A DNA stretch of 64,000 nucleotides from Halorussus ruber (GTDB lineage: Archaea > Halobacteriota > Halobacteria > Halobacteriales > Haladaptataceae): contig NZ_SBIT01000006.1 of the NCBI RefSeq assembly GCF_004765785.1, forward strand, positions 1 to 64,000. The letters run 5' to 3'. Of the stretch, positions 1 to 64,000 are shown in pieces. The stretch's first letter is position 1. Every line of letters starts with the position of its first letter. Made by a program: the position numbers and the translations under genes. The notes under the pieces were generated by a model that was not told the origin of the DNA, did not search any database, and saw nothing but the letters and a program-made list of their open reading frames with translations.

Positions 1-50
1 GGGTGGGCAGTCAGCAAAGCGCCCGCGAGTGGCTTGTACAGTTCACCCAT
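1..50 (-). CDS. Possible 5' end of a gene leaving the left edge
   Basis: On the minus strand an ATG at base 50 opens a frame that stays open to the window edge (it begins MGELYKPLAGALLTAHP). Only about 16 codons are visible, so no family can be named. The AT-rich TTATAATA lies directly before the ATG, too close to be a normal TATA box. A competing minus-strand frame ends across the same bases, so this call is weak. Bases 51-306, between this ATG and the next gene, hold an AT-rich stretch (about 135-175) and nothing else recognisable. Confidence 0.25.
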   Translation of the reverse strand, partial: MGELYKPLAGALLTAH

Positions 51-306
51 TATTATAACGCACAACGACCGCATCAAGCACTCGATGGACGCACCCCGAT
101 TCAGGAGGTGCGTAACTAGACAGTGCCTCTAGAGAAATATAGTAGTGTTGCAGAGAAGTGATATGATATATCGAACGCGCTCTGTCCACCTCGTCCGAAC
201 ACCGTCGGACGTCAGACTCGCGCCCCTGACGATTCCGGACGCAACCTCGACTATCCAAAACCGCCTCCACCCCGGACGCTAACTTGTCGGAGGCCGAAGA
301 CGAGGT

Positions 307-1029
307 ATGCGCGCCGTTTCGTTCGCGTTGGAATACCAGGCCGGGGCCGACGCGGTGGCCGAGGTCTTCCGCGAGCATCCGGACCTCTACGGTCACTCGC
401 TAGCGTGTACTGTCACCTCCGACTACTGCTGGCGGGTGGACCGGCTCACCGGTCCCGCCGAGGCGCTGGAGGAGGCCGAACTCGCGTTCGCCGAGGCGGG
501 CCACGCGGCCGACTGTTTCGGGGCCGCGGAGTGCGCGACGGAGTTCCGGAGCGAGGTCCTACACCGGGACCCCTCGACGCGCATCCTGTTCACGAGTTGG
601 CAGCGAACCGGCGAGTGCGCGTCGATACCCCACCTCGCGCTGGAGTACGTCGGGCCGGGCGTCCTGTTCGCCACCGAGCGCCGCGGCCCGCGCTACGAGT
701 GGCACGTCCTCCTGCCGAGCGACGCCAACTTGGGCGCGTTCTCCGACGCGATTCAGGCCGAGGCGGGCGAGGGTATCTGGTTCGACCTCCAGCAGGTCAC
801 CGACGAGTCGGCGTGGCTCTCGGCCTACAGCGGTCGGCCCGCGCTCCCCTACACTCACTACGAGGCGATGGCCGCCGCGGTTGAGCGCGGCTACTACGAG
901 ACGCCCCGCGAGATTACCGTCGAGGACCTGGCCGAGGAGTTGGACGTGCCGCGCTCGACGCTGTCGTACCGACTGCGCCGGGCGGAGGCGGAACTGGTGA
1001 GGAGTTTCGTCGGCGAACCGGGAGAGTAG
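307..1029 (+). CDS. Bat-type HTH transcriptional regulator
   Basis: A 240-residue cytoplasmic regulator of the haloarchaeal bacterioopsin-activator (Bat/HTH_10) type. Residues about 1-150 form the alpha/beta sensor-like region usual before this domain. Residues about 165-235 form the HTH_10 domain, recognisable from the run AMAAAVERGYYETPREIT, then DLAEELDVPRSTLSYRLRRAE, where the recognition helix lies. The effector and targets cannot be read from sequence. The gene stands alone, followed by a dispersed repeat and the divergent-function GST gene. The ATG at 307 fits the family's usual N-terminus (a basic/hydrophobic first strand). The same HTH type ends the giant sensor-regulator at 45.8 kb. 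Confidence 0.88.
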   Translation: MRAVSFALEYQAGADAVAEVFREHPDLYGHSLACTVTSDYCWRVDRLTGPAEALEEAELAFAEAGHAADCFGAAECATEFRSEVLHRDPSTRILFTSWQRTGECASIPHLALEYVGPGVLFATERRGPRYEWHVLLPSDANLGAFSDAIQAEAGEGIWFDLQQVTDESAWLSAYSGRPALPYTHYEAMAAAVERGYYETPREITVEDLAEELDVPRSTLSYRLRRAEAELVRSFVGEPGE

Positions 1030-1107
1030 GGGAGTCGGTCGTCTGAGTTCGGGAAATCGGGAGAAGAGGGTCGCCCGTGACCGTCGGCGAAGGAGACGGA
1101 GATAGAA

Positions 1108-1310
1108 GAGAGCTAGCTATTCCCGACTCATATGAGTTGACCGCCCCGCACCGCGACCGCGGGCCACACCCTCCCCAACCGATTGCGTTGCTCGGCCTCC
1201 GCTTCGCTCCGGCCTGCGCTACTCATCCCTCGCACGCCGATGGCAGACCACGAGGGTCTGCCAGCGCGCGCCGGACACAACTGTTCGAAATTTGCTGAAA
1301 TCTATTTCAG
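1108..1310 (-). repeat. Dispersed GCTAGCTA repeat, copy 1 (reverse orientation)
   Basis: Read on the minus strand this copy shows the family's order: an AT-rich flank (about 1286-1310), a GC-rich hairpin (TGGCAGACC at 1241-1249 pairing with GGTCTGCCA at 1255-1263), a block like the one at 9.03 kb containing GAGGGATGAGTAGC, the motif GGTTGGGGAGG (about 1170-1180) and the end AATAGCTAGCT at 1110-1120. Small ORFs crossing it have no coding character. Together with 1030-1107, where nothing is seen, it fills the gap between the regulator and the GST gene. Confidence 0.75.
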
Positions 1311-1367
1311 GTCCGGACTGCCGCGAGCAACGTCCCTTTTGGGCTTCGAGACCCATCCTAGACCGTC

Positions 1368-2369
1368 ATGAACATGCTCGTGGACGGCGAGTGGCGGACC
1401 GACGCCTACGAATCCACCGACGAGGAGGGCAACTTCGACCGGCAGGAGACGACGTTCAGAGATTGGGTCGAGGACGACCCCGACGCCGAGTTCCCGGCCG
1501 AGGCCGGTCGCTATCACCTCTACGTCTCTCACGCCTGTCCGTGGGCACACCGGACGCTGCTCCTCCGGAGCCTGAAGGGTCTGGAGGACGCGATTTCCGT
1601 CTCGGTCGTGGACCCGTACCGCGAAAACGACGGCTGGGAGTTCAGCCCGGAGACGGAGGGATGCACCGAGGACCGCGTCAACGGCTTCGACTACCTCCGC
1701 GAGACCTACGTCGCCGCCGACCCCGAGTACACCGGCCGAGTCACCGTCCCCGTGCTGTGGGACACCGAGCGCGAGACCATCGTGAACAACGAGTCCGAGG
1801 AGATTATGCGGATGTTCGACACGGCCTTCCAAGACGTGGCGGGGAGGGACCTGACTCTCTACCCCGAGGGCTACCGCGACGACGTGGACCGAATCATCGA
1901 CGACATCTACGACCCCATCAACAACGGGGTCTACCGCGCCGGATTCGCCGGGAATCAGGCGGCCTACGAGCAGGCCGTCACCGAACTGTTCGACGCGCTC
2001 GACCGCTACGACGAACTCCTCGCCGACCGGCGGTACCTCTGCGGCGACCGACTCACCGAGGCCGACGTGGCGATGTTCACCACGCTGGTCCGGTTCGACC
2101 CGGTCTATCACACTCACTTCAAGTGCAATGTTCGGCAACTCTCGGACTACGAGAATTTGTGGCCCTATCTCCGGGACCTCTATCAGACACCCGGCGTCGC
2201 CGAGACGGTCCACCTCGACCACATCAAACACCACTATTTCCGGAGTCACACCAGCCTGAACCCCAAGCAAATCGTGCCGAAAGGGCCGAAACTCGACTTC
2301 GAGGAGCCGCACGATAGAGACCGTCTACCGGGCAAGCCGCCCGAGCGAGTCGAAGCCTCGGCCCGGTAG
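1368..2369 (+). CDS. Xi-class GST / glutathionyl-hydroquinone reductase-like protein
   Basis: A 333-residue cytoplasmic enzyme of the ECM4/YqjG (Xi-class) glutathione transferase family. The thioredoxin-fold N-half carries SHACPWAHR with the catalytic Cys57 in a CPWA motif, and VPVLWD and NNESEEIMR follow as in the family. The C-half is the all-helical GST domain, with EADVAMFTTLVRFDPVY. Family members reduce glutathionyl-hydroquinones by thiol exchange. Haloarchaea are known to use gamma-glutamylcysteine rather than glutathione, so the physiological thiol is probably different; that is inference. It precedes a thioredoxin-fold gene on the same strand (gap 108 bases), suggesting a redox neighbourhood. 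The ATG at 1368 is the first in the conserved frame. Confidence 0.92.
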   Translation: MNMLVDGEWRTDAYESTDEEGNFDRQETTFRDWVEDDPDAEFPAEAGRYHLYVSHACPWAHRTLLLRSLKGLEDAISVSVVDPYRENDGWEFSPETEGCTEDRVNGFDYLRETYVAADPEYTGRVTVPVLWDTERETIVNNESEEIMRMFDTAFQDVAGRDLTLYPEGYRDDVDRIIDDIYDPINNGVYRAGFAGNQAAYEQAVTELFDALDRYDELLADRRYLCGDRLTEADVAMFTTLVRFDPVYHTHFKCNVRQLSDYENLWPYLRDLYQTPGVAETVHLDHIKHHYFRSHTSLNPKQIVPKGPKLDFEEPHDRDRLPGKPPERVEASAR

Positions 2370-2477
2370 CTTCGTTTCTCCCCCAGCGATGGGTAAACTG
2401 ATAAGCGCGATACGGACCCCGAGGAGAGCGCGACGCTCTCCCGAATCTATTTTTCCGCGGACGGCGAATCTCCTCAC

Positions 2478-3035
2478 ATGGTCATGAAAGAGTCCACGGA
2501 GAAACTGGAGCGCGGAGAACCAGTACCGAACTTCGAGTTGGAGGGCACCGACGGCGAGACCCACACGCTCGCAGATTTCGCCGACTACGACGCCGTGCTG
2601 TTGGTGTTCACGTGCAACCACTGCCCTTACGCACAGGCCAAGTTCGACATCCTGAACGACATCGCGGCGGAGTACGACGACGCCGCGGTCGTCGGCGTCA
2701 ATCCCAACGACGCCGAGGAGTACCCCGACGACTCCTACGAGAAGATGGTCGAGTACGTCGAGGACGGCACGATTCGCTACGACGCCTACCTCCGCGACGA
2801 GACCCAAGAGGTCGCCGAGGCCTACGGCGCGGAGTGTACGCCCGACCCCTTCCTCCTCAGAAACGGTGGCGACACGTTCACCCTCGCCTACCACGGTCGC
2901 CTCGACGACGCGCTGAATCCCGACGACGAACCGACCGAAATCTACATCCGGGACGCCATCGACGCGGTGCTGGCGGGTGAGGACGTGGACTTGGAGTTCA
3001 TGCCCTCGCGGGGTTGCTCAATCAAGTGGAAGTAA
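2478..3035 (+). CDS. Thioredoxin-fold redox protein (AhpC/TSA-like)
   Basis: A 185-residue soluble protein with a thioredoxin-like fold. It opens with the redoxin signature PVPNFELEGTDGETHTLADF, and the redox centre is FTCNHCPYA, giving Cys46 and Cys49 in a CxxC arrangement. A cis-proline region follows near residue 123 (ECTPDPFLL). It ends GCSIKWK, as in the subfamily annotated thioredoxin family protein in many prokaryotes. A role as thiol-disulfide oxidoreductase or peroxiredoxin-like reductase is inferred; the substrate is unknown. ATG is possible at 2478 or two codons later. It converges on the antiporter gene with a 17-base gap. Confidence 0.9.
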   Translation: MVMKESTEKLERGEPVPNFELEGTDGETHTLADFADYDAVLLVFTCNHCPYAQAKFDILNDIAAEYDDAAVVGVNPNDAEEYPDDSYEKMVEYVEDGTIRYDAYLRDETQEVAEAYGAECTPDPFLLRNGGDTFTLAYHGRLDDALNPDDEPTEIYIRDAIDAVLAGEDVDLEFMPSRGCSIKWK

Positions 3036-3052
3036 GCCGTCTATTTGCTGTC

Positions 3053-4240
3053 CTACTTCCCGCCGACGAACGCCGTCGCCTCGTCGGCGTACCGCATCGC
3101 CACCGTGCCGAGGACGCTCATCACGAGGACGTAGCCCACCGTGAAGGTAGCGAGTTCGTCGGTGCGTGCCATGGACGCGCCAGCGGTCGTCGCCAGCGAG
3201 GCCACGACCAGCGAGAACTCTCCTCGCGGGACCAGTCCGACGCCGACCCGGAGCGACCGGCGTCTGCTCAGGCCGTAGAACAGGCCCCCGGCGACGCCGC
3301 TGGCGACTTTCGAGACCGCGGTCGCCACCACGGCGACAGCGAGGAGGACCGACACGTCGAGGAAGGCGGTCACGTCGGTCGTGAGTCCGATGGAGAAGAA
3401 AAAAATCGCGGCGAAGAGGTCGCGGGTCGGGCCGACCACGGCCTCCAGTCGGTGTTCGTGGTCGGTCTGGCCGAAGGCGATGCCGACGAAGAAGGCCGCG
3501 ACCGCCTCGCTGACGCCGAGGACGAGCGCCTCGCCAGCGACCAGCGTGGTGGTGCCGACCGCGAACAGCAGGAAGAGTTCGTCGGCGTCCACCGAGAGCA
3601 TGCGCTCGACGTAGGGCGTGCCGTAGGCCGCGACGGCCGCCAGCGCCAGCAGGAAGGCGGCCGCGGTCCCGACCGACGAGAGGACGGCCATCGCGCCGCC
3701 ACCGCCGAGTGCGACCGCGGTCAGAATCGAGAGGATGACCGCGATGAGCAGGTCCTCGAAGACCAGCGTCCCCAAAATTACGTCGCTCTCGGGGTCGGCG
3801 ACCCACCCGCGCTCGACCAAGGCTTTCGTGACGACCGCGCTGGAGGAGATGTAGACGATGCTGGCGAGGAAAAGGCCGGTCAGCCACGGGAAGCCGAACA
3901 GCGCGGCCACCCCCAGTCCGACGCCGAAGTTGACCACGAAGTCGGTCGCGCCGACGCCGAGGAGTCGCGTCGGTCGGGCCAGCAGTCGCTCGGGGCTGAA
4001 CTCCAGCCCGAGGAAAAAGAGGAGAAAGATGACGCCGAGTTCGGCACCCACGCCGAGGATTTGGGACTGCGAGACCAGCGTCAGGTCCACCGGGCCGACC
4101 GACCGGGGCGCGTTCGGGCCGACGACGACCCCGGCGAGGATGTACGCCGGGATGACCGACTGGTCCACGCGGGCCGCCAGCGCCCCGGCGAGTCCGAGCG
4201 CGAGAAACGCGACGCCGAGTTCGACCAGGATTTCCGCCAT
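3053..4240 (-). CDS. CPA2 cation:proton antiporter, membrane subunit (KhtU/KefB-like)
   Basis: A 395-residue integral membrane protein of the monovalent cation:proton antiporter-2 (CPA2) family, with about 12 hydrophobic segments spread over its length. It contains VFEDLLIAVIL and a downstream region like the Na+/H+ exchanger core (GLVPRGEFSLV). Family members exchange K+ or Na+ for protons. The ATG at 4240 overlaps the stop of the regulatory-subunit gene in a TGATG arrangement, so the two are translationally coupled and likely form one complex. A longer open frame to 4756 runs across the neighbour and is not coding. K+ efflux is inferred from the KhtT-like partner. Confidence 0.92.
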   Translation of the reverse strand: MAEILVELGVAFLALGLAGALAARVDQSVIPAYILAGVVVGPNAPRSVGPVDLTLVSQSQILGVGAELGVIFLLFFLGLEFSPERLLARPTRLLGVGATDFVVNFGVGLGVAALFGFPWLTGLFLASIVYISSSAVVTKALVERGWVADPESDVILGTLVFEDLLIAVILSILTAVALGGGGAMAVLSSVGTAAAFLLALAAVAAYGTPYVERMLSVDADELFLLFAVGTTTLVAGEALVLGVSEAVAAFFVGIAFGQTDHEHRLEAVVGPTRDLFAAIFFFSIGLTTDVTAFLDVSVLLAVAVVATAVSKVASGVAGGLFYGLSRRRSLRVGVGLVPRGEFSLVVASLATTAGASMARTDELATFTVGYVLVMSVLGTVAMRYADEATAFVGGK

Positions 4241-4719
4241 CAGTCGGCGACGAGGTCCGCGAGCGTCTGGTGCTCGGCGCGGGTACCGAGCGCCACGACC
4301 ACGTCGCCAGCTTCGAACTCGAAGTCGGGGTTGGGGTTGGCGACAGTCTCGCCGTCGCGCTGGACGGCAAGTATCGAGGTGCCGGTCTGCTGGCGGATGC
4401 CGCAGTCGCTCAGCGACTGGCCGACCAGCGAGGAGTCCGGGGGAAGGTCGTGCCACTGGATGATTTCGTCGCCGAGCGGGACCTGAATCCGGTCCAAATC
4501 GACCGGCTGGAAGTACGCCCCCTCCAGCAGGGTGCCGAACTCGCGGGCCTGCCGGTCGGAGAGTTCGAAGAGCTTCTCGCTGTCGGCCTCGGCGGACCGA
4601 CGCCGGAACACCTCGCGCTTGCCGTCGTGGTGGATGAGAACCACGAGACGGTCGTCGCCGTCGAGTTCGTACTCGAACTTCCGCCCGACACCCGGCACGT
4701 CCGTCTCGTAGACCGTCAT
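4240..4719 (-). CDS. Antiporter regulatory subunit with TrkA-C domain (KhtT-like)
   Basis: A 159-residue cytoplasmic protein. Residues about 1-70 form the small N-terminal domain of KhtT-like subunits. Residues about 75-157 form a TrkA-C (RCK_C) domain, with LPPDSSLVGQSLSDCGIRQ, then GTSILAVQRDGE and a final FEAGDVVVALGT. In characterised homologues this subunit gates the CPA2 antiporter in response to nucleotide or pH. It is the first gene of the pair and overlaps the antiporter start. Upstream, 4740-4870 is AT-rich and holds plausible promoter elements (AAATAAACC on the minus strand near 4760). Confidence 0.9.
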   Translation of the reverse strand: MTVYETDVPGVGRKFEYELDGDDRLVVLIHHDGKREVFRRRSAEADSEKLFELSDRQAREFGTLLEGAYFQPVDLDRIQVPLGDEIIQWHDLPPDSSLVGQSLSDCGIRQQTGTSILAVQRDGETVANPNPDFEFEAGDVVVALGTRAEHQTLADLVAD

Positions 4720-4836
4720 GGTCCGCGATACGGGAGAGACGACAAGAAAAAAGCACCGGTTTATTTCATCTTTACTTCTAATGTAAAATTAGATGCGCGA
4801 GGTCATAGGTGTTTTGATTGGAAAATATAATCATTC

Positions 4837-5060
4837 ACTAAAGCAAACTATATACAGTCTTAAGAATTTAAAATGATTCTTGGAGGCGACAGCGGTCCGC
4901 AAGAGAGCCGAAATTGGTCGTCGAGCGCCCGGCCGAGGAGTCCACGCGCGGACGCTGGGCCAGTCAGACCACCGGCGAACGCTGGGCCGACCAGACCACC
5001 GGGCGGGATGAAGGGGCCGGGCGCTTCAGAGGCGTTTACTGCCACGACCGAACTCACCGA
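4837..5060 (+). repeat. Dispersed GGGATGAAGGGGC element, copy 1
   Basis: Begins with an AT-rich flank (CACTAAAGCAAACTA at 4837-4851), then about two degenerate tandem units built on GAACGCTGGGCC and GACCAGACCACCGG (about 4950-5003), then the core GGGATGAAGGGGCCGGGCGC followed by TTCAGAGGCGTTTAC. The same order recurs at 17.8 kb (reverse), 28.6 kb and 52.1 kb. A 65-codon ORF crosses it but is proline/serine-rich and unlike the acidic proteins around it, so it was not called as a gene. Confidence 0.65.
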
Positions 5061-5179
5061 AGACCGTTGAGTGAGTCATGACGGGTGAGCGAGAACGTCC
5101 GAAGGCGAAAACACCCGACGAAAGCACTCACATCGACCAAACACTTTACCCCCCGAACCGTCGAACACCAGACTCCAAC

Positions 5180-6511
5180 GTGCCCGAACTCGAAGCTCCG
5201 CTCGAAATCGGCGGCGTCGAGCTATCGAACCGGCTCTACCGCGCGCCGCTGCTGGAGTGCGCCGGAGAGGGACCCGATGCCGCGGACGCTCTCATCGACG
5301 AACTCGAACCCGCCGCAGAAGCAGGCGCGGGGCTGATTTGCCAAGGCGCGGCCCCGATACGCGAGGAGGGCGGCCGGGTCGCGCCAGCGATGACCCCCGT
5401 GTCGGACCCCGAGTTCACCGCGAGCCTGTCGTCGGTCCCCGAGGCCATCAACAGCCACGGCGGGCGCATCTTCGCGCAACTCGACACCGGCGGCCTCCGG
5501 AGCATGGAGACGTGGCACGCCGAATATCGCCGTGCGAACCCGAATCTACGCCAACTCGCCGTCTCGCGGCCGCCGTGGCCGCTCCGCGCCGCCGACCGCC
5601 TCGGCTTTCTGGACTTCGACGCGCACGTCCTCTCGACCGAGGAGGTCTACGACCTCGCGGCGGATTTCGGTCGCGGCGCGGCCAACGCCGCCGACGCGGG
5701 CTACGACGGCATCCACCTCGCGGGGGCGAACATGGGCCTCCTCCAGCAGTTCCTCTCGCCGTTCTACAACCGCCGGGACGACGAGTTCGACGACGGCGTG
5801 CGCTTCTTCGAGGTGGTCTACGACGAGATTCGAGACCGGGCGGGCGACCTGCCGATTATCGCCAAAGTGCCCGCCGAGACCGAGGCCCCGCCGGGCGTCC
5901 GGCCGACGCTCTCGGCCGACGACGCGGTGGAAATCTCGACCCGCCTCGACCGCATCGGCTACGACGCGCTGGTCCCCGTCCGGGTCTCGACGTTCTGGGA
6001 CATGAGCATCGTCCGCGGGCGGTTCCCCGACCGAGCGTGGCGCGACCCGAACTTCCGCGAGGGCTACGTCTCGGCGTTCGGAAGCCGGTGGAAGGCCGCG
6101 CTGGTCGCCCTTGCGAACCGAATCGAGGCGTTCGAGTACGACTTCGAACCCGCGTGGAACGCCGACCTCGCGCGCCGAGTCCGAGAGCGCGTCTCGGTGC
6201 CGGTCCTGCTGGAGGGCGGGATTCGCTCTCGTGAGCAGATGGACCGCCTCCTCGGGGCCGATGGTTCTCCACCGGCCTGCGACGCGATTGGGATGGCTCG
6301 GCCCTTCTACGCCGAGCCGAGGCTGCCCGCCCGACTGCTCGACGCCGACAGTTCCGGAGATTCCGGCGGAGTCGAGGCCGTCTGCGAGAACTGCAACAAC
6401 TGCACCGTCCCGCAGGTGACCGGCGCGAACGGGGTCTGTCGGACCCCCGAGGTCATGGCCGAGCGCGGGGAGCTGATTCGGGAGGGAGCCTACGACCGGG
6501 AGCGAGAGTGA
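5180..6511 (+). CDS. Old yellow enzyme family NADH:flavin oxidoreductase
   Basis: An FMN TIM-barrel oxidoreductase (443 residues from this start). The barrel includes LEIGGVELSNRLYRAPL at the N-terminus, GYDGIHLAGANMGLLQQFLSP in the middle and LLEGGIRSREQMDRLL before the phosphate-binding end. The C-terminus has CENCNNC and a later Cys (NGVCR), matching the 4Fe-4S ligands of the 2,4-dienoyl-CoA reductase branch, though the usual FAD/NAD(P) domain is absent. The GTG at 5180 was preferred over the upstream ATG at 5078: the conserved barrel begins there, and a TATA-like ACACTTTACC lies about 30 bases before it, as for a leaderless mRNA. The substrate is unknown. Confidence 0.88.
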   Translation: MPELEAPLEIGGVELSNRLYRAPLLECAGEGPDAADALIDELEPAAEAGAGLICQGAAPIREEGGRVAPAMTPVSDPEFTASLSSVPEAINSHGGRIFAQLDTGGLRSMETWHAEYRRANPNLRQLAVSRPPWPLRAADRLGFLDFDAHVLSTEEVYDLAADFGRGAANAADAGYDGIHLAGANMGLLQQFLSPFYNRRDDEFDDGVRFFEVVYDEIRDRAGDLPIIAKVPAETEAPPGVRPTLSADDAVEISTRLDRIGYDALVPVRVSTFWDMSIVRGRFPDRAWRDPNFREGYVSAFGSRWKAALVALANRIEAFEYDFEPAWNADLARRVRERVSVPVLLEGGIRSREQMDRLLGADGSPPACDAIGMARPFYAEPRLPARLLDADSSGDSGGVEAVCENCNNCTVPQVTGANGVCRTPEVMAERGELIREGAYDRERE

Positions 6512-6522
6512 CGGACGAAGGG

Positions 6523-6529
6523 TTACAAC
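6523..6529 (+). promoter_or_regulatory. TATA-like element for the CDGSH gene
   Basis: GGTTACAACG sits about 27 bases before the ATG at 6552, the spacing expected of an archaeal TATA box serving a leaderless transcript. Confidence 0.5.
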
Positions 6530-6551
6530 GCCCCGTCCCCTACCGCGAGGC

Positions 6552-6803
6552 ATGGCCCGCGAAGTCACCCACGACGCGACCGGTCCCCTCAAACTGGACG
6601 AGAGCGACTTGGACGACGAGAAAGGCAACATCGCGGTCTGTCTCTGCGGTCTCTCGGAGAACTACCCCTTCTGCGACGGCTCGCACCAAGCCACCGAGGA
6701 CGAGGAGTCCGGAGTGCGCTACAAGTACGAGGACGACGACCCGGAGGGCGAGCGCCGCGAAATCGAGGACATCGTCTTTGCGGACGAGAGCGAGAAAAGT
6801 TAA
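6552..6803 (+). CDS. CDGSH iron-sulfur domain protein
   Basis: An 83-residue protein carrying the complete CDGSH 2Fe-2S motif: Cys30, Cys32, Cys41 and His45 in CLCG...YPFCDGSH. This is the three-Cys one-His ligand set known for mitoNEET-like and microbial CDGSH proteins, which act in electron transfer or cluster transfer. The flanks are acidic. The gene follows the flavoprotein gene by 40 bases but has its own TATA-like element, so the two may be related in function without being one operon. Its last codons overlap the convergent threonine synthase stop by 4 bases. Confidence 0.95.
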   Translation: MAREVTHDATGPLKLDESDLDDEKGNIAVCLCGLSENYPFCDGSHQATEDEESGVRYKYEDDDPEGERREIEDIVFADESEKS

Positions 6804-8053
6804 TCGGCGAGCGCCCGGAGGTGGTCGGGTAAGTCGGCGAGTTCGACCGCCTCGGGTTTCTCGCCGTCGGCGTCGAGTTCTCGGAAGCCGGTCCCGGTCA
6901 GCACCGCGACCACCTCGTCGTCCGGGTCGAGTTCGCCCGAGTCGGCGAGTCGGCGAATCCCGGCGAGCGTGGTCGCCGAGGCCGGTTCGACGCAGAAGCC
7001 CGCCTTCCGGGCCAAATCTGCCTTGGCGTCGAGAATCTCGTCGTCGGGCACCGAGAGGACCGCGCCGCCGGTCGCTCTGGCCGCGGTGAGCGCCCGGGTG
7101 CCGCTCGGCGGGTCGGCGTTGGCGATGGAGTAGGCGACGGTCGATTCGGACTGCTCGGTTTTGGTCACGTCCTCGGCCTCCTCGCGGTAAGCCTCGGCGA
7201 TGGGGTCGCAGGCCGCGGCCTGCACGAAGTAGAGCCGCGGGAGGTCGGCGTCGAGGAGGCCCGCCGCGCGGAGTTCTCGCAGGGCCTTCCACGTCGCGCT
7301 GGCGTGGCCCCCGCTGGAGACGGGCAGGACGATGGCGTCGGGTGCGGTCGGGGAGAAGGCCTCGCAGATTTCGAGCGCGGTGGTCTTCTGGCCCGCGACC
7401 CGGAGCGGCGTGTCGCTGTTGACGAACTCGACCGGCGAGTCCGCGGCGAGGGTCTCGTAATAGAGTCGGCCGTAGTCGCCCGAGACGCGCAGGACCTCGG
7501 GACTGTACTGCGCGATGGCCGCGAGGCGCTCGCCGGAGATATCCTCGGGGACGAGAACGAGCGCGTTTAGGCCGTCACCTTCCTCCTCGCGGTCGGAATC
7601 GCCGGTGTTTCCGGTGTTCACGTCGATTCCGGCCGCGTTGGCGGCGACGCTCATCGCCATGTTTCCGTGCGAGACGGTGCCGAGCCACCGCTTTCCGGCT
7701 CGGGCGGCCCACGCCGCGCCGACGGCGCTCCCGCGGTCCTTGAAGCTCCCCGTGGGGTTCTCGCTCTCGTCTTTGAGCCAGAGGCGACAGCCCGCGCTCT
7801 CGTCGAGGTTGGCGGCGCGGACGAGCGGGGTGGCTCCGGCGGCGGCAGCGACGCCGCCGGGCGGTTTCGTCCGGTCGGAAGACCCGACCGGGAGGAGGTC
7901 GGCGTAGCGCCAGACGCCAGTTCCCGAATCCGGCCACGAAAACCTGCTTGCGGACTCCTCGGTGTCGAACCAGAGCGGTTCCCCGCACTCGCATCGCTTG
8001 CGGTCGGGGAAGGTAGCGGTCGCGCCGCACCGGTAGCAGACGAGATTACTCAT
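6800..8053 (-). CDS. thrC: Threonine synthase
   Basis: A 417-residue PLP enzyme converting O-phosphohomoserine to threonine. An N-terminal zinc-ribbon-like stretch has Cys6, Cys9, Cys21 and Cys23 (CYRCG, CECG), common in archaeal threonine synthases. The PLP lysine is Lys105 in NPTGSFKDRG. SSGGHASATWKAL and the C-terminal LTGTGFRELD agree with the fold type II family. The ATG at 8053 overlaps the stop of the upstream aldolase gene in ATGA, so the pair is co-translated. Because a paralogous threonine-synthase-like role is possible in haloarchaea with several ThrC copies, the exact substrate is slightly uncertain. Confidence 0.9.
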   Translation of the reverse strand: MSNLVCYRCGATATFPDRKRCECGEPLWFDTEESASRFSWPDSGTGVWRYADLLPVGSSDRTKPPGGVAAAAGATPLVRAANLDESAGCRLWLKDESENPTGSFKDRGSAVGAAWAARAGKRWLGTVSHGNMAMSVAANAAGIDVNTGNTGDSDREEEGDGLNALVLVPEDISGERLAAIAQYSPEVLRVSGDYGRLYYETLAADSPVEFVNSDTPLRVAGQKTTALEICEAFSPTAPDAIVLPVSSGGHASATWKALRELRAAGLLDADLPRLYFVQAAACDPIAEAYREEAEDVTKTEQSESTVAYSIANADPPSGTRALTAARATGGAVLSVPDDEILDAKADLARKAGFCVEPASATTLAGIRRLADSGELDPDDEVVAVLTGTGFRELDADGEKPEAVELADLPDHLRALAD

Positions 8054-8844
8054 CCCATCTCCTCGTCGTAGACCGACCGGGCGCGCTCGGCCCCGGCGGC
8101 GAGGTAGCCCGCGTCCACGCCGACGATTTGGTAGTCGTAGCCGTACTCGGCCCAGCGGCGGATTTCGTCGTCGCTGGTCGCCAGCGTGCCGACCGGAGTG
8201 TCGGCGTCGTGAGCGCGGTCGAGGACCGATTCGACCGCCTCGCGGAAGGTCTCTCCGGCGTACTCGCCGAAGACGCCCAGCGACCCCGAGAGGTCCGCCG
8301 GGCCGACCAGCAGGGCGTCCACGCCCTCGACCGCCGCGATGGCCCCGGCGTTCTCGACGGCCTCCTCGGTCTCGATTTGGACGACGGTGACGAGGTGATT
8401 GCCGCCGTCCTCGACCTGTTCGGCGAGATTTCGGCCGTAGTCGTTGCCCCGCGACCCCGCGATGCCCCGGACGCCCTCCGGCGGGTAGCGCACCGCTTCG
8501 ACCGCCTCGCGGGCCTCCTCGGCGGACTCGACCATCGGGACCAAGACACCGGAAACGCCGGTGTCCAGCACGCGCTTGATTCGCACGGGGTCGTTCCACG
8601 CCACGCGAGCGAGGAGCGCCGTCTCGCCGTCGCCCGCCGCGTCACCGTCGCCCGCGGCCTCGACCGCCCGGGCCACGTTCGCCACGCTTTCGAGGTCAGT
8701 CGGCGCGTGTTCGGTGTCCACGACCGCGAAATCGGCCTCCCGGGCGCAGACCTCCGCGACCGCCGGGTGACCGACCGAGAGCCACTGGCCGGTCACGGGG
8801 TCGCCGTCTCTGAGGCGTCGCTTGAATCTCGGCATCTCTGTCAT
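8050..8844 (-). CDS. HpcH/HpaI-type class II aldolase
   Basis: A 264-residue metal-dependent aldolase of the HpcH/HpaI family, which cleaves 2-keto-3-deoxy diacids or related 4-hydroxy-2-oxoacids to pyruvate and an aldehyde. Signature parts are FAVVDTEHAPTDLE near residue 35, GVLVPMVESAEEAREAV, YPPEGVRGIAGSRGNDYG, VQIETEEAVEN (metal-ligand Glu) and LLVGPADLSGSLG. Starts at 8844 (MTEMPRFK) or 8835 (MPRFK) fit the family best; an ATG at 8871 is possible. The stop overlaps the threonine synthase start, an unusual partnership. Confidence 0.9.
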   Translation of the reverse strand: MTEMPRFKRRLRDGDPVTGQWLSVGHPAVAEVCAREADFAVVDTEHAPTDLESVANVARAVEAAGDGDAAGDGETALLARVAWNDPVRIKRVLDTGVSGVLVPMVESAEEAREAVEAVRYPPEGVRGIAGSRGNDYGRNLAEQVEDGGNHLVTVVQIETEEAVENAGAIAAVEGVDALLVGPADLSGSLGVFGEYAGETFREAVESVLDRAHDADTPVGTLATSDDEIRRWAEYGYDYQIVGVDAGYLAAGAERARSVYDEEMG

Positions 8845-8935
8845 GAGTACAGCGTGGACGCCGGGCGGCAAGTAGGTTTCCGAGACGGCAGAACGATAGG
8901 AGACGTGGTTTTGTGTTTGTTTTAGTAATTTTAGA

Positions 8936-9150
8936 ATTTTCTAAAGCAATCTAAGTATTGTTAAGGATTGAGAAATCCACCGTGGCGCGCGCTGGCGCGA
9001 CGCGTTCATGCGTCGCGCCTTTCCGCGCGAGGGATGAGTAGCACAGGAGCGTAGCGACGAGCAACGCAATCGGTTGGGGAGGGTGTGGCCCGCGGTTGCG
9101 GGGCGGTGCGGTTGCGGTGACGCCTAGGCTTCGGCAATAGCTAGCTACTC
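8936..9150 (+). repeat. Dispersed GCTAGCTA repeat, copy 2 (forward)
   Basis: An AT-rich flank with CTAAAGCAAT (8941-8950) leads to a perfect hairpin (GGCGCGACGC at 8994-9003 with GCGTCGCGCC at 9010-9019, loop of six), then GAGGGATGAGTAGC, a block matching copy 1, GGTTGGGGAGGG near 9074, GCGGTGCGGTTGCGG, and the end CCTAGGCTTCGG followed by AATAGCTAGCTACT (about 9124-9149). No ORF of haloarchaeal character crosses it. Confidence 0.8.
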
Positions 9151-9262
9151 TCGACAGAGATGCGGCGAAGAAAATCCCGATAAAGATGAAACGAAGCCAC
9201 TCCCAACAGAGATTGCATCGAGGCTAGCTCCCGACAGAAGTGCATCGAAGCTAGCTACTCCC
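9137..9262. repeat. Degenerate tandem units between two facing repeat copies
   Basis: About four imperfect units of 23-28 bases lie between copies 2 and 3, each a variant of CTCCCGACAGAGATGC followed by GCATCGAAG, with GCTAGCT repeated at 9141, 9222 and 9250. They look like expansion of the repeat's terminal segment where two copies meet end to end. Confidence 0.6.
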
Positions 9263-9402
9263 GAAGCCTAGGAGTTACCGCACCTCGTCCTCCCCAACCT
9301 CCTCGTTCGCTCCGGAAGACTCGCGTCGCTCGTCTTCCGAAGCCTCACTCGTCCCTCACGCGCGTTACTCGCGCGCGCCAGAGAAAATAAATAATAGTTC
9401 CA
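9249..9402 (-). repeat. Dispersed GCTAGCTA repeat, copy 3 (reverse)
   Basis: Facing copy 2, this copy starts AGCTAGCTACTCCCGAAGCC and CTAGG, continues with the complement of GAGGAGGTTGGGGAGGACGA (about 9281-9305), has a hairpin CGGAAGAC (9313-9320) with GTCTTCCG (9332-9339), and ends in CGCGCG-rich sequence and the AT-rich AGAAAATAAATAATAG (about 9382-9397). It is closest to the copy at 32.4 kb. With copy 2 it accounts for the 600-base gap 8845-9446. Confidence 0.78.
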
Positions 9403-9446
9403 TAGTCTCGAAATTCCGCTCCCAAAAACTCACACCCCCAAATCTC

Positions 9447-9725
9447 CTACTGCGCTCGAACACTCACGATAATAAACACGTACCCGAGCGTCGTCACCGC
9501 ATAATTCACCGTCAGCAGAATCCTGCTCCCCGCGAAATCGTTGACGAACGCGCTGAACGTCGTTGCCACGGCCGCGGCGACCACGAACGAGAAACCGACC
9601 GCCAGCAGGAGCATCGAGCGGTGTTCGGTCTCGAGATAGGCCCGGGCCGCGAGCGCGACGAGCGCCAGCCCGGCGACAACGAGTGCCGCGCTGAGGGCGA
9701 CGTAGGCGACTTCCATCGGTAGCAT
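9447..9725 (-). CDS. Small three-helix membrane protein (DUF7521-like)
   Basis: A 92-residue protein with three predicted membrane helices (about residues 5-27, 37-60 and 67-88) separated by short polar loops, including LETEHRSMLLLAVGFS, a pattern seen in haloarchaeal DUF7521 proteins. Such proteins are often found near regulators, but none is adjacent here. The function is unknown. The gene lies downstream of the liv cluster on the same strand with a 105-base gap that contains no obvious hairpin. Confidence 0.75.
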   Translation of the reverse strand: MLPMEVAYVALSAALVVAGLALVALAARAYLETEHRSMLLLAVGFSFVVAAAVATTFSAFVNDFAGSRILLTVNYAVTTLGYVFIIVSVRAQ

Positions 9726-9830
9726 TTGGGTACGTGACTAATCACATGCCAGCAATTTAAAGCTGAAGCCCGTTATCAAACCGGAGAATCGGACTGAAAA
9801 TGGTCAGTCGTTCGACCGTCTGGGCCGAAA

Positions 9831-10538
9831 TCACGACCCCAGATACAGCTCCGCGATCTCCTCGGAGTCGAGGAGTTCCTCGCCGGTTCCCTCGAAGCGG
9901 TCCTGTCCCAGCTCCAGAACCACGCCGCGGTCGGCCTCCCGGAGCGCGCGCCGGGCGTTCTGCTCGACCATCAGCACCGCGGTCCCCGAGTCGTTGATGT
10001 CGCGTATCTTCTCGAACACGTCGTCGATGAGTCGGGGCGCGAGGCCCGCGCTGGGTTCGTCCAGAATCAGCAGGTCGGGGTCTAACATTAGCGCCGCACC
10101 CATCGCCAGCATCTGCTGTTGCCCGCCGCTCATCGTCTCGGCGCGCTGGTTGGGTCGGTCTTCCAGCACCGGGAATCGCTCGTAGACGCGCTCGACTCGG
10201 TCCTCGAACGCGGCGTCCTCCAGCGCCCACGCGCCCATCTTCAGGTTCTCGATGACGGTGAGGTTGCCGAAGATGTTGGTCGTCTGGGGCACGTAGCAGA
10301 TGCCGTGGTAGATGATTTCCTCGGCGGGCGTGTCGGTGATGTCCTCCCCGGCGAACTCGACCGTGCCGGTTCTGGCTTCGAGGAGGCCCGCGACGGTCTT
10401 CAGGAGCGTGGACTTGCCCGCACCGTTCGGCCCGATGACCGAGACCATCTCGCCGTCTTCGACCGTCAAATCGACGCCGTGGAGGACCAGCACGTCGCCG
10501 TAGCCGCTCTCGACGTTCGAGACTTCGAGCAGGCTCAC
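9831..10538 (-). CDS. livF: Branched-chain amino acid-type ABC transporter ATPase LivF
   Basis: A 235-residue ABC ATPase. Walker A is GPNGAGKST, Q-loop CYVPQ, signature MSGGQQQML and Walker B LLILDEPSAGLAP. The length and the short ending (SEEIAELYLGS) are typical of LivF. It is the last gene of the liv cluster, 25 bases after livG. It probably pairs with LivG as the cytoplasmic motor of the importer. The start is a GTG at 10538. Confidence 0.93.
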   Translation of the reverse strand: MSLLEVSNVESGYGDVLVLHGVDLTVEDGEMVSVIGPNGAGKSTLLKTVAGLLEARTGTVEFAGEDITDTPAEEIIYHGICYVPQTTNIFGNLTVIENLKMGAWALEDAAFEDRVERVYERFPVLEDRPNQRAETMSGGQQQMLAMGAALMLDPDLLILDEPSAGLAPRLIDDVFEKIRDINDSGTAVLMVEQNARRALREADRGVVLELGQDRFEGTGEELLDSEEIAELYLGS

Positions 10539-10563
10539 GCTGCTCCCCCCGAACGAGCGACTC

Positions 10564-11334
10564 TCACACCGAACCCCCCAGATAGGCTTCCAGCATCTTC
10601 TCGTCGGACTTGACCTCCTCGGGCGTGCCGACCGACAGCACCTGCCCGTTGTGCATCCCGATTATCTTGTCGCTGACCGACATGATGACGTCCATGTCGT
10701 GTTCCACGATGACGAAGGTCATGCCCTCCTCCGACTGGAGGTCGTCGATGCGCGAGAGGAGCCGGTCGGTCAGGTCCGGGTTCACCCCGGCCATCGGCTC
10801 GTCGAGCAACAGCAGGTCCGGGTCGGCCATCAGCGCCCGGCCCAACTCCAGCAGTTTGCGCTGGCCGCCCGAGAGGTTGCCCGCGTACTCCTCGCGCAAC
10901 TCCCAGAGTTCGAGGAACTTGAGCAAGTCCTCGGCGCGCTCTCGGGCCTGCTCCTCGCGGGACTCGACCGACCCCGTATTCGCCAGCGCGCCGACGACCG
11001 TCTCGCCGGGGTGGTCTTGGGCGGCCAACAGCATGTTCGCCATGACCTTCATCCCGGTCAGCTCGCGGGTGATTTGGAAGGTCCGAATCATGCCGCGCTG
11101 GGCGCGCTCGTCGGGCGAGAGGCCCTCGACGTGTTCGCCCTCGAAAATCACTTCGCCCGCGTCGGCCCCGTAGAACCCCGACAGGAGGTTGAACGTCGTG
11201 GACTTGCCCGCCCCGTTCGGCCCGATGAGGCCCGCGATGGTGCCCTCCTCGACCTCGAAGGTGGCGTCGTCCACCGCGAGGAGTCCGCCGAAGGACTTCC
11301 GGAGGCCCTCCGCGCGGAGGATGGGGTCGGTCAT
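10564..11334 (-). CDS. livG: Branched-chain amino acid-type ABC transporter ATPase LivG
   Basis: A 256-residue ABC ATPase with Walker A GPNGAGKST, signature NLSGGQRKLLELGRALM and Walker B LLLLDEPMAGVNP; the insertion before the signature and the terminal LEAYLGGSV are LivG-like. The ATG at 11334 overlaps the livH stop in ATGA. A much longer open frame (to 12273) extends through livH but has no support. Confidence 0.93.
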   Translation of the reverse strand: MTDPILRAEGLRKSFGGLLAVDDATFEVEEGTIAGLIGPNGAGKSTTFNLLSGFYGADAGEVIFEGEHVEGLSPDERAQRGMIRTFQITRELTGMKVMANMLLAAQDHPGETVVGALANTGSVESREEQARERAEDLLKFLELWELREEYAGNLSGGQRKLLELGRALMADPDLLLLDEPMAGVNPDLTDRLLSRIDDLQSEEGMTFVIVEHDMDVIMSVSDKIIGMHNGQVLSVGTPEEVKSDEKMLEAYLGGSV

Positions 11335-12224
11335 CTGGTCGCCTCCCCGAAGATGCCCTCCGGTTTCGACAGCAGGCCGATGATGAGCAACAGCAGGCCG
11401 ATGGCTGGCTTGTACTCGGTGGGGATGACGACGACGCTGAGTTCCTGGGTAATCCCGATGGCGTAGCCGCCAGCGACCGCGCCGATTGGGTCGCCGATGC
11501 CCCCGAGGATGACCGCGGCGAAGATGGGGATGAGCGCGGTGAAGCCCATGTTCGGCCGGATTTGAGCGTCGAGTCCCAGCAGGATGCCCGCGATTCCCGC
11601 AATCGCGCCGCCGACCAACCAGACGTAGGTCACGAGGCGCTCGGTGTCGATGCCCCGGATTCGCGCGAGGTCGGTGTCGTCGGACGCCGCGCGCATGGCG
11701 ATGCCGATTCTGGTCCGCCGCAACAGAAGATAGGTCCCCCCGAGGATGGCGACGCTGATGACGACGATGGCGACTTGGTCCGGCAGCACCCGAATCCCGA
11801 AGAACTGGGGCGCGGCCTCGATTGGCCCCGAGAAGCGCCTGCTCCCGGTCCCCCAGACGATGCGAATCAGGTTCCGGAGGACGAACGCCACGCCGATGGA
11901 GACCACCAGCAGGACGATGGCGCTTCTGGACCGGAACCGCTCGAAGACGAGCTTGTCCACGACGAGCGCGCCGACCGCCATCACGACCATGCCGATTAGC
12001 GCCGCGACCACGATGGGCAGGTCGTACTGGGTGTTTGCCGCGAACGCGAAGTAGGCCCCGACCGCCATGTAGTCGCCGTAGGCGATGTTGATGAAGTTGA
12101 GGATGCCGAAGATGAGCGTCAGGCCGAGGGCCGCGACCGCGATGATGCTCCCGACGACGAGTCCGTTCCAGAGGAACTGCGGGTCGAAGGCGGCCATGAC
12201 GAACTGCGGGTCGAACCCCGCCAT
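11331..12224 (-). CDS. livH: Branched-chain amino acid-type ABC permease LivH
   Basis: A 297-residue permease with about eight membrane helices. NFINIAYGDYMAVGAYFAF is the classic LivH signature and IGIAMRAASDDTDLARIRGI is the cytoplasmic EAA-like loop that contacts the ATPases. The ATG at 12224 overlaps the livM stop (TGATG); upstream sequence in the same frame belongs to livM in another frame. It forms the membrane channel with LivM. Confidence 0.93.
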   Translation of the reverse strand: MAGFDPQFVMAAFDPQFLWNGLVVGSIIAVAALGLTLIFGILNFINIAYGDYMAVGAYFAFAANTQYDLPIVVAALIGMVVMAVGALVVDKLVFERFRSRSAIVLLVVSIGVAFVLRNLIRIVWGTGSRRFSGPIEAAPQFFGIRVLPDQVAIVVISVAILGGTYLLLRRTRIGIAMRAASDDTDLARIRGIDTERLVTYVWLVGGAIAGIAGILLGLDAQIRPNMGFTALIPIFAAVILGGIGDPIGAVAGGYAIGITQELSVVVIPTEYKPAIGLLLLIIGLLSKPEGIFGEATR

Positions 12225-13174
12225 CAGTCGGCCCCCTCCTCGCTGCCCGCGAGCATTCGCTCCTCGTCGCCAAGCAGGCCGTAGGGCCGGTAGTACAGCA
12301 CCGCGATGAGGAGGACGCCGATGACGACCAGTCGGATGTACGGCAGGTCGCTGGCGAAGGGCACGTCGCTCGGGACGAACCGCGTGACCTGCCGGATGCC
12401 GACGATGAAGGCGGTGCCCACGATTGCGCCGAGGTAGCTCCCCGCGCCGCCGATGATGACCGCGGCCCAAATCGTGAACGTCAGGCTCGGTAGGAACATG
12501 TTCGGCGTGATGGCGTAGACGTAGTGCGCCCACAGGCCGCCAGCGAGGCCCGCGATGGCCGCCCCGAGGCCGAACGACTTGAGCTTGAACCACGTCGTGT
12601 CCTTGCCCAGAGCGAGGGGGACCTCCTCGTCCTCGCGGACCGCGTGGAGGACCCGGCCGAAGGGACTGCCCGCGAGTCGGCGGAACAGGAGGTAGCTCCC
12701 CGCGACCACCCCCAAGACCAGCAGGAAGTAGAAGAGGTCGTAGCGAATCGGCACCGACCCCTCCAGCGGGCGCTCGATGCCCTTCAGCGACTGCGCGCCC
12801 GAGGTCAGCCACCCCTCGTTGTGGATGACGAGTCTGATGAGTTCCGCGAAGCTCAGCGTGACCATGGCCAGATAGTCGCCCTCCAACCGGACGCTCGTGA
12901 CCGCGATGAGGACGCCCGCCGCCGCCGCGAGAGTGGCACCCGCCAAGAGGCCGACGAAGATGGGGTAACTCGCCCCCACGGTCCGGTTCGCCAGCAGGCC
13001 GGTCTCGGGCGGCGTCGTCAATATCGCGGAGGTGTAGGCCCCGATTGCGAAGAACGCGGCGTGGGCGAAGTTGAGCAGGCCGGTGTCGCCCCAGTGCATG
13101 TTCAGGCCGATTGCGAGCAGGGAGTAGACGCCCATGATGGTCGCTACCAGCAGGGCGAGGTCGCCTACCGCCAT
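12224..13174 (-). CDS. livM: Branched-chain amino acid-type ABC permease LivM
   Basis: A 316-residue permease. The N-terminal region has LNMHWGDTGLLNFAHAAFF, the LivM signature. FGRVLHAVREDEEVPLALGKD is the coupling loop and IGGAGSYLGAIVGTAFIV a late helix. The family's usual length is about 300-400. It overlaps livH and follows the binding-protein gene by about 105 bases (13175-13280), a gap with no recognisable feature. Confidence 0.92.
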   Translation of the reverse strand: MAVGDLALLVATIMGVYSLLAIGLNMHWGDTGLLNFAHAAFFAIGAYTSAILTTPPETGLLANRTVGASYPIFVGLLAGATLAAAAGVLIAVTSVRLEGDYLAMVTLSFAELIRLVIHNEGWLTSGAQSLKGIERPLEGSVPIRYDLFYFLLVLGVVAGSYLLFRRLAGSPFGRVLHAVREDEEVPLALGKDTTWFKLKSFGLGAAIAGLAGGLWAHYVYAITPNMFLPSLTFTIWAAVIIGGAGSYLGAIVGTAFIVGIRQVTRFVPSDVPFASDLPYIRLVVIGVLLIAVLYYRPYGLLGDEERMLAGSEEGAD

Positions 13175-13280
13175 CGGGTCACCCCCCGAGATTCAGGGCG
13201 AGGATGAAGTCCGTCTGCGGTGCGGTCCATCTGCGGGTTGTCGAGTCGTTGTGACGACATGGAAGAAGAACGGGAGGGCG

Positions 13281-14531
13281 TCAGGACGTCGTGGTGGTCG
13301 CCCCACCGCCGTCTTGGGTCAGTTCCGACGCCGAGAAGGTCTCGACCTCGGTCCACTCGCCGTTCTCGACCCGGACGACCGAGAACGGGCCGACGACGTT
13401 GCCGTTCTCGTCGAAGTTCTGCGGGTTGGCCGCGCCCTGATAGTCGATTTCGCTGCCGTTAGCCAGCGCCTGCTTGCCCTCGGCGAACGTCGTGACCTTC
13501 TGGCCCGGCGGCGCGCCGACGCTCCGGAGGTTCTGGGCGATTGCCTGCCGGGAGGCTTCGCCCGCACGCTCCATTGCTAACGCAATGAGATTCATCGCGT
13601 CGTAGGACGACCCCGAGAAGGTGCCGGGCTGTTCGCCGTGCATCTCCTGGTACTTCGAGGCGAAGTTGTCGAACGCCGGGCCGGGGGCGGGAGCCTGCCC
13701 GAGCATCCCGTCCATCGTGTCCGCGCCCATCTGCTCGATGAAGTCCGGCGTAATCACGTCGTTGCTCAGCATGAGCGGAATCTCGACGCCCAGCTCCCGG
13801 AAGTTCTGGACGAAGAGGCTGGTGACCTCGGTCGCGGCCGTCATCGAAATCACGTCCGGGTTCTGGTTCCGGATGGTGTTGATTTCGCTCCGGTAGGAGT
13901 CGGCGTTGGGTGCCAGCGGCGTCTGGCCGGTGATTTGGCCGCCCTGCGACTGGAAGAACTCGCCGACCGCCGCCGAGAAGCTCTGTGACCCCTTGTCGTT
14001 CTTGAACGTCAGGGCCATCGTTTCCCACCCTTGGTCCGTGGCGTAGGCCCCCTGCGCTCGGCCGCCGATGGAGTCGCTCGGAACGGTCCGCCAGATGTAC
14101 TCCCCGCCAACGTCGTCCAGTTGGAGCGTGCCCGCCATCGTGGAGACCAGCGGGAGTTGGGCGTCTTGGGCCGGTTGGACGAGGTTCGGCATCACGGTAC
14201 TGGACGGCCCGATGATAGCCACGACGCCCTGACTGTCCAACGTCTGGAAGCCCGAAAGCGCCGCCTGCGGGTTGGTCTCGGTGTCTTGGCGGTTGATGGT
14301 CACCTGCCGACCGTCGAGGAGTCCGGCCTCGTTGACCTCCGAGAGCGCGAGTCCGACCCCCTTCCGGGCGTTCGGCCCTATCCAGCCGAGGCCGCCGCTG
14401 AAGGGTGCGAGGTGCCCGAGGACGATGTTGTTCTGCCGCGCGCTTCCGACGCCTGCGAGGCCGACCGCGCTCGCTCCTCCGGCCAGTCGCAGGAACCGCC
14501 GCCGACGCAACGCCGTGCCATTTCTTGACAT
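13281..14531 (-). CDS. ABC transporter substrate-binding protein, LivK type, Tat-exported
   Basis: A 416-residue type-I periplasmic-binding-fold protein (Peripla_BP_6). The N-terminus RRRRFLRLAGGASAVGL fits a Tat signal; no lipobox Cys follows, so membrane anchoring is not evident, although the tail ends in a Thr-rich stretch. Mature-region features are NIVLGHLAPFSGGLGWIG, VVAIIGPSSTVMPNL and YDAMNLIALAMERAG. It delivers the ligand to LivHMGF; the ligand could be branched-chain amino acids, other amino acids or amides. The ATG at 14531 follows GGGGAGT, a fair Shine-Dalgarno; AT-rich sequence at 14545-14575 holds promoter-like elements. Confidence 0.92.
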   Translation of the reverse strand: MSRNGTALRRRRFLRLAGGASAVGLAGVGSARQNNIVLGHLAPFSGGLGWIGPNARKGVGLALSEVNEAGLLDGRQVTINRQDTETNPQAALSGFQTLDSQGVVAIIGPSSTVMPNLVQPAQDAQLPLVSTMAGTLQLDDVGGEYIWRTVPSDSIGGRAQGAYATDQGWETMALTFKNDKGSQSFSAAVGEFFQSQGGQITGQTPLAPNADSYRSEINTIRNQNPDVISMTAATEVTSLFVQNFRELGVEIPLMLSNDVITPDFIEQMGADTMDGMLGQAPAPGPAFDNFASKYQEMHGEQPGTFSGSSYDAMNLIALAMERAGEASRQAIAQNLRSVGAPPGQKVTTFAEGKQALANGSEIDYQGAANPQNFDENGNVVGPFSVVRVENGEWTEVETFSASELTQDGGGATTTTS

Positions 14532-14697
14532 ACTCCCCACGACGTATAACCCGATGATTAATAATGTTAATTAATTGCCGGGGGCGCGGGGGCTGTTTTT
14601 GAACGTTTGGGCCAACGGTTCAATTCCGCGGGGCGAGAAACATCATCGGAGCAGTAGCTCGGGAGGCGCACTCGCCGGGAAAAGCAAAAGTACCGGC

Positions 14698-17685
14698 TTA
14701 CCGAGGCGCTGGAAGTGCCTCTGCCAACTTTTCGACGGGATGGGTCGGGCGGCGCGTCTCCAGTTGGGACCGGCAGGAGGCACCGGGCGCAATCACCTCG
14801 TCGGCGTCGGCCTCGTCGATTTGGTCGCGCAGGATGTCGGCGATGGACTGGGAGAGGTCGTAGTGTTCGGCGTGGTAGCCGAAGCTCCCGGCCATGCCGC
14901 AACAGCCCGAATCGAGCGCGGCGACGCCGTAGCCCGCCCGAGAGAGGACCGACGCGGCGTGATTTGCGGTGCCGAGGGCCTTCTGGTTGCAGTGGCCGTG
15001 GTAGGCGAGTCGCTGGTCGGGCGCGTCGAAGTCGAGCGTTCCCGCGTGGTGCACGTCGAGGTACTCGCAGACGCCGTAGGCGTGTTCGGCGAGGCGGGCA
15101 ACGTCGGCCGAGTCGGGAAGCAAGTCGCGGTACTCGTCCTGCACCATCGCGGCGTCGGAGGGTTCGGGGTAGACGACCGACCAGCCGTCGCGGACCCGAG
15201 GAGCGAGGAGTTCGACGTTCGACTCCGCCCTGTCACGAGCGACGTCGAGGAACCCCTCCGAGTACGCAGGCCGACCGCTGGGGTCGGCGTCGGGGACCCT
15301 GACGTGGACGCCCGCCGATTCGAGGACCTGCACCGCGGCCCGGCCGGTCGCGGGGTAGACGTAGTCGGTGTAGGTGTCGGGGACGAGGAGGACGCGCTCG
15401 TCGGCGTCGGATTGCGGAATCCGGGGGCCGCCGCGGGCCTCGAACCAGTCGGAGAAAGACTGTTCGGCGAACTCCGGAAAGTCGCGCTCGCGGGCCACGC
15501 CGACGGTCTTCTCGGCGAGGAGGCCCGAACCGGGGAGGTCGGCGAGCCAGTTCGAGACCGGCGCGAGGGCCGACCCCACCCGAGCGAGGCGGTCCACCTC
15601 CGCGAAGAGGCGTTCGCGCAGGCCAGCGCCCTCTCGCCGGTGGTACCGGTGTTTGACCTCGGCTTTGAGTTTTGCGAGGTCCACGCCGGTCGGGCAGTCG
15701 CTCGCACAGCCCTTGCACCCCAGACAGAGGTCCAGCACCTCCTTCTGGAATCGCTCGCTGTGCATCTCCTCGGGCGGGAGTTCGCCCGAGATGGCGGCCC
15801 GGAGCATGTTGGCCCGGCCGCGGGTGGTGGCGACCTCCTCGTCCATCCCGCGGTAGGAGGGGCACATGACCTCGGTGTCGGTCTGTCGGCAGGTGCCACA
15901 GCCGTTGCAGAGTTCTACGAGGTGCGAGAACCCGCCGTCCTCCGAAAAGTCCTGCTCGGTGCGGGGTTCGAGCGACGAGTAGGCCGGGCCGTAGCGCAGG
16001 TTTCGGGTCATGTCGGCGGGCGAGTCGTCCCGAAAGACGACCTTACCGGGGTTCATCCGCCAGTCGGGGTCGAAGGCGGTCTTGAGTTCCTTGAAGGCGT
16101 CCCAGAGGTCCGGGCCGTACATCTTGGGATTGAACTGGGTCCGGGCGAGACCGTCGCCGTGTTCGCCCGAGAACGACCCCCTGTGGTCGAGGACGAGCGA
16201 GGTCACGTCCTCGGCGATGGACTGCATCTTCTCGACGCCCGCCTCCTCCTTGAGGTTCAGGACCGGCCGGACGTGGAGGGTGCCGCTTCCCGCGTGGGCG
16301 AAGTACGCCGCGGTGGTGTCGTGCGCTTCCAGAACCCCCTCGAAGCCCTGCACGTACTCGGCGAGTTCTTCGGGGGGCACCGAGGCGTCCTCGATGAAAG
16401 GGTAGGGCTTGGGGTCGCCCTCCATGCTCATCAGCAGGGGGATGGCGGCCTTCCGGAGCTTCCAGAGTCGGGACTGGGCCTCGTCGTCGTGGGCCTCCAG
16501 CACGTCGAAGGCCGACCCCGCGTGGACGAACTCGGCGTTGGTCCCCGCAATCGCGTCCTCCAAGTCGTCGTGGACCTCCGAGTCGAACTCCAGCATCAGC
16601 GCGGCCGCGGCGTCGTCGGGGATGGGTTCGGCGTAGCGGGCGTACTCGGTGGACTCGCGGGCGAGTCGGAACACCTCGTCGTCCATCAACTCGACGGCGC
16701 TCGGGTCGTAGCCGAGCGCGACGGGTACCGCCTCCATCGCCGACAGCAGGTCATCGAAGCAGTAGAGCGCGAGTGCGGTCTCCTCGGGCTTCGAGACCAG
16801 CGAGAGGGTGGCCTCGGTGACGACGCCGAGGGTTCCCTCCGCACCGACGAAGAGCTTGGCCAAGTTTACGCAATCGTTTCCGTTTGCGTTAACGTAAACG
16901 CACTTGTGGAGGTTGTAGCCCGACACCGACCGCTTGAGTTCGGGGTATCTTTCCTCGATTTCCTCGGCGTTGTCCTCGACCAGTCCGCGGACGGTTCGAT
17001 AGAGATCTGCCTCGCGGTCGTCCCTCGCCACGATTTCGTCCCACTCGGGACCGCCGATTTCGATTTCGCGGGCGTGGATGGTGGTTCCGTCGGCGAGGAG
17101 CGCCCGGGCCTCCTCGACGTAGGCGTCGGTGATGCCGTAGCGCACCGAGTGCGCGCCGGTCGAGTTGTTGCCGATGCCGCCGCCGATGGTCGCGCGGTTC
17201 GAGGAGGCCGGGTCGGGGGCGAACTTCAGGCCCCACTCCGCGAGGTGCGAGTCGAGGTCGTCCTGCACGACGCCGGGTTGGACCGTCGCGCGCTTCGCGT
17301 CGGGATTCACGTCGAGAATCGCGTCCATGTGGCGGGTGAAATCGAGGACGACGCACCCGGGGCCGACCGACTGGCCCGCGAGCGAGGAGCCAGCGCCGCG
17401 GGGCAGGACCGGCGCGTCGTGGTCGGCCGCGACCTCCATCGCGGCCCGCACGTCCTCGGCGTCGGTGGGGAAGACGACGCCAGCAGGCCGGGCCTGATAG
17501 ATGCTGCCGTCGGTCGCGTAGAGGATTTGGCTGTACTCGTCGAAGCGCACGTCGCCCTCGCAGGCCGACCGGAGGTCGCGAGCGAGGGCCGAATACTCGG
17601 GGGACTCCTCGACCTCGATGTCGAGCGATTCGCGGTAGGACTCGATGGAGAGGGCCGAGTCGCCGGGAGTGGAGGGAGATGACAT
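14698..17685 (-). CDS. FAD-linked oxidase fused to Fe-S/CCG module (D-lactate dehydrogenase type)
   Basis: A 995-residue fusion of GlcD-like and GlcF-like modules. Residues about 50-240 are an FAD-binding PCMH domain (PVLPRGAGSSLAGQSVG; IGGGIGNNSTGAHSVRYG). Residues about 250-520 are the FAD-oxidase C domain with HAGSGTLHVRP and GSFSGEHGDG. Residues about 590-680 hold two 4Fe-4S clusters (CNGCGTC and CLGCKGCASDCP). The C-terminal part has one clear CCG motif (SGCCGMAGSFGYHAEHY). Such proteins oxidise D-lactate, glycolate or similar 2-hydroxyacids and pass electrons to the quinone pool. The ATG at 17685 is supported by a TATA-like element 27 bases upstream. An array of hexamers lies in frame at residues 261-274. 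Confidence 0.9.
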   Translation of the reverse strand: MSSPSTPGDSALSIESYRESLDIEVEESPEYSALARDLRSACEGDVRFDEYSQILYATDGSIYQARPAGVVFPTDAEDVRAAMEVAADHDAPVLPRGAGSSLAGQSVGPGCVVLDFTRHMDAILDVNPDAKRATVQPGVVQDDLDSHLAEWGLKFAPDPASSNRATIGGGIGNNSTGAHSVRYGITDAYVEEARALLADGTTIHAREIEIGGPEWDEIVARDDREADLYRTVRGLVEDNAEEIEERYPELKRSVSGYNLHKCVYVNANGNDCVNLAKLFVGAEGTLGVVTEATLSLVSKPEETALALYCFDDLLSAMEAVPVALGYDPSAVELMDDEVFRLARESTEYARYAEPIPDDAAAALMLEFDSEVHDDLEDAIAGTNAEFVHAGSAFDVLEAHDDEAQSRLWKLRKAAIPLLMSMEGDPKPYPFIEDASVPPEELAEYVQGFEGVLEAHDTTAAYFAHAGSGTLHVRPVLNLKEEAGVEKMQSIAEDVTSLVLDHRGSFSGEHGDGLARTQFNPKMYGPDLWDAFKELKTAFDPDWRMNPGKVVFRDDSPADMTRNLRYGPAYSSLEPRTEQDFSEDGGFSHLVELCNGCGTCRQTDTEVMCPSYRGMDEEVATTRGRANMLRAAISGELPPEEMHSERFQKEVLDLCLGCKGCASDCPTGVDLAKLKAEVKHRYHRREGAGLRERLFAEVDRLARVGSALAPVSNWLADLPGSGLLAEKTVGVARERDFPEFAEQSFSDWFEARGGPRIPQSDADERVLLVPDTYTDYVYPATGRAAVQVLESAGVHVRVPDADPSGRPAYSEGFLDVARDRAESNVELLAPRVRDGWSVVYPEPSDAAMVQDEYRDLLPDSADVARLAEHAYGVCEYLDVHHAGTLDFDAPDQRLAYHGHCNQKALGTANHAASVLSRAGYGVAALDSGCCGMAGSFGYHAEHYDLSQSIADILRDQIDEADADEVIAPGASCRSQLETRRPTHPVEKLAEALPAPR
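16864..16905. repeat. Hexamer array a, inside the dehydrogenase gene
   Basis: Seven G....C hexamers in unbroken register (GTTTAC, GCAATC, GTTTCC, GTTTGC, GTTAAC, GTAAAC, GCACTT) encode the segment CVYVNANGNDCVN of the dehydrogenase. The hexamer period keeps the reading frame. It is the leftmost of nine such arrays. Confidence 0.75.
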
Positions 17686-17707
17686 GGCACGTATTGCCAC
17701 GCGAAGG

Positions 17708-17716
17708 GGTATAAGT
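17708..17716 (-). promoter_or_regulatory. TATA-like element for the D-lactate dehydrogenase gene
   Basis: On the minus strand CTTATACCCC lies with its centre about 27 bases before the ATG at 17685, as for a leaderless haloarchaeal transcript. This decides the start over the GTG at 17700. Confidence 0.6.
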
Positions 17717-17814
17717 CCGGGGGCGATTAGAGGCGATATCGGGAGTCCGTAAACGAGCGTTTCCGTAACGGTAGGTTGCTTCGATGTTATCTGACTGTCC
17801 CTGCTGACCGCAGA

Positions 17815-17940
17815 ATCAGAGTCGTGTCGTCTTCTCGAAGCCCCTTCATCCCACCCCGGTAGTCTGGTCCGCCGAGCGCCGGAGAGACGTAAATATAATT
17901 TCTAAAGAAATATTTTCGATCTTTTAGAAAATGTGTAGTT
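17815..17940 (-). repeat. Dispersed GGGATGAAGGGGC element, copy 2 (reverse)
   Basis: On the minus strand an AT-rich flank (about 17890-17935) leads to GCGCTCGGCGGACCAGACTACC, then a core reading GGGGTGGGATGAAGGGGC and TTCGAGAAGACG. It matches the core of the 4.9 kb and 28.7 kb copies. It and array b fill the 490-base gap 17686-18178; the rest shows nothing recognisable. Confidence 0.6.
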
Positions 17941-18001
17941 GTCCCTCCCTCTCGGCATGCTGGCCGATGCGGCACATTCGCGCGCCGCACCGGCCGATTT
18001 C

Positions 18002-18043
18002 GTTTACGTAAACGAAAACGCAAACGTCAGCGAAAACGCAAAT
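18002..18043. repeat. Hexamer array b
   Basis: Seven hexamers in register: GTTTAC, GTAAAC, GAAAAC, GCAAAC, GTCAGC, GAAAAC, GCAAAT. The first two form the perfect palindrome CGTTTACGTAAACG at 18001-18014. It lies 136 bases before the MCM-like gene. Confidence 0.8.
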
Positions 18044-18178
18044 GTCGGAGAACGCTCAAACGGTCCGAAAATGGATGTAAAATCGCAGTCCGGCGGCCGA
18101 ACCGCAGGACGACGCTAACCATCTCGGACGCCCGACAGGAGGCGTGTAACAAAGATTGGTGCGAGAGAAGGGTGGTCC

Positions 18179-18910
18179 ATGTCGGTACGAAGCGGCGACT
18201 TGACGGAAAAATGGTACGAGTACGTCTATCGGGACCGGGGCGAATCGGTGCGCCGGTTCGTCGAGGAGTACCCCGACGAGCGCTCGCTGTCGGTGAGTTG
18301 CGAGCGCTTCGGCCACGACTACCAGTTCGTCCGGCCGCTGTTGGCCGACCCCGACGACGCGCTCCGGGCTGGCAAGGCCGCACTCGGGCGATTCCTCGCC
18401 GACGACGACCGGGAGATGCAGGACGTCTACCTGCGCGTCACCGACCTACCCGGCGAGAGCGAGGTCGCGCTGGCCGACTTGCGGGCGAGTCACCTCAACA
18501 GTCTCCACGCGGTCGAGGGCGTCGTCGCCGAAGTCGGGGACCTCCGGCCGAAAGTCGTGCGCGCGGGGTTCCGGTGCGCGAAGTGCGAGGACGTGACCCG
18601 TCACGTCGCTCAACCCGGTCGAGAGTTCCGGTCTCACGAGAAGTGCCCGCGGTGTAACTCGGTAGGCTACCTCTCGTTCGCGCCCGACGCCAGCGAGTAC
18701 GTCGACGCCCAAGAGGTGCGGCTCCGAGACCCCGCCGGTTCGGACACCGTTCCGGTCCTCCTCGAACACGATTTGACCGGGAGCGTGTCGGACGGCGATG
18801 AAATGCGAATTGTTGGCATTCCGCGTGCTAATCGGGCCGACGGGACGACCGTCGCGGACCTCTGGGTCGAATCCGTGAGTATGGAATGCTTAACGGACTC
18901 GAACCGATAG
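18179..18910 (+). CDS. MCM N-terminal-domain-like protein without a motor domain
   Basis: A 243-residue protein matching only the N-terminal half of an archaeal MCM helicase. Residues about 1-95 resemble the helical A domain. LADLRASHLNSLHAVEGVVAEV, then LRPKVVRAGFRCAKC, resembles the OB-fold entry of MCM. CAKC (about residues 138-141) and CPRC (about 159-162) form the zinc site. VPVLLEHDLTGSVSDGDEMRIVGIPR resembles the end of the OB fold. No Walker A, Walker B or arginine-finger region follows; the gene ends in its own stop. Single-stranded DNA binding or modulation of MCM is inferred. It stands alone between a hexamer array and a PadR gene. Confidence 0.82.
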   Translation: MSVRSGDLTEKWYEYVYRDRGESVRRFVEEYPDERSLSVSCERFGHDYQFVRPLLADPDDALRAGKAALGRFLADDDREMQDVYLRVTDLPGESEVALADLRASHLNSLHAVEGVVAEVGDLRPKVVRAGFRCAKCEDVTRHVAQPGREFRSHEKCPRCNSVGYLSFAPDASEYVDAQEVRLRDPAGSDTVPVLLEHDLTGSVSDGDEMRIVGIPRANRADGTTVADLWVESVSMECLTDSNR

Positions 18911-19012
18911 CGTCCCGCGATTTCGGAATCATCCGACCGTGACAGGTTTTCGGCTACGAAACGGCCATCATACTTTTGGCAATACAAAGATTTCAGTCTA
19001 AAAGGGGAAACG

Positions 19013-19309
19013 ATGTACGACTTGACAGGCTTCCAAAGAGACTTGCTATACGTCATCGCGGGATTGGACGAGCCCCACGGCCTCGCCATCAAAGACGAAC
19101 TCGAATCGTACTACGAGAAAGAGATTCACCACGGGCGACTCTACCCGAACCTCGACACCTTGGTCGACAAAGGATTCGTGGAGAAGGGCCAGCGCGACCG
19201 TCGGACCAACTACTACACGCTCACCCGCCGGGGCAAGCGCGAAATCGAGGCCCGGCGCGAGTGGGAGTCCCAGTACGTGGACCACTCCCAGGAAGCGACC
19301 GCACAGTAG
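19013..19309 (+). CDS. PadR-family transcriptional regulator
   Basis: A 98-residue winged-helix protein. FQRDLLYVIAGLDEPHGLAI begins the first helices, HHGRLYPNLDTLVDKGFVEK is the recognition helix and turn, and RRTNYYTLTRRGKREIEARR is the wing with PadR's characteristic Y.LT..G. PadR proteins usually repress drug- or stress-response genes; the target is unknown. AAAGGGGAAACG precedes the ATG. Upstream TACTTTTGGC near 18970 is TATA-like. It converges on the next gene with a 12-base gap. Confidence 0.92.
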   Translation: MYDLTGFQRDLLYVIAGLDEPHGLAIKDELESYYEKEIHHGRLYPNLDTLVDKGFVEKGQRDRRTNYYTLTRRGKREIEARREWESQYVDHSQEATAQ

Positions 19310-19321
19310 CACCGCGCCGAC

Positions 19322-19990
19322 TCAGGGGTGGGAAGTAGCGAGCGTCGCACCGACGACCGCCGCGTCGAGTGACTGTACCAACCGGAGGACCGGACCGAAC
19401 GGGGCAACGACGTACTCGTCGCCCGACTCCTCGAGGACCGAGAGGTCCACCAACTTCTCTACGTGCAGCCAGACCCGCTTTCGAGAGACGCCCGTCAACT
19501 GATGGACCTCCTCTTGCGTCAGCGATTGGTCGGGCTCGGCTTCGAGCAAGGCGTCGAGCATCAGTCGGACCGATTCGAGTCGCGCGAGATACTCGAAGCC
19601 CGACTCGTCGTCGGGCGCACCCGTGGCCTCGACCGCCTCGGAGAGGTCCGCCGCCATCCGGTAGACCACCGAGTGGGTGTTGACCCGGTAGGCACCCTCG
19701 TCGGCGACCAACACGCCGAGCGAGAGGAGCGCGTCGATGGCCTCCTCGACCGCCGACTCGTCCAACTCCGAGCGCGAGGCCAAGTCGTCGATGCCGTAGC
19801 GCGCGTCGGTGTCGGCCGACAGCAGCGCGGCCAGAAGCGTCCGAATCGACTCCTCGCCGGTCAGCCAGAGCCACCCGCTTGGGTAGGTCCGGCGCGCCTC
19901 GGCCGGGTTGCCGTCCTCGACGAGGTCCCACATCTGCTCGGCGGTGTCGCTGGTCCGCAGTTCGGCGTCGTCGGTCGTGGGGAGACTCAT
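19322..19990 (-). CDS. Putative two-winged-helix regulator
   Basis: A 222-residue acidic protein with two HTH-like segments: residues about 60-100 (YGIDDLASRSELDESAVEEAIDALLSLGVL) and about 150-195 (QSLTQEEVHQLTGVSRKRVWLHVEKLVDLSVLEE). Both have the helix-turn-helix spacing and following wing of winged-helix proteins. No family can be named with confidence; it resembles uncharacterised haloarchaeal HTH proteins. It is convergent with the PadR gene. Confidence 0.72.
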   Translation of the reverse strand: MSLPTTDDAELRTSDTAEQMWDLVEDGNPAEARRTYPSGWLWLTGEESIRTLLAALLSADTDARYGIDDLASRSELDESAVEEAIDALLSLGVLVADEGAYRVNTHSVVYRMAADLSEAVEATGAPDDESGFEYLARLESVRLMLDALLEAEPDQSLTQEEVHQLTGVSRKRVWLHVEKLVDLSVLEESGDEYVVAPFGPVLRLVQSLDAAVVGATLATSHP

Positions 19991-20054
19991 TACGTTTTGC
20001 GTGACGCGGGGGCGATAAAAAGCTACCGTGCGAGATTGAAGCGGAAAACGAAGC

Positions 20055-20444
20055 TCACTCCGGGTGCGTCGTCTCGCACTCGACGCGCCACGCCGACTCG
20101 TCGGCGTCGCAAATCCGGGTGTACAGCCCGCGAAGCGCCTCCGGGGCCGTCTCCGGCAGGACGTGAAACTCCACGGTCCCGTAGCGGACCACGACCCGGA
20201 AGGCGGTCGAGTGGACCTCGTCGTGAACCAGATACACCGGCTTCGGAAGCTCGAACCAGTCGCCGTAGGTGTACCGGTCGTCCTCCAGCACGCGCTCTAC
20301 GAGCGCCCCCAGTTCGTCGTCCGACAGCTCTGAGTCGGGCGAGAGCCGAAACGTCGTCCCGCCCTCGTACTCGACGCCGCCGTCGCTGGGGTAGACCCGG
20401 TCGGGCCGACACGGAATCTCGAACTCCGGCGCGTCGTCGGTCAC
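20055..20444 (-). CDS. Hypothetical acidic protein
   Basis: A 129-residue soluble protein of unknown function, with no membrane segment or recognisable motif. The C-half (STAFRVVVRYGTVEFHVLPET) suggests alternating beta strands. The GTG at 20444 was chosen over a TTG ten codons earlier because GATAAGT lies about 27 bases before it, as a TATA box for a leaderless mRNA. Its upstream region is occupied by hexamer arrays. Confidence 0.65.
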   Translation of the reverse strand: MTDDAPEFEIPCRPDRVYPSDGGVEYEGGTTFRLSPDSELSDDELGALVERVLEDDRYTYGDWFELPKPVYLVHDEVHSTAFRVVVRYGTVEFHVLPETAPEALRGLYTRICDADESAWRVECETTHPE

Positions 20445-20496
20445 GAAGGTTGGTACGGCGCCGTCACTTATCAATCTCTGCGCCGAATCGCCAGTC

Positions 20497-20556
20497 GATT
20501 GCGTTTACGATTCCGTTTGCGTTTTCGTTTTCGAATTTGTTTACGCATTCGTTTCC
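20497..20556. repeat. Hexamer array c
   Basis: Ten G....C hexamers in register, mostly of the GTTTNC form: GATTGC, GTTTAC, GATTCC, GTTTGC, GTTTTC, GTTTTC, GAATTT, GTTTAC, GCATTC, GTTTCC. First of three arrays in the 457-base gap between the hypothetical gene and the ParA partner. Confidence 0.8.
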
Positions 20557-20635
20557 GGCCTCTCGCGGTCGGGAGACGACCGCCGTGCAGAGGAGAAACC
20601 GGCTGGCGAGGGTCCGACTGACAACAGTCCGAGAG

Positions 20636-20695
20636 ATTTACGCTTCCGTTTCCGGATCCGTTTTCGCACACGTTTTCGAATACGTTTGCGTTCGT
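20636..20695. repeat. Hexamer array d
   Basis: Ten hexamers in one register, from ATTTAC and GCTTCC through GTTTCC, GGATCC, GTTTTC, GCACAC, GTTTTC, GAATAC, GTTTGC to GTTCGT. Bases 20557-20635 and 20696-20812 between the arrays show nothing recognisable. Confidence 0.78.
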
Positions 20696-20812
20696 CCCGT
20701 CTCGCCGGTCGAGTACTGGCACGTCGGACTCCAGTTCACGAATCGCGTTGCTTTCCGAAGCGAGAGTGAAGAGATGAAAGCCGAGGAGCGTACCGGCGCG
20801 TGAGACATTGCC

Positions 20813-20896
20813 GTTTTCGAAACCGTAAACGAAAACAGAGTCGCAAACGATTCCGGGAACGAATCCGTAAACGACTTCGAAAACGCGGACAAAAGC
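20813..20896. repeat. Hexamer array e, longest
   Basis: Fourteen hexamers in register, ending six bases before the stop of the ParA-partner gene. They switch from GTTTTC to GAAACC, GTAAAC, GAAAAC and on through GCAAAC, GATTCC, GGGAAC, GAATCC, GTAAAC, GACTTC, GAAAAC. Both orientations of the unit share the same register because each begins with G and ends with C. Confidence 0.8.
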
Positions 20897-20901
20897 GCGT
20901 C

Positions 20902-21294
20902 TCAGACGTTCCGGCGGGCGTACTCGCCGGAGGCCTCGGCGAGGAGGTCCAGATACTCCGGGGCGGCCTCGCGGAGGCCGAGTCGGACTGCGAGCCGGAC
21001 GATTTCGCTCCGGTCGAGCGACTCGGGGTCGATGTCTCGGTCGAGTTCGCCCTGAAGCGAGGTGCCGACCGCTTCGAGGTCGTCTGGGCGGTCGTCAAGC
21101 GTCGAGAGCAGGGCGGTCACCGACTCGTCGCGGGCCGCGAACGTCTTGGCCTGCTCGCCCGAGTCGATGGCCGCGAGGGCGTCGACCAACTCCTCCAACA
21201 GGTCGTCGGTGCCCGGCGGGTTCGTGGCGGACTCGGCGAGGCGGTCGGTGCGCTGGGTCTGCTGGCGGAGTTCTTCGAGGTCGGGGTCGCTCAC
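20902..21294 (-). CDS. ParA-associated small protein
   Basis: A 130-residue acidic, largely helical protein co-translated with parA: its GTG start at 21294 overlaps the parA stop (GTGA). The middle has IDSGEQAKTFAARDESVTALLSTLDD, and the C-terminal SEIVRLAVRLGLREAAPEYLDLLAE could form a small helical bundle. There is no ParB HTH and no ribbon-helix-helix motif that can be named. The position matches partition-partner genes, so a role as ParA effector or DNA-site binder is inferred. Array e lies directly downstream. Confidence 0.75.
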   Translation of the reverse strand: MSDPDLEELRQQTQRTDRLAESATNPPGTDDLLEELVDALAAIDSGEQAKTFAARDESVTALLSTLDDRPDDLEAVGTSLQGELDRDIDPESLDRSEIVRLAVRLGLREAAPEYLDLLAEASGEYARRNV

Positions 21295-22193
21295 GCGGTC
21301 TCACCCCCGGCCGGGGCGGCGCGCTCGCTTTCGCGTTCACGCGAGGCCAGCCGCTCGGCCAGCGCCTCGGCATTTTCTAGGAATGATTCGCGTGCGCGTT
21401 GGGCGGTCGTGGACGGCTCCTCTAGCGCGAAGGCGGTCCGGCCCGACTCGGCGGCGTTGCGGATGTCCTGACTGACCGGGACGTGAGCGGGCGCGAACGC
21501 CTCGGGGTAGGCCCCCTCGAAGGCGTCGAGGTACTCCTCGGCGAGTGTCGTCCGGGTGTCGACCTTGTTCGGGAGGACCATCGCCAGTTCCACGTCCACG
21601 TCGAAGTTCGCGCCGATTTTGTCGAGGTCGGCCCGGAGCGCCTCGGCCTGCTCGGACTCGAACGGCCCCATCTCGACCGGCGCGATGACGTTGCGCGCGG
21701 CCCAGAGACCGTTGTAGCTGACGTTGTTCGTCAGCCCCGGCAGGTCGATGAGGATGGCGTCATAGCCAAGCGGTTCGATATACTCGTCGAGGAAGGAGTC
21801 GAGTCGGGAGTAGCGGTCCTGCGCGTCGTCGATGTTGCCCAGTTCGGCGTCGAGGCTGTCCAGCCCCGGGTGGGCCGGAATCAGGTCCACGCCCTCGTCG
21901 GTTTCGAGGACGAGGTCTTCGACCGCGGCCTCGCCCAGTTTCTCGGCGATGGCGTCCCACTGGTCTTGGAACACCGTCGAGATGTTGGGCCAGTCGTCGT
22001 CCTCCTCGATTTGGCGCTCGACGGTCTCCCATCGCCCGAAGTGCTTGACGAGGTCGCCCTGCTTACCGGCGAGGTCGATGAGCAACACGTCGTTTCCCTG
22101 CTCTGCGAGCGCCACCCCGAGGTGGGCCGCGGTGGTCGTCTTGCCCGTCCCTCCCTTGTCGAGGAAGGTACAGGCGCGGATGGACCGAGACAT
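21291..22193 (-). CDS. parA: ParA/MinD-family ATPase
   Basis: A 300-residue deviant-Walker ATPase. The N-terminus is SRSIRACTFLDKGGTGKTTTAAHLG, with the signature lysine in KGGTGKTT. ILIDLPGL is the switch region (usual D.PP replaced by DLPG), and VLPNKVDTRTTLAEEYLDAF follows as in ParA. These ATPases bind DNA non-specifically in the ATP state and move DNA or protein cargo. The ATG at 22193 was chosen because the Walker region starts at once; longer frames run through non-coding arrays. A TATA-like GGATTAAATGG lies about 35 bases before it, with a 22-base palindrome between. No ParB gene is nearby. Confidence 0.9.
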   Translation of the reverse strand: MSRSIRACTFLDKGGTGKTTTAAHLGVALAEQGNDVLLIDLAGKQGDLVKHFGRWETVERQIEEDDDWPNISTVFQDQWDAIAEKLGEAAVEDLVLETDEGVDLIPAHPGLDSLDAELGNIDDAQDRYSRLDSFLDEYIEPLGYDAILIDLPGLTNNVSYNGLWAARNVIAPVEMGPFESEQAEALRADLDKIGANFDVDVELAMVLPNKVDTRTTLAEEYLDAFEGAYPEAFAPAHVPVSQDIRNAAESGRTAFALEEPSTTAQRARESFLENAEALAERLASRERESERAAPAGGETA

Positions 22194-22195
22194 GA

Positions 22196-22217
22196 TTTGC
22201 GTTTGCGCAAACGCAAA
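22196..22217. promoter_or_regulatory. Perfect 22-base palindrome before parA (hexamer array f)
   Basis: The site is centred between 22206 and 22207 with core GCGTTTGCGCAAACGC, extended by TTT and AAA on its two sides. It is made of four hexamers (ATTTGC, GTTTGC, GCAAAC, GCAAAC at 22195-22218). It sits between the parA TATA-like element (22222-22232) and the start codon, the position of an operator or a centromere-like site. Confidence 0.75.
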
Positions 22218-22266
22218 CGACCCATTTAATCCTTTGTCAGACATCTGTGGGAGAAACAACATTTGC

Positions 22267-22308
22267 GAAATCGTTTGCGGAAGCGTAAACGCAAACGAAA
22301 ACGGGATC
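22267..22308. repeat. Hexamer array g
   Basis: Seven hexamers in register: GAAATC, GTTTGC, GGAAGC, GTAAAC, GCAAAC, GAAAAC, GGGATC. It lies in the divergent gap between parA and the DUF456 gene. Confidence 0.78.
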
Positions 22309-22359
22309 GTGTCAGCGAAGGCCGGAATCGCTAACCGGCGTGAGACCCAATGTCCCGAC

Positions 22360-22836
22360 ATGGACATCTTCTTCCTCGCGGCGGTGGCGCTCCTGCTCGC
22401 GGGCGTCGTCGGAAGCGTCGTGCCGGTCGCCCCCGGCGCGGGCCTGTCGCTTGCAGGCATCTACCTCTACTGGTGGTCGTCGGGCTACGCGGTCCCCGGT
22501 CTCGCGGCGCTGGCGGCGTTCACGCTGGTCGGCCTCGCCGCAATCGTCGCCGACCAGTTCGGCGGGGCGCTCGCCGCGAACGCGGGCGGCGCGTCGGCGA
22601 AGACGACCCTCCTCGCCAGCGTGGTCAGCATCCCGCTGTTGTTCGTCGCGGGACCGGTCGGCCTCGTCCTCGGCATCGCGGGCACGGTGTTCGTCGCCGA
22701 GTTCTACCGGACTCAGAGCGCGGGCCGAGGAGCGCGGGCGGCGGCCTTCGCCGCGGTCGGCGTCCTCGGGTCGGCGGTGGTCCAATTGATCGTCACGCTC
22801 TCGCTGCTGGTCGGATTCGCCTTCGTCGCCGTCTAA
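22360..22836 (+). CDS. DUF456 family membrane protein
   Basis: A 158-residue membrane protein with about four to five hydrophobic helices. VVPVAPGAGLSLAGIYLYWW, then ADQFGGALAANAGGASAK and GPVGLVLGIAGTVFVAEF, match the DUF456 pattern of glycine-rich helices. The function is unknown. The ATG at 22360 (MDIFFLAAVALL) starts the first helix directly. It is 34 bases before the DUF192 gene and may be co-transcribed with it. Confidence 0.85.
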   Translation: MDIFFLAAVALLLAGVVGSVVPVAPGAGLSLAGIYLYWWSSGYAVPGLAALAAFTLVGLAAIVADQFGGALAANAGGASAKTTLLASVVSIPLLFVAGPVGLVLGIAGTVFVAEFYRTQSAGRGARAAAFAAVGVLGSAVVQLIVTLSLLVGFAFVAV

Positions 22837-22870
22837 CCTTTTTGGTCGGTCGGAGAGTAGTAGTAGCGAC

Positions 22871-23515
22871 ATGAAGCCACGTGCCGTGCTACTGGTGGGT
22901 GCGCTCGTCCTGCTGGCGGGTTGCATCGGCGGACTCGGCGGACCCGGCGGCGGGGCCTCGGACGACGCGAATCGACAGACGACTAGTGCAGAAGTAGCCG
23001 ATTCGACGGCGGACGGGTCGGCGGCAGACGGGTCGACAGCGGACGGTTCGACGGCGACCGATTCGCCGACCGAGACGCCCGCGCCGCCGACGACCACCGA
23101 CGTCGAGCGAGTCGTCAACGCGACGTTCGTGGTCGAGGACGGAGAGAACGTCAGCGTCTCGCTCATGGTCGCCGACGAGCCGTCCGAGCGCCAGTCGGGG
23201 CTGATGCACCGCGAGTCGCTGGCCAACGACACCGGGATGGTCTTCGTCTATCCGAACCCCCAGCAGGTCTCGTTCTGGATGAAGAACACCCTGATTCCGC
23301 TCGACATGATATTCGTCTCCGAGAGCGGGACCGTGCTGAACGTCCAGCACGCCGAACCACAGCCGAACGCCTCGACCAGCGAGTTGGACACCTACCCGAG
23401 CGACGGGAAGGCCAAGTACGTCGTCGAACTCCCGCGCGGGTTCGCCAACCGGACCGGCGTGGAACCGGGGTCGAAGCTGGTGTTCAACGGCACCGCACCG
23501 ACCGCCGAGGAGTAG
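22871..23515 (+). CDS. DUF192 lipoprotein
   Basis: A 214-residue secreted lipoprotein. The signal peptide ends in LLAGCIGG, a lipobox with Cys17. A Ser/Thr/Asp-rich linker (about 25-75) follows, with repeated DGS(T/A) units. The DUF192 domain spans residues about 80-205 (RQSGLMHRESLANDTGMVFVY; SFWMKNTLIPLDMIFV; AKYVVELPRGFANRTG). DUF192 proteins are small beta-barrel domains of unknown role, here held on the outer face of the membrane. Confidence 0.92.
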   Translation: MKPRAVLLVGALVLLAGCIGGLGGPGGGASDDANRQTTSAEVADSTADGSAADGSTADGSTATDSPTETPAPPTTTDVERVVNATFVVEDGENVSVSLMVADEPSERQSGLMHRESLANDTGMVFVYPNPQQVSFWMKNTLIPLDMIFVSESGTVLNVQHAEPQPNASTSELDTYPSDGKAKYVVELPRGFANRTGVEPGSKLVFNGTAPTAEE

Positions 23516-23988
23516 CGCGCGACCGCGGGGGAAGTTTCGCTGTTTCTCTTGAGCCACCTTCCTCCGTGGTAAAGAAATAAAATTGCAATTTAGGGAAATG
23601 TATAGTCCCGTGAGAGACGTTACAGGGTCGATGAAGAACACAAAGCATTTACGTGATTGGTGTGACGAGATGAATACCTCGGGTAGGGGTACACGAGGTA
23701 TATTCTTTCGAGGCAGGACGGTGAGCCGAGGGTACGTCAACGGGGTACATGGTCAGGATGGGGGACTCGAAGCGGAGGAGTCGAGGCGAGAGAGACGAGA
23801 CAGCGAGTCGAGCGCATCCGCCGAAGGTCGTTTACGCAAACGTAAACGAAATCGGAAACGCTTACGTTTCCGATTCTTCCCGGATTTCCGTGCGAGAGTG
23901 TGCCACGGTTGGCAGTTTCCCGGGGTGTGAGAATCGAGACCGATTGATATGCGACGTGGGAACGATTTTCGAGACAGGGCGAAGAAAG
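23516..23988. other. Intergenic region with hexamer array h and a hairpin
   Basis: The AT-rich start (about 23570-23605) may hold terminators or promoters. An inverted repeat ATACCTCG (23674-23681) and CGAGGTAT (23694-23701) forms a hairpin with a 12-base loop. Array h at 23830-23871 has seven hexamers (GTTTAC, GCAAAC, GTAAAC, GAAATC, GGAAAC, GCTTAC, GTTTCC) that make two neighbouring inverted repeats, GTTTACG/CGTAAAC and GGAAACG/CGTTTCC. No convincing gene is seen. Confidence 0.6.
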
Positions 23989-24282
23989 ATGTCCGAATCA
24001 CGTACGCCAGTCGGCGAGCGAATCGAGTGGACCCGCTACGGCGACCGCCAGCACGAATCGGCCAGCATCGGCGGACCGGTGCGGTACGGAGACCCGCAAC
24101 ACGACCCCGGGAAATCGAATCCCGACGCGGTCGAGCGACTCGGATACGAGGACGACCACTGGGTGGACGGCGGCCGGAGACCCGACGGCGGGGTAGCCGA
24201 CGACAGCGCGAGCAGTAGCGACGGCGGCGCGAGACGACCGGCGGGCGAATCCTCCTCCGGCGCGGTCGAGTTGCTCGCGTAG
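23989..24282 (+). CDS. Hypothetical small acidic protein
   Basis: A 97-residue polar protein (start MSESRTPVGERIEWTRYGD) without hydrophobic segments, with a repeated (R)YGDxQH motif (RYGDRQHES and RYGDPQHDP) and a Ser/Gly/Asp-rich tail. The function is unknown. The upstream frame continues through array h and is not convincing, so the ATG at 23989 was chosen, after GAAGAAAG. It lies 48 bases before the ATPase gene on the same strand and could be its leader gene. Confidence 0.5.
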   Translation: MSESRTPVGERIEWTRYGDRQHESASIGGPVRYGDPQHDPGKSNPDAVERLGYEDDHWVDGGRRPDGGVADDSASSSDGGARRPAGESSSGAVELLA

Positions 24283-24330
24283 CCCGTACGTTTTCGGAAC
24301 TGGACGACGTGAATCCGGACGATTCGCTCG

Positions 24331-27183
24331 ATGGACTGGCACGCCGAATCCCCCAGCGAGGTCTACGACGCCCTCGACACCGACGAGGAGGGACTGTCCG
24401 AGGACGAGGCAAAGCGCCGCTACGAGGAGTACGGCCCGAACGAGATTCGCGGCGAGCGGGAGATTTCGGCGCTCGCGCTGTTCGTCTCGCAGTTCCGCAA
24501 CTGGTTGACCTACCTGCTGGTGGTGGCGGCGCTCCTCTCGCTCGCCGTCGGATTCCTGCCGGGCCAGACCCCGGAGTACGCCGAGGCCGCGCTCATCTTC
24601 GCCATCCTGCTGGCCAACGGCCTGTTCGGCTTCGCGCAGGACTACCGGACCGAGCAGTCGGTTCAGGCGCTCCGGTCGCTCTCGACGCCAGACGCGACGG
24701 TCCTGCGCGACGGCGAGAAGCGGACGGTAGACGCCACCGAGGTCGTGCCCGGCGACGTGTTCTTCGCGGCACAGGGCGACGTGATTCCGGCCGACGGCCG
24801 ACTGATTCAGGCCGAGAGTCTGGAGACCGACGAGTCGGCGCTGACCGGCGAGAGCGCGAGCGCCTCGAAATCGGTCGAGGCGGTAGACCCGGACGCGCCC
24901 CCGGCAGACCGCGAGGGGATGGTCTTCATGAACACCTACGCCGTGGCTGGCCGGGGCGCGGCAGTCGCGGTGGCGACCGGGATGGAGACCGAGGTCGGAG
25001 CCATCGCCGAGCAACTCGGCACGACCGAGGAGCCGCCGACCCCGTTTCAGGAGGAGGTGGACGCGCTCGGCAGGCGAATCGCCGGGCTGACGCTCGGCAT
25101 CATCGCGTTCGTCGCGGTGGTCCAGCTGCTGTTCACGGGCGCGTCTCCGATTTCGGTCCTCCTCATCGCGGTGACGCTGGCGGTGGCCGCGGTGCCCGAG
25201 GGGTTGCCCGCCGTGGTCACGCTGACGCTGGCGCTGGGGTCGCGGCGACTCCTCCGGAAGGACGCGCTGGTCCGACGACTCCCCGTGGTCGAGAGCCTCG
25301 GCGCGGTGGACGTCATCGTCACCGACAAGACCGGGACGCTGACCGAGAACGAGATGACGGTCCGGCGGGCCTACGCCGGGGGCGAGAGCCACAGCCTCCC
25401 GCTCGGGGAGCGCGAGCAGGAGCGCCCGGAAGCGAGAAGCGACGAGACGGGACGAGAAGGAGACAGCCAAGCCCCGACGCAGGCCCGGACCGACGGGTCG
25501 CCGAACGTCGACCGCTCGGTCGCGCCCGAACTCGTCGCTCTCCTCCGGACCGGCGCGATTTGCAACGACGCCGAGCCCGCCGGGGAGGAGTCCCGCGGTG
25601 ACCCGAGTGAGGTCGAGTATCGCGGCGACCCCACCGAAGTCGCACTCGTCCGGGCCGCCGACGACGCCGGGGTGAGTTGGCACCGAGAGCGCTTGCGCGA
25701 GATTCCCTTTTCGGCCGAGCGAAAGCGCATGACGGTCGTGGCCGAAGGGAGCGCGGACGGCATCGTTAGCGTAAACGAAAACGCAAACGTAAGCGCAAAC
25801 GAAAATGGAAGCGAAGTCGAAAGCGGAAACGCAAATACACCCACGGCCTACCTCAAGGGCGCGCCCGAGGTGGTGCTGGAGCGGTGCGACTCGATACTGG
25901 AGGACGGCGAGGCGACCCGGCTGACCGACGAGCGCCGGGCCGAGATACTCGACGTGAACGACGAGTTCGCTGGCGACGCCCTCCGGGTGCTGGGGTTCGC
26001 GCGCCGGGTCGGCGTGGACCCGGACGCCCCCGACGAGGAGTTGGAGACCGGCCTGACCTTCGTCGGCCTCCTCGGGCTGATGGACCCGCCCAGACCCGAG
26101 GTCGCCGACGCGGTGGCCGACTGCCGGAAGGCCGGGATTCGAACCGTGATGGCGACCGGCGACAACGTCGAGACCGCGAAGGCAATCGGCGCGGAGTTGG
26201 GCTTCGACCCCGAGGGCGCGCTGACCGGGCCGGAAGTCGAGGCGTTGGACGAGGGCGAACTGGCCGAGCGCGTCGAGGAGGTGGAGGTGTTCGCGCGAGT
26301 CTCGCCGACCCACAAAGTCGAGATTCTACAGGCGTTGCAGGACAACGGCCACACCGTGGCGATGACCGGCGACGGGGTGAACGACGCCCCCGCCCTGAAG
26401 CGCGCCGACGTGGGCGTGGCGATGGGCCAGCGCGGAACCGACGTGGCCCGGACCGCCTCCGACGTGGTGCTTCGGGACGACAACTTCGCCACGATTCGGG
26501 ACGCGGTCGCGGAGGGCCGCGGGGTCTTCGACAACGTCCGGAAGTTCGTCAACTACCTGCTGTCGGCCAACGCGGGCGAGGTGCTGGTGGTGTTCGTCGG
26601 CGCGCTCGTCGGGGCCGCGTTCTTCCCCGAGACGTTCGCCGGAACCGAGGAGGCCGTCGTCCTCACGCCGGTCATGCTCCTGTGGGTGAATCTGGTGACC
26701 GACGGCCTCCCGGCGCTCGCGCTCGGGGCCGACCCCAAGTCCGAGAACGTGCTGGAGCGCCCGCCCAGGGACGCCGACGAGCGCGTGGTGAACCGCCGAG
26801 TGATGGTCTCGGTCGGGGCCATCGGCGTCCTGATGACGCTGACGGGACTCGCGCTGTTCTTCTACGGGGTGGCCGAAGCGACCCTCGTCGTCGCCCAGTC
26901 GGTGCTGTTCACCTTCCTCGTGGCCATCGAGATGGTCCGGATTCAGTTCATCCGGTCGCGCTACGACCTCTCGGTCCTCTCGAACCGGTGGCTGTTGGCC
27001 GCCATCGCGGTGACGCTCGCGCTCCAGTTGACGATTCTCTACACGCCGATTCGGACCGCCTTCGGCGTGGTCGCGCTCGGCGCGACCGAGTGGTCGTGGA
27101 TAGCCGCCGGGTTCGCGGCGTTCGTCCTCCTCGCGCTGGGGGTCCGGGCGACGCTGGGCCGGATGTTCGGGGCGGAAGCGTAG
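24331..27183 (+). CDS. P2-type cation-transporting ATPase (Ca2+ or Na+ type)
   Basis: A 950-residue membrane pump. An N-terminal cation-ATPase domain (about 1-70) leads to the actuator loop ALTGESAS (about residue 170), helix M4 VPEGLPAVVTLTLALGS, the phosphorylation site DKTGTLT (Asp332), the nucleotide-binding KGAPEVVLERC, TGDNVETAKAIG and [11 protein letters not shown], and a C-terminal membrane domain. The motifs place it in the P2A/P2D group; Ca2+ export is likely and Na+ possible. Residues about 479-502 (Asn/Glu/Ser-rich) are encoded by hexamer array i and look like an insertion in the N-domain. Confidence 0.93.
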   Translation: MDWHAESPSEVYDALDTDEEGLSEDEAKRRYEEYGPNEIRGEREISALALFVSQFRNWLTYLLVVAALLSLAVGFLPGQTPEYAEAALIFAILLANGLFGFAQDYRTEQSVQALRSLSTPDATVLRDGEKRTVDATEVVPGDVFFAAQGDVIPADGRLIQAESLETDESALTGESASASKSVEAVDPDAPPADREGMVFMNTYAVAGRGAAVAVATGMETEVGAIAEQLGTTEEPPTPFQEEVDALGRRIAGLTLGIIAFVAVVQLLFTGASPISVLLIAVTLAVAAVPEGLPAVVTLTLALGSRRLLRKDALVRRLPVVESLGAVDVIVTDKTGTLTENEMTVRRAYAGGESHSLPLGEREQERPEARSDETGREGDSQAPTQARTDGSPNVDRSVAPELVALLRTGAICNDAEPAGEESRGDPSEVEYRGDPTEVALVRAADDAGVSWHRERLREIPFSAERKRMTVVAEGSADGIVSVNENANVSANENGSEVESGNANTPTAYLKGAPEVVLERCDSILEDGEATRLTDERRAEILDVNDEFAGDALRVLGFARRVGVDPDAPDEELETGLTFVGLLGLMDPPRPEVADAVADCRKAGIRTVMATGDNVETAKAIGAELGFDPEGALTGPEVEALDEGELAERVEEVEVFARVSPTHKVEILQALQDNGHTVAMTGDGVNDAPALKRADVGVAMGQRGTDVARTASDVVLRDDNFATIRDAVAEGRGVFDNVRKFVNYLLSANAGEVLVVFVGALVGAAFFPETFAGTEEAVVLTPVMLLWVNLVTDGLPALALGADPKSENVLERPPRDADERVVNRRVMVSVGAIGVLMTLTGLALFFYGVAEATLVVAQSVLFTFLVAIEMVRIQFIRSRYDLSVLSNRWLLAAIAVTLALQLTILYTPIRTAFGVVALGATEWSWIAAGFAAFVLLALGVRATLGRMFGAEA
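25765..25836. repeat. Hexamer array i, inside the cation ATPase gene
   Basis: Twelve hexamers in register (GTTAGC, GTAAAC, GAAAAC, GCAAAC, GTAAGC, GCAAAC, GAAAAT, GGAAGC, GAAGTC, GAAAGC, GGAAAC, GCAAAT) encode VSVNENANVSANENGSEVES and GNAN. The frame is kept through the array and the conserved KGAPE motif resumes a few codons later. Confidence 0.8.
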
Positions 27184-27265
27184 AGAGGCTGGATTACCTA
27201 CCCGCGACGCTCGGCGAAACAACCGGTGGCCTGCCGGACTGAAAGGGCGAGCGCGGTTCGCGTCC

Positions 27266-27331
27266 AGTTGAGTCGTTTCAGCGTGGCAGTTTAGTCGTTT
27301 CAGCGTGGCAGTTGAGTCATTTCAGCGTGGC
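27266..27331 (+). repeat. Three tandem 22-base repeats
   Basis: Units at 27266-27287, 27288-27309 and 27310-27331 are variants of AGTTGAGTCGTTTCAGCGTG plus GC, with one substitution in each of the later two. They abut the long hairpin that follows. Confidence 0.85.
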
Positions 27332-27332
27332 C

Positions 27333-27368
27333 CTATTTCGCCCGCGCAGTTCTGCGCGGGCGAAATAG
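27333..27368. other. Perfect 16-base-pair hairpin
   Basis: CTATTTCGCCCGCGCA at 27333-27348 pairs exactly with TGCGCGGGCGAAATAG at 27353-27368 across a GTTC loop. No T-tract follows, so it is not an ordinary terminator. Downstream (27369-27544) are two runs of GAGGGCTTTCGAG (about 27386 and 27443) and the promoter of the exchanger gene. Confidence 0.85.
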
Positions 27369-27512
27369 CCCGCGAACGACCGCGAACCGCGCGAGGGCTT
27401 TCGAGGAGAATGCGGTCCCGTCTACTCCTGCGGTTCCGAGTACGAGGGCTTTCGAGACCTCGGTAGTTGTCTCAATGACGTATCTAAACACGACCGACCA
27501 AAACGCCACAAA

Positions 27513-27520
27513 CATTTACC
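27513..27520 (+). promoter_or_regulatory. TATA-like element for the exchanger gene
   Basis: AACATTTACC is centred about 28 bases before the GTG at 27545, supporting a leaderless GTG start. Confidence 0.55.
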
Positions 27521-27544
27521 CGTTCACTAGTCGAAACCGACGCC

Positions 27545-28540
27545 GTGGCAGTCACTCCGCAGACGCTCGGGGCGGTACTGGTCGGAGCGATGGCGCTCTA
27601 CCTGCTGTTGGTTAGCTCGCGGGTCGTGGTCCAGCGGTTCGTCAACGTCGCGCAGGGCTACGGGATTTCGGAGGCCGTCATCGGCCTGACGGTGGTGGCG
27701 GTCGGCACCAGTCTGCCGGAAATCGCCTCGCACGTCATCGCGTCGGTCGGCATCGTCACGGGGACGCTCGACCCCGAAGTCGCGTCGGCGACGGTGCTGG
27801 GCGGGTCAATCGGGTCGTCGGTGACCCAGCAGACGCTTCTGGTCGGCCTGCTTCTCCTCGGCGCGGGGCAGGTGACGCTCTCGCGGTCGTTCGTGCGGTC
27901 GAGTTACCTGCCGATGGTGCTGTCGGCGGCGCTGGCGCTGACGCTGGCCGCCGACGGCGTGCTGACGCGCCTCGACGGGGTGATTCTGGTCGGGGCGTTC
28001 GTGGTCTACGTCTACTACACCTACGACCGGCGCGAGCGGGTGGCGATTCCCGAGGGAATCGAGGTCGAGAACATCGACCCGCGGACGGACGCGGCGGTCG
28101 GAATCGCCGGACTGGTGGTCGTGCTGGCCAGCGCCTACGTCGCGCTCTCGGCGCTGGAACTCCTCGTGGAGAGCCTCGACCTCGGCGGGTCGCTGGTCGG
28201 CATCGTCACGCTGGGTATCGGGTCCGCGCTGCCGGAACTCTCGACGGTCACCGAGTCGATTCGGCGCAAGCGCCCGACGCTGGCGCTCGGGACGCTGGTG
28301 GGGAGCAACGTGGTGAACCTCCTGCTGGCGGTCGGCCTCGGCGGCGCGATTTCGGGGTATCGAGTCCCGCGCGCGGTGGTGTTTTGGGACCTGCCCTTCG
28401 TCCTCCTCGCGGGCCTCAGCGCGTTCGTCTACGTCACGCGCGTCACCGACGGCCAGCTCCGCCGACGCGACGCCAGCGCGTTCGTCGTCGCCTACTTCGG
28501 GTTCCTGACCGGGCACCTGCTGTTGTTCCCGAGCGGGTGA
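27545..28540 (+). CDS. Sodium/calcium exchanger family membrane protein (CaCA)
   Basis: A 331-residue membrane antiporter with about ten helices and the two alpha-repeats of the CaCA superfamily. The first is VVAVGTSLPEIASHVIAS near residue 51, the second VTLGIGSALPELSTVTESI near residue 225, followed by LALGTLVGSNVVNLLLAVGL. The acidic residue in each GTSLPE/GSALPE motif is the known ion ligand in the family. It probably exports Ca2+ against Na+ or H+. It follows the cation ATPase gene on the same strand but has its own promoter. Confidence 0.92.
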   Translation: MAVTPQTLGAVLVGAMALYLLLVSSRVVVQRFVNVAQGYGISEAVIGLTVVAVGTSLPEIASHVIASVGIVTGTLDPEVASATVLGGSIGSSVTQQTLLVGLLLLGAGQVTLSRSFVRSSYLPMVLSAALALTLAADGVLTRLDGVILVGAFVVYVYYTYDRRERVAIPEGIEVENIDPRTDAAVGIAGLVVVLASAYVALSALELLVESLDLGGSLVGIVTLGIGSALPELSTVTESIRRKRPTLALGTLVGSNVVNLLLAVGLGGAISGYRVPRAVVFWDLPFVLLAGLSAFVYVTRVTDGQLRRRDASAFVVAYFGFLTGHLLLFPSG

Positions 28541-28544
28541 GAAT

Positions 28545-28800
28545 CGGTGAAAGATAACTACTTATTTCTTTAACACTACTAATTATGTCTTTAGTGCGTG
28601 TGAAGGGTGTTTATATTGGGCGCTCGCCGCCCGCGGCGAGCGCCCCGGCCAGCCAAACTACGTGCGAACGCTCGGCGGTCCAATTCACCGAGAGCGCCAA
28701 CAGACTGGACTACCGACAAACGCTCGGTGGACCGTGGGCAGGGTGGATGAAGGAGCCGGGGGCTTCAAGAAACGTTCACGGCTACGATTCCGGCGATGCT
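28545..28800 (+). repeat. Dispersed GGGATGAAGGGGC element, copy 3, with hairpin
   Basis: An AT-rich flank (28548-28600) leads to a perfect 12-base-pair hairpin (GGGCGCTCGCCG at 28618-28629 with CGGCGAGCGCCC at 28634-28645), tandem-like units around AACGCTCGG (28668-28735), then GTGGGCAGGGTGGATGAAGG and AGCCGGGGGCTTC. It fills most of the gap between the exchanger and pcp; 28801-28905 shows nothing more. Confidence 0.68.
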
Positions 28801-28905
28801 GTTCCGGCTCCGAGTAAATCAGTTGGGCGGAGTCTGGTACAAAGAGATTCCGCGACAAGTTCCGGAGGACCAACAATCAAGACACTCCACCCGAGAATCG
28901 AAGTA

Positions 28906-29583
28906 ATGACGCTCCTGCTCACCGGCTACGAACCCTTCGGAGACCACGACCGCAACCCCACCGAGGAGGTCGCCCGCGAACTCGACGGACAAGAAGTCGC
29001 GGGCCGCGAAATCGTCGGGCGCGTCCTCCCGGTGGAGTTCGACCGCGCGGCCGAGGAGATGCGCGACCTCGTCCAGAAACACGACCCCGAGACCGTCGTC
29101 GCCACCGGCCTCGCGGCGGGTCGGGCGGCCGTCAGCGTCGAGCGCGTCGGGGTCAACGTCGCCGACTGCGCGGGAATCGCCGACAACGCCGACGCGGAGC
29201 CGCGGAACGAGCGCATCCGGACAGAAGGAGCGGACTCCGAGAGCGACACCCCGCCGGCCGCCTACTTCGCCACGCTCCCGGTGGTCGAGGTCGTCGAGGA
29301 CCTGTTGGAGGCCGACATCCCGGCGCGGGTGTCGAACACGGCGGGAACCCACCTCTGCAACAACGTCCTCTATCAGACGCGACACTACCTCGAAACGGCG
29401 GGCCGAGGAGCCGAGATTCCGATGGGGTTCGTCCACCTCCCGCTGACGCCAGAGGGCGCGGCGAAGAAGGCCCGCGAGGGCGAGGCCGCGAGCGGCGGCG
29501 GCGTGGAACCGAGCGTGGCGCTGGAGACGCAACTGGAGGCGATACGGCGGACGTTCGAGACCACGGTCGAGCCCTCGCAGTGA
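28906..29583 (+). CDS. pcp: Pyroglutamyl peptidase (pyrrolidone-carboxylate peptidase)
   Basis: A 225-residue cytosolic cysteine peptidase of family C15 that removes N-terminal pyroglutamate. LLLTGYEPFGDHDRNPTEEVA is the N-terminal signature, SVERVGVN carries the catalytic Glu region, SNTAGTHLCNNVLY the catalytic Cys, and MGFVHLPLTP the catalytic His. A family length near 215-225 confirms the ATG at 28906; the frame extends upstream through the dispersed element without support. Its stop lies just before the LutC region. Confidence 0.93.
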   Translation: MTLLLTGYEPFGDHDRNPTEEVARELDGQEVAGREIVGRVLPVEFDRAAEEMRDLVQKHDPETVVATGLAAGRAAVSVERVGVNVADCAGIADNADAEPRNERIRTEGADSESDTPPAAYFATLPVVEVVEDLLEADIPARVSNTAGTHLCNNVLYQTRHYLETAGRGAEIPMGFVHLPLTPEGAAKKAREGEAASGGGVEPSVALETQLEAIRRTFETTVEPSQ

Positions 29584-29627
29584 CGGACGAACACGGCACC
29601 GAGACGAGCGAGAACTCGACCCACACC

Positions 29628-29633
29628 ATTACG
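29628..29633 (+). promoter_or_regulatory. TATA-like element for the lutC gene
   Basis: CACCATTACGTCC is centred about 28 bases before the ATG at 29658 and supports that start over the GTG at 29580. Confidence 0.45.
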
Positions 29634-29657
29634 TCCCGCGACTCCCACACGTTACCC

Positions 29658-30158
29658 ATGACAGGCCTCGTCCAGCAGTTCGACAGCGAGGCGACCGACG
29701 CCGGGTGCGAGGTCCGCCGGGCCGCGGTCGAGGACTTCGCCGAGGAGATTGCCGACCTCCTCGAACCCCCGGCGGTCGGCGCGCCCCTGCCGTTCGACGG
29801 CGTCTCGCTTCCGGAGCGCGCGACCACCGACCCGACGCCCGCCGAGTTGGAATCTGCCGAGACAGGAATCACGCCCGCCAGATTCGCCGTCGCCGACTAC
29901 GGGTCGGTCGCAATCGAGTCCACGCCAGCGGGCGACGAGCAAGTGAGCCTCTGGCCCGGCCACCACGTCGCGGTCCTCGCCGAGTCCGACCTCGTGGCCG
30001 ACATGCCCGCCGGAATCGAGCGCGTCGGGGAGATTGCGAGGGCGGGCGGCGACGTGGTGCTGGCGACGGGGCCGAGCGCGACCGCCGACATGGGCGAGTT
30101 GGTGCTGGGTGCCCACGGACCCAGAAGCGTCAGCGTCGTGCTTCTGGAGGACCGATGA
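29658..30158 (+). CDS. lutC: LUD-domain protein, LutC type
   Basis: A 166-residue protein with one LUD (lactate utilisation) domain. Features are FAVADYGSVAIES, SLWPGHHVAVLAESDLVADM and LATGPSATADMGELVLGAHG, the last being the conserved end of LutC. With LutB and LutA it forms the L-lactate oxidation complex known from Bacillus and other organisms. The ATG overlaps nothing upstream; its stop overlaps the lutB start in ATGA, showing coupling. It is slightly shorter than bacterial LutC. Confidence 0.9.
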   Translation: MTGLVQQFDSEATDAGCEVRRAAVEDFAEEIADLLEPPAVGAPLPFDGVSLPERATTDPTPAELESAETGITPARFAVADYGSVAIESTPAGDEQVSLWPGHHVAVLAESDLVADMPAGIERVGEIARAGGDVVLATGPSATADMGELVLGAHGPRSVSVVLLEDR

Positions 30159-32353
30159 GCGGGACACTCGACCGCGAGGAGAAGGCCGCCCGGATTCGCC
30201 ACCTCCTCTCGACCGAGGGCGACAGCGTCGAGCGCAACACGCAGGGGTTCAACCGGGGGCGCTACGACGCGGTGGCCGACCTATCGGACTACGAGGAGCT
30301 GAAATCGCAGGCCCGCGCCGTCAAGGAGGACGCCATCGCGCGCCTGCCGGAACTCATCGAGACGGTCCGCGAGTCGGTCCAGTCGCGGGGCGGACACGTC
30401 TACCTCGCCGAGGACGCCGCGGACGCGAATCGGTACGTTCGGGAGGTCGTGGAGAGCGAGAACGCGGATTCGGTCGTCAAGAGCAAGTCGATGACCTCCG
30501 AGGAGATCGAGGTCAACGACGCCCTGCGCGAGGCCGGTGCGGAGGTCTGGGAGACCGACTTGGGCGAGTTCGTGCTGCAAGTCGCCGACGAGGCCCCGAG
30601 CCACATCGTCGCCCCCGCCATCCACAAGTCCGAGGCCGACATCGCGGAGTTGTTCAACGCGCACTTCGACCCCGACGAACCGCTCGAAACGGCGGACGAC
30701 CTGACGCGGTTCGCCCGCGAGTACCTCGCCGAGCGCATCGCCGGGGCCGACGTGGGGATGACCGGCGCGAACTTCGTCGCGGCCGACACCGGGACGCTCG
30801 CCCTGGTGACCAGCGAGGGCAATGCCCGGAAGACGGTCGCGGCGACCGACACCCACGTCGCCGTCGCGGGCGTCGAGAAGCTCCTCCCGCGATTCGAGGA
30901 CGTGGCCCCTTTCGTGGAACTCATCGGGCGCTCCGGCACGGGACAGGACATCACCTCCTACGTGACCTTCCTGACGCCGCCCGGCGACGCGCCGACGATG
31001 GACTTCGAGGATGACTCGCTCAGCGAGGGGGCGGACAACCGCGAGTTCCACCTCGTCCTGCTCGACAACGGTCGGATGGAGATGCGCGAGGACGACCAAC
31101 TGCGCGAGACGCTCTACTGCATCCGGTGTTCGGCCTGCGCGAACTCCTGCGCCAACTTCCAGCACGTCGGGGGCCACGCCTTCGGCGGCGAGACATACTC
31201 GGGGGGCATCGCAACCGGGTGGGAGGCGGGCGTCCACGGTCTCGACTCGGCGGCGGAGTTCAACGACTTCTGCACGGGATGCACGCGGTGCGTCAACCAG
31301 TGCCCGGTCGAAATCGACATCCCGTGGATAAACACCGTGGTTCGGGACCGACTGAACCGCGGAGAGAGTAACAAATTCGACTTCCTCGTGGACGGCTTGA
31401 CTCCCGACGAGGAGACCGAATCGGGCGGGCTGGACCTCCAGAAGCGACTGTTCGGCAACTTCCCGACGCTGGCCCGGCTCGGGAGCGCGACCGCGCCGGT
31501 GTCGAACTGGGTCGCTCGCGCTCCCGGCACTCGGGCGCTCGCCGAGCGAGCGCTGGGCGTCGATTCGCGCCGGGACCTGCCGGAGTTCCAGCGCGAGAGT
31601 CTGCGCGAGTGGTTCGCGGCCAGAGGCGGGACAACGGTGCGGGACGCCGACAGGGAGGCCGTCCTCTACCCGGACCCCTACACCGACTACGTCGCCGTCG
31701 AGCGCGGGAAGGCCGCGGTCCGGACGCTGGAGGCGCTCGGAGTGAGCGTTCGGATTCCGGACCTCCCGGCCTCCGGGCGCGCGCCGCTCTCGCAGGGGAT
31801 GATTTCGACCGCCGAGTCGCGGGCCGAGGCGGTGGCCGACGCGCTCGCGCCACACCTCGACGCCGACCGGGACGTGGTGGTAATCGAACCGAGCGACCTC
31901 GCCATGTTCCGGGCCGACTACCGGAAGCTCCTGCCCGAGGAGGCCGCCAGCCGAATCGCCGACCGGAGCTACGAACTGTTCGAGTACCTCTACGGCCTGC
32001 TGGAAAACGGCGCGGACGCCGACACGCTCCGGGCGAGCGACGGCGAGCGAGTGGCCTACCACTCCCACTGCCAGCAACGAACGCTCGGACTGGAGGAGTA
32101 CACCACGGAAGTCCTCGGAGAACTGGGCTACGACGTCGTCTCCTCGGACGCGGAGTGTTGCGGCATGGCCGGGAGTTTCGGCTACAAGCGCGAGTACTAC
32201 GAACTCAGCATGGACGTGGGTACAGACCTGCGCGACCAGTTCGCCGACGAGGAGCGCGTGGTCGCCAGCGGGACCTCGTGCTGTGAGCAACTCGCCGCGC
32301 TCCGCGACGAGACGGTGGGGCATCCGATTCGGCGTATCGCTCCGGCGGAGTAG
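30155..32353 (+). CDS. lutB: LutB-like LUD/4Fe-4S protein fused to a LutA-like CCG module
   Basis: A 732-residue fusion. Residues about 60-300 are a LUD domain (VKSKSMTSEEIEVNDALREAG; GADVGMTGANFVAADTGTLA). Residues about 325-390 carry two 4Fe-4S clusters (CIRCSACANSC and CTGCTRCVNQCPVEIDIPW). Residues about 480-732 resemble LutA, with HSHCQQRTLG and ECCGMAGSFGYKREYYELS. In Bacillus LutA and LutB are separate polypeptides. The enzyme oxidises lactate and passes electrons through Fe-S centres. The ending shares wording with the D-lactate dehydrogenase at 14.7 kb, indicating a common module. Confidence 0.92.
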   Translation: MSGTLDREEKAARIRHLLSTEGDSVERNTQGFNRGRYDAVADLSDYEELKSQARAVKEDAIARLPELIETVRESVQSRGGHVYLAEDAADANRYVREVVESENADSVVKSKSMTSEEIEVNDALREAGAEVWETDLGEFVLQVADEAPSHIVAPAIHKSEADIAELFNAHFDPDEPLETADDLTRFAREYLAERIAGADVGMTGANFVAADTGTLALVTSEGNARKTVAATDTHVAVAGVEKLLPRFEDVAPFVELIGRSGTGQDITSYVTFLTPPGDAPTMDFEDDSLSEGADNREFHLVLLDNGRMEMREDDQLRETLYCIRCSACANSCANFQHVGGHAFGGETYSGGIATGWEAGVHGLDSAAEFNDFCTGCTRCVNQCPVEIDIPWINTVVRDRLNRGESNKFDFLVDGLTPDEETESGGLDLQKRLFGNFPTLARLGSATAPVSNWVARAPGTRALAERALGVDSRRDLPEFQRESLREWFAARGGTTVRDADREAVLYPDPYTDYVAVERGKAAVRTLEALGVSVRIPDLPASGRAPLSQGMISTAESRAEAVADALAPHLDADRDVVVIEPSDLAMFRADYRKLLPEEAASRIADRSYELFEYLYGLLENGADADTLRASDGERVAYHSHCQQRTLGLEEYTTEVLGELGYDVVSSDAECCGMAGSFGYKREYYELSMDVGTDLRDQFADEERVVASGTSCCEQLAALRDETVGHPIRRIAPAE

Positions 32354-32358
32354 AGAAT

Positions 32359-32575
32359 TATTTTTGTTTACTAAAGCAATTAAAATATTTTTCTAGGAAG
32401 TATAGAGTTATTTCTGAGGATTAATTAACCATTCGGCGCGCGCGAGCAACGCGCGCGAGGGACGACCGAGTGGCGGAAGGCGAGCGGAGCGACGTCGTCC
32501 GCGACGAGGGAGGAGGTTGGGGAGGACGAGGCGCGGTGCGGGAGACTCCTGTGTTCGAGCCTGAAGCTAGCGTCC
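32359..32575 (+). repeat. Dispersed GCTAGCTA repeat, copy 4 (forward)
   Basis: The AT-rich flank includes CTAAAGCAAT (32371-32380). The body has CGCGCG stems around AGCAA, GCGAGGGACGA, GAGGAGGTTGGGGAGGACGA (about 32509-32532), GCGGTGC and a degraded end AAGCTAGCGTCC (about 32566-32577). It is closest in sequence to copy 3. The rest of the gap to 32690 shows nothing recognisable. Confidence 0.75.
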
Positions 32576-32690
32576 TCGTACCTGACACCTGTTTCGTGCG
32601 GTCGGGGAAACTACCAGTTTACACTCAGAGGTCAAGCCCACCGACGTCAAGAGGCTCAACGCAAAAACAGAACGCAATCGAAATCGTAGA

Positions 32691-33254
32691 TTAGAGGTCC
32701 TGAAACGCACCGACGAAGTCGTCGTGGTCGTTCAGTTCGCCGCGGGTGTCGTCCACCTCGGCGCTGAGTTCTTCGATTTCGGCCTCGAGTTCGGCGTACT
32801 CCTCGCTGGATTCGAGCGTCTCGGGGTCCTTCTCGGCTTCGAGAACCGCGCGCTTCGAGACGAGCGAGTAGTAGTCCTGTAGCTTCGCGCCGTAATCGAC
32901 GCGCGTGAGCATCTGCTCGACGATTTCGTGGAGGTCGTCCTTCGAGACGGGCTTGACGAGGTAGTCGTCGAAGCCCATCTCCAGAATGTCGAAGTCGGGC
33001 TTGACCGCCGTCACCATGACGACGCGGCAGTTGAGTTCGCGCTCGCGGATTTCTTCGAGGACCTCGTCACCGGATTGGCCGGGCATCCGGCGGTCGAGGA
33101 GCACTACGTCTACGGACTCGTCGAGGACGTCGAGCGCCTCGTCGCCTTCGTAGGCACTCCGCACGCGATAGTCGTCTTTCAACCACATCGCGTAGAGGTC
33201 GGCAACGTCTTGCTCGTCGTCAACGACGAGAACTGTCGATTGGTCGGGGGACAT
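32691..33254 (-). CDS. HalX-type response regulator
   Basis: A 187-residue two-component output protein. The receiver domain has Asp12/Asp13, the phospho-acceptor Asp54 in VVLLDRRMPG, and Lys101 in YLVKPV. The C-terminal part (about 125-187) is the HalX domain, an acidic coiled region (SEEYAELEAEIEELSAEVDD). HalX proteins are common in haloarchaea but have no known DNA-binding domain. No sensor kinase gene is adjacent, so it is an orphan. Confidence 0.93.
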   Translation of the reverse strand: MSPDQSTVLVVDDEQDVADLYAMWLKDDYRVRSAYEGDEALDVLDESVDVVLLDRRMPGQSGDEVLEEIRERELNCRVVMVTAVKPDFDILEMGFDDYLVKPVSKDDLHEIVEQMLTRVDYGAKLQDYYSLVSKRAVLEAEKDPETLESSEEYAELEAEIEELSAEVDDTRGELNDHDDFVGAFQDL

Positions 33255-33255
33255 G

Positions 33256-33330
33256 GTCAGTCAGGCGCGCCTCTGGTAGACTCTGGTTACTGACTGAGTT
33301 ATGCAACAAGATAAACTTATATCTTGTGGT
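33256..33330 (-). promoter_or_regulatory. Promoter region of the HalX regulator with two inverted repeats
   Basis: The TATA-like GTTGCATAAC (minus strand, about 33301-33310) lies about 50 bases before the ATG. CAGTCAG (33258-33264) and CTGACTG (33290-33296) form an inverted repeat straddling the expected start of transcription, and CAAGATA...TATCTTG (33307-33326) overlaps the region upstream of the TATA. These are plausible operators. Confidence 0.45.
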
Positions 33331-33561
33331 TGGAGTCCGAGAACTATTATCGCATCTAATGAATAAAAAATTACATCAGGCGCCGGGACGGACCATCGAA
33401 ACGCCGAAACGTCCGCCGAAAGGTTAGAGTACTAATACCTTCGGGCGATAGCGCTCCTCGGAGCGCCATCAGTTCGCGGAGCCTACATTTTTATTCACCA
33501 ATATTTCCGGAACAACTAACTGGGTGGGGTCCGTAGCAGTCGATGGCTATGTCGAAGACCA

Positions 33562-33864
33562 GTGATCGCTTTTGCCACGGGCAGTGAACCCGAAACGACC
33601 CCGGAGCAACGATTCGAGCGACTCGTAGACCTACCGCCGAGCGCGAAGCTCGTCTACAAGGTGTTGGAGTCCGAGGACGCGCCCCTGACGCAGGGCCAGA
33701 TACGCGAACAGGCGCTCCTCCCGGCGCGGACCACCCGCGACGCGCTGACCAAACTCGAAGACGAGGACCTCGTCGAGGAGCAGATGTACGTTCCCGACGC
33801 ACGCAAGCGGCTCTACGTGCCCCGTTCCGTCGCCGACCCGGAGGAGACGGAAGGGACCATGTAG
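33562..33864 (+). CDS. Small winged-helix transcriptional regulator (MarR/TrmB-like)
   Basis: A 100-residue protein with one winged helix: LPPSAKLVYKVLESEDAPLT begins it, TQGQIREQALLPARTTRDAL is the HTH and LEDEDLVEEQMYVPDARKRLY the wing. It resembles haloarchaeal small regulators of the MarR/TrmB type. Only a GTG at 33562 is available as an early start. Upstream 33300-33560 contains CATTTTTATTCACC (about 33486-33499), a possible promoter, and the palindrome GCGCTCCTCGGAGCGC at 33451-33466. Confidence 0.82.
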   Translation: MIAFATGSEPETTPEQRFERLVDLPPSAKLVYKVLESEDAPLTQGQIREQALLPARTTRDALTKLEDEDLVEEQMYVPDARKRLYVPRSVADPEETEGTM

Positions 33865-34044
33865 GCGGGTCTCTTCCGAGGGGATTTAAAGAAGCGCCAT
33901 ACCATGCAGTACAGCTATACAAGTATCGACACCTGTTCGAAACGCCTGCAGGGGCCATACCCGGCCGGATTGACAGTCTGGCACACTTAGGAGACGCCCC
34001 GGCGTCGCAGGCGAGGGAGTCGTTACCGAACTACTGTGCCTCTG

Positions 34045-34190
34045 ACAACCGGGGCGGTCCTGCCGCCCTGATTTCGAACTCGTGAGTCGCTTGTGAACTA
34101 CCCTACCCTACTCGCTCACGGCTGACGCCGTTCGCTCCTTGAGGGTAGGGCTTCCTGCTTCAACGACGCGCTTTGCAGGAACCGTGGTGG
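34045..34190 (-). ncRNA. Predicted right-end (omega/reRNA) guide RNA of the IS element
   Basis: By analogy with studied IS200/IS605 elements, the RNA overlaps the 3' end of tnpB and the right-end hairpin at 34052-34068, and its guide is the genomic sequence just beyond the right end. The tnpB C-terminal codons are followed by 40-60 GC-rich bases consistent with a scaffold. The boundaries are estimates. Confidence 0.4.
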
Positions 34191-35352
34191 TTCCCGTAGG
34201 GAGCGCAGTCTCCACAGGCGGTGATTCGGAGCGTCCCGCTCCTACTTGCTTGATACCGCGAGAAAGAATGTTCCACGCCGCGTTCGCGTCCCTGTCGGCG
34301 GTGAATCCGCACGACGGGCAAGAGTGTTCGCGGACCCACAAGGGTTTGTCCGTCGAGACACCGCACGCCGCGCACTCCTTGGTCGTCCCTGCTGGTTCGA
34401 CCGCCACGAAATGCGTTCCTTCTCGTTCGCACTTGTATTCGAGCAACGAGAGGAACGTTCGCCACGCCGCAGACGCCGTGTTACCGCTGTTCGACGGCGA
34501 CTCCATCATCCTCTTCACGTTTAGGTCTTCGACCGCGACAAGGTCGTACTCCCGAGCGTAGTACGCCGAGAGCTTGTGCAAGAAGTCGCGGCGCTTGCGG
34601 CGGAGGTCGGCGTGACACTCCGCGACTTTTCGCCGTTGAGTCTCGTAGTTGTTCGACCCGTGTTGTTTCCGCGAGAGTTTTCGTTGTTCGCGTTCCAACC
34701 GCTCGCGTTCGTCCGAGAGGTCCAGCGATTCGACGGCGTGCCCGTCGGTGTCGTGGGCGTACGTGAGAATCCCTACGTCGATACCGACGCACCGTTCGGG
34801 ATTCTCGGGCGGTTCAGGTGGTTCACGGTCCATTTCGACACCGAACGTAGCGAACCACTCGCCCGTCGGTTCCTTCTTGAGCGTCACCTGCTTGAGGTCG
34901 GCGTCGGCGGGGATGGGTCGGTGAAGCCGAATCGGAATGTCCGCGAGTTTCGAGAGCGACAGCACAGTCTGACCGCCCTTCTTGTCGAGCTTGAAGCCAG
35001 ACTGACTGTACGTGAAACTGCGGAACTCGCGTGGCGGCTTCCACTTGAGTTGGCCGACGCCGTAGCCGTTCTGCTTGAGCTCGGAGAGTGCTTTGAGGTT
35101 GTCGAACAGGCGTTCGACGACGGTTTGGAGAACCTTCGAGTACACGTCCGAGAGGTCGTCCCACCATTTTTTGAGGTCGGGGAGTTCCGACCGGAGGGTG
35201 GTCATGGACGGCAGTTCGCCGTGTTCGTTTTGGTACTGGTTGAGGCGGTAGCGCGTGTGGTTATAGAGTTGCCGACAAATATCGCGGTGGCGGTCCAACT
35301 CCTCGCGGTGGGAGTCGGACGGTTCGAGGCGATACTTGTAGGCGTAGTACAT
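34108..35352 (-). CDS. tnpB: TnpB RNA-guided nuclease of the IS200/IS605 element
   Basis: A 414-residue TnpB. The N-terminal REC/wedge region leads to a RuvC domain with Asp192 (CVGIDVGI), Glu275 (LVAVEDLN) and Asp355 (RDANAAWNIL). The zinc ribbon has Cys327, Cys330, Cys345 and Cys348. All catalytic residues are present, so it is probably active. Known TnpB proteins cut DNA at a target next to a transposon-specific motif, using an RNA made from the element's right end, and so help the element persist. It follows tnpA by 4 bases. Confidence 0.95.
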   Translation of the reverse strand: MYYAYKYRLEPSDSHREELDRHRDICRQLYNHTRYRLNQYQNEHGELPSMTTLRSELPDLKKWWDDLSDVYSKVLQTVVERLFDNLKALSELKQNGYGVGQLKWKPPREFRSFTYSQSGFKLDKKGGQTVLSLSKLADIPIRLHRPIPADADLKQVTLKKEPTGEWFATFGVEMDREPPEPPENPERCVGIDVGILTYAHDTDGHAVESLDLSDERERLEREQRKLSRKQHGSNNYETQRRKVAECHADLRRKRRDFLHKLSAYYAREYDLVAVEDLNVKRMMESPSNSGNTASAAWRTFLSLLEYKCEREGTHFVAVEPAGTTKECAACGVSTDKPLWVREHSCPSCGFTADRDANAAWNILSRGIKQVGAGRSESPPVETALPTGTTTVPAKRVVEAGSPTLKERTASAVSE

Positions 35353-35356
35353 GGCG

Positions 35357-35761
35357 CTACTCGCGTTGGTCTTCGACGTACTGTTTCAGCACATCCAGCG
35401 AGACCTGTCCCGTCGAGATAAGACAGTACGAATCGTTCCAGAACGAGTCGCCCCACAGGTCGGTCTTCAATTCATCTTCGTATTCGTTACGGATGCGACG
35501 GGCGGTCGCGCCCTTGACCGTGTTGATGAACTTCACGAGGTCTGTGGTGGGTTTCGCTCGGAACAGGATGTGAACGTGGTCGTCCTCACCATCGAGGTTG
35601 GTGAGTTCGACACCGTAGTTGTCCGCGAACCCGCTGATGACCTCGTGAATGAATTGGGTTCGCTCCTCGGTTAGCACTCCACGCCGATACTTCGTGGTGA
35701 GTATCAGGTGGTACTGCAGGGAAAACGTCGAGTGCGCTCCAGAGTCGAGGTCGTACTCCAT
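35357..35761 (-). CDS. tnpA: TnpA Y1 transposase of the IS200/IS605 element
   Basis: A 134-residue Y1 (HUH) transposase. The metal-binding pair is His62 and His64 in DDHVHILF, and the nucleophile is Tyr128 in LKQYVEDQ. FSLQYHLILTTKYRRGVL is the family's N-terminal signature. It excises and inserts single-stranded DNA at hairpin ends. The length is normal (about 130-150), so it should be functional. Confidence 0.95.
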   Translation of the reverse strand: MEYDLDSGAHSTFSLQYHLILTTKYRRGVLTEERTQFIHEVISGFADNYGVELTNLDGEDDHVHILFRAKPTTDLVKFINTVKGATARRIRNEYEDELKTDLWGDSFWNDSYCLISTGQVSLDVLKQYVEDQRE

Positions 35762-35964
35762 TGGGTTCGGTTAATACTATGCTACCCTACTGCAAAAACG
35801 CTTCGGCTGCGTGGGCCTGGAGGCCTGCAACCGGAGAGTGTATGAGAACCGTGCGGCGCTGTATCCCCTCCCTGCTCGCGCCTTCCCTTCGGTCGGCGCT
35901 CGCTGAGGAAGGGGGCTTAGCGCCTCGATTCAGCTAAAAAGAGACCAGTTCGGCGAGCGCCGCC

Positions 35965-37248
35965 TTACTGGAAGGCCTGCGCGATACCCTGATACGTCTT
36001 GTCCACGTTCCACGACGAGATGAACGTCGCCATCGCGTCCTCGATGTTCGTCAGCGTCTCGGGGTCGACCGCCAGCCCGTGAGCAGTCGATGGCGGCTGG
36101 GCCTCCGACTGCTTGAAGTCCTCCATCTGGCTCTGGAGGAAGGGACCGAAGGCGTCGGTCGGCACGTCGGTCCGGGGCGGAATCGACCCCTTCTTCGGGT
36201 TGAACCGCTTCTGGGCGTCCACGCTCCCGACGTAGCGCAGGAACCGCGTGGTGGCCTCGGGTGAGGGATTGTTCGTCGGGAAGGGGAACGAGTCCATGTT
36301 GAGCATGTAATAGCCCTCCGTGCCGGGGAAGGTGACCTGATTCCACCCGTTCTCGAACTCCAAGCCGCCTTCTCCGCGGTACATCCCCGCGGCCCAGTCG
36401 CCCTGATGGAAGAACCCGGCCTGCCCGTTGATGATTTTGGTGTTCGCCTCGGTCCACGAGATGGACCCGGCGTCCTGATTGAAGAACTCCCGGTAGTCTT
36501 TGACGATTTGGAGCGAGTTCTTGATGGCCTGCTCGTTCTGCTGAATTTTGCCCTGCGTGAACGCCGTGTAGGTGTCGAGCCCGTGTTCACCGAGCAGGAC
36601 CGTCGCCCAGAGTTGCAGGGTGGACCACCCGGACTTTGTCTGGTGGGACATCCCGGCCGCGTCGGTGTTCTGCTGAATCTGCTCCATCGCGCCCACGAGG
36701 TCACTCGGCTTCGAGAGCGAGGAGGGGTCCACGCCCGCCTCCTCTACGACCTCGACGTTATAGAACAGGTTGTTGAGACGGTGAATGTTCAGCGGGACCG
36801 TCACGTAGCTTCCCGATGGACGGGCGGCGTCCTTCGGCCCCTGCAGGTAGGCGTTCTTCATGTCGTTGTGCGACCAGACCGACTGCTCTACGTCCTCTAG
36901 CTTCTCGGCCCGAGTGTACGGAAGCAGATTCGCCCCGGGCCACGCCTGCCACGAACTCGGCGGGTTGTTGTTCAGCACGCGCTTCTTGATGACGGTGTGG
37001 AGGTTCTGGCCCGCGCCGCCCGCCACGGGATTCTGTTTGACCTTGATGTCGGGATACTGCTTCTGGAACCCCTCGAAGAGGGCCTGAATCGCCTGTGCGC
37101 CGTCACCCCCGGTCCACCAGTGCTGTACTTCCAGCGTCCCCATATCCTGTTCCAGCAGACCGGTGAGTCCGCCGAGTCCGGCCGCGCTGGCCGCGCCGGT
37201 CGCTTTCAGATACGAGCGTCTCGAAAACGTGTCGTCGTTGGCTCCCAT
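35965..37248 (-). CDS. Orphan sugar ABC transporter substrate-binding protein, Tat-exported
   Basis: A 427-residue extracellular sugar-binding protein (SBP_bac_1 type, like haloarchaeal glucose-binding TsgA). The Tat motif SRRSYLKATGAASAAG is at the N-terminus. TLEVQHWWTGGDGAQAIQAL starts the mature domain, and GQAGFFHQGDWAAGMYRGEG is typical of the fold. The ATG at 37248 follows GGGGAGT. No permease or ATPase gene follows: the next sequence is the IS element. Either the transporter was broken up or its partners lie elsewhere. Confidence 0.9.
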   Translation of the reverse strand: MGANDDTFSRRSYLKATGAASAAGLGGLTGLLEQDMGTLEVQHWWTGGDGAQAIQALFEGFQKQYPDIKVKQNPVAGGAGQNLHTVIKKRVLNNNPPSSWQAWPGANLLPYTRAEKLEDVEQSVWSHNDMKNAYLQGPKDAARPSGSYVTVPLNIHRLNNLFYNVEVVEEAGVDPSSLSKPSDLVGAMEQIQQNTDAAGMSHQTKSGWSTLQLWATVLLGEHGLDTYTAFTQGKIQQNEQAIKNSLQIVKDYREFFNQDAGSISWTEANTKIINGQAGFFHQGDWAAGMYRGEGGLEFENGWNQVTFPGTEGYYMLNMDSFPFPTNNPSPEATTRFLRYVGSVDAQKRFNPKKGSIPPRTDVPTDAFGPFLQSQMEDFKQSEAQPPSTAHGLAVDPETLTNIEDAMATFISSWNVDKTYQGIAQAFQ

Positions 37249-37362
37249 TGGTACTCCCCCGAACAGGCACACCACCCACGCATACTAATGATTTCCGACC
37301 AATTCGACCGCCGAGGAGTCGAAAGAAGGCCCTCCTCGCCGAAAATCCCGTTCCTCGCCGAC

Positions 37363-38127
37363 CTACCTCGCCGAGAGGCCCTCGACGTTCTGCTGAAGCC
37401 GGATTGTCGCGGTGATGAGGAATCCGGCCACGAGGACGACGAAGACGCTCTCGACGGCCTGCACCACGACCGGACTCATGCCCGCGACGACGCCCAAGTC
37501 GGCGACTCCCAGCACGCCGAGCGAGACCAGCACCGGCAGGAGGTGTCGCCGGAGCGTGTCGAGGGCGGTCCCGCGGGCCATCGCCTCCAGTTTCTCGGCG
37601 AACACCGCGCCGTAGGCCGCGAACGCCACGCTCCCGAGGCCCTTGACGACCTGCGCGACCACCGACTGGTCGATGAGGAGGACCGCGATCCATTCGACCA
37701 GAATGATGACGACGAACCCGGCCTCGATTCGGCGGAGGGTGTCGAGCGAGAACCGCTGGTCGTCGGGCGCGGGGGCCAGCGCCGAGTTGTAGTAGACCTC
37801 CCGCATCGAGAACGCGAGGAAGACGATGCAGAACAGCAACGCCCCGTGGCCGAAGGCGGTCAGCGCCCGCGACCGGACCACCGATCCCGCGATTCCGAGC
37901 AGGCCGTAAATCCCGGCGGTCGCACCCACCAGCGCGAGGTAGCGCCAGAACGGGCGCTGGGACTCCATCCGGTTGAATCGGAGGTTCTTGACCGCGTAGA
38001 ACCCGAAGAAGGCGGCGGCGGCCGCGACGATGACCGACGCGAGGAAGCGGACGACCGCGGCGCTGGGGTCGGCGGCGGAGGCAGACGCGGCGGTGGAGCC
38101 AGACGCGAGGAGCGGCGCGAGCGCCAT
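37363..38127 (-). CDS. Seven-helix haloarchaeal membrane protein of unknown function
   Basis: A 254-residue membrane protein with about seven hydrophobic segments and short loops (for example FFGFYAVKNLRFNRMESQRPFWRY). It resembles the membrane N-termini of some haloarchaeal sensors but has no kinase or other domain. Its role is unknown. The gap to the next gene upstream (38128-38297) contains the run CGGGGCTTTCAAG near 38260, like the core of the dispersed element. Confidence 0.72.
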   Translation of the reverse strand: MALAPLLASGSTAASASAADPSAAVVRFLASVIVAAAAAFFGFYAVKNLRFNRMESQRPFWRYLALVGATAGIYGLLGIAGSVVRSRALTAFGHGALLFCIVFLAFSMREVYYNSALAPAPDDQRFSLDTLRRIEAGFVVIILVEWIAVLLIDQSVVAQVVKGLGSVAFAAYGAVFAEKLEAMARGTALDTLRRHLLPVLVSLGVLGVADLGVVAGMSPVVVQAVESVFVVLVAGFLITATIRLQQNVEGLSAR

Positions 38128-38297
38128 GTTCTGTTCGCGGGATTACGCCGACCCTACTTAAATTACGGCGCTCTCCGACGGGAATCGCCGGGCCGTCCGA
38201 GGGTTTCGGCGCTGGCGGGCGACGCCGCCCGCCGCGATTTCGAATCACTTTCACGGTCGCCGGGGCTTTCAAGCCACTCGCCCCCGTCTAGTCTGGT

Positions 38298-38537
38298 GTG
38301 CATTCCCACGACCCGGACGAGACGCCCTGCCCGGTCTGTGGCAAAGCCTACGACCAGCGCGTCGTCGTAGAGCGCGGCGACCGATGGGCCGACGTGTTCG
38401 GCGGCCCCCCGTTCTCGGCCCTGACGAAGTACTCCCGGCGGTGCGCGAGTCGCCACGACGTCGAGGAGGAACGCGCTCGGGGCGAGAGCGAGCGCGTGGT
38501 CTACTTCCACGACGACGGCCCGGCGGGCAGGCGGTAG
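38298..38537 (+). CDS. Small zinc-ribbon-like protein
   Basis: A 79-residue protein starting at GTG 38298 with CPVCGKAYDQRVVVERGDRW; the two Cys of CPVC and a later Cys (RRCASRH) may bind zinc. The tail is polar. It resembles small haloarchaeal proteins of unknown function. It is convergent with the HEAT/kinase-like gene, with a 90-base gap. Confidence 0.65.
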   Translation: MHSHDPDETPCPVCGKAYDQRVVVERGDRWADVFGGPPFSALTKYSRRCASRHDVEEERARGESERVVYFHDDGPAGRR

Positions 38538-38626
38538 TCGCGGTCGAGCGCGGCGATAATCGCGGTCGAGCGCGGCGACCACCGCGTTCGCGGACGAGGA
38601 GCGCCGAATCCGGGTTCGCGGAGAAA

Positions 38627-40243
38627 TTATAGCTCGAAAGACAGCGACAGGTTCCCCGCCAGCACCTCCAACTGGCGGCGGAAGTCCTCGGCCGTCTCGA
38701 ACCGGGCCTGCTTCTCGGTGGCGAGCGCGCGGTCCACCAAGTCGTCCACGGCGGCAGGGACGCGCTCGCTGCGCTCGCTACTCTCGCTCGGTGATTCGGG
38801 CGTCTGGTTCGGGTCCCGAACCTGCCGGGCGATGTCTGCGGTCTCCCCGACGAACGGGGGGCGACCGGTGAACAGCGCGTAGCAGAGCGCGCCGAGTTGA
38901 TACACGTCGGTCGAGGAGTCCGGACTGCCGAATCGCTCGGGAGCGAACTGCTCCGGCGCGGCGAACGCGGGCGGCACCGGAGGACGTCTGACCTCGCCGA
39001 GCAAGTCCCCGAGGCCCCAGTCGCCGACCTTCGGGACGGGCCACGCGCCGAGAGTGCGCGAGAGGCCGACCGCGCTGGGTCGGAGCGCGCCGTGGACGAC
39101 GCCGCGGGCGTGGGCGTGGCAGACCGCAGTCGTGACGCAGTGGGCGTACCAGAGCGCACGCTCGAAGCCGACCGACCCGAGCGCGTCGCCGAGGGTCCCG
39201 CCGTCCAGAAACTCGGTGGCCAGCCACGGCCGGGGGTTCGACCCGCGGGCGAGGACCCCCACGACGTGATTGTGGTCGTCGATACCGGCCCACGCCCGGA
39301 AGGCGGTCTCGACGCGCGAGGAGTCCACCCCCGCGTCGGGCCGGAGCGTCCGGAGGAGGACGACGACGTGCTGGCCCCCCTCGCTCGCGGTCCGGACGCG
39401 GGCCTTCGCGGCGGTGGTGAGCGGGCCGTCGCCGAAGTCCGCGAGGTGTTCGAACTCGGCGCGCTCGGCGTCGATTTCCGGCGGCGCGGGAATCAGCTCC
39501 GGCGGGCCGCGGTCGTCGGGGTCGTCCGCGGCGAGGCTCTCGTCGGCCTCGTCGCCCGCCTCACTCTCGGGCGAGGAGTTCGCGCCACGGATTCGGACCG
39601 CCGGACCCTCCTCGTCGTCGGTGACTTCGACCACGCCGAGGTCGCCCGAGAGGGCGCTGGCCACGTCGGGCGCGGCCTCGATGGTCTCGGGGAAGCCGTC
39701 CTCGTCGAGGCGGACGACGAGTCGGCGGAGCGTCTCGGCGGCGTAGCGGCGCGCGACGCCGTCGCCCTCGCGGACGACTTCGGCGAGTTTGCTCAGCGCG
39801 GGTTCGACCGCGAGGGGGTACTCGCGGGCCACGCCCGAGACCGTCAGGACGCCGTTCTCGCGGACGAGCGGGTCGTCGTCGGCCAGACTCTCGGTGACTT
39901 CCGAGACGGCCGTCCGGGCGCGCTGGGGGTGCTCGTCGGCGATGTTGGCGAGCGCCCACGAGGCACCCCGGCGGACCCACTTGTCGTCGTCGGAGAGCAG
40001 CGGCGCGAGTTCGGACTCGACGGGGAGTCGCCACGCCCGGTCGGGGTTCTCGACGGCGAGTTCCGCGAGCGACCACGCCGCCTCGGCGCGGGCCTCGGGA
40101 CTGTCGGCGTGGAGTTTCGCGGCGAGGGTGTCGAAGTCGTCGTCGGCCTGACCCCACCGCTCGCGGGCCTCCTCGCGCAATCGCTCGGCCTGCTCGCGGT
40201 CTGTTTCGGAATACTCGACTCGGTCCCCGTCGCGTCCTGCCAT
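38627..40243 (-). CDS. HEAT-repeat protein fused to a kinase-like domain, probably catalytically altered
   Basis: A 538-residue cytoplasmic protein. Residues about 35-200 contain HEAT-like helical repeats (SPEARAEAAWSLAELAVENP; DKWVRRGASWALANIADEHP; DDPLVRENGVLTVSGVAREYP). Residues about 265-535 form an ePK-like domain. WLATEFLDGGTLGDAL is a hinge-like strand, HARGVVHGALRPSAVGL the catalytic loop and KVGDWGLGDLL the DFG-like motif. The usual HRD Asp is replaced by HGA, while the metal-binding Asp (DWG) is kept. It may be a pseudokinase or a weak kinase that senses or scaffolds through the HEAT part. Confidence 0.88.
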   Translation of the reverse strand: MAGRDGDRVEYSETDREQAERLREEARERWGQADDDFDTLAAKLHADSPEARAEAAWSLAELAVENPDRAWRLPVESELAPLLSDDDKWVRRGASWALANIADEHPQRARTAVSEVTESLADDDPLVRENGVLTVSGVAREYPLAVEPALSKLAEVVREGDGVARRYAAETLRRLVVRLDEDGFPETIEAAPDVASALSGDLGVVEVTDDEEGPAVRIRGANSSPESEAGDEADESLAADDPDDRGPPELIPAPPEIDAERAEFEHLADFGDGPLTTAAKARVRTASEGGQHVVVLLRTLRPDAGVDSSRVETAFRAWAGIDDHNHVVGVLARGSNPRPWLATEFLDGGTLGDALGSVGFERALWYAHCVTTAVCHAHARGVVHGALRPSAVGLSRTLGAWPVPKVGDWGLGDLLGEVRRPPVPPAFAAPEQFAPERFGSPDSSTDVYQLGALCYALFTGRPPFVGETADIARQVRDPNQTPESPSESSERSERVPAAVDDLVDRALATEKQARFETAEDFRRQLEVLAGNLSLSFEL

Positions 40244-40384
40244 CGGTACGGGCGAGTGGTGTCGCGCTCGCCGGATAAGTGTTGCTTCGCCGTCGCAGAC
40301 GCAGATGAGAAATATGTCGTGGTGTTTAGGTGAAATGGGTATATTTTCTAGAGAAATAAAATTATTTGTCTCGGTGGCTCGCGC

Positions 40385-40981
40385 TCAGCGCGGGTCGCCG
40401 AGGCCGACCGCGGCGTCGGCGAGTTCGCGGACGATCGAGAGCGACCGGTCGTCGTGGGCCTCGGGATGCAACAGGAAGTAAATCCGACCGTCCACGCTCT
40501 CGACGCGGCCCGCCAGCAGGTGGAGGAACTCGAAGGCCCGGTCGAGCGAGACGGCCTCGAGCAGGCCCGTCACCGAGTCGAGGACGACCACGGTCCGGTT
40601 GCCGTTGCAGTCCCACGTTTCGAGGTACTCGCTGGCCCGGACCCCGACCGCGGTGAGGTCCGCCGGGTCCTCGACCGTCGCGGCCAGCGGCAGGGCGTCG
40701 GCGGGGGTCGGTGAGCGCGACGGGCCGCCGGACGCGGACAGCGACGCAGACGCCGAGCGCGTCATCTCGCCGACGTTGACGAATCCGACTTCGGCGGGGA
40801 GTTCGCCGACGTGCTGTCGGCAGTTTTGAAGCCACTCGTCGGGGCCGTCGCGGTAGGAGACGACCAACAGATTCGTCTCGGCGGGGCGGGCCAGCACGTC
40901 GAACACCTCCGGCGGCACACCAGCAGGCGACGCGGAGACCCCCAAGAGCGTACTCGAGGGAGAGGGCTGTGAGCTAGACAC
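40385..40981 (-). CDS. RecA/KaiC-like haloarchaeal family protein (DUF7504-like)
   Basis: A 198-residue protein with ETNLLVVSYRDGPDEWLQNC near the start, TVVVLDSVTGLLEAV as the Walker-B-like strand, and EFLHLLAGRVESVDGRIYFLLHP. It has the folding pattern of a RecA-like domain but no Walker A lysine. A second member lies at 57.4 kb. Such proteins are common in haloarchaea and thought to be signalling-related, which is unproven. The start is a GTG at 40981. Upstream 40982-41161 shows a TATA-like run (ACTTATAAG) near 41004. Confidence 0.7.
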   Translation of the reverse strand: MSSSQPSPSSTLLGVSASPAGVPPEVFDVLARPAETNLLVVSYRDGPDEWLQNCRQHVGELPAEVGFVNVGEMTRSASASLSASGGPSRSPTPADALPLAATVEDPADLTAVGVRASEYLETWDCNGNRTVVVLDSVTGLLEAVSLDRAFEFLHLLAGRVESVDGRIYFLLHPEAHDDRSLSIVRELADAAVGLGDPR

Positions 40982-41161
40982 ACTCGAAAATGTAGTCGAG
41001 AATACTTATAAGTTAGTAGGCAGGTGAAATTCGGCCTCAGCGCGGCCAGACAGAGCGAACGGGCACAATTTCTGCCGACGGCGTCGGGGCGCGAGAGCCT
41101 CGGCGCTCAGACAGGTCGCAAAAGCTAACACCCGGGAGTGTGTGGGGTCGGCCAACGTCAC

Positions 41162-41374
41162 ATGGGAATCGGGCCAAAGAACTGGCAGTGCAAGGACTGC
41201 GGGCGAAAGCACCGCAGCGACCGCAAGCAGTGCGTCGAGTGCGGCTACAGCGTCTTGGAGCCGGTCGACAACGAGCGGCGAGCGGGCAAACTCACGAACG
41301 CGTTGCTGGCACTCCTCCCGGCGCTCCTTGCGATGCTCACGATGGGTCTGCTGGCGTGGGTTCTCTTCCTCTGA
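41162..41374 (+). CDS. Zinc-ribbon membrane protein, small
   Basis: A 70-residue protein with WQCKDCGRKHRSDRKQCVECGYS, two CxxC pairs forming a zinc ribbon, and one C-terminal helix (about residues 45-68, LLALLPALLAMLTMGLLAWV). It may anchor in the membrane with the ribbon inside the cell. The function is unknown. The 3' end overlaps the convergent GT87 gene by 38 bases. Confidence 0.82.
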   Translation: MGIGPKNWQCKDCGRKHRSDRKQCVECGYSVLEPVDNERRAGKLTNALLALLPALLAMLTMGLLAWVLFL

Positions 41375-42650
41375 GATAGAGCAGGCAGGCCCCGAGCATC
41401 GCCACCGTCCCGTACAGCGGCGGCGTCGCCAGCGTCAGCACCGGGTCCAGAATGGGGAGCAGGCCCTCGCCGGGCGTCCCCGCCAGCGCGGCCCGGACGT
41501 TCGCCAGCGTCACCGCGAAGTCGGCGACGAGCGCGCCGGAGACGAACAGCTTCCGGGCCGGGCCGCGCTCCAGCAGGTAGAGCAGCGGAATCATCGGGAA
41601 CAGCAGGTAGACGAAGTACAGCAGCAGCGACGGGAATCCCACCACGATGGCGGCCATCGTGGCGAAGATTGCGATAAGCCGCGGAATCGGGTCCGAACTC
41701 GACCCTGAAATCGGCCCAGAATCCGGTCTCGAATCCGGCCCCGAACTCGACCACGGAACCCGGCGGTAGCAGTACCAGACCACCGGCGCGAGCAGGGCAA
41801 ACGAAAGCGGGCCGTAGAGCGAGGAGGACAAGTTCGGCAACAGAACCGAGATGGGTCTCCTGAGCGTCAGGAGGGTCGCACCGGCCGGGAGGCCGCCAGC
41901 GAACTCCGAACTCGACAGCCGAGGAGCCACCGCGACCTCCAGAAAGGTCAGGTGCGTCTCGACGCCGAAGACGCCGACGCCGAGTGCGAACAGGCCGGTT
42001 CCGGTCACAGTCGCCGCGCCAATCGTTCGCCACGCTCGCCGCCGGAGCAGCCAGACGCCGACCGCGGCGGGAAAGAGCTTCACGACCGCCGGGAGCGCGA
42101 AGGCGACGCCAGCCTTCGATTCGCCGCGGTTTTCGGCCCCGCTTCCGCCCCCATCCAGCCACCAGAATCCCGCGACCAGCGCGAGCAGGAGGAGGAAGTT
42201 GGTCTCGCCGTAGAGCAGGGTCGAGGCCGAGTGGAGCGAGAGCAGGGTGAACCCGGCGACGAGGCCCCTGTCGAGCCACGGGAGCGGGGTCGGGCGGTAC
42301 GCCTCGACCCACCGGACGAGCAGGACCGCCGCGCCGAGCGCGGCCCCGACGTTGAGCAAGGTGAACGCCGCGAACCCGGCCTGCCAGCTCCCGAGAAGGA
42401 CGAAGGGGACGAACGCGGGGAGCGTGACCGGCGGGTAGACGTAGCCGTAGGTCGGGTGGGCCGGTGGTGACGCCACGTAGAAGTCGCCGCCCGAGAGGAG
42501 GGCCTCGGCCGCGAAGTAGTAGACCTGAAAGTCCATGCCGACCATCTTGGGGTGGCGCGCGGCGGTGGCGGCGATGCCGACGACGCCCAGCAGGATGCCG
42601 AGCGCGAGGACGAGGCGGGCGTCCGTGGGGTTTCGGGGAGGGTCAGACAT
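41337..42650 (-). CDS. GT87-type membrane glycosyltransferase
   Basis: A 437-residue multi-pass protein of the glycosyltransferase 87 (DUF2029) family. DFQVYYFAAEALLSGGDFY, early in the protein, holds the Asp typical of GT-C enzymes, and YGYVYPPVTLPAFVPFVLLG follows. About ten helices are visible. Such enzymes usually use polyprenyl-linked sugars. A loop near residue 305 has a low-complexity repeat (SSGPDSRPDSGPISGSSSDP). The acceptor is unknown. Confidence 0.87.
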   Translation of the reverse strand: MSDPPRNPTDARLVLALGILLGVVGIAATAARHPKMVGMDFQVYYFAAEALLSGGDFYVASPPAHPTYGYVYPPVTLPAFVPFVLLGSWQAGFAAFTLLNVGAALGAAVLLVRWVEAYRPTPLPWLDRGLVAGFTLLSLHSASTLLYGETNFLLLLALVAGFWWLDGGGSGAENRGESKAGVAFALPAVVKLFPAAVGVWLLRRRAWRTIGAATVTGTGLFALGVGVFGVETHLTFLEVAVAPRLSSSEFAGGLPAGATLLTLRRPISVLLPNLSSSLYGPLSFALLAPVVWYCYRRVPWSSSGPDSRPDSGPISGSSSDPIPRLIAIFATMAAIVVGFPSLLLYFVYLLFPMIPLLYLLERGPARKLFVSGALVADFAVTLANVRAALAGTPGEGLLPILDPVLTLATPPLYGTVAMLGACLLYLRGREPTPADPS

Positions 42651-42674
42651 GGAAAGTGGAACAGTGTCGGTTAG

Positions 42675-44510
42675 TCAGTCGTCGGCGCTGGCTTCGGGCG
42701 ACCAGTCGTCGAGGGTGCGCTGGACCGCCTCCTCGCCGACCGCGCGGGCCAGCGTCTCGAAACCGGCGCGCTCGGCGCGCTCGTCGGCACCGGCCAGCAG
42801 GCGCGAGACGATGAACTCGGGGGTGGACTTGCCGACCGTGCCGAACCGCGGCTGGTAGTCCACTTCGAGTTCGAGATTTTCGTCCAGCCCCTCGGCGAAG
42901 ATGCCGTCCTTGCGGGCCTTCTCGGGCAGGGGCTTGAGGTCGTCGGCGAGGTGGGTGACGAAGACGCCGAGCGCGCCCCGGTCCACCGTGAGTCTGACGA
43001 GTCCGTGGAGGAGGTCCGCGGCGCTTCCGGGTTCCGTAATCGCCTCGAACTCGTCGACCAGCATCAGGGTGTCCGACCCCTCGGTCAGGGGCGGGACGAT
43101 GCTCCGGAGGGTCGATTCCAGCACGCCAGCGTTGAAACTCGCGTGGCGGCGGTGGAAGACGATGTCCTCGGAGATGGAGACCTCGGCGCGCTCGGCGGGG
43201 ACCGGCAGACCCATCTGAGCCAGCAGGGCGACCTGACAGAGCGTTTCGAGCAGGGTCGTCTTACCGCCGGAGTTCGCGCCGGTCAGGACCGAGACGCGGT
43301 CGCCGCTCGGCGGGGTGGGGTCGGCGGGCGGAGTTTGGTCGTCCAGCGCGGAGTCGCCAGATGCCGAATCCGGCGATTCCGCGCCGGATTCGGCGGCGTC
43401 GGGCAACTCGTGGTCGCCTACGGCGTAGGTGACCGGCTGAACCGCCTCGTCTCCGGCCTCGATGGAGACGTTTCGGGCGTTCCGGACCGCGAAGCCGTTC
43501 TCGCGGAACGAGGGCCGGGTCAGGTCGAACGCGGCGGCGAATCGGGCCAGCGAGAGGTTAAAGGCGAGGTCCGAGACCTCCTCGCCCGCGGCGTCGATGG
43601 CGTCCCGGTTCTCGGCGATGCGACCCCGGAGTCGCCGGGCGACCGACCGCTCGCGCTCCTCTGCCGACTCGCGGAGGTCGGCCCGGAGTTCCCGGAGCGT
43701 GGCGTTCACGAAGTCGGTGGCGTCCACCGCGTCGTCCGGCGTGGCCTCCCGCACCCGCTGGAACCCGGCGTCGGTCTCGCTGGCGACGTAGTCCACCACG
43801 ACCTCGCCGAACTCGGCCCCGGCGCGGGCCTCCTCGCGTATCTCCTCCATCGCGTCGAGGGAGTCGCTGGCGAGCGACTTCACGCCGTCGAGGGCGTCGC
43901 GCAGCGAGTCGAGTTCGTCGTCCACGCCGCGGGCCACGTCGCCGCCGTCCAAGTCCGCGAGCGCCGACGCCGCGGCTTCGAGGTCGTCGCGGTCGATTTC
44001 GGCGGCGCTGGCGAACGCGCCGTCGGAGAGTCCGGCGTCCCGGAGCGCGAGGACGGTCCGGACTGCGGCCTCGTCGTCGCCGATGCGGTCGTTCTCGGCG
44101 TACTCGGCGAACGCCGAGAGGACGGCCTCGCGGGTCTCGCCGTCGAGGCGCTTCCACGACTCGGTGGCGTCCATCACCGAATCGAGGCGCTGTTCGGCCT
44201 CCTCGCGCTCCATCAGCGGCGTCAGCACCCGGATGCGGTCGGCCGCGTCCTCGGTCACGGCGTAGTCGCTGGCCGTGTCCAGCAGTTCCTTGTACACCGC
44301 GCGGGTGTCGCGGGTCGAGAGGACCGCCATGCCCTCGCCGCCGTTGGCCCGCCGGAGGATTCGGGTCGCGCGCCCCCGGGACAGCCCCGAGGAGACGAGC
44401 GCCCGGACCTCGCCGGACTCGATGGCTTCGACCGCCCGCTCTGTGCCCAACTCGGCTTCGAGGCGCTCGCGCGTCTTGGGTCCGACCCCCCAGTACTCCT
44501 CCAATCGCAT
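42675..44510 (-). CDS. MutS-family ATPase with N-terminal HhH domain
   Basis: A 611-residue protein. MRLEEYWGVGPKTRERLEAE starts a helix-hairpin-helix DNA-binding segment. A helical lever region follows (about 90-350). The MutS ATPase has Walker A TGANSGGKTTLLET, Walker B LMLVDEFEAIT and GVFVTHLADDL. There is no mismatch-recognition domain and no C-terminal Smr nuclease, so it is closest to archaeal MutS-related proteins of unclear role, such as recombination or DNA-structure binding. The ATG at 44510 was chosen; upstream sequence is AT-rich repeat flank. Confidence 0.88.
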   Translation of the reverse strand: MRLEEYWGVGPKTRERLEAELGTERAVEAIESGEVRALVSSGLSRGRATRILRRANGGEGMAVLSTRDTRAVYKELLDTASDYAVTEDAADRIRVLTPLMEREEAEQRLDSVMDATESWKRLDGETREAVLSAFAEYAENDRIGDDEAAVRTVLALRDAGLSDGAFASAAEIDRDDLEAAASALADLDGGDVARGVDDELDSLRDALDGVKSLASDSLDAMEEIREEARAGAEFGEVVVDYVASETDAGFQRVREATPDDAVDATDFVNATLRELRADLRESAEERERSVARRLRGRIAENRDAIDAAGEEVSDLAFNLSLARFAAAFDLTRPSFRENGFAVRNARNVSIEAGDEAVQPVTYAVGDHELPDAAESGAESPDSASGDSALDDQTPPADPTPPSGDRVSVLTGANSGGKTTLLETLCQVALLAQMGLPVPAERAEVSISEDIVFHRRHASFNAGVLESTLRSIVPPLTEGSDTLMLVDEFEAITEPGSAADLLHGLVRLTVDRGALGVFVTHLADDLKPLPEKARKDGIFAEGLDENLELEVDYQPRFGTVGKSTPEFIVSRLLAGADERAERAGFETLARAVGEEAVQRTLDDWSPEASADD

Positions 44511-44559
44511 ATCTGAGACGTGCGCCCCACGGCTCTTAAGGGTTGCAGAAGCGTTGTCA

Positions 44560-44955
44560 GACAACTATTTATTTGGTTACTACAATAGAATATTTCTCAA
44601 GCAATTGATTTTAATTCTCATCTCCCGGTCACGGTCGGCGCGCGGGAGCGGCTGAGCGAAGTCTTCGGGAAGGAAGTGACCGAAGGCTCGGAAGACGCGG
44701 TTTGTCTTCCGGTGCGAAGGAGCGACTCGCGCGAGGTCTCGCTGAGCGTAGTCGTTCGAAAATCTCCGATTTTCGTGATCACGAGAGCGTTGCTCTCGGA
44801 CGACGAAGCGAGGCTCGATGGACGCGGTTTGTCCGTCGGTGGAGTCGGCCGCCGGAGGCGGCCGACGAGGTTGGGGAGGTGTGAGGTTCGCGGCAGCGGT
44901 GCGGTTGCGTGGCGGGGCGGGAACGCCTCGGCTTCGGCAGTAGCTAGCTACTTCC
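44560..44955 (+). repeat. Dispersed GCTAGCTA repeat, copy 5 (forward)
   Basis: The AT-rich flank includes TCAAGCAATT (44597-44606). The body is a chain of hairpins. One block, 44731-44817, has CGAAAATC/GATTTTCG, then GTGATCAC, then GAGAGC/GCTCTC. Further hairpins, including GTCGGCCGCC/GGCGGCCGAC near 44855, precede GAGGTTGGGGAGG (44867-44881), GCGGTGCGGTTGCG and the end CTTCGGCAGTAGCTAGCTACT. It pairs in inverted orientation with copy 6. Confidence 0.82.
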
Positions 44956-45016
44956 TCCAATCCACCTCGATTTCGGTCGGCCGACACGACACTCGCGCGC
45001 TGAAAATCAGTATCTC

Positions 45017-45025
45017 TCTTATAAC
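45017..45025 (+). promoter_or_regulatory. TATA-like element for the VTT gene
   Basis: CTTATAACT would place the transcript start near 45047, between the GTG codons at 45036/45039 and the GTG at 45078. This favours the later start. Confidence 0.4.
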
Positions 45026-45077
45026 TCTGCGTGGTGTGGTGAACACACTAAAGTCGCTTCATCCCCCGTATCCGGTA

Positions 45078-45779
45078 GTGAGGCTATTCTCTTCGGCGGA
45101 GGCTCGGCGGCGGAGCGTTATACTTCTGGTCGCCGCGGCGGCGGCGCTGGTCGCGGTGTACGCGGGCCTCCGCCGCTACGCTCCGTTCGTCTTCCACCCC
45201 GAAGAACTCCGAACGTGGGTCGAGGGATTCGGCGTTCTCGCTCCGGTCGTCTTCACGCTCCTCCAGACGGCGCAGGTCGTCGTCGCCCCGATTCCGGGGC
45301 AAGGCGTCGCGCTCGTCGCTGGCTACCTGTTCGGCCCGGTTCTCGGAACCGTCTACAGTCTCGTCGGCGTACTCCTCGGGAGCGCAATCGCGTTCACGCT
45401 GGCGGACCGATACGGCCGAGATTTCGTCGAGGAGATACTCGACGAGGCGGCAATCGACCGGTTCGACGGATTCGTCGACCGAGTCGGGATTCCGGGTCTG
45501 GTCGCGCTCGTCGCCGTCCCCGGCCTACCGGACGACGTGATCTGTTTTCTCGCCGGAATCACGAACTGGCGGCTCCGGACGTTCATGGTCGCCATCACGA
45601 TTGGTCGGCTTCCGGCCTACGTGCTCACCGTCTACGCCGGTGGCAAACTAGCCAGCGGACGCTTCGTCAGCGCGATGGCGATCCTCGGAGTCGTGATAGG
45701 AATCTCCGCGGTCGGCTACTACAAACAGGAGGAGATCAGGGACGTAGTGCAACGGTTCGCGGAACGCTCCCCGTTCTAG
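45078..45779 (+). CDS. VTT-domain (TVP38/DedA-like) membrane protein
   Basis: A 233-residue membrane protein of the SNARE-associated/VTT group. VVVAPIPGQGVALVAGYLFG, then GTVYSLVGVLLGSAIAFTLADRYGRD, is the core re-entrant signature. AIDRFDGFVDRVGIPGLVALVAVPGLPDDVICFLAG follows as in TVP38. These proteins act as lipid scramblases or transporters in other organisms. GTG 45078 gives a start just before the first helix; GTG 45036 or 45039 are alternatives. The gene lies between two inverted repeat copies. Confidence 0.87.
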   Translation: MRLFSSAEARRRSVILLVAAAAALVAVYAGLRRYAPFVFHPEELRTWVEGFGVLAPVVFTLLQTAQVVVAPIPGQGVALVAGYLFGPVLGTVYSLVGVLLGSAIAFTLADRYGRDFVEEILDEAAIDRFDGFVDRVGIPGLVALVAVPGLPDDVICFLAGITNWRLRTFMVAITIGRLPAYVLTVYAGGKLASGRFVSAMAILGVVIGISAVGYYKQEEIRDVVQRFAERSPF

Positions 45780-45809
45780 GGCCGAGAACCGGCAGCGAGG
45801 CGCTCTCGC

Positions 45810-48800
45810 CTACTCGTCCAAGAACGCCGAGAGCAACTTCCGCTCGCTCACCCGGAGGTGCTGGTGGAAAGTCGGCGCAGAGACGCCGAGTGACTCGCTG
45901 ACCTCCTCGCCGGTACTCTCGCGGGGCCACTCGAAGAATCCGGCGTAGTAGGCCGCGTCGAGGGCCGACCGCTGGCGCTCGGTCAGGTCCTCTTCGAGCG
46001 TCGCGCGGAACTCCTCGACGGTGCGCTCGGGGCGCTCGCGCTCCCGGCGGGCGACGACCTTCGTGCCCGGAATCGAGTCCTGAATCGACTCGACGGCCGA
46101 ACGCACGTCCACGTTCCGGGGGAGTTCGACCACGCTCCGGCCACCGTCGGCGGTGAACTTGGCGTCCCGGAGCGTCCCGCCGTGGTTGGCCAGTTCTTCG
46201 AGCGGCGAGGGACCGGTGTAGACGAACTCGAAGAGGTTGCCGTCGTCGTGTTCGTTGACGAGGCGGGCCTGCGCCACGTCGTCGGCCTGCTCGGCGCGCT
46301 CCAGCACCCGGTCGGGGGCGAGACCCTCCACCGTCATGAAGTAGACGAACGACCCCTCGGAGGTCATGGTCACGCCGTCGAGCGCGAACACGCCGCCCTC
46401 CTCGCGGGGGACGCGGGCGAAGAAGCCCTCGCCGTCGCGTATCTCGAACTCGACTTCGACCACGGCGTCCGACAGCAGCGCCTTCTTGCTCTCGGCGGCG
46501 TTGATGGCGTGGCCGATGGTCTCGCCGAGTTCGGCCAGCACCGCCTGCTCGCGGTCGTCGAAGGCGTTGGCCCGGTCGGCGTAGACGCAGAGGACGCCGT
46601 AGACCGTCTCCCGATAGCGCAGGGGGATGGCGGCCGCCGAGCGATAGCCGCGTTCGAGGGCCTGCTCTCGCCACGGCGCGAAGCCGTCGTCCTCGGGGAC
46701 GTTCTGGACGACCTGCACCTCGGCGGTTTCGAGGGCCGTCTGGGCCGGGCCGCGAGGAGTCTCGTCGCGCATCTCGGTAATCGTTTCGAGGTAGCCCTCC
46801 TCGACGCCCGCGAAGGCGGTCGGTTCGGCCTGATTCGACCCCGTCATCGCCTCGCCGGTCCACGCGAACCGGTAGTGGTCGGAGTCGGCGAGTCGGTCGC
46901 AGACCGCCTGCTCCATCTCCTCGCGGGTCGAGGCCCGGACCAGCAGTTGGTCCACGTCGCGGATGACCTCGTTGATGCGGTCGAGTTCGGCGAGCTGGCT
47001 CCGCTGGTCGGCGAGTTCGGCCTCGCGGGCCGCCCGGTTGAGCGCGACCTCGGCGTTGGCCGCCAGCACGCGGACGAGGTCCATCTCGTAGTCGTCGAAC
47101 GCCTCGGGGTTCGCGGAGGCCACGGTCACCACGCCCCAGTCGCCCAGCGGGAACGCGCCGAACGACCGGATTCCGGGCGACCCGTCGTCGAGCGCCCGCG
47201 GGTCGTTCCACGCGTTGTCGAAGAACTCGCTCTCGCCGGACTCGAAGACGCTCCCGACGATGCCCTCGCCGAGGTCGAAGGTCGGGGCGTCGCCGATGCT
47301 GGTGACGGTGTCTTCGGGCAGGATGTAGGGTTCGAGGAGGTCCGCGTCGTCGTCCCACCGGAAGACGGTCGCGTGAGGAATGTCGAGGACGTTCCGGGCC
47401 GTCTCGACCACGGTCTCGCAAATCTCGGACTGGCGCTCGGCCGCCATCAGGTTGCGGGTCGCCCGGTGGAGCGAGTCGAGCATCTCCTCGCGCTGGACGC
47501 GCTCGGTCACGTCGTAGTAGAGTTCCACCCGACCGCCAGCGTAGAGTCCCGACTCGATGGGCCGACTCCGGTGCTGGAGGTAGCGCTCGTCGCGGCCGTC
47601 GCCCGGCGTGACGTGGCAGGTGAACTCCTCGACGGAGGTGTTGTCGTCGTAGGTCGCGGTCACGATGTCCCCGAATCGGTCGCCGTCCTCGACGGTGTCG
47701 CGGATGTCCGTCTCGATGAGTCGGCGCTTGTCGGCCCCGACGATGGCGTCTCGCTCGACGCCGAAGTACTCCCCGACCGCGGAGTTCGCCCACGCCACGT
47801 CGAACTCGTCGTCCAAGACGAAGATGCCGACGTCGGTGTTGTCAAGCACGTCCTCGGTCATCGAGCGGTGGCGCTCCTCGTTTCGCTTGCGCTCGGTGAT
47901 GTCGGTGTAGATGACGTAGTTGCCGTCGTCGCCCGACACCTCGGCGTTCCTGAGGAGGAAGTCCCGAACGCCGTCGGCGGCCGTCCGCTTGACCTCCGCG
48001 TCGACGCGCTCGCCCTGCCCGACCCGCTCGTTGAGTCGCACCGCCTCGTCCTGCTGGTCGTCGGGGACCAGCAAGTCGTCGATGGACTCGCCGCGCGCCT
48101 CGGGTTCGCTGTAGCCGAACGTCACCTCGAAGGCCTCGTTGACCGACTCGATGATTGGCTCGCCGTCCCGGAGTTCGTATCGCGCGGTCGGCTCGGGAAC
48201 GTTCTCGAACAGCGCGGCGAACCGGTCTCGCTCCTCGCGGAGCGCCGACTCCGAGCGGACCCGCTGGAGCGCCTCGGAGGCGTGGGAGACCAGCAGTTCC
48301 GCGAGCTTCGCGTCCTCGTCGTCGAACTCGCCGACCGCGCGCGACCCGGCCTGCAAGATGCCCTCGTCGCCGAGCGGAACGCTCAGGAAGGACTTGAGGT
48401 CGTCGTTGATGCGCCGTCCCGTGTCGGACTGACGGATGTCCTCGACGACGTAGGTCTCCCCGCGTCGGTAAGTTCTGCCCGCGAGGCCCTCGTCGGCGCG
48501 GAGGATTTCGTAGTCGTCCTCGTCGAACTCGGAGGTAGCGGCCTTCGGCACGAGGAAGCCGCCCTCCTCGATGGCAACGCCGCAGATGTCGAACTGGAGA
48601 ATCTCCTCGGCGGCCGCGACGGTCTCGTCGTATATCGCTTCGGCCGTGTCCGACCCTTCGAGGTTGACCGCGACGTGGTGAAGTTCCTCGAACTTCCGGT
48701 TAGCGCGCTCTAGGTCGCGCTCCAACTGCTTGCGGTCGGTGATGTCGGTGTAGATGGCGTAGCCGCCCGCCCGCTCGCCGGAGACGCCCGCGGTCCGCAA

Positions 48801-50342
48801 CAGGAAGTCCCGCATCCCGTCGGCCCCTTTCCGGCGAACTTCGGTGTTGAGGTGGTCGTCGTCCTCCGTCCGGTCGAGGTGGCGCTCGAACTCGCCCTGT
48901 TCGTCAGGGGGCACGATGAGTTCGTCTATCGGTCGGCCGACGGCCTCGCCCGCGTCGTAGCCGAACACCTCCTCGAAGGCCTCGTTGACCGAGTGGACAA
49001 CGGGCCGACCGTCGCGCATCCCGTAGTCCACGATTGGTTCGGGGACGTTCTCGAACAGCGCGGCGAATCGGTCGCGCTCGGCCTGTAGCGCGCTCTCGGA
49101 GCGAATGCGCTGGAGCGACTGGGCGACGTGCGAGGAGAGCAGTTCCGCGAGTTCGCAGTCGCTCTCCTCGAACGCTCCGGCTTCCTTCGAGACGGCCTGA
49201 AAGACGCCGATGTCGCCGATGGGGACCGTCAACGCCGCCCGGTAGCCGCTGGCGGCCGGGTCCACGCCCTCGTCGTGGAGGTTGCGCGTCCGAATCGACT
49301 CGCCCTCGCGGTAGGCGCGGGCCGCGAGGTTGTCCTCGGTCGAGACCGGCGTCGTGGTGTAGTAGCCGTCTGTCGGGATGCCCTTCGAGACGGCCCGCGG
49401 GACGAGTTCGCCGTCCTCGACGGTATCCACCGCGCAGAGGTCGAACTCCAGCAACTGCTCTGCGGTCTCGACCGCGAGGCGACAGACCTCCTCGGCGGTC
49501 TCGCACTCTTCGAGCATGACCGCGACCTCGTGGAGTTCCTTGGTCTTTCGCTTCTCGGCTTCGAGACGGTCTTCGAGTCGCTTGCGACGGCTCACGTCGC
49601 GCACGATGGCCGAGAAGTAGTGTTGGTCGTCGCGGACGGTCTCGCGGAAGGAGATTGCGAGCGGAATCTCCCTGCCGTCGCTGTGCCTGCCCGGCAGTTC
49701 CACGTAGTCGCGCTCGACCTGTCCCTCGTCGTCGCGGAGTTCGTTCACGGTCGCCCGGAAGCACTCGTGGACCGACTCGTCCAGCAGTCCCAAGACCGAC
49801 TCGCCGACGACGTCCGCGGGTTCAAGCCCGAAGACGCGCTCGATGGCGTCGTTGGCGAACACGACCTCACAGTCGTCGTCGATGGTCAGAATCGGGTCCG
49901 GCGACTCCTCGACCAGCGTCTCGATTCCGTCGCCGAGTTGGTCGCGGTCTCGCTCGGCGCGAACGCACTCGACTGTGCTCTCGACGCGCCGCGCCGCGCG
50001 GGCAGAAAGCCCGGACTCCGGTTCGGTCGAGACGAACGTCACGTTCGCGGGCACGTCGCCGACCGACTCGGCCAGCATGACGCGGGCGACTCCGGGGTAG
50101 AGTTCGCCGACCGCGCCCAGAAACTCGGGGCCGCCGACGTCGAGGAGGTCCGCCTCGGCGACCACGCAGTCGATGTCGCCGGTCTCGATGCGGTCGAGTG
50201 CGGTCGCCCCCCGCGACTCGCACCGGACCTCGGCGTCGGTCAACTCCTCGGCGATTGCCTTCGCGCGCGACCCATTCCCGACGTAGACGACCCGTAAGGC
50301 GTCTCCTCGCGCTCGGTTCCCGTCACCCTCCGGCTTAAGCAT
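45810..50342 (-). CDS. Giant PAS/GAF sensor with Bat-type HTH output
   Basis: A 1510-residue cytoplasmic one-component sensor-regulator. Residues 1-125 form a receiver-like domain. Alternating PAS and GAF domains follow: PAS about 140-265, GAF 275-415, PAS 420-545, GAF 550-685, PAS 690-810, PAS 820-940, GAF 950-1090, GAF 1100-1250. A Bat-associated domain (about 1265-1420) and an HTH_10 (about 1450-1510, TERQRSALDAAYYAGFFEWP) end the protein. A GAF-PAS unit is duplicated (ERDRFAALFENVPEP occurs twice). The ligands and targets are unknown. It converges on the VTT gene. Confidence 0.92.
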   Translation of the reverse strand: MLKPEGDGNRARGDALRVVYVGNGSRAKAIAEELTDAEVRCESRGATALDRIETGDIDCVVAEADLLDVGGPEFLGAVGELYPGVARVMLAESVGDVPANVTFVSTEPESGLSARAARRVESTVECVRAERDRDQLGDGIETLVEESPDPILTIDDDCEVVFANDAIERVFGLEPADVVGESVLGLLDESVHECFRATVNELRDDEGQVERDYVELPGRHSDGREIPLAISFRETVRDDQHYFSAIVRDVSRRKRLEDRLEAEKRKTKELHEVAVMLEECETAEEVCRLAVETAEQLLEFDLCAVDTVEDGELVPRAVSKGIPTDGYYTTTPVSTEDNLAARAYREGESIRTRNLHDEGVDPAASGYRAALTVPIGDIGVFQAVSKEAGAFEESDCELAELLSSHVAQSLQRIRSESALQAERDRFAALFENVPEPIVDYGMRDGRPVVHSVNEAFEEVFGYDAGEAVGRPIDELIVPPDEQGEFERHLDRTEDDDHLNTEVRRKGADGMRDFLLRTAGVSGERAGGYAIYTDITDRKQLERDLERANRKFEELHHVAVNLEGSDTAEAIYDETVAAAEEILQFDICGVAIEEGGFLVPKAATSEFDEDDYEILRADEGLAGRTYRRGETYVVEDIRQSDTGRRINDDLKSFLSVPLGDEGILQAGSRAVGEFDDEDAKLAELLVSHASEALQRVRSESALREERDRFAALFENVPEPTARYELRDGEPIIESVNEAFEVTFGYSEPEARGESIDDLLVPDDQQDEAVRLNERVGQGERVDAEVKRTAADGVRDFLLRNAEVSGDDGNYVIYTDITERKRNEERHRSMTEDVLDNTDVGIFVLDDEFDVAWANSAVGEYFGVERDAIVGADKRRLIETDIRDTVEDGDRFGDIVTATYDDNTSVEEFTCHVTPGDGRDERYLQHRSRPIESGLYAGGRVELYYDVTERVQREEMLDSLHRATRNLMAAERQSEICETVVETARNVLDIPHATVFRWDDDADLLEPYILPEDTVTSIGDAPTFDLGEGIVGSVFESGESEFFDNAWNDPRALDDGSPGIRSFGAFPLGDWGVVTVASANPEAFDDYEMDLVRVLAANAEVALNRAAREAELADQRSQLAELDRINEVIRDVDQLLVRASTREEMEQAVCDRLADSDHYRFAWTGEAMTGSNQAEPTAFAGVEEGYLETITEMRDETPRGPAQTALETAEVQVVQNVPEDDGFAPWREQALERGYRSAAAIPLRYRETVYGVLCVYADRANAFDDREQAVLAELGETIGHAINAAESKKALLSDAVVEVEFEIRDGEGFFARVPREEGGVFALDGVTMTSEGSFVYFMTVEGLAPDRVLERAEQADDVAQARLVNEHDDGNLFEFVYTGPSPLEELANHGGTLRDAKFTADGGRSVVELPRNVDVRSAVESIQDSIPGTKVVARRERERPERTVEEFRATLEEDLTERQRSALDAAYYAGFFEWPRESTGEEVSESLGVSAPTFHQHLRVSERKLLSAFLDE

Positions 50343-50483
50343 CGTCCCACGACAGACACTCCGTGGTTGTTAGCGTTTCGGCTTTCTCGATAGTTGAGAT
50401 GTTTTTTGGGCTTCGTGGCGGGGTTGAGTCAGGGTGGAGAAGGGATTGTTGTGCCAGCCACAGCGACAGCGAAAGTGAGTAGA

Positions 50484-50792
50484 AGCTAGCTACTGCCGAA
50501 GCCTAGGGCCCCCCGCCCCCGCCCCCCCCCGCGCCTCGTCCCCCCCACCCTCGCCGGCCGCCCCGGGCGCCCGACTCCACCGTCAGAGGCAAGCTCTGAC
50601 GAGCCTCGCTTCGTCGTCCGAGAGCAACGCTCTCGTGATCACGAAAATTTCCGATTTTCGAACGACTACGCTCAGCGAGACCTCGCGCGCGAGGAGCGGC
50701 GCGAGAGCGCCGCTCCCGCACGCGCCAGAAAGACAGATTTTCCTATAGTAAGAAATTAAAATTGTCCTCTAAACAATTGAAAAGGAGTCTAA
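50484..50792 (-). repeat. Dispersed GCTAGCTA repeat, copy 6 (reverse)
   Basis: On the minus strand it runs from an AT-rich flank (50745-50792) through hairpins and the 87-base block shared with copy 5 (50600-50686) to the end CCTAGGCTTCGG and AGTAGCTAGCTTC (50481-50505). A C-rich run (50508-50548) replaces the GGTTGGGGAGG side and could form a G-rich structure on the minus strand. The gap 50343-50796 otherwise contains nothing recognised. Confidence 0.8.
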
Positions 50793-50796
50793 AGAC

Positions 50797-51960
50797 TCAG
50801 AACGTGAATCCGTGCTTCGCGGTGACGTGGTGGGCTGCGGTCCCCCAGATGTAGTTCTCGCCGGGCCACCACGTCCGGGCGTTGTTGAACCCGCCGACGA
50901 GGACGCCCGCCTCGGGATTGTCGGGGTCCGGGTGGTAGTTGACCGACCCGCTGTCGCCGTCGCTGAAGCCCGACTGCTGGCCCCACTTGAGTTGGCCCTG
51001 CTTGCAGATGGCCCCGTAGGCGCAGGTGAAGCCGTCTACGGCCTGAATCTTCCCGGTCGTGTGGCCCGTCTTGACGCCGATCTTTTCGAGGCGCTCGCCC
51101 GCGGCCTTGAGGTCCGCGAGGCCGACCTTGGTGAACTGGCCGAGGACGCGGCCCGGCGACTCCTCGCGGATGCGAGCGAGCGGTTCGTAGCCGCCTTTCG
51201 GCCGGGCGCAGACCATGTCCGACTTGGGGTAGCCCGACCGGACCGTCCCGATTTCGGTCCGCCCGCCGTCGAGGAGATAGAGCGGTTTACCCTCGTTTCC
51301 GGTCCCGCCGAAGACGTGGTTCGCGGTGGCGAAGTACCGCGACCCGTCGGTCGGGTCGCGCATCGCCGGGGCGAGCGTGCCGTAGAGGTCGTCGCTGGCG
51401 ACCGCGACGCTCCCCGGCACGCCGTCGCCGCGGGTCGCCTTCGAGGAGTCGCCGTCGAGAAACTCGCCCACCTCTGCGGCCGACCCCGGACTCCGGTTCT
51501 GGCGCGCGTCGGTCGCCTCCACGCGCCGGACCTCGACCGGCGTCTGCTCGACGGTCTCGGGCACCTCGCCGCGGGCCTCCTCGGTCGTAATCTCGACGCG
51601 GATGGACGCGTTCCGGCCGCCGTACTCGCCCGGCGCGACCGCCGAACTCGCCACGTCCTCGCGCCCGATGACTTCGAGGTTCCGGTGGGCCGCCAGCGCC
51701 GACCGGAAGTCGTCGTACCAGTCTGCGGGCACCGTCTTGCGCCGCGGGCGAAGCTCGCCCGACTCCTCGTCGCGGGTCAGCCCGTACACCACCGGCACCT
51801 CGTCTCGACCCGCCGCCTGCACGTCGTCTGCGGAGAGAAGACTCGCCGAGAGCGCGCCGAACCCCAAACCTAACAGCGTGTTCACGAACCGCCGCCGTCC
51901 CATCGACCCCACCGATTCGTCGTGGACGGCGCTGGTCCGCGTGTCGTCGTGTTCCCCCAT
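50797..51960 (-). CDS. Tat-exported trypsin-like serine protease
   Basis: A 387-residue protein with Tat motif GRRRFVNTLLGLGFGALSAS (residues about 21-40). Residues about 180-387 contain a chymotrypsin-like fold: RYFATANHVFGG has the putative catalytic His, SDMVCARPKG a candidate Asp, and SGFSDGDSGSVNY the putative catalytic Ser in GDSGS. Residues about 60-180 may be a propeptide. It is presumably secreted. The ATG at 51960 was chosen over a longer frame to 52119; a promoter-like TTATTCTAAC lies about 65-75 bases upstream. Confidence 0.85.
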   Translation of the reverse strand: MGEHDDTRTSAVHDESVGSMGRRRFVNTLLGLGFGALSASLLSADDVQAAGRDEVPVVYGLTRDEESGELRPRRKTVPADWYDDFRSALAAHRNLEVIGREDVASSAVAPGEYGGRNASIRVEITTEEARGEVPETVEQTPVEVRRVEATDARQNRSPGSAAEVGEFLDGDSSKATRGDGVPGSVAVASDDLYGTLAPAMRDPTDGSRYFATANHVFGGTGNEGKPLYLLDGGRTEIGTVRSGYPKSDMVCARPKGGYEPLARIREESPGRVLGQFTKVGLADLKAAGERLEKIGVKTGHTTGKIQAVDGFTCAYGAICKQGQLKWGQQSGFSDGDSGSVNYHPDPDNPEAGVLVGGFNNARTWWPGENYIWGTAAHHVTAKHGFTF

Positions 51961-52009
51961 TTCCCCGACTACTGTACGCCGGACTGTCACTTGAAACTGC
52001 TTGTCCGCC

Positions 52010-52345
52010 AGCGGTTCGAGATAGTTAGAATAAGTCGAGACTCCGGATTGAGAAAAGTTAGCACGTGTCGAGCGCATCCGCGGCGGACCCACCGCGGATG
52101 CGCTCGGCCGACCAACCACCGGAAAGAGCTTTCTCAGTTACTCCACCGGAACGAGCCTGACCAACCACTCCACCGGAAAGAGCTTCGGCCAACCACTCCA
52201 CCGTGGGCGGGGTGAAGGGGCCGGGCGCTCGCGTTCACTTTAGTCGCTGGTCGGCCGCTATCCGACGCAACTACGTCCGTCGGATATGCCGGCCAGCGAC
52301 CGCGAGCGGCCGGGGGCTTCAGAAAACGTCCTCGCCGTAATCTCG
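52010..52345 (+). repeat. Dispersed GGGATGAAGGGGC element, copy 4, with tandem units and hairpins
   Basis: A 14-base-pair hairpin (GAGCGCATCCGCGG at 52070-52083 with CCGCGGATGCGCTC at 52092-52105) leads to three or four degenerate units of ACCAACCACTCCACCGGAAA followed by GAGCTT (52109-52200), then GTGGGCGGGGTGAAGGGGCC at 52202. A second large imperfect hairpin (TCGCTGGTCGGC...GCCGGCCAGCGA) and GGCCGGGGGCTTCAGAAAAC (52304-52325) follow. It fills the gap between the protease and the 86-residue protein. Confidence 0.7.
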
Positions 52346-52382
52346 GCGGTTGTTCTCGTCAGATTGCCATTTAAAAGACGAT

Positions 52383-52643
52383 TCAAGTAGTCCCCAGAAC
52401 AGCGTCCGTCTCGACCGACTCCGCCGCGTCGAGCGAGCAAATGTCGTCAATATCTACCTGCTCGACCTCGACCAGCACGCGGTCGAACTCCAGTTCTCGA
52501 ACGACCTCGCCGTCGAGCGACTGAACTGCCTCCTCGACAGCGGAAACCGCGCTCTCCTCGGCCAGCGTCACCACCAGCCGAATCGTCTCGCCGGGAATCG
52601 GGTCGCGGCGGAGCGACCGCACGGTGTGGCTCACGTAGGTCAT
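52383..52643 (-). CDS. Hypothetical small acidic protein
   Basis: An 86-residue soluble protein with alternating beta and alpha pattern: IRLVVTLAEESAVSAVEEAV, then LDGEVVRELEFDRVLVEVEQ, then VDIDDICSLDAAESVET. The pattern resembles a small ferredoxin-like or propeptide-inhibitor-like fold, but no family is certain. It follows the M24 peptidase gene by 10 bases on the same strand, so they form an operon. Confidence 0.7.
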   Translation of the reverse strand: MTYVSHTVRSLRRDPIPGETIRLVVTLAEESAVSAVEEAVQSLDGEVVRELEFDRVLVEVEQVDIDDICSLDAAESVETDAVLGTT

Positions 52644-52653
52644 GGCTCAGTCC

Positions 52654-53781
52654 TCAGAGCGACTCCCACGTCCGCGGCGAGTCGTTCAGTCGCTCGCACC
52701 CCTCGTCGGTCACCACCACGAGGTCCTCGATTCGGACGCCGAACTCGCCTTCGAGGTAGACGCCGGGTTCGACGCTGAACACCATCCCCGGTTCGAGTTC
52801 GGTCTGGTTGCCCTCCACGATGTAGGGGCTCTCGTGAACGTCGAGGCCGACGCCGTGGCCCGTCCGGTGGACGAACTCGTCGCCGTAGCCCGCGTCCTCG
52901 ATGACCTCGCGGGCGGCCCGGTCGATTTGCTCGGCGGGGACGCCCGGTTCGACCGCCTCGACCGCGGCCTGCTGGGCCTCGCGGACGGTTTCGTGGACTT
53001 GCTGGTAGCCCTCCGGCGGGTCGCCAGCGAACACGACCGTCCGGGTCTGGTCGCCGGGGTACCCGTCGAGGTAGGCCCCGAAGTCGAGGACCACGGGGTC
53101 GCCGCGCCGGATTTCCCGGTCGCCGTGGCGGTGGTGGGGCTTCGCGCCGTTCGGCCCGGACCCCGCGATGGTGCCGAACGCGACTTCCTCGCCGCCAGCC
53201 TCGGCGAGGAGACCCTCGATTTCCTCGGCGAGTTCCGTCTCGGTCATGCCGACGGCCTCCTCGCCGAGTTCTCGAATCTCGACGCTCACCCTGTCGGCGA
53301 GTGCGCCCGCCCGCCGGAGGGCGTCGAGTTCGGTCTCGTCTTTGCGCATCCGGAGGTCCTCGAACACCTCGCTGGCGAGGCCGAAGGTGGCCTCGGGCAG
53401 GGTCTCGCGCAGGTCTTGGGTGAACAGCGCCCACATCGTGTCGTCCACGAGGAGGTGACCCCCGCGCAGGTCCATCTCGTCGGCGAGTTCGGCGACGAGT
53501 TCGGTGGGGTCCTCGCCGTCGGCCCAGAGGCGAATGTCCTCGACCCACGAGGCGTCCCGAATCTGCTCGTCGTACATCTCGGGAGCGACGAAGGCGGGCG
53601 ACCCCTCTCGGGGGACGAACAGGAGGAGGTGTCGCTCGCCCGGCTCCTCGCGGAATCCGGAGGCGTAGAACAGGTTCGTACTCGGAAACAGGACGGCCGC
53701 GTCCGCGCCGACCTCGCCCAGTCGTCGCTGACACCGCCGGGTTCGCTCCTCGAACGCGCTCGGGCCGCTCGTGCCACTCAT
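52654..53781 (-). CDS. M24-family metallopeptidase (Xaa-Pro aminopeptidase/PepQ-like)
   Basis: A 375-residue peptidase. Residues about 1-130 form the creatinase N-domain. The pita-bread domain carries the metal ligands: the Asp of VVLDFGAYLDGYPGDQTRT (two Asp), the His of RTGHGVGLDVHESP, and Glu in FSVEPGVYLEGEFGVRIEDLV (two Glu). All five are present. It probably cleaves Xaa-Pro peptides in the cytoplasm. The ATG at 53781 has a strong TATA-like element 27 bases upstream, so the longer frame to 53874 was rejected. Confidence 0.93.
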   Translation of the reverse strand: MSGTSGPSAFEERTRRCQRRLGEVGADAAVLFPSTNLFYASGFREEPGERHLLLFVPREGSPAFVAPEMYDEQIRDASWVEDIRLWADGEDPTELVAELADEMDLRGGHLLVDDTMWALFTQDLRETLPEATFGLASEVFEDLRMRKDETELDALRRAGALADRVSVEIRELGEEAVGMTETELAEEIEGLLAEAGGEEVAFGTIAGSGPNGAKPHHRHGDREIRRGDPVVLDFGAYLDGYPGDQTRTVVFAGDPPEGYQQVHETVREAQQAAVEAVEPGVPAEQIDRAAREVIEDAGYGDEFVHRTGHGVGLDVHESPYIVEGNQTELEPGMVFSVEPGVYLEGEFGVRIEDLVVVTDEGCERLNDSPRTWESL

Positions 53782-53800
53782 GCGAGGGGATTGCGCGGGA

Positions 53801-53813
53801 TGCAATTTAAAAG
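53801..53813 (-). promoter_or_regulatory. TATA box of the M24 peptidase gene
   Basis: CTTTTAAATTGCA on the minus strand is centred 27 bases before the ATG at 53781, one of the best promoter matches in the window. Confidence 0.7.
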
Positions 53814-53902
53814 TACGTAAGAAGAGAGCGCGGGGGAAAGCGAGGAGCGCGGCGGCAGATTCCGGCGGCGGCAATTAAATACGATGGCGTGGTACTCGCT
53901 CC

Positions 53903-55126
53903 GTGGTTCGGGAGCAAGTGGCCGAGTTCTCGGTCGAGTACGTGCAAGCACTGGACGAGGAGGGGAACCTCGACGAGGCGCAGGCACCCGAGGTTGACGA
54001 CGAGGACCTCCTCGAACTGTATCGGCTGATGCGCCTCTCCCGTCGGACCGACGAGCGCGCCGTCGCGCTCCAGCGCCGGGGCGAGTCCGGAACCTACGCC
54101 CCCGGAATCGGACAGGAGGCCGCGCAGGTCGGGTCGGCGTTCGCGCTCGGCGACGACGAGTGGATGGTGCCCTCCTTCCGCGAGAGCGCGGCCTACCTCA
54201 CGCGGGGCGCGCCGGTCCACCGACTGCTGTGGTACGCGATGGGGATGGAGGAGGGCGCGGAGGTCGCCGACCGCAACACGCCGCCCTCGATTCCGGTCGG
54301 TTCGCAGGCCCTCCACGCCGCCGGACTCGGGTGGGGTCAAGCGATTCGCGGCGAGGACGCCGCCACCCTGACCTACTTCGGTGACGGCGCGACGAGTCAG
54401 GGCGACGTGTACGAGGCGATGAACGTCGCGGGGGTGCTGGACGCTCACACCGTCTTCTGCTGCCAGAACAACCAGTGGGCAATCTCGGTGCCCCGCGAGC
54501 GCCAGAGCCGGTCCGAGACGCTGGCCCAGAAGGCGGTCGCCGCGGGCATCGACGGAATCCAAGTGGACGGCAACGACGTGCTGGGCGTCCTCGGGGTCGC
54601 GCGGGACGCCCTCGAATCGGCCCGCGAGGGGAATCCGGTCATGGTCGAAGCGCTGACCTACCGCCAGTCGATGCACACGACCAGCGACGACCCGCGGGTC
54701 TACCGGACCGAGGAGGAGGAAGGCGACTGGGACGCCCGCGACCCAATCGTCCGGTTTGAGCGGTACCTCCGCGAGGAAGGCGTGCTGGACGACGACCGCA
54801 TGGCCGAAATCGCCGACGACATCGAGGCGCTCCTGAGCGACGAAATCGACCGAGCGCGCGAAGGCAGAGAGCAGGTCGAACCGGCAGAGATGTTCGACTA
54901 CGTGTTCGCCGAGACGCCGCCCGAACTCCGGCGACAGAGGGAGACCTTCGAGCGCGAGGAGGGCGAGAAGGGCGAGACTGCACCCGCGAGCGCCGAGGGT
55001 GGACTCCGAGGCGAGCGCGAGGCCGGAGGCGCGGAGATTCCGGAGAGCGTCGAGCAATCTGCGGGCGAGGCCGCCGAGGAGAGAGGGGACGAGGCCGACG
55101 ACGAGGAGGTGGGCGACCGTGGCTAA
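53903..55126 (+). CDS. 2-oxoacid dehydrogenase E1 component, alpha subunit
   Basis: A 407-residue E1 alpha (pyruvate or branched-chain 2-oxoacid dehydrogenase type). The thiamine-diphosphate motif is FGDGATSQGDVYEAMNVAG, ending near CCQNNQWAIS. RLSRRTDERAVALQRRGESG is the N-terminal signature. Residues about 340-407 are a Glu/Gly-rich low-complexity tail not seen in most homologues. The start is a GTG. It overlaps E1 beta by 8 bases. E2 and E3 genes are absent nearby, so the complex must be completed from elsewhere. Confidence 0.93.
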   Translation: MVREQVAEFSVEYVQALDEEGNLDEAQAPEVDDEDLLELYRLMRLSRRTDERAVALQRRGESGTYAPGIGQEAAQVGSAFALGDDEWMVPSFRESAAYLTRGAPVHRLLWYAMGMEEGAEVADRNTPPSIPVGSQALHAAGLGWGQAIRGEDAATLTYFGDGATSQGDVYEAMNVAGVLDAHTVFCCQNNQWAISVPRERQSRSETLAQKAVAAGIDGIQVDGNDVLGVLGVARDALESAREGNPVMVEALTYRQSMHTTSDDPRVYRTEEEEGDWDARDPIVRFERYLREEGVLDDDRMAEIADDIEALLSDEIDRAREGREQVEPAEMFDYVFAETPPELRRQRETFEREEGEKGETAPASAEGGLRGEREAGGAEIPESVEQSAGEAAEERGDEADDEEVGDRG

Positions 55127-56087
55127 CCAGATTCGACTCGTGGAGGCGGTTCGGCAGGCCCTCGACGAGGAGATGGCGCGCGACGAATCAGTGGTCGTCT
55201 ACGGCGAGGACGTGGGCGTCAACGGCGGCGTCTTCCGCGCGACGCAGGACCTCATCGAGGAGTACCCCGAACAGGTCTACGACACTCCTCTCGCGGAGGC
55301 CGCCATCCTCGGACTCGGCGTCGGCCTCTCGGCGGCCGGGTTCCGGCCCGTGCCGGAGATTCAGTTCGCCAGCTTCGCGTATCAGGGCTTTCACCAGCTC
55401 GTCCAGCACGCGAGTCGGATGCGGAGTCGAACCCGCGGGACGCTCGGCGTTCCCATGACCGTCCGGACGCCCTACGGCGGGGGCATCCGGGCGCTGGAAC
55501 TCCACTCCGAGAGCTACGAGGCCGGATTCGCCCACGTGCCGGGACTGAAGACCGTCGTGCCCGCGAACCCCGCGGACGCGAAGGGCCTGCTCACCGCCGC
55601 GATTCGGGACCCCGACCCCGTGATGTTCTTGGAGCCGACCAGTCGGTACCGGGCCTCCAGAGAGTCCGTGCCGGAGGGCGAACACGTCGTCCCCCTCGGC
55701 GAGGCAGAAGTCGTCCGCGAGGGCGAGGAGGTGACGGTGGTCGCGTGGGGAGCGATGGTGGCCGAGGCGCTCGACGCCGTCGAGAGCGGGGACGCCGACG
55801 CCGAGGTCATCGACCTCAGGACGGTCTCTCCGATGGACTCGGAGGCGATTCTCGACTCGGTCCGGAAGACCGGCCGGTGCGTCGTGGTCCACGAGGCCCC
55901 CAGAACCGGCGGCCTCGCGGCCGAAATCGTCGCCCGAATCAACGACGACGCGCTCTACTATCTGGAGGCCCCGGTCGAGCGCGTGACCGGCTACGACGTG
56001 CCCTTCCCGCTGTTCGCCCGCGAGGAGGCATATCGCCCCGACGCCGACCGAATCCGGCGGGGAATCGAGCGCGCGCTGTCGGCGTGA
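55119..56087 (+). CDS. 2-oxoacid dehydrogenase E1 component, beta subunit
   Basis: A 322-residue E1 beta. MANQIRLVEAVRQALDEEMARD is the standard start (GTG codon), and VVVYGEDVGVNGGVFRATQDL, DTPLAEAAILGLGVGLSAAG and FQASFAYQGFHQ-like FASFAYQGFHQLVQHASRMR are family signatures. It forms the heterotetramer with E1 alpha that decarboxylates a 2-oxoacid. The pair shares GTGGCTAA at the overlap. The substrate is probably a branched-chain 2-oxoacid or pyruvate; sequence alone does not decide. Confidence 0.94.
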   Translation: MANQIRLVEAVRQALDEEMARDESVVVYGEDVGVNGGVFRATQDLIEEYPEQVYDTPLAEAAILGLGVGLSAAGFRPVPEIQFASFAYQGFHQLVQHASRMRSRTRGTLGVPMTVRTPYGGGIRALELHSESYEAGFAHVPGLKTVVPANPADAKGLLTAAIRDPDPVMFLEPTSRYRASRESVPEGEHVVPLGEAEVVREGEEVTVVAWGAMVAEALDAVESGDADAEVIDLRTVSPMDSEAILDSVRKTGRCVVVHEAPRTGGLAAEIVARINDDALYYLEAPVERVTGYDVPFPLFAREEAYRPDADRIRRGIERALSA

Positions 56088-56129
56088 AAGCTATGAGACT
56101 CGGCGTCGTCTCCTCGACGAGGGATTCGA

Positions 56130-57191
56130 ATGCAAGCATTCGTCATGAACGGAATCGGAGAGACGGGATTCGCCGAGAAGGATAGACCGGAACCGGGACC
56201 GAACGACGCGATACTGAAGCCGACGAAGGCGCTCATCTGCACGTCGGACGTTCACACGGTCCACGGTGCAATCGGCGAGCGCGAGAACCTGACGCTCGGC
56301 CACGAGGCGGTCGGCGTCGTGGACGAAGTCGGCTCGGAAGTCGAGGAGTTCGCCGAGGGCGACAGAGTCGTCGTCGGGGCCATCACGCCCGACTGGAAGT
56401 CGGAGGCGGCCCAAGACGGCCACCCCTCCCAGTCGGGCGGCGCGCTCGGCGGGTGGAAGTTCGCCAACGAGAAGGACGGCGTGTTCGCCGAGTACGCCCA
56501 CGTCAACGACGCCGACGCGAATCTGGCCCACATCCCGGAGGGCGTCGAGGACGAGGAGGCGGTCTACGTCTGCGACATGCTCAGCACGGGGTTCGCCGCG
56601 GCCGAGAACGCCGAGATTCCGATGGGCGGGACGGTGGCCGTCTTCGCGCAGGGGCCGGTGGGCTTGATGGCGACCAGAGGCGCGGCGTTGCAGGGCGCGG
56701 GCCAAATCATCGCGGTCGAGAGCGTCCCGGAGCGCCAAGAGTTGGCCCGCGAGTACGGCGCTGACGAAATCGTGGACTTCTCGGAGGCGGACCCGGTCGA
56801 GGAGATTCTGGAACTGACCGCCGACGAGGGAGAACCGGCGGGCGTCGATGCGGCAATCGAGGCACTCGGCAGGGAGGAGACGCTGGCCGACTGCGTGGCC
56901 GTCACCCGGCCCGGCGGCACCATCTCGAACGTGGGCTACTACGGCGAGGGCGAGACGGTCGGCATCCCGCGAGAGGCGTGGGGCGTCGGCATGGCCGAGA
57001 AGGACATCGTGACCGACCTCTGTCCCGGCGGGCGCGTCCGCCTCCGGCGACTCCTGCGACTCATCGACGCCGGGCGCGTGGACCCGACGCCGATGACGAC
57101 CCACGAATTCGACTTCGAGAACATCGACGAGGCCTTCGAGTTGATGGCGTCGAAAGAAGACGGCGTCATCAAACCGCTGGTAACGTTCTGA
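56130..57191 (+). CDS. Zinc-dependent alcohol dehydrogenase (secondary-alcohol type)
   Basis: A 353-residue medium-chain dehydrogenase. Catalytic-zinc ligands fit the TbADH type: Cys37 in ALICTSDVHT, His and Glu in LTLGHEAVG, and Asp in YVCDMLSTG. The Rossmann motif is VFAQGPVGLMATRGAALQGAG. The structural-zinc Cys lobe is missing, as in the Thermoanaerobacter-like group. It oxidises secondary alcohols with NAD(P); the cofactor is unclear. It follows the E1 genes by 42 bases. Confidence 0.92.
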   Translation: MQAFVMNGIGETGFAEKDRPEPGPNDAILKPTKALICTSDVHTVHGAIGERENLTLGHEAVGVVDEVGSEVEEFAEGDRVVVGAITPDWKSEAAQDGHPSQSGGALGGWKFANEKDGVFAEYAHVNDADANLAHIPEGVEDEEAVYVCDMLSTGFAAAENAEIPMGGTVAVFAQGPVGLMATRGAALQGAGQIIAVESVPERQELAREYGADEIVDFSEADPVEEILELTADEGEPAGVDAAIEALGREETLADCVAVTRPGGTISNVGYYGEGETVGIPREAWGVGMAEKDIVTDLCPGGRVRLRRLLRLIDAGRVDPTPMTTHEFDFENIDEAFELMASKEDGVIKPLVTF

Positions 57192-57338
57192 ACCGGACGT
57201 TCCGAGGGGATTCCGGAGTCGCCCGTCGTCCCCTCGGACGGCGAACCGAACACGGTAAGATTCTTATCGGACGAGGAGAAATGCTAACGCAGAACGACCG
57301 CCGCCCGATGAGGCCGTTTCGGCTGAGGGCTTCAGCAG

Positions 57339-57380
57339 GAACCCGCGAGCGGAGCGCGCTCGCGGTTCATTCTGCTCTTT
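57339..57380 (+). terminator. Putative terminator hairpin after the alcohol dehydrogenase gene
   Basis: GAACCCGCGAGCG (57339-57351) pairs with CGCTCGCGGTTC (57357-57368) with one bulge, followed by ATTCTGCTCTTTTGCC. Upstream, GATGAGGCCG and GAGGGCTTCAGC (57307-57335) resemble a partial dispersed element, so the hairpin may belong to it instead. Confidence 0.45.
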
Positions 57381-57418
57381 TGCCTTCGGGTCCGAGTCGC
57401 CCGCTACTATCTCTCGCG

Positions 57419-58072
57419 TCACGAGTCGAGTCCGGAGTCCGCGTTCCGGAGTTCGAACCGTAACTGTCCGTCCGCGCCCTCGGAGACCCAGAGGAGTCGG
57501 TCCACGACCGCCGTGAGCGCGTTCGTCGTCGCCTCGTCGTGCGCCGTGAAGTCGATGCCGAAGATTCCGAGTCCCGCACCGGCCTGCAGGCCCGTGGTTC
57601 GGTCGAGCAGGCGGCAGACGCGCTCGGTGGTCGCTCCGCGAATCATCGGCGTGAGCGACCGGACGACGAAGTGTCGGGGTCCGGTCGGCGGCACGACGGT
57701 CCCGGTCAGGTCCGAGAGGCCGACGACGACCCGTTCCAAGTCGTCCGCCGAGGGCACGTAGACGGTCGGCGTGTCGGCGTACGGCGCGGTGAGATACTGG
57801 TCCTCCGAGACGGTATCGACCACGGCGAGCGAAGGCGTTCCCTCGGACGGCTCGAACCCGGAGACGCGCTCGACAACCTGCTCGCGGCCCTCGGTAGTCG
57901 TCACGACGAGCGCGGTGTCGTCCCGGCCGACGGCGTGCGACAGAATCCGGAGGCAGAGCGCGTGCTCCGTCGGCTCGACGGTCCCCGCGACGAGCACCGT
58001 CGTGGATTGCGACACGGCGTCGACGGCCTCGGCAATCGAGTCGCCGTCGCCAGCGCGGCGGTTCAGGGGCAT
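57419..58072 (-). CDS. RecA/KaiC-like haloarchaeal family protein (DUF7504-like), second copy
   Basis: A 217-residue protein with TTVLVAGTVEPTEHALCLRIL, then EGREQVVERVSGF, a beta-strand LAVVDTVSEDQYLT and a terminal LDRTTGLQAGAGLGIFGIDF. It belongs to the same broad group as the gene at 40.4 kb. No Walker A is evident. Preceded by a possible 41-codon gene that overlaps its start by 10 bases. Confidence 0.7.
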   Translation of the reverse strand: MPLNRRAGDGDSIAEAVDAVSQSTTVLVAGTVEPTEHALCLRILSHAVGRDDTALVVTTTEGREQVVERVSGFEPSEGTPSLAVVDTVSEDQYLTAPYADTPTVYVPSADDLERVVVGLSDLTGTVVPPTGPRHFVVRSLTPMIRGATTERVCRLLDRTTGLQAGAGLGIFGIDFTAHDEATTNALTAVVDRLLWVSEGADGQLRFELRNADSGLDS

Positions 58073-58188
58073 CGAGTGCCCTCCATGGTCCGCCTCAGTC
58101 TCGCGGTCGTAACTGATGGCCCGCGAGTCGGCGCTGTCTCCTCGCGGAAGTCCGTGCCCCAGTCGATAGAGTCGAGTTCGGTGGTCAT
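58063..58188 (-). CDS. Possible 41-residue protein
   Basis: A short frame (MTTELDSIDWGTDFREETAP...) ends inside the next gene's start. It is acidic at first and basic at the end, with no recognised domain. The overlap suggests coupling, but coding is not established. Upstream 58189-58409 has a TATA-like GATATATAAG (58374-58383) and nothing else certain. Confidence 0.3.
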   Translation of the reverse strand: MTTELDSIDWGTDFREETAPTRGPSVTTARLRRTMEGTRCP

Positions 58189-58409
58189 GGTTGGTGAGTC
58201 CCGCCGGACGGTCGGCCTCGCGGCTAGCCGCCGGGCGGCGGCAGGGGTATCAGGCACGGCGCATCTCGGAGCAGTGCCATCGGAAGACGCCTGCACCGCG
58301 GCGACAGCCCGATGGGCGAACGGAGAAAGGACGGGACGAAATCCCTCGTACCTCGAAGTATCGAAGGGGCGTCGATATATAAGTTACGTCCGCGAAGCGG
58401 CGACAGCGC

Positions 58410-58697
58410 TCAGTACGCCTCGGCTTCGAGGTCTTCGAGGTGCTGGTCGAGTTCGGGGTACTCCTCGACCCTGACGAAGCCGTAGTCGCCGCCGCCGTAG
58501 AAGGTGTCGGGAATCTCGTTCTCGACCAGCATCAACTCGGGGTCGGCGTCCACGTGGTTGACCTTCTGTAGGGGGACGACGCGGGCCTCCTCGGTGCCGT
58601 CTAAGCAGACCACGGTGCGCTCGCGGAACAGTACCGCGTCGAACTCCAGCGCGTCGTACTCGTCTACCGTGAACACGGTCGGGCGGGACGGAGCCAT
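58410..58697 (-). CDS. Hypothetical acidic protein
   Basis: A 95-residue soluble protein (PTVFTVDEYDALEFDAVLFRE; VVCLDGTEEARVVPLQKVNHVD) with alternating strands and helices and no known domain. The start is supported by GGGATTTTATTACC on the minus strand, a TATA element about 28 bases upstream (58721-58730). Confidence 0.75.
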   Translation of the reverse strand: MAPSRPTVFTVDEYDALEFDAVLFRERTVVCLDGTEEARVVPLQKVNHVDADPELMLVENEIPDTFYGGGDYGFVRVEEYPELDQHLEDLEAEAY

Positions 58698-58718
58698 GCC
58701 CGAGATTGCGACGACGAA

Positions 58719-58731
58719 GGTAATAAAATCC
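58719..58731 (-). promoter_or_regulatory. TATA element of the 95-residue protein gene
   Basis: The minus-strand GATTTTATTACC lies about 28 bases before the ATG at 58697, matching leaderless spacing. Confidence 0.6.
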
Positions 58732-58790
58732 CGGTGAAGGAGCGAGAGTACGTCGCGGGGGAGCGTTGCAGACGATACCGATTCGGGACG

Positions 58791-58931
58791 CTACGCGCCG
58801 CCTCGCTTCCCGGTGTTCGACCGGGCGAGCATCCGGATTCCCTGCCAGATTGCGAGGCCGACGAGCGCGCCGACTAACACCGCTTGCGGGTCGAGTCCGG
58901 GGGCAGCGTTCGCGTGAAGCGGAAGGGTCAT
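58791..58931 (-). CDS. Small single-helix membrane protein
   Basis: A 46-residue protein (MTLPLHANAAPGLDPQAVLV; GALVGLAIWQGIRMLARSNT) with one membrane helix about residues 15-37. No family is recognised. A longer frame from 58988 is possible but less likely. Confidence 0.5.
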   Translation of the reverse strand: MTLPLHANAAPGLDPQAVLVGALVGLAIWQGIRMLARSNTGKRGGA

Positions 58932-59029
58932 ACGCCGCGGTACGACGCGCTCGTTCGTCAATATTTCTGTCTGCAGTCGCGGAGTCAATTTTTTACTCCT
59001 CTCGACGCAACGACCCGCTGGTGGGTGTC

Positions 59030-59215
59030 ATGGACGAAGCCGCGTTAGTCCCGACAATCGTGTACGTCCTGCTCACGGCGTTCGTCGTCGCGTGGGCCGT
59101 CCGGGCGTTCCGGTGGCTCCGCGTCACCGAGACCACCGTCGCGCTGGCGGTCCTGCTGTTGGTCGTCGAGAGCGGCGTCGCCTACGAGGGCGTCAAGCGA
59201 GCGATGGAGTACTGA
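59030..59215 (+). CDS. Small two-helix membrane protein
   Basis: A 61-residue protein with helices at about 7-27 (VPTIVYVLLTAFVVAWAVRAF) and 34-52 (TTVALAVLLLVVESGVAYEG). The function is unknown. ATTTTTTACTCC near 58988-58999 could be its TATA. It is convergent with the next small gene, one base apart. Confidence 0.65.
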   Translation: MDEAALVPTIVYVLLTAFVVAWAVRAFRWLRVTETTVALAVLLLVVESGVAYEGVKRAMEY

Positions 59216-59216
59216 T

Positions 59217-59345
59217 TCAGTCGGACCGCATTCGCAGGCGGTTCGAGAACCATCGGACGATTTTCCAGAGGCCCGCAATTGCGAGGAGGACGAGGAGGTA
59301 CGCCGCAGGCGGCGTCCCCGGTGTTCGAAGCGGGAGGAGTTGCAC
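59217..59345 (-). CDS. Small membrane protein beside the TnpB element
   Basis: A 42-residue frame (GTG start, VQLLPLRTPGTPPAAYLLVL; LAIAGLWKIVRWFSNRLRMR) with one helix. The element's right-end hairpin begins about 45 bases upstream, so its original promoter or N-terminus may have been cut off by the insertion. Confidence 0.45.
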   Translation of the reverse strand: MQLLPLRTPGTPPAAYLLVLLAIAGLWKIVRWFSNRLRMRSD

Positions 59346-59389
59346 GCGAGCGAAATCGGCGCGAAGTGCTGTCAACTTTTCCGTAAATC

Positions 59390-59530
59390 GCCTCGGGGTC
59401 AAGCCCCGAGGCTTTCGCGTGGACTCCCGTTCTATGCCTCACCCGAGGCAGGGGGAACGTACTCCCCGCTCACGTTCAGCGTCCCGCGATTCAAGCGCAC
59501 ATCTACGGGTGCGCCTCCGTCGTCTGCGTT
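59390..59530 (-). ncRNA. Predicted right-end guide RNA (omega/reRNA) of the stand-alone TnpB
   Basis: By analogy with known TnpB systems, the RNA covers the end of tnpB and the right-end hairpin at 59390-59412, with a guide copied from the bases just below 59390 on the minus strand. Boundaries are estimates. Confidence 0.42.
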
Positions 59531-60649
59531 TTGCCGACGACGGAGATACTGCAAACCGATGTTCTTCGCGGCGTTGTAGTCGGCGTGGTTCTCGTACCCG
59601 CACTGCTGACACTCGAACGACTCGCCTGACCGATTGTCGTCGTGGGTAAATCCACACGTCGAGCAACGCTTCGACGTGTTGCGCGGGTCAACCTGTACGA
59701 CTTCGAGGCCGTGTTCTTCGGCCTTGTATTCGACGTACTCGGAGAGGCGTCGGAACGCCCAGACGTGTTGCCACGTCGCCTCGGGAATGTTCTCCCGAAT
59801 ATGGGTCAAATCCTCGAACACGATGTGCGAACAGTCGTTCTCGACGGCCTCCTCGATAAGTTCGTTCGCCACCGTGTGCAGGTGTATCTCGAACCGCCCG
59901 TACTCTTTCTGCCCGACTGACTCGATGTTTTCGTGGGCGTGGCGAGACCCACACTGCTGAAGCGAGCCACGACGTTTCTCGTACTCTCGTCGCCAGTGGT
60001 TGAACTCGTCTGCCGACCAGAATCGCCCCGTCGAAGCAACGGCGAGGTTGTTGACGCCCAAATCCACACCAAGGACTGTTCTGTGCTTGGACTCGGATTC
60101 AGACGGTTCCTCGTCTGCCTCGACTTTCCGCATCGAGGCGTGGAGGAACCAGTCACCGTCGCGGTACTGCAAGTGTGCCATCCGAAACTCGAAGTCCTGG
60201 TCGGAGACGTATTTGGTCGGCGGTGTCTCCGAGTCGTCGGGAAGGATGTACTCGCACTCAACGCGCCCGTCTACGGTCGAGAGGGAAACGTGGTCGCGGT
60301 GGAACGTCGCGCTCCGCTTGTCGTAGACCGCGCTATCGGCAGAAAAGTGCGGTTGTGACGTGTTCTCACCACGTTCGAGACGCGAGACTCCGCTTTTGAC
60401 GGCCTCGACCGCCCTGCGAATCCCTTTCTGGACGAGATTCGCGGTAAGGTCGGTTTCGTCGCGGAGTCGGTCGTAGAGGGCGCGTTCGGCTTTGGCTTTC
60501 GAGGTGACGTGATAGCCGTCGTCGCCATGCCAACACCATTCGCTTGCGGTATTGGCGCAGTGTTTGAACTGCTCGACGGTCTCTCGAAGCGAATCGTCGG
60601 CTCCTTCGGGAGTGTCGAGTTTGATGACGGCGGTACGACGGTATTCCAC
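59432..60649 (-). CDS. tnpB: TnpB RNA-guided nuclease, stand-alone copy
   Basis: A 405-residue TnpB from a GTG start (VEYRRTAVIKL). The RuvC residues are Asp196 (GVDLGVNN), Glu279 (IVFEDLTH) and Asp357 (ADYNAAKN). The zinc ribbon is Cys329, Cys332, Cys347 and Cys350. All are intact. It differs strongly from the TnpB at 34 kb, so the two come from different element lineages. The frame extends upstream to 60766 without a plausible start or conserved sequence. Confidence 0.93.
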   Translation of the reverse strand: MEYRRTAVIKLDTPEGADDSLRETVEQFKHCANTASEWCWHGDDGYHVTSKAKAERALYDRLRDETDLTANLVQKGIRRAVEAVKSGVSRLERGENTSQPHFSADSAVYDKRSATFHRDHVSLSTVDGRVECEYILPDDSETPPTKYVSDQDFEFRMAHLQYRDGDWFLHASMRKVEADEEPSESESKHRTVLGVDLGVNNLAVASTGRFWSADEFNHWRREYEKRRGSLQQCGSRHAHENIESVGQKEYGRFEIHLHTVANELIEEAVENDCSHIVFEDLTHIRENIPEATWQHVWAFRRLSEYVEYKAEEHGLEVVQVDPRNTSKRCSTCGFTHDDNRSGESFECQQCGYENHADYNAAKNIGLQYLRRRQNADDGGAPVDVRLNRGTLNVSGEYVPPASGEA

Positions 60650-60782
60650 TATATTTTCACATATACGGGTGGTGTTACTTACACGTTTGGGAGTCGGCTT
60701 TGCTATCGTAGCGGGGTTTGTGTCATCGAGTGTCGGCTTCCTCCCCGACCTCAAGGGTCGGGGCATCCGCCTCGTTCCGCCT

Positions 60783-60792
60783 GTGAAAAAGA
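60783..60792 (-). terminator. T-rich terminator after copA
   Basis: On the minus strand CCGCTCTTTTTCAC follows the copA stop by about 20 bases, a T-tract of the kind used by archaeal RNA polymerase. Confidence 0.4.
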
Positions 60793-60810
60793 GCGGTCAG
60801 TGGCCGGACC

Positions 60811-63417
60811 TCAGCGCAGGAAGCCCAACAGCTTGTAGTCGTGGTCCGGGGTGTAGCGCCGGAACAGCAGGCTGTTGGTCAGGACGCTCACGCTGGAGAA
60901 CGCCATCGCGCCCGCAGCCAGCACGGGCTGGAGCAGGCCGAGGCTGGCCAGCGGAATCATCGCGGTGTTGTACCCCAGCGCCCAGAAGAGGTTCTGCTTG
61001 ATCTTCGACAGCGTCCCCTCCGAGACGCGGATGGCCTTCAGCACGTCGGCGGGGTCGTCGCGCATCAGGGTCACGTCGGCGGCCTCGATGGCCACGTCGG
61101 TGCCCGAGCCGATTGCCGCGCCGACGTAGGCCGCGGCGAGGGCGGGCGCGTCGTTCACGCCGTCGCCGACCATCATGGCGTTGCGGCCCTCGCCCTGAAT
61201 CGACTCGACCGCGTCGGCCTTGTCCTCGGGCAGGACCTCCGCCCGGACGTTGTCGGGGTCGATACCGACCTGCTCGGCGACGGCGCGGGCGGTGCGCTCG
61301 TTGTCGCCGGTAATCATCATGACCTCGGTTCCCCGGTCGCGGAGCGCCGAGACGGCCTGCTTGGCGCTCTCCTTGACGGTGTCGGCGTCGGCGACGACGC
61401 CCGCGAGTTGACCGTCGATTGCGACGAGCATCGCCGTCTTGCCCTCGCGTTCGAGGCGTTCCATCGGCTCCTCGGCGCGCGAGGCGTCGATTCCGTTGTC
61501 CTCCATCAGCTTGCGGTTGCCGACCAAGACCTCGCCGTGGGAGGTCGTGGCGCGGACGCCGTGGCCGGGGACGTTCTCGAAGCTCTCGGGGTCCTCGATA
61601 TCGAGGTCGCGCTCTTGTGCGCCGTCAACGATGGCCTGCGCGAGGGGATGTTCGCTCCCCTTCTCGGCGCTCGCGGCCGCGGCGAGGACGACGTCTTCGT
61701 CGATTTCAGATTCGGAAGCGGGTGCTTCGACCGCGCCGCCGTCCGCGGCAGTTTGCTCCCCACCATCTGCCGCAGGGCCGAGCGCCACCACGTCGGTCAG
61801 GCGCATCTCGCCCTCGGTCAGAGTGCCGGTCTTGTCGAAGACCACGGTGTCCACGTCGCGGACGCGTTCGAGGATGTCGCCGCCCTTGAACAGGACGCCG
61901 TTCTGCGCGCCGATAGAGGTCCCGACCATCGTCGCGGCCGGGGTGGCCAGTCCCAGCGCGCAGGGACAGGCGATGAGGACCGCGGAGGCGAAGACGACGA
62001 CCGCGAACTCGAAGACCGAGACGGTGCCGCCAGCGGCCGCGGGACCGCCTGCGACGAGGCCCCACAGCGGGAGCGACTGGACGAATCCGGCGAGCGCCTC
62101 GGGGAAGAGGAACCAGAGGGTGCCCCAAATCAGAGCGTTCGTGATGACCGCCGGGACGAAGTACGCCGAGATGCGGTCGGCGACCTGCTGAATCTCGGGC
62201 TGGCGGCTCTGGGCCTCCTTGACCAACTGGACGATTTGCTGGAGCGCAGTCTCCGCGCCGACCTTGGTGGCCTCGACGCGGAGGACGCCGTTCTCGTTGA
62301 CGGTCGCGCCGACGACCTCGTCGCCGGGCGACTTCTCGACGGGGACCGACTCGCCGGTCACCATCGACTCGTCCACGGCGCTCTCGCCCTCTCGGACGAC
62401 GCCGTCGGTCGGAATCTTCTCGCCGGGCCGGACCACCATCAGGTCGCCGACTTCAACGTCCTCGACGGGGATTTCCTCCTCGTCTCCGTCGCGGACGACC
62501 GTCGCGGTGTCGGCCTCCATTTCGAGGAGTTTCCGGAGCGCGTCGCTCGCTTGGCCCTTCGAGCGGGCTTCGAGGTAGTTGCCGAGCGTGATGAACACAA
62601 GGATGAGCGCCGCGGTGTCGAAGTAGAGACTCCCGGTGAACCCGAGCAGGACCGCCACGCTGTAGATGTAGGCGGTCGAGGAGCCGAGCGCAATCAGCAC
62701 GTCCATGTTCGCGGTCCGGTTCTTGACGACCGCCTTGTATGAGTTCTCGTAGAACTCCTTGCCGAGGAAGTACTGAACCGGAGTCGCCAGCCCGAACATG
62801 ACCCACCCGAGCGGGACGCCCAGCAAGGCCTCGCCGAGCAGGCCGTCGAACAGGTAGTGTTCGAGCATGAAGAAGATGAGCGGCGTGGACAGGACCGCGC
62901 CGAAGATGGTCAGATTTCGCTGGTGGCGAATCTCCTCCTGTCTGGCGGCGTCCCGGCGGTCGGCGCTGGACTGCTTGCCGTCTTCGCCCTCGCCGCCCTC
63001 CTCGCGGACCGGCGAGTAGCCAGCGCCCTCGATGGCCTCGTAGAGGGAGTCGCGGTCCACGTCGTTGGGGTTGTAGCGCACGACGCCCTCGTCGGTGGCG
63101 TAGTTGACCTCCGCGGAGACGACCCCCGGCAGGGCTTCGAGGGCGTCCTCGTTGGTCTCCGCGCAGTTCGAGCAGGTCATGTCCGCGATGCCGATAGAGA
63201 CCTCCTCGGAGACGGGTTCGTAGCCCGACTCCTCGATGGCCTCGTAAATCTCGGCCAGCGTGACCTCGCCCGAGTCGTACTCGACGGTGCCCTCGTCGGT
63301 GGCGAAGTTGACGTTCACCTCCTCTATTCCGTCCAACTCGCTCAGGGCGTCTTCGACCGTCCCCGAGCAGTTGGCGCAACTCATGCCTCGTACGTCGAGG
63401 TGTGCGGTTCGCGCCAT
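60811..63417 (-). CDS. copA: Copper-exporting P1B-type ATPase CopA
   Basis: An 868-residue pump. Two N-terminal heavy-metal domains have GMSCANC (Cys14, Cys17) and DMTCSNC. The actuator has VTGES, the membrane metal site is ACPCALG (CPC), the phosphorylation site is [11 protein letters not shown] is in SEHPLAQA, and [11 protein letters not shown] ends the P-domain. The CPC and the later Tyr/Asn and Met/Ser helix residues ([14 protein letters not shown] and [13 protein letters not shown]) indicate Cu+ specificity. AAGGAG precedes the ATG at 63417. No CopZ or CopR gene is seen adjacent. Confidence 0.95.
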
Positions 63418-63663
63418 CGTTTGCTCCTTGATAGAAGGTACGGGACCCACGTTAAAGCGAGTTGTCCCTTACGAATACGGCGTAAATCCCGCCGATAGCT
63501 TTCTAGACTGTATCGAACGGGGTCACCATTTTTGTTTCCAAAGTAGGTGCGGGAGCGAAAATCGAGAGGGACTGGCACGAGGGACAGCTATAGATACTTG
63601 AAGAAAACATCTAGTCGTGTTTTGAAAAGATGCGTATGTCTCAGAAGCAGGAACAGACAGTCC

Positions 63664-64000
63664 TCACTCCGCCGCGTCGATGACCTCGTAGCCGACGTTC
63701 TGCTCGCGGAGCGCGTCGGTATGGGCGGTGAGTTCCGAGGAGACGGCCAGCAGAAGCACGTCGAGGCCCTTCGCGGCGGCCTCGCGGACCGCATCGACCG
63801 TCCCGAAGCGAATATCCGGGTCGAGTCCGGCGTCCCGCGCCGCGGCGAGGGCCTCGGTCCCGGCGACTGCCAGCAGGTCGTGAGAAGCGGCGCGGTCGGC
63901 GATTTCGGCCGATTCGACTGCCCTGCTCCCACCATCGCGGACCGGTGGAATCGAGACCACGGTCACGGCCCCTAAATCGTAGTCGAGGACGCCCGCGAAG
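63664..64000 (-). CDS. 3' part of a regulatory gene (MJ1563-like) cut by the right edge
   Basis: The frame is open at 64000 and ends at 63664, giving about 111 residues of the C-terminus (GVLDYDLGAVTVVSIPPVRD; DLLAVAGTEALAAARDAGLD). This resembles the ligand-like alpha/beta C-domain of haloarchaeal HTH proteins of the MJ1563/DUF7839 group. The N-terminus, presumably the HTH, lies outside the window. The upstream GTG at 63966 is internal. Confidence 0.65.
   Translation of the reverse strand, partial: FAGVLDYDLGAVTVVSIPPVRDGGSRAVESAEIADRAASHDLLAVAGTEALAAARDAGLDPDIRFGTVDAVREAAAKGLDVLLLAVSSELTAHTDALREQNVGYEVIDAAE

Follow-up and report, generated by a model that had tools for sequence, protein, structure and literature searches.

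A class-wide family of short double-hairpin mobile elements in Halobacteria whose hairpin loops occur in both orientations

Two inverted copies of an 87-nt block in the genome of Halorussus ruber belong to a family of short mobile double-hairpin elements that is spread across the class Halobacteria. Members of this family carry hairpin loops in either of two orientations between unchanged flanks, and members are inserted at exact positions in transposon genes. From our analyses we consider it probable that the loops of a mobile double-hairpin family flip through switching between the stem arms or recombination within the stem, and that the element spreads by a separate route. Within the literature covered by our search, largely the main texts of open-access articles, neither a family of this size and architecture nor its distribution over the class and its precise insertion in transposon genes seem to have been described.

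Two copies of the block in the window

The analysed stretch of DNA (hereafter the window) is 64,000 nt long. An earlier note had described in it a block of 87 bases present as two inverted copies. This block is real: both copies are 87 nt long, and copy 1 and the complement of copy 2 (Table 1) differ by exactly four mismatches, at 44765-44768 (TCCG versus GGAA), all of which lie within one loop. Outside the block the sequence of the two copies diverges (self-repeat I1: 90 nt, 96%). Copy 2 was matched by copy 1 at E = 9.2e-36 in a whole-genome search, and the arrangement CGAAAAT-N5-ATTTTCG was found twice in the window against 0.00 expected from shuffled windows. A chance origin of the pair is excluded.

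The note had placed the difference in a five-base loop that was nearly the reverse complement of its counterpart. Its location and the near-reverse-complement relation were borne out, but the true loop comprises three bases on an 8-bp stem. This stem, CGAAAATC/GATTTTCG, defines hairpin A, which has the loop TCC in copy 1 and, on the minus strand, the loop GGA in copy 2, where a G-to-A change additionally opens the closing C-G pair. Copy 2 is most simply read, relative to copy 1, as flipped with one substitution added. The loop of copy 1 was compared with those of the remaining complete copies of the same hairpin order and frame in the own genome (C5, C6, C7, C8, C13 and C14; hairpin A first, a CGAGAG-type hairpin second, frame GTCGTT...GACGAC), all of which have GGA, GAA or AAA loops. 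Since TCC is the minority orientation for first-position hairpin A in the family, copy 1 is presumably the flipped copy.

Table 1. Features of the two block copies and of the repeats around them (positions in the window).
Feature	Position	Strand	Evidence
Block copy 1; outer arms CTCGCT...AGCGAG and GTCGTT...GACGAC	44731..44817	+	87 nt, 4 mismatches, DNA fold
Double-hairpin element copy 1; core TCGTT...GACGA at 44752-44803	44751..44804	+	strict family pattern
Hairpin A copy 1, CGAAAATC-TCC-GATTTTCG; minority (putatively flipped) loop orientation	44757..44775	+	
Linker TGATCA, self-complementary, between the hairpins	44776..44781		
Hairpin B copy 1, CGAGAGC-GTT-GCTCTCG	44782..44798	+	
Block copy 2	50600..50686	-	
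Double-hairpin element copy 2	50613..50666	-	strict family pattern
Hairpin A copy 2, CGAAAAT-CGGAA-ATTTTCG; majority GGA orientation plus one G-to-A change	50642..50660	-	
Hairpin B copy 2, CGAGAGC-GTT-GCTCTCG on the minus strand	50619..50635	-	
Composite intergenic repeat around copy 1, carrying a GCTAGCTA segment; repeats I4, I5	44728..44952	+	
Composite intergenic repeat around copy 2	50481..50689	-	

Copy 1 is located between the start of a minus-strand ORF (42675-44564) and a plus-strand gene ending at 45779, and copy 2 between a minus-strand ORF (50797-52119) and the start of another (45810-50342). At both loci the flanking genes are conserved in genus-mates, in which this position lacks the element and the gene order differs, so that no clean empty site is available for the window copies. 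Loci of two genus-mates covered by the search (G147 and G162) are identical to loci recorded under Halorussus amylolyticus and H. litoreus. When folded as single-stranded DNA, copy 1 forms two hairpins borne on an outer stem. The plus-strand RNA around it also folds somewhat more stably than shuffled sequences (z -2.2), as might be expected if the block were a conserved structured RNA that tolerates differences in its loops. We regard this as very improbable, as the element is nearly symmetric on both strands and in many genera sits in protein-coding tnpA and in the end of tnpB. An Rfam search of the window and the region returned no family.

The two composite repeats in which the copies are embedded are 79% similar. 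A composite intergenic repeat with GCTAGCTA, which is a CTAG-bearing motif in organisms in which CTAG is scarce, is found at 9098-9149, 44898-44952 and 50481-50532 of the window and in dozens of copies genome-wide. Repeats of the AACGTAAACGAAAACGCAAACG type occur in both orientations at 17991-18063, 20499-20533 and 25754-25826. A hairpin with a 7-nt loop, GGAAGAC-AAACCGC-GTCTTCC, is present at 44690-44715 and at many other loci of the own genome; the orientation of this loop relative to the flanks looks constant in the inspected copies, which makes it a useful non-flipping control.

Architecture of the family and orientation of its loops

The element follows the plan GTCGTY - hairpin - TGATCA - hairpin - RACGAC and comprises about 54 bases. 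A strict search pattern, TCGTY-CGA..TCG-TGATCA-CGA..TCG-RACGA, in which pairing of the stems was not demanded, occurred 22 times in the own Halorussus genome (a 4.3-Mb draft, the copies of which were gathered by search) and was present in 76 of the 391 Halobacteria genomes that were sampled, representing 39 of 86 genera. Carriers include Haloarcula, Natrinema, Halorubrum, Haloquadratum, Halobacterium and Halovenus. A reversed control pattern gave zero matches among the listed genomes, and the strict pattern was absent from the listed genomes of other orders of the same phylum and from the scanned viral contigs. The intergenic repeats of the haloviruses HF1 and HF2 were considered and rejected as double-hairpin elements, as they are AT-rich promoter repeats of GATC-avoiding viruses (PMC7230728).

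In a set of 133 distinct elements the core measures 52-62 nt, mostly 54, 56 or 60 nt, and is preceded by G and followed by C in 116, these two bases normally belonging to the target. Both stems are closed in 112 of these elements and in about 90 of the 100 listed pattern matches. The stems are 7-11 bp long and have more than 20 different sequences, and the core ends TCGTY and RACGA pair over only 5-6 bp. Hairpin types occupy either position and are combined with different linkers, and kindred two-hairpin units with the linkers TGATGA, TCATCC and GGATCA use the same hairpins. Dozens of copies in both orientations can be found within one genome. The outer end pairs are nearly always T..G or T..A (C..A on the other strand), and a perfect C..G is nearly absent. 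Haloarcula rara also has many copies in one genome (L090, L096, L097, L106, L124, L146, L148, L149 and L161), with compensatory stem changes (GACGC/GCGTC versus GGCGC/GCGCC).

The earlier note had suggested that the hairpin itself was inverted, a reading that is supported by reverse-complement loop pairs in fixed contexts across copies of the family. The loops of further copies, which it had proposed to inspect, are not unrelated random sequences. Three-base loops account for 230 of the 266 loops in the distinct elements, and the four commonest, GAA (44), TTC (43), GGA (36) and TCC (32), make up two exact reverse-complement pairs; the evidence comes from assembled sequences, with one genome per species. 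In the first position, hairpin A mostly has GGA, GAA or AAA and in a minority of cases TCC or TTC, while in the second position this is reversed. Because loop orientation is biased by position, flipping either is not free or is too infrequent to randomise it.

A census of hairpin pairs with equal stem and flanks, covering about 1.2 Mb of collected DNA, yielded 166 identical, 87 exact reverse-complement and 127 pairs one base off the reverse complement for three-base loops. Among five-base loops, none of 63 pairs were reverse complements and 54 were identical, and among seven-base loops the corresponding numbers were none of 41 and 30. Within contexts defined by their flanks, 55 exact reverse-complement loop pairs were counted, compared to a mean of 15.8 and a maximum of 30 in 2000 column shuffles, figures that are indicative and not strict probabilities because the copies are related. 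Of the 34 hairpin contexts delimited in this way, 13 contained such a pair, and the flipped pairs also include AAA/TTT and GCA/TGC.

Two loop classes could also arise without inversion, if loops turned over independently and C(GNA)G DNA triloops were selected for their stability on either strand. GNA triloops form very stable DNA hairpins, and 169 of the 230 three-base loops (73%) are GNA or TNC, where 8/64 would be expected; such selection could contribute to the two classes. As the explanation of the loop pairs it is nevertheless unlikely. Turning GNA into TNC through point mutations takes two transversions via other loops, and neither the excess of exact reverse-complement pairs over the shuffle maximum nor flips such as AAA/TTT and GCA/TGC would be expected under this reading. 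It also predicts an independent middle base, whereas complementarity of the middle bases is higher within contexts than across them: GNA and TNC loops of the same context had complementary middle bases in 53 of 110 cases (41.8 expected, p about 0.002), an effect that is significant but modest.

Insertion into IS200/IS605 transposons

Comparison of flanks revealed that the homologous surroundings of elements in different genera are IS200/IS605 transposons. The host gene tnpA (132 codons; Pfam Y1_Tnp; solved relatives 2ec2 and 2xm3) contains a 54-nt core at one exact point, site 156, after codon 52 (EILS^LHIS) and directly before the HUH motif. Carriers of this insert include L162:6876-7325, L111, L105, L129, L193, L320 and L321; empty copies of tnpA are present in the own genome (L246) as well as in others. 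Presence and absence at this one site demonstrate the mobility of the element: an empty Haloarcula copy (L331) and a filled one (L111) are about 99% identical, being separated by 6 mismatches in 754 nt and by the exact presence or absence of 54 nt, with the junction CTGTCG^CTCC and no target duplication. On the tree of tnpA the insert has a dispersed distribution, and well-supported branches force at least 10-11 changes. A single ancient insertion into tnpA was rejected as a simple account, because the carriers are scattered and one of them is nearly identical to empty copies.

Two-hairpin inserts were also detected at other points of tnpA, namely one of 51 nt at site 65 (L365, L366, L368, L378 and L317), one of 45 nt at site 57 (L356 and L373) and another of 54 nt at site 207 (L183). 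In the 51-nt insert the loops flip between GGA and TCC, one stem change (in L378) is compensatory, and a TAG/CAG polymorphism is present. Near position 1500 of L194 an IS605 end hairpin carries the element within its loop (GGGGTCAAG^CCCC). In L098, L107 and L134 the joined flanks match a Cas12f1-like TNB domain, and the junction is located just downstream, at the 3' end of tnpB, which in transposons of the IS200/IS605 class encodes the scaffold of the guide RNA.

The coding sequence fixes the orientation in which the loops at site 156 are read. Hairpin 1 has the loops GGA (8), GAA (3), AGA (2), AAA (1) and GTA (1) and, in the other orientation, TCC (5) and TTC (1), in addition to one two-base loop, and for each hairpin the orientation changes at least five times on the tree. 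Some of these flips may predate insertion, because the carriers may stem from separate insertions.

The lengths of the inserts in tnpA (54, 51, 45 and 54 nt) are all divisible by three, and an in-frame TGA is found in roughly two thirds of the inserts at site 156, with GGA or CGA in some others. The dN/dS ratio is 0.074 downstream of the in-frame stop and 0.09 upstream of it, the low downstream value being no proof of function, because the insert can be recent and the constraint may predate it. The insert lengths, with few exceptions divisible by three, the four exact sites taken up by four different inserts and the downstream constraint are the reasons to consider that the inserts are tolerated, through RNA excision, ribosome bypassing similar to that of yeast mitochondrial byps, or programmed stop readthrough, which we nonetheless find doubtful. 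Selection against the in-frame TGA, to which the GGA and CGA variants might point, is not claimed here, as GGATCA linkers also occur elsewhere.

Origin of the flips and relation to known hairpin systems

We infer that flipping of the loops follows from the structure of the hairpins, each of them a near-perfect inverted repeat. The stem would form either in single-stranded DNA or in a cruciform, and a polymerase switching between its arms would copy the loop as the reverse complement while leaving the flanks untouched; the same switching would also keep both arms identical. Alternatively, recombination could take place between oppositely placed copies, with an exchange tract that ends in the stem. 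Neither route would need an inversion enzyme. The flipped pairs combine an exact reverse-complement spacer, identical inverted arms and fixed flanks, as expected of spacer inversion by template switching. Such a mechanism is already known in kind. Hairpin-associated small inversions in plastids are a long-known case, loop inversions have been reported for bacterial rRNA hairpins (PMC8794818), and in yeast the inversion of inverted-repeat spacers and the homogenisation of the arms have been attributed to template switching, including ttc/gaa triloop flips (PMC8604942). As in the family described here, the plastid and yeast inversions reverse the loop and leave the stem unchanged, and template switching has been proposed for them. 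Unlike these cases, the archaeal element is multicopy, and a single genome therefore offers many parallel flips for comparison. By analogy, a template switch or a conversion event across the stem palindrome is most likely sufficient.

A related possibility, which we hold to be rather unlikely, is that conversion or recombination between copies of opposite orientation exchanges the whole hairpin as a cassette and so turns the loop. Haloarchaea are polyploid and recombine readily, and both the numerous copies in opposite orientations within one genome and the exchangeability of hairpin types between positions and linkers are in favour of it. However, copies 1 and 2 differ only in the loop, so the tract must end inside the two 8-bp stems, and template switching needs fewer steps, although its intermolecular form cannot be separated from such an exchange by sequence alone. 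The two loop orientations would also be produced if loop inversion were a phase-variable switch operated by a dedicated site-specific recombinase. This is extremely improbable, since the copies lie in mixed contexts and the invertible segment of 3 bases, flanked by stems of 7-11 bp with many sequences, leaves no constant recombination site.

Apart from flipping by arm switching or recombination in the stem, the element would spread by a separate route that favours IS200/IS605 transposons (tnpA, tnpB and the end hairpin) and leads to exact sites without target duplication. REP/BIME sequences are likewise intergenic palindromes with two inverted hairpin units and a short linker. A REP/BIME model with a RAYT was rejected, as no Y1/RAYT gene of the own genome was found with a complete element beside it; a single hairpin A is present about 350 nt past one of the Y1 tnpA genes.

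The family most resembles the mitochondrial double-hairpin elements (DHEs) and the small mobile repeats (SMRs) of Haloquadratum. The DHEs of Allomyces and yeast GC clusters such as GC42 are likewise tens of bases long, built of hairpins and scattered as mobile copies, with conserved stems, variable loops and modules that merge and shuffle (PMC4478555; for the DHEs, as cited in PMC5910586). The resemblance is architectural only, consisting of two short hairpins, a length of tens of bases and mobility. In contrast to the mitochondrial DHEs, the elements described here reside in archaeal chromosomes and plasmids, prefer IS200/IS605 genes, are without flanking repeats of the AG/ACT type, and have documented flips of loop orientation. 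SMR-A, SMR-B and PATEs of Haloquadratum walsbyi are transposase-free and generate no target duplication; the preferred targets of SMR-A are IS605-type transposons and PATEs, in which it lies in near-terminal palindromes, and the mobilisation of the SMRs was called enigmatic (PMC3119063). Both groups thus have IS605-type transposons as a common target and lack target duplication, ours being found in tnpA, tnpB ends and the end hairpin. SMR-A measures about 110 bp and an SMR-B 80 bp, with prominent terminal inverted repeats, compared to two hairpins in a core of 52-62 nt. By these published descriptions the two groups differ in size and ends, and the elements described here may still correspond to an HqIRS family. 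Rickettsia palindromic elements are mobile palindromes inside protein genes, with lengths mostly divisible by three. Our elements are about half that size, consist of two hairpins and, in most tnpA inserts, have an in-frame stop.

With this family, archaea gain what was described mostly in mitochondria: tiny mobile elements built of two hairpins. It offers exact empty sites and a preferred host, the IS200/IS605 transposons, which are relatives of Cas12-type nucleases. Palindromic stems, together with loops whose orientation is given by the flanks, make every copy a record of hairpin inversions. Culturable and genetically tractable haloarchaea would thus allow direct measurement of how often and by what mechanism templates are switched. 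The tnpA inserts, many of them with an in-frame stop, allow bypassing or RNA-level removal in archaea to be put to the test in either direction.
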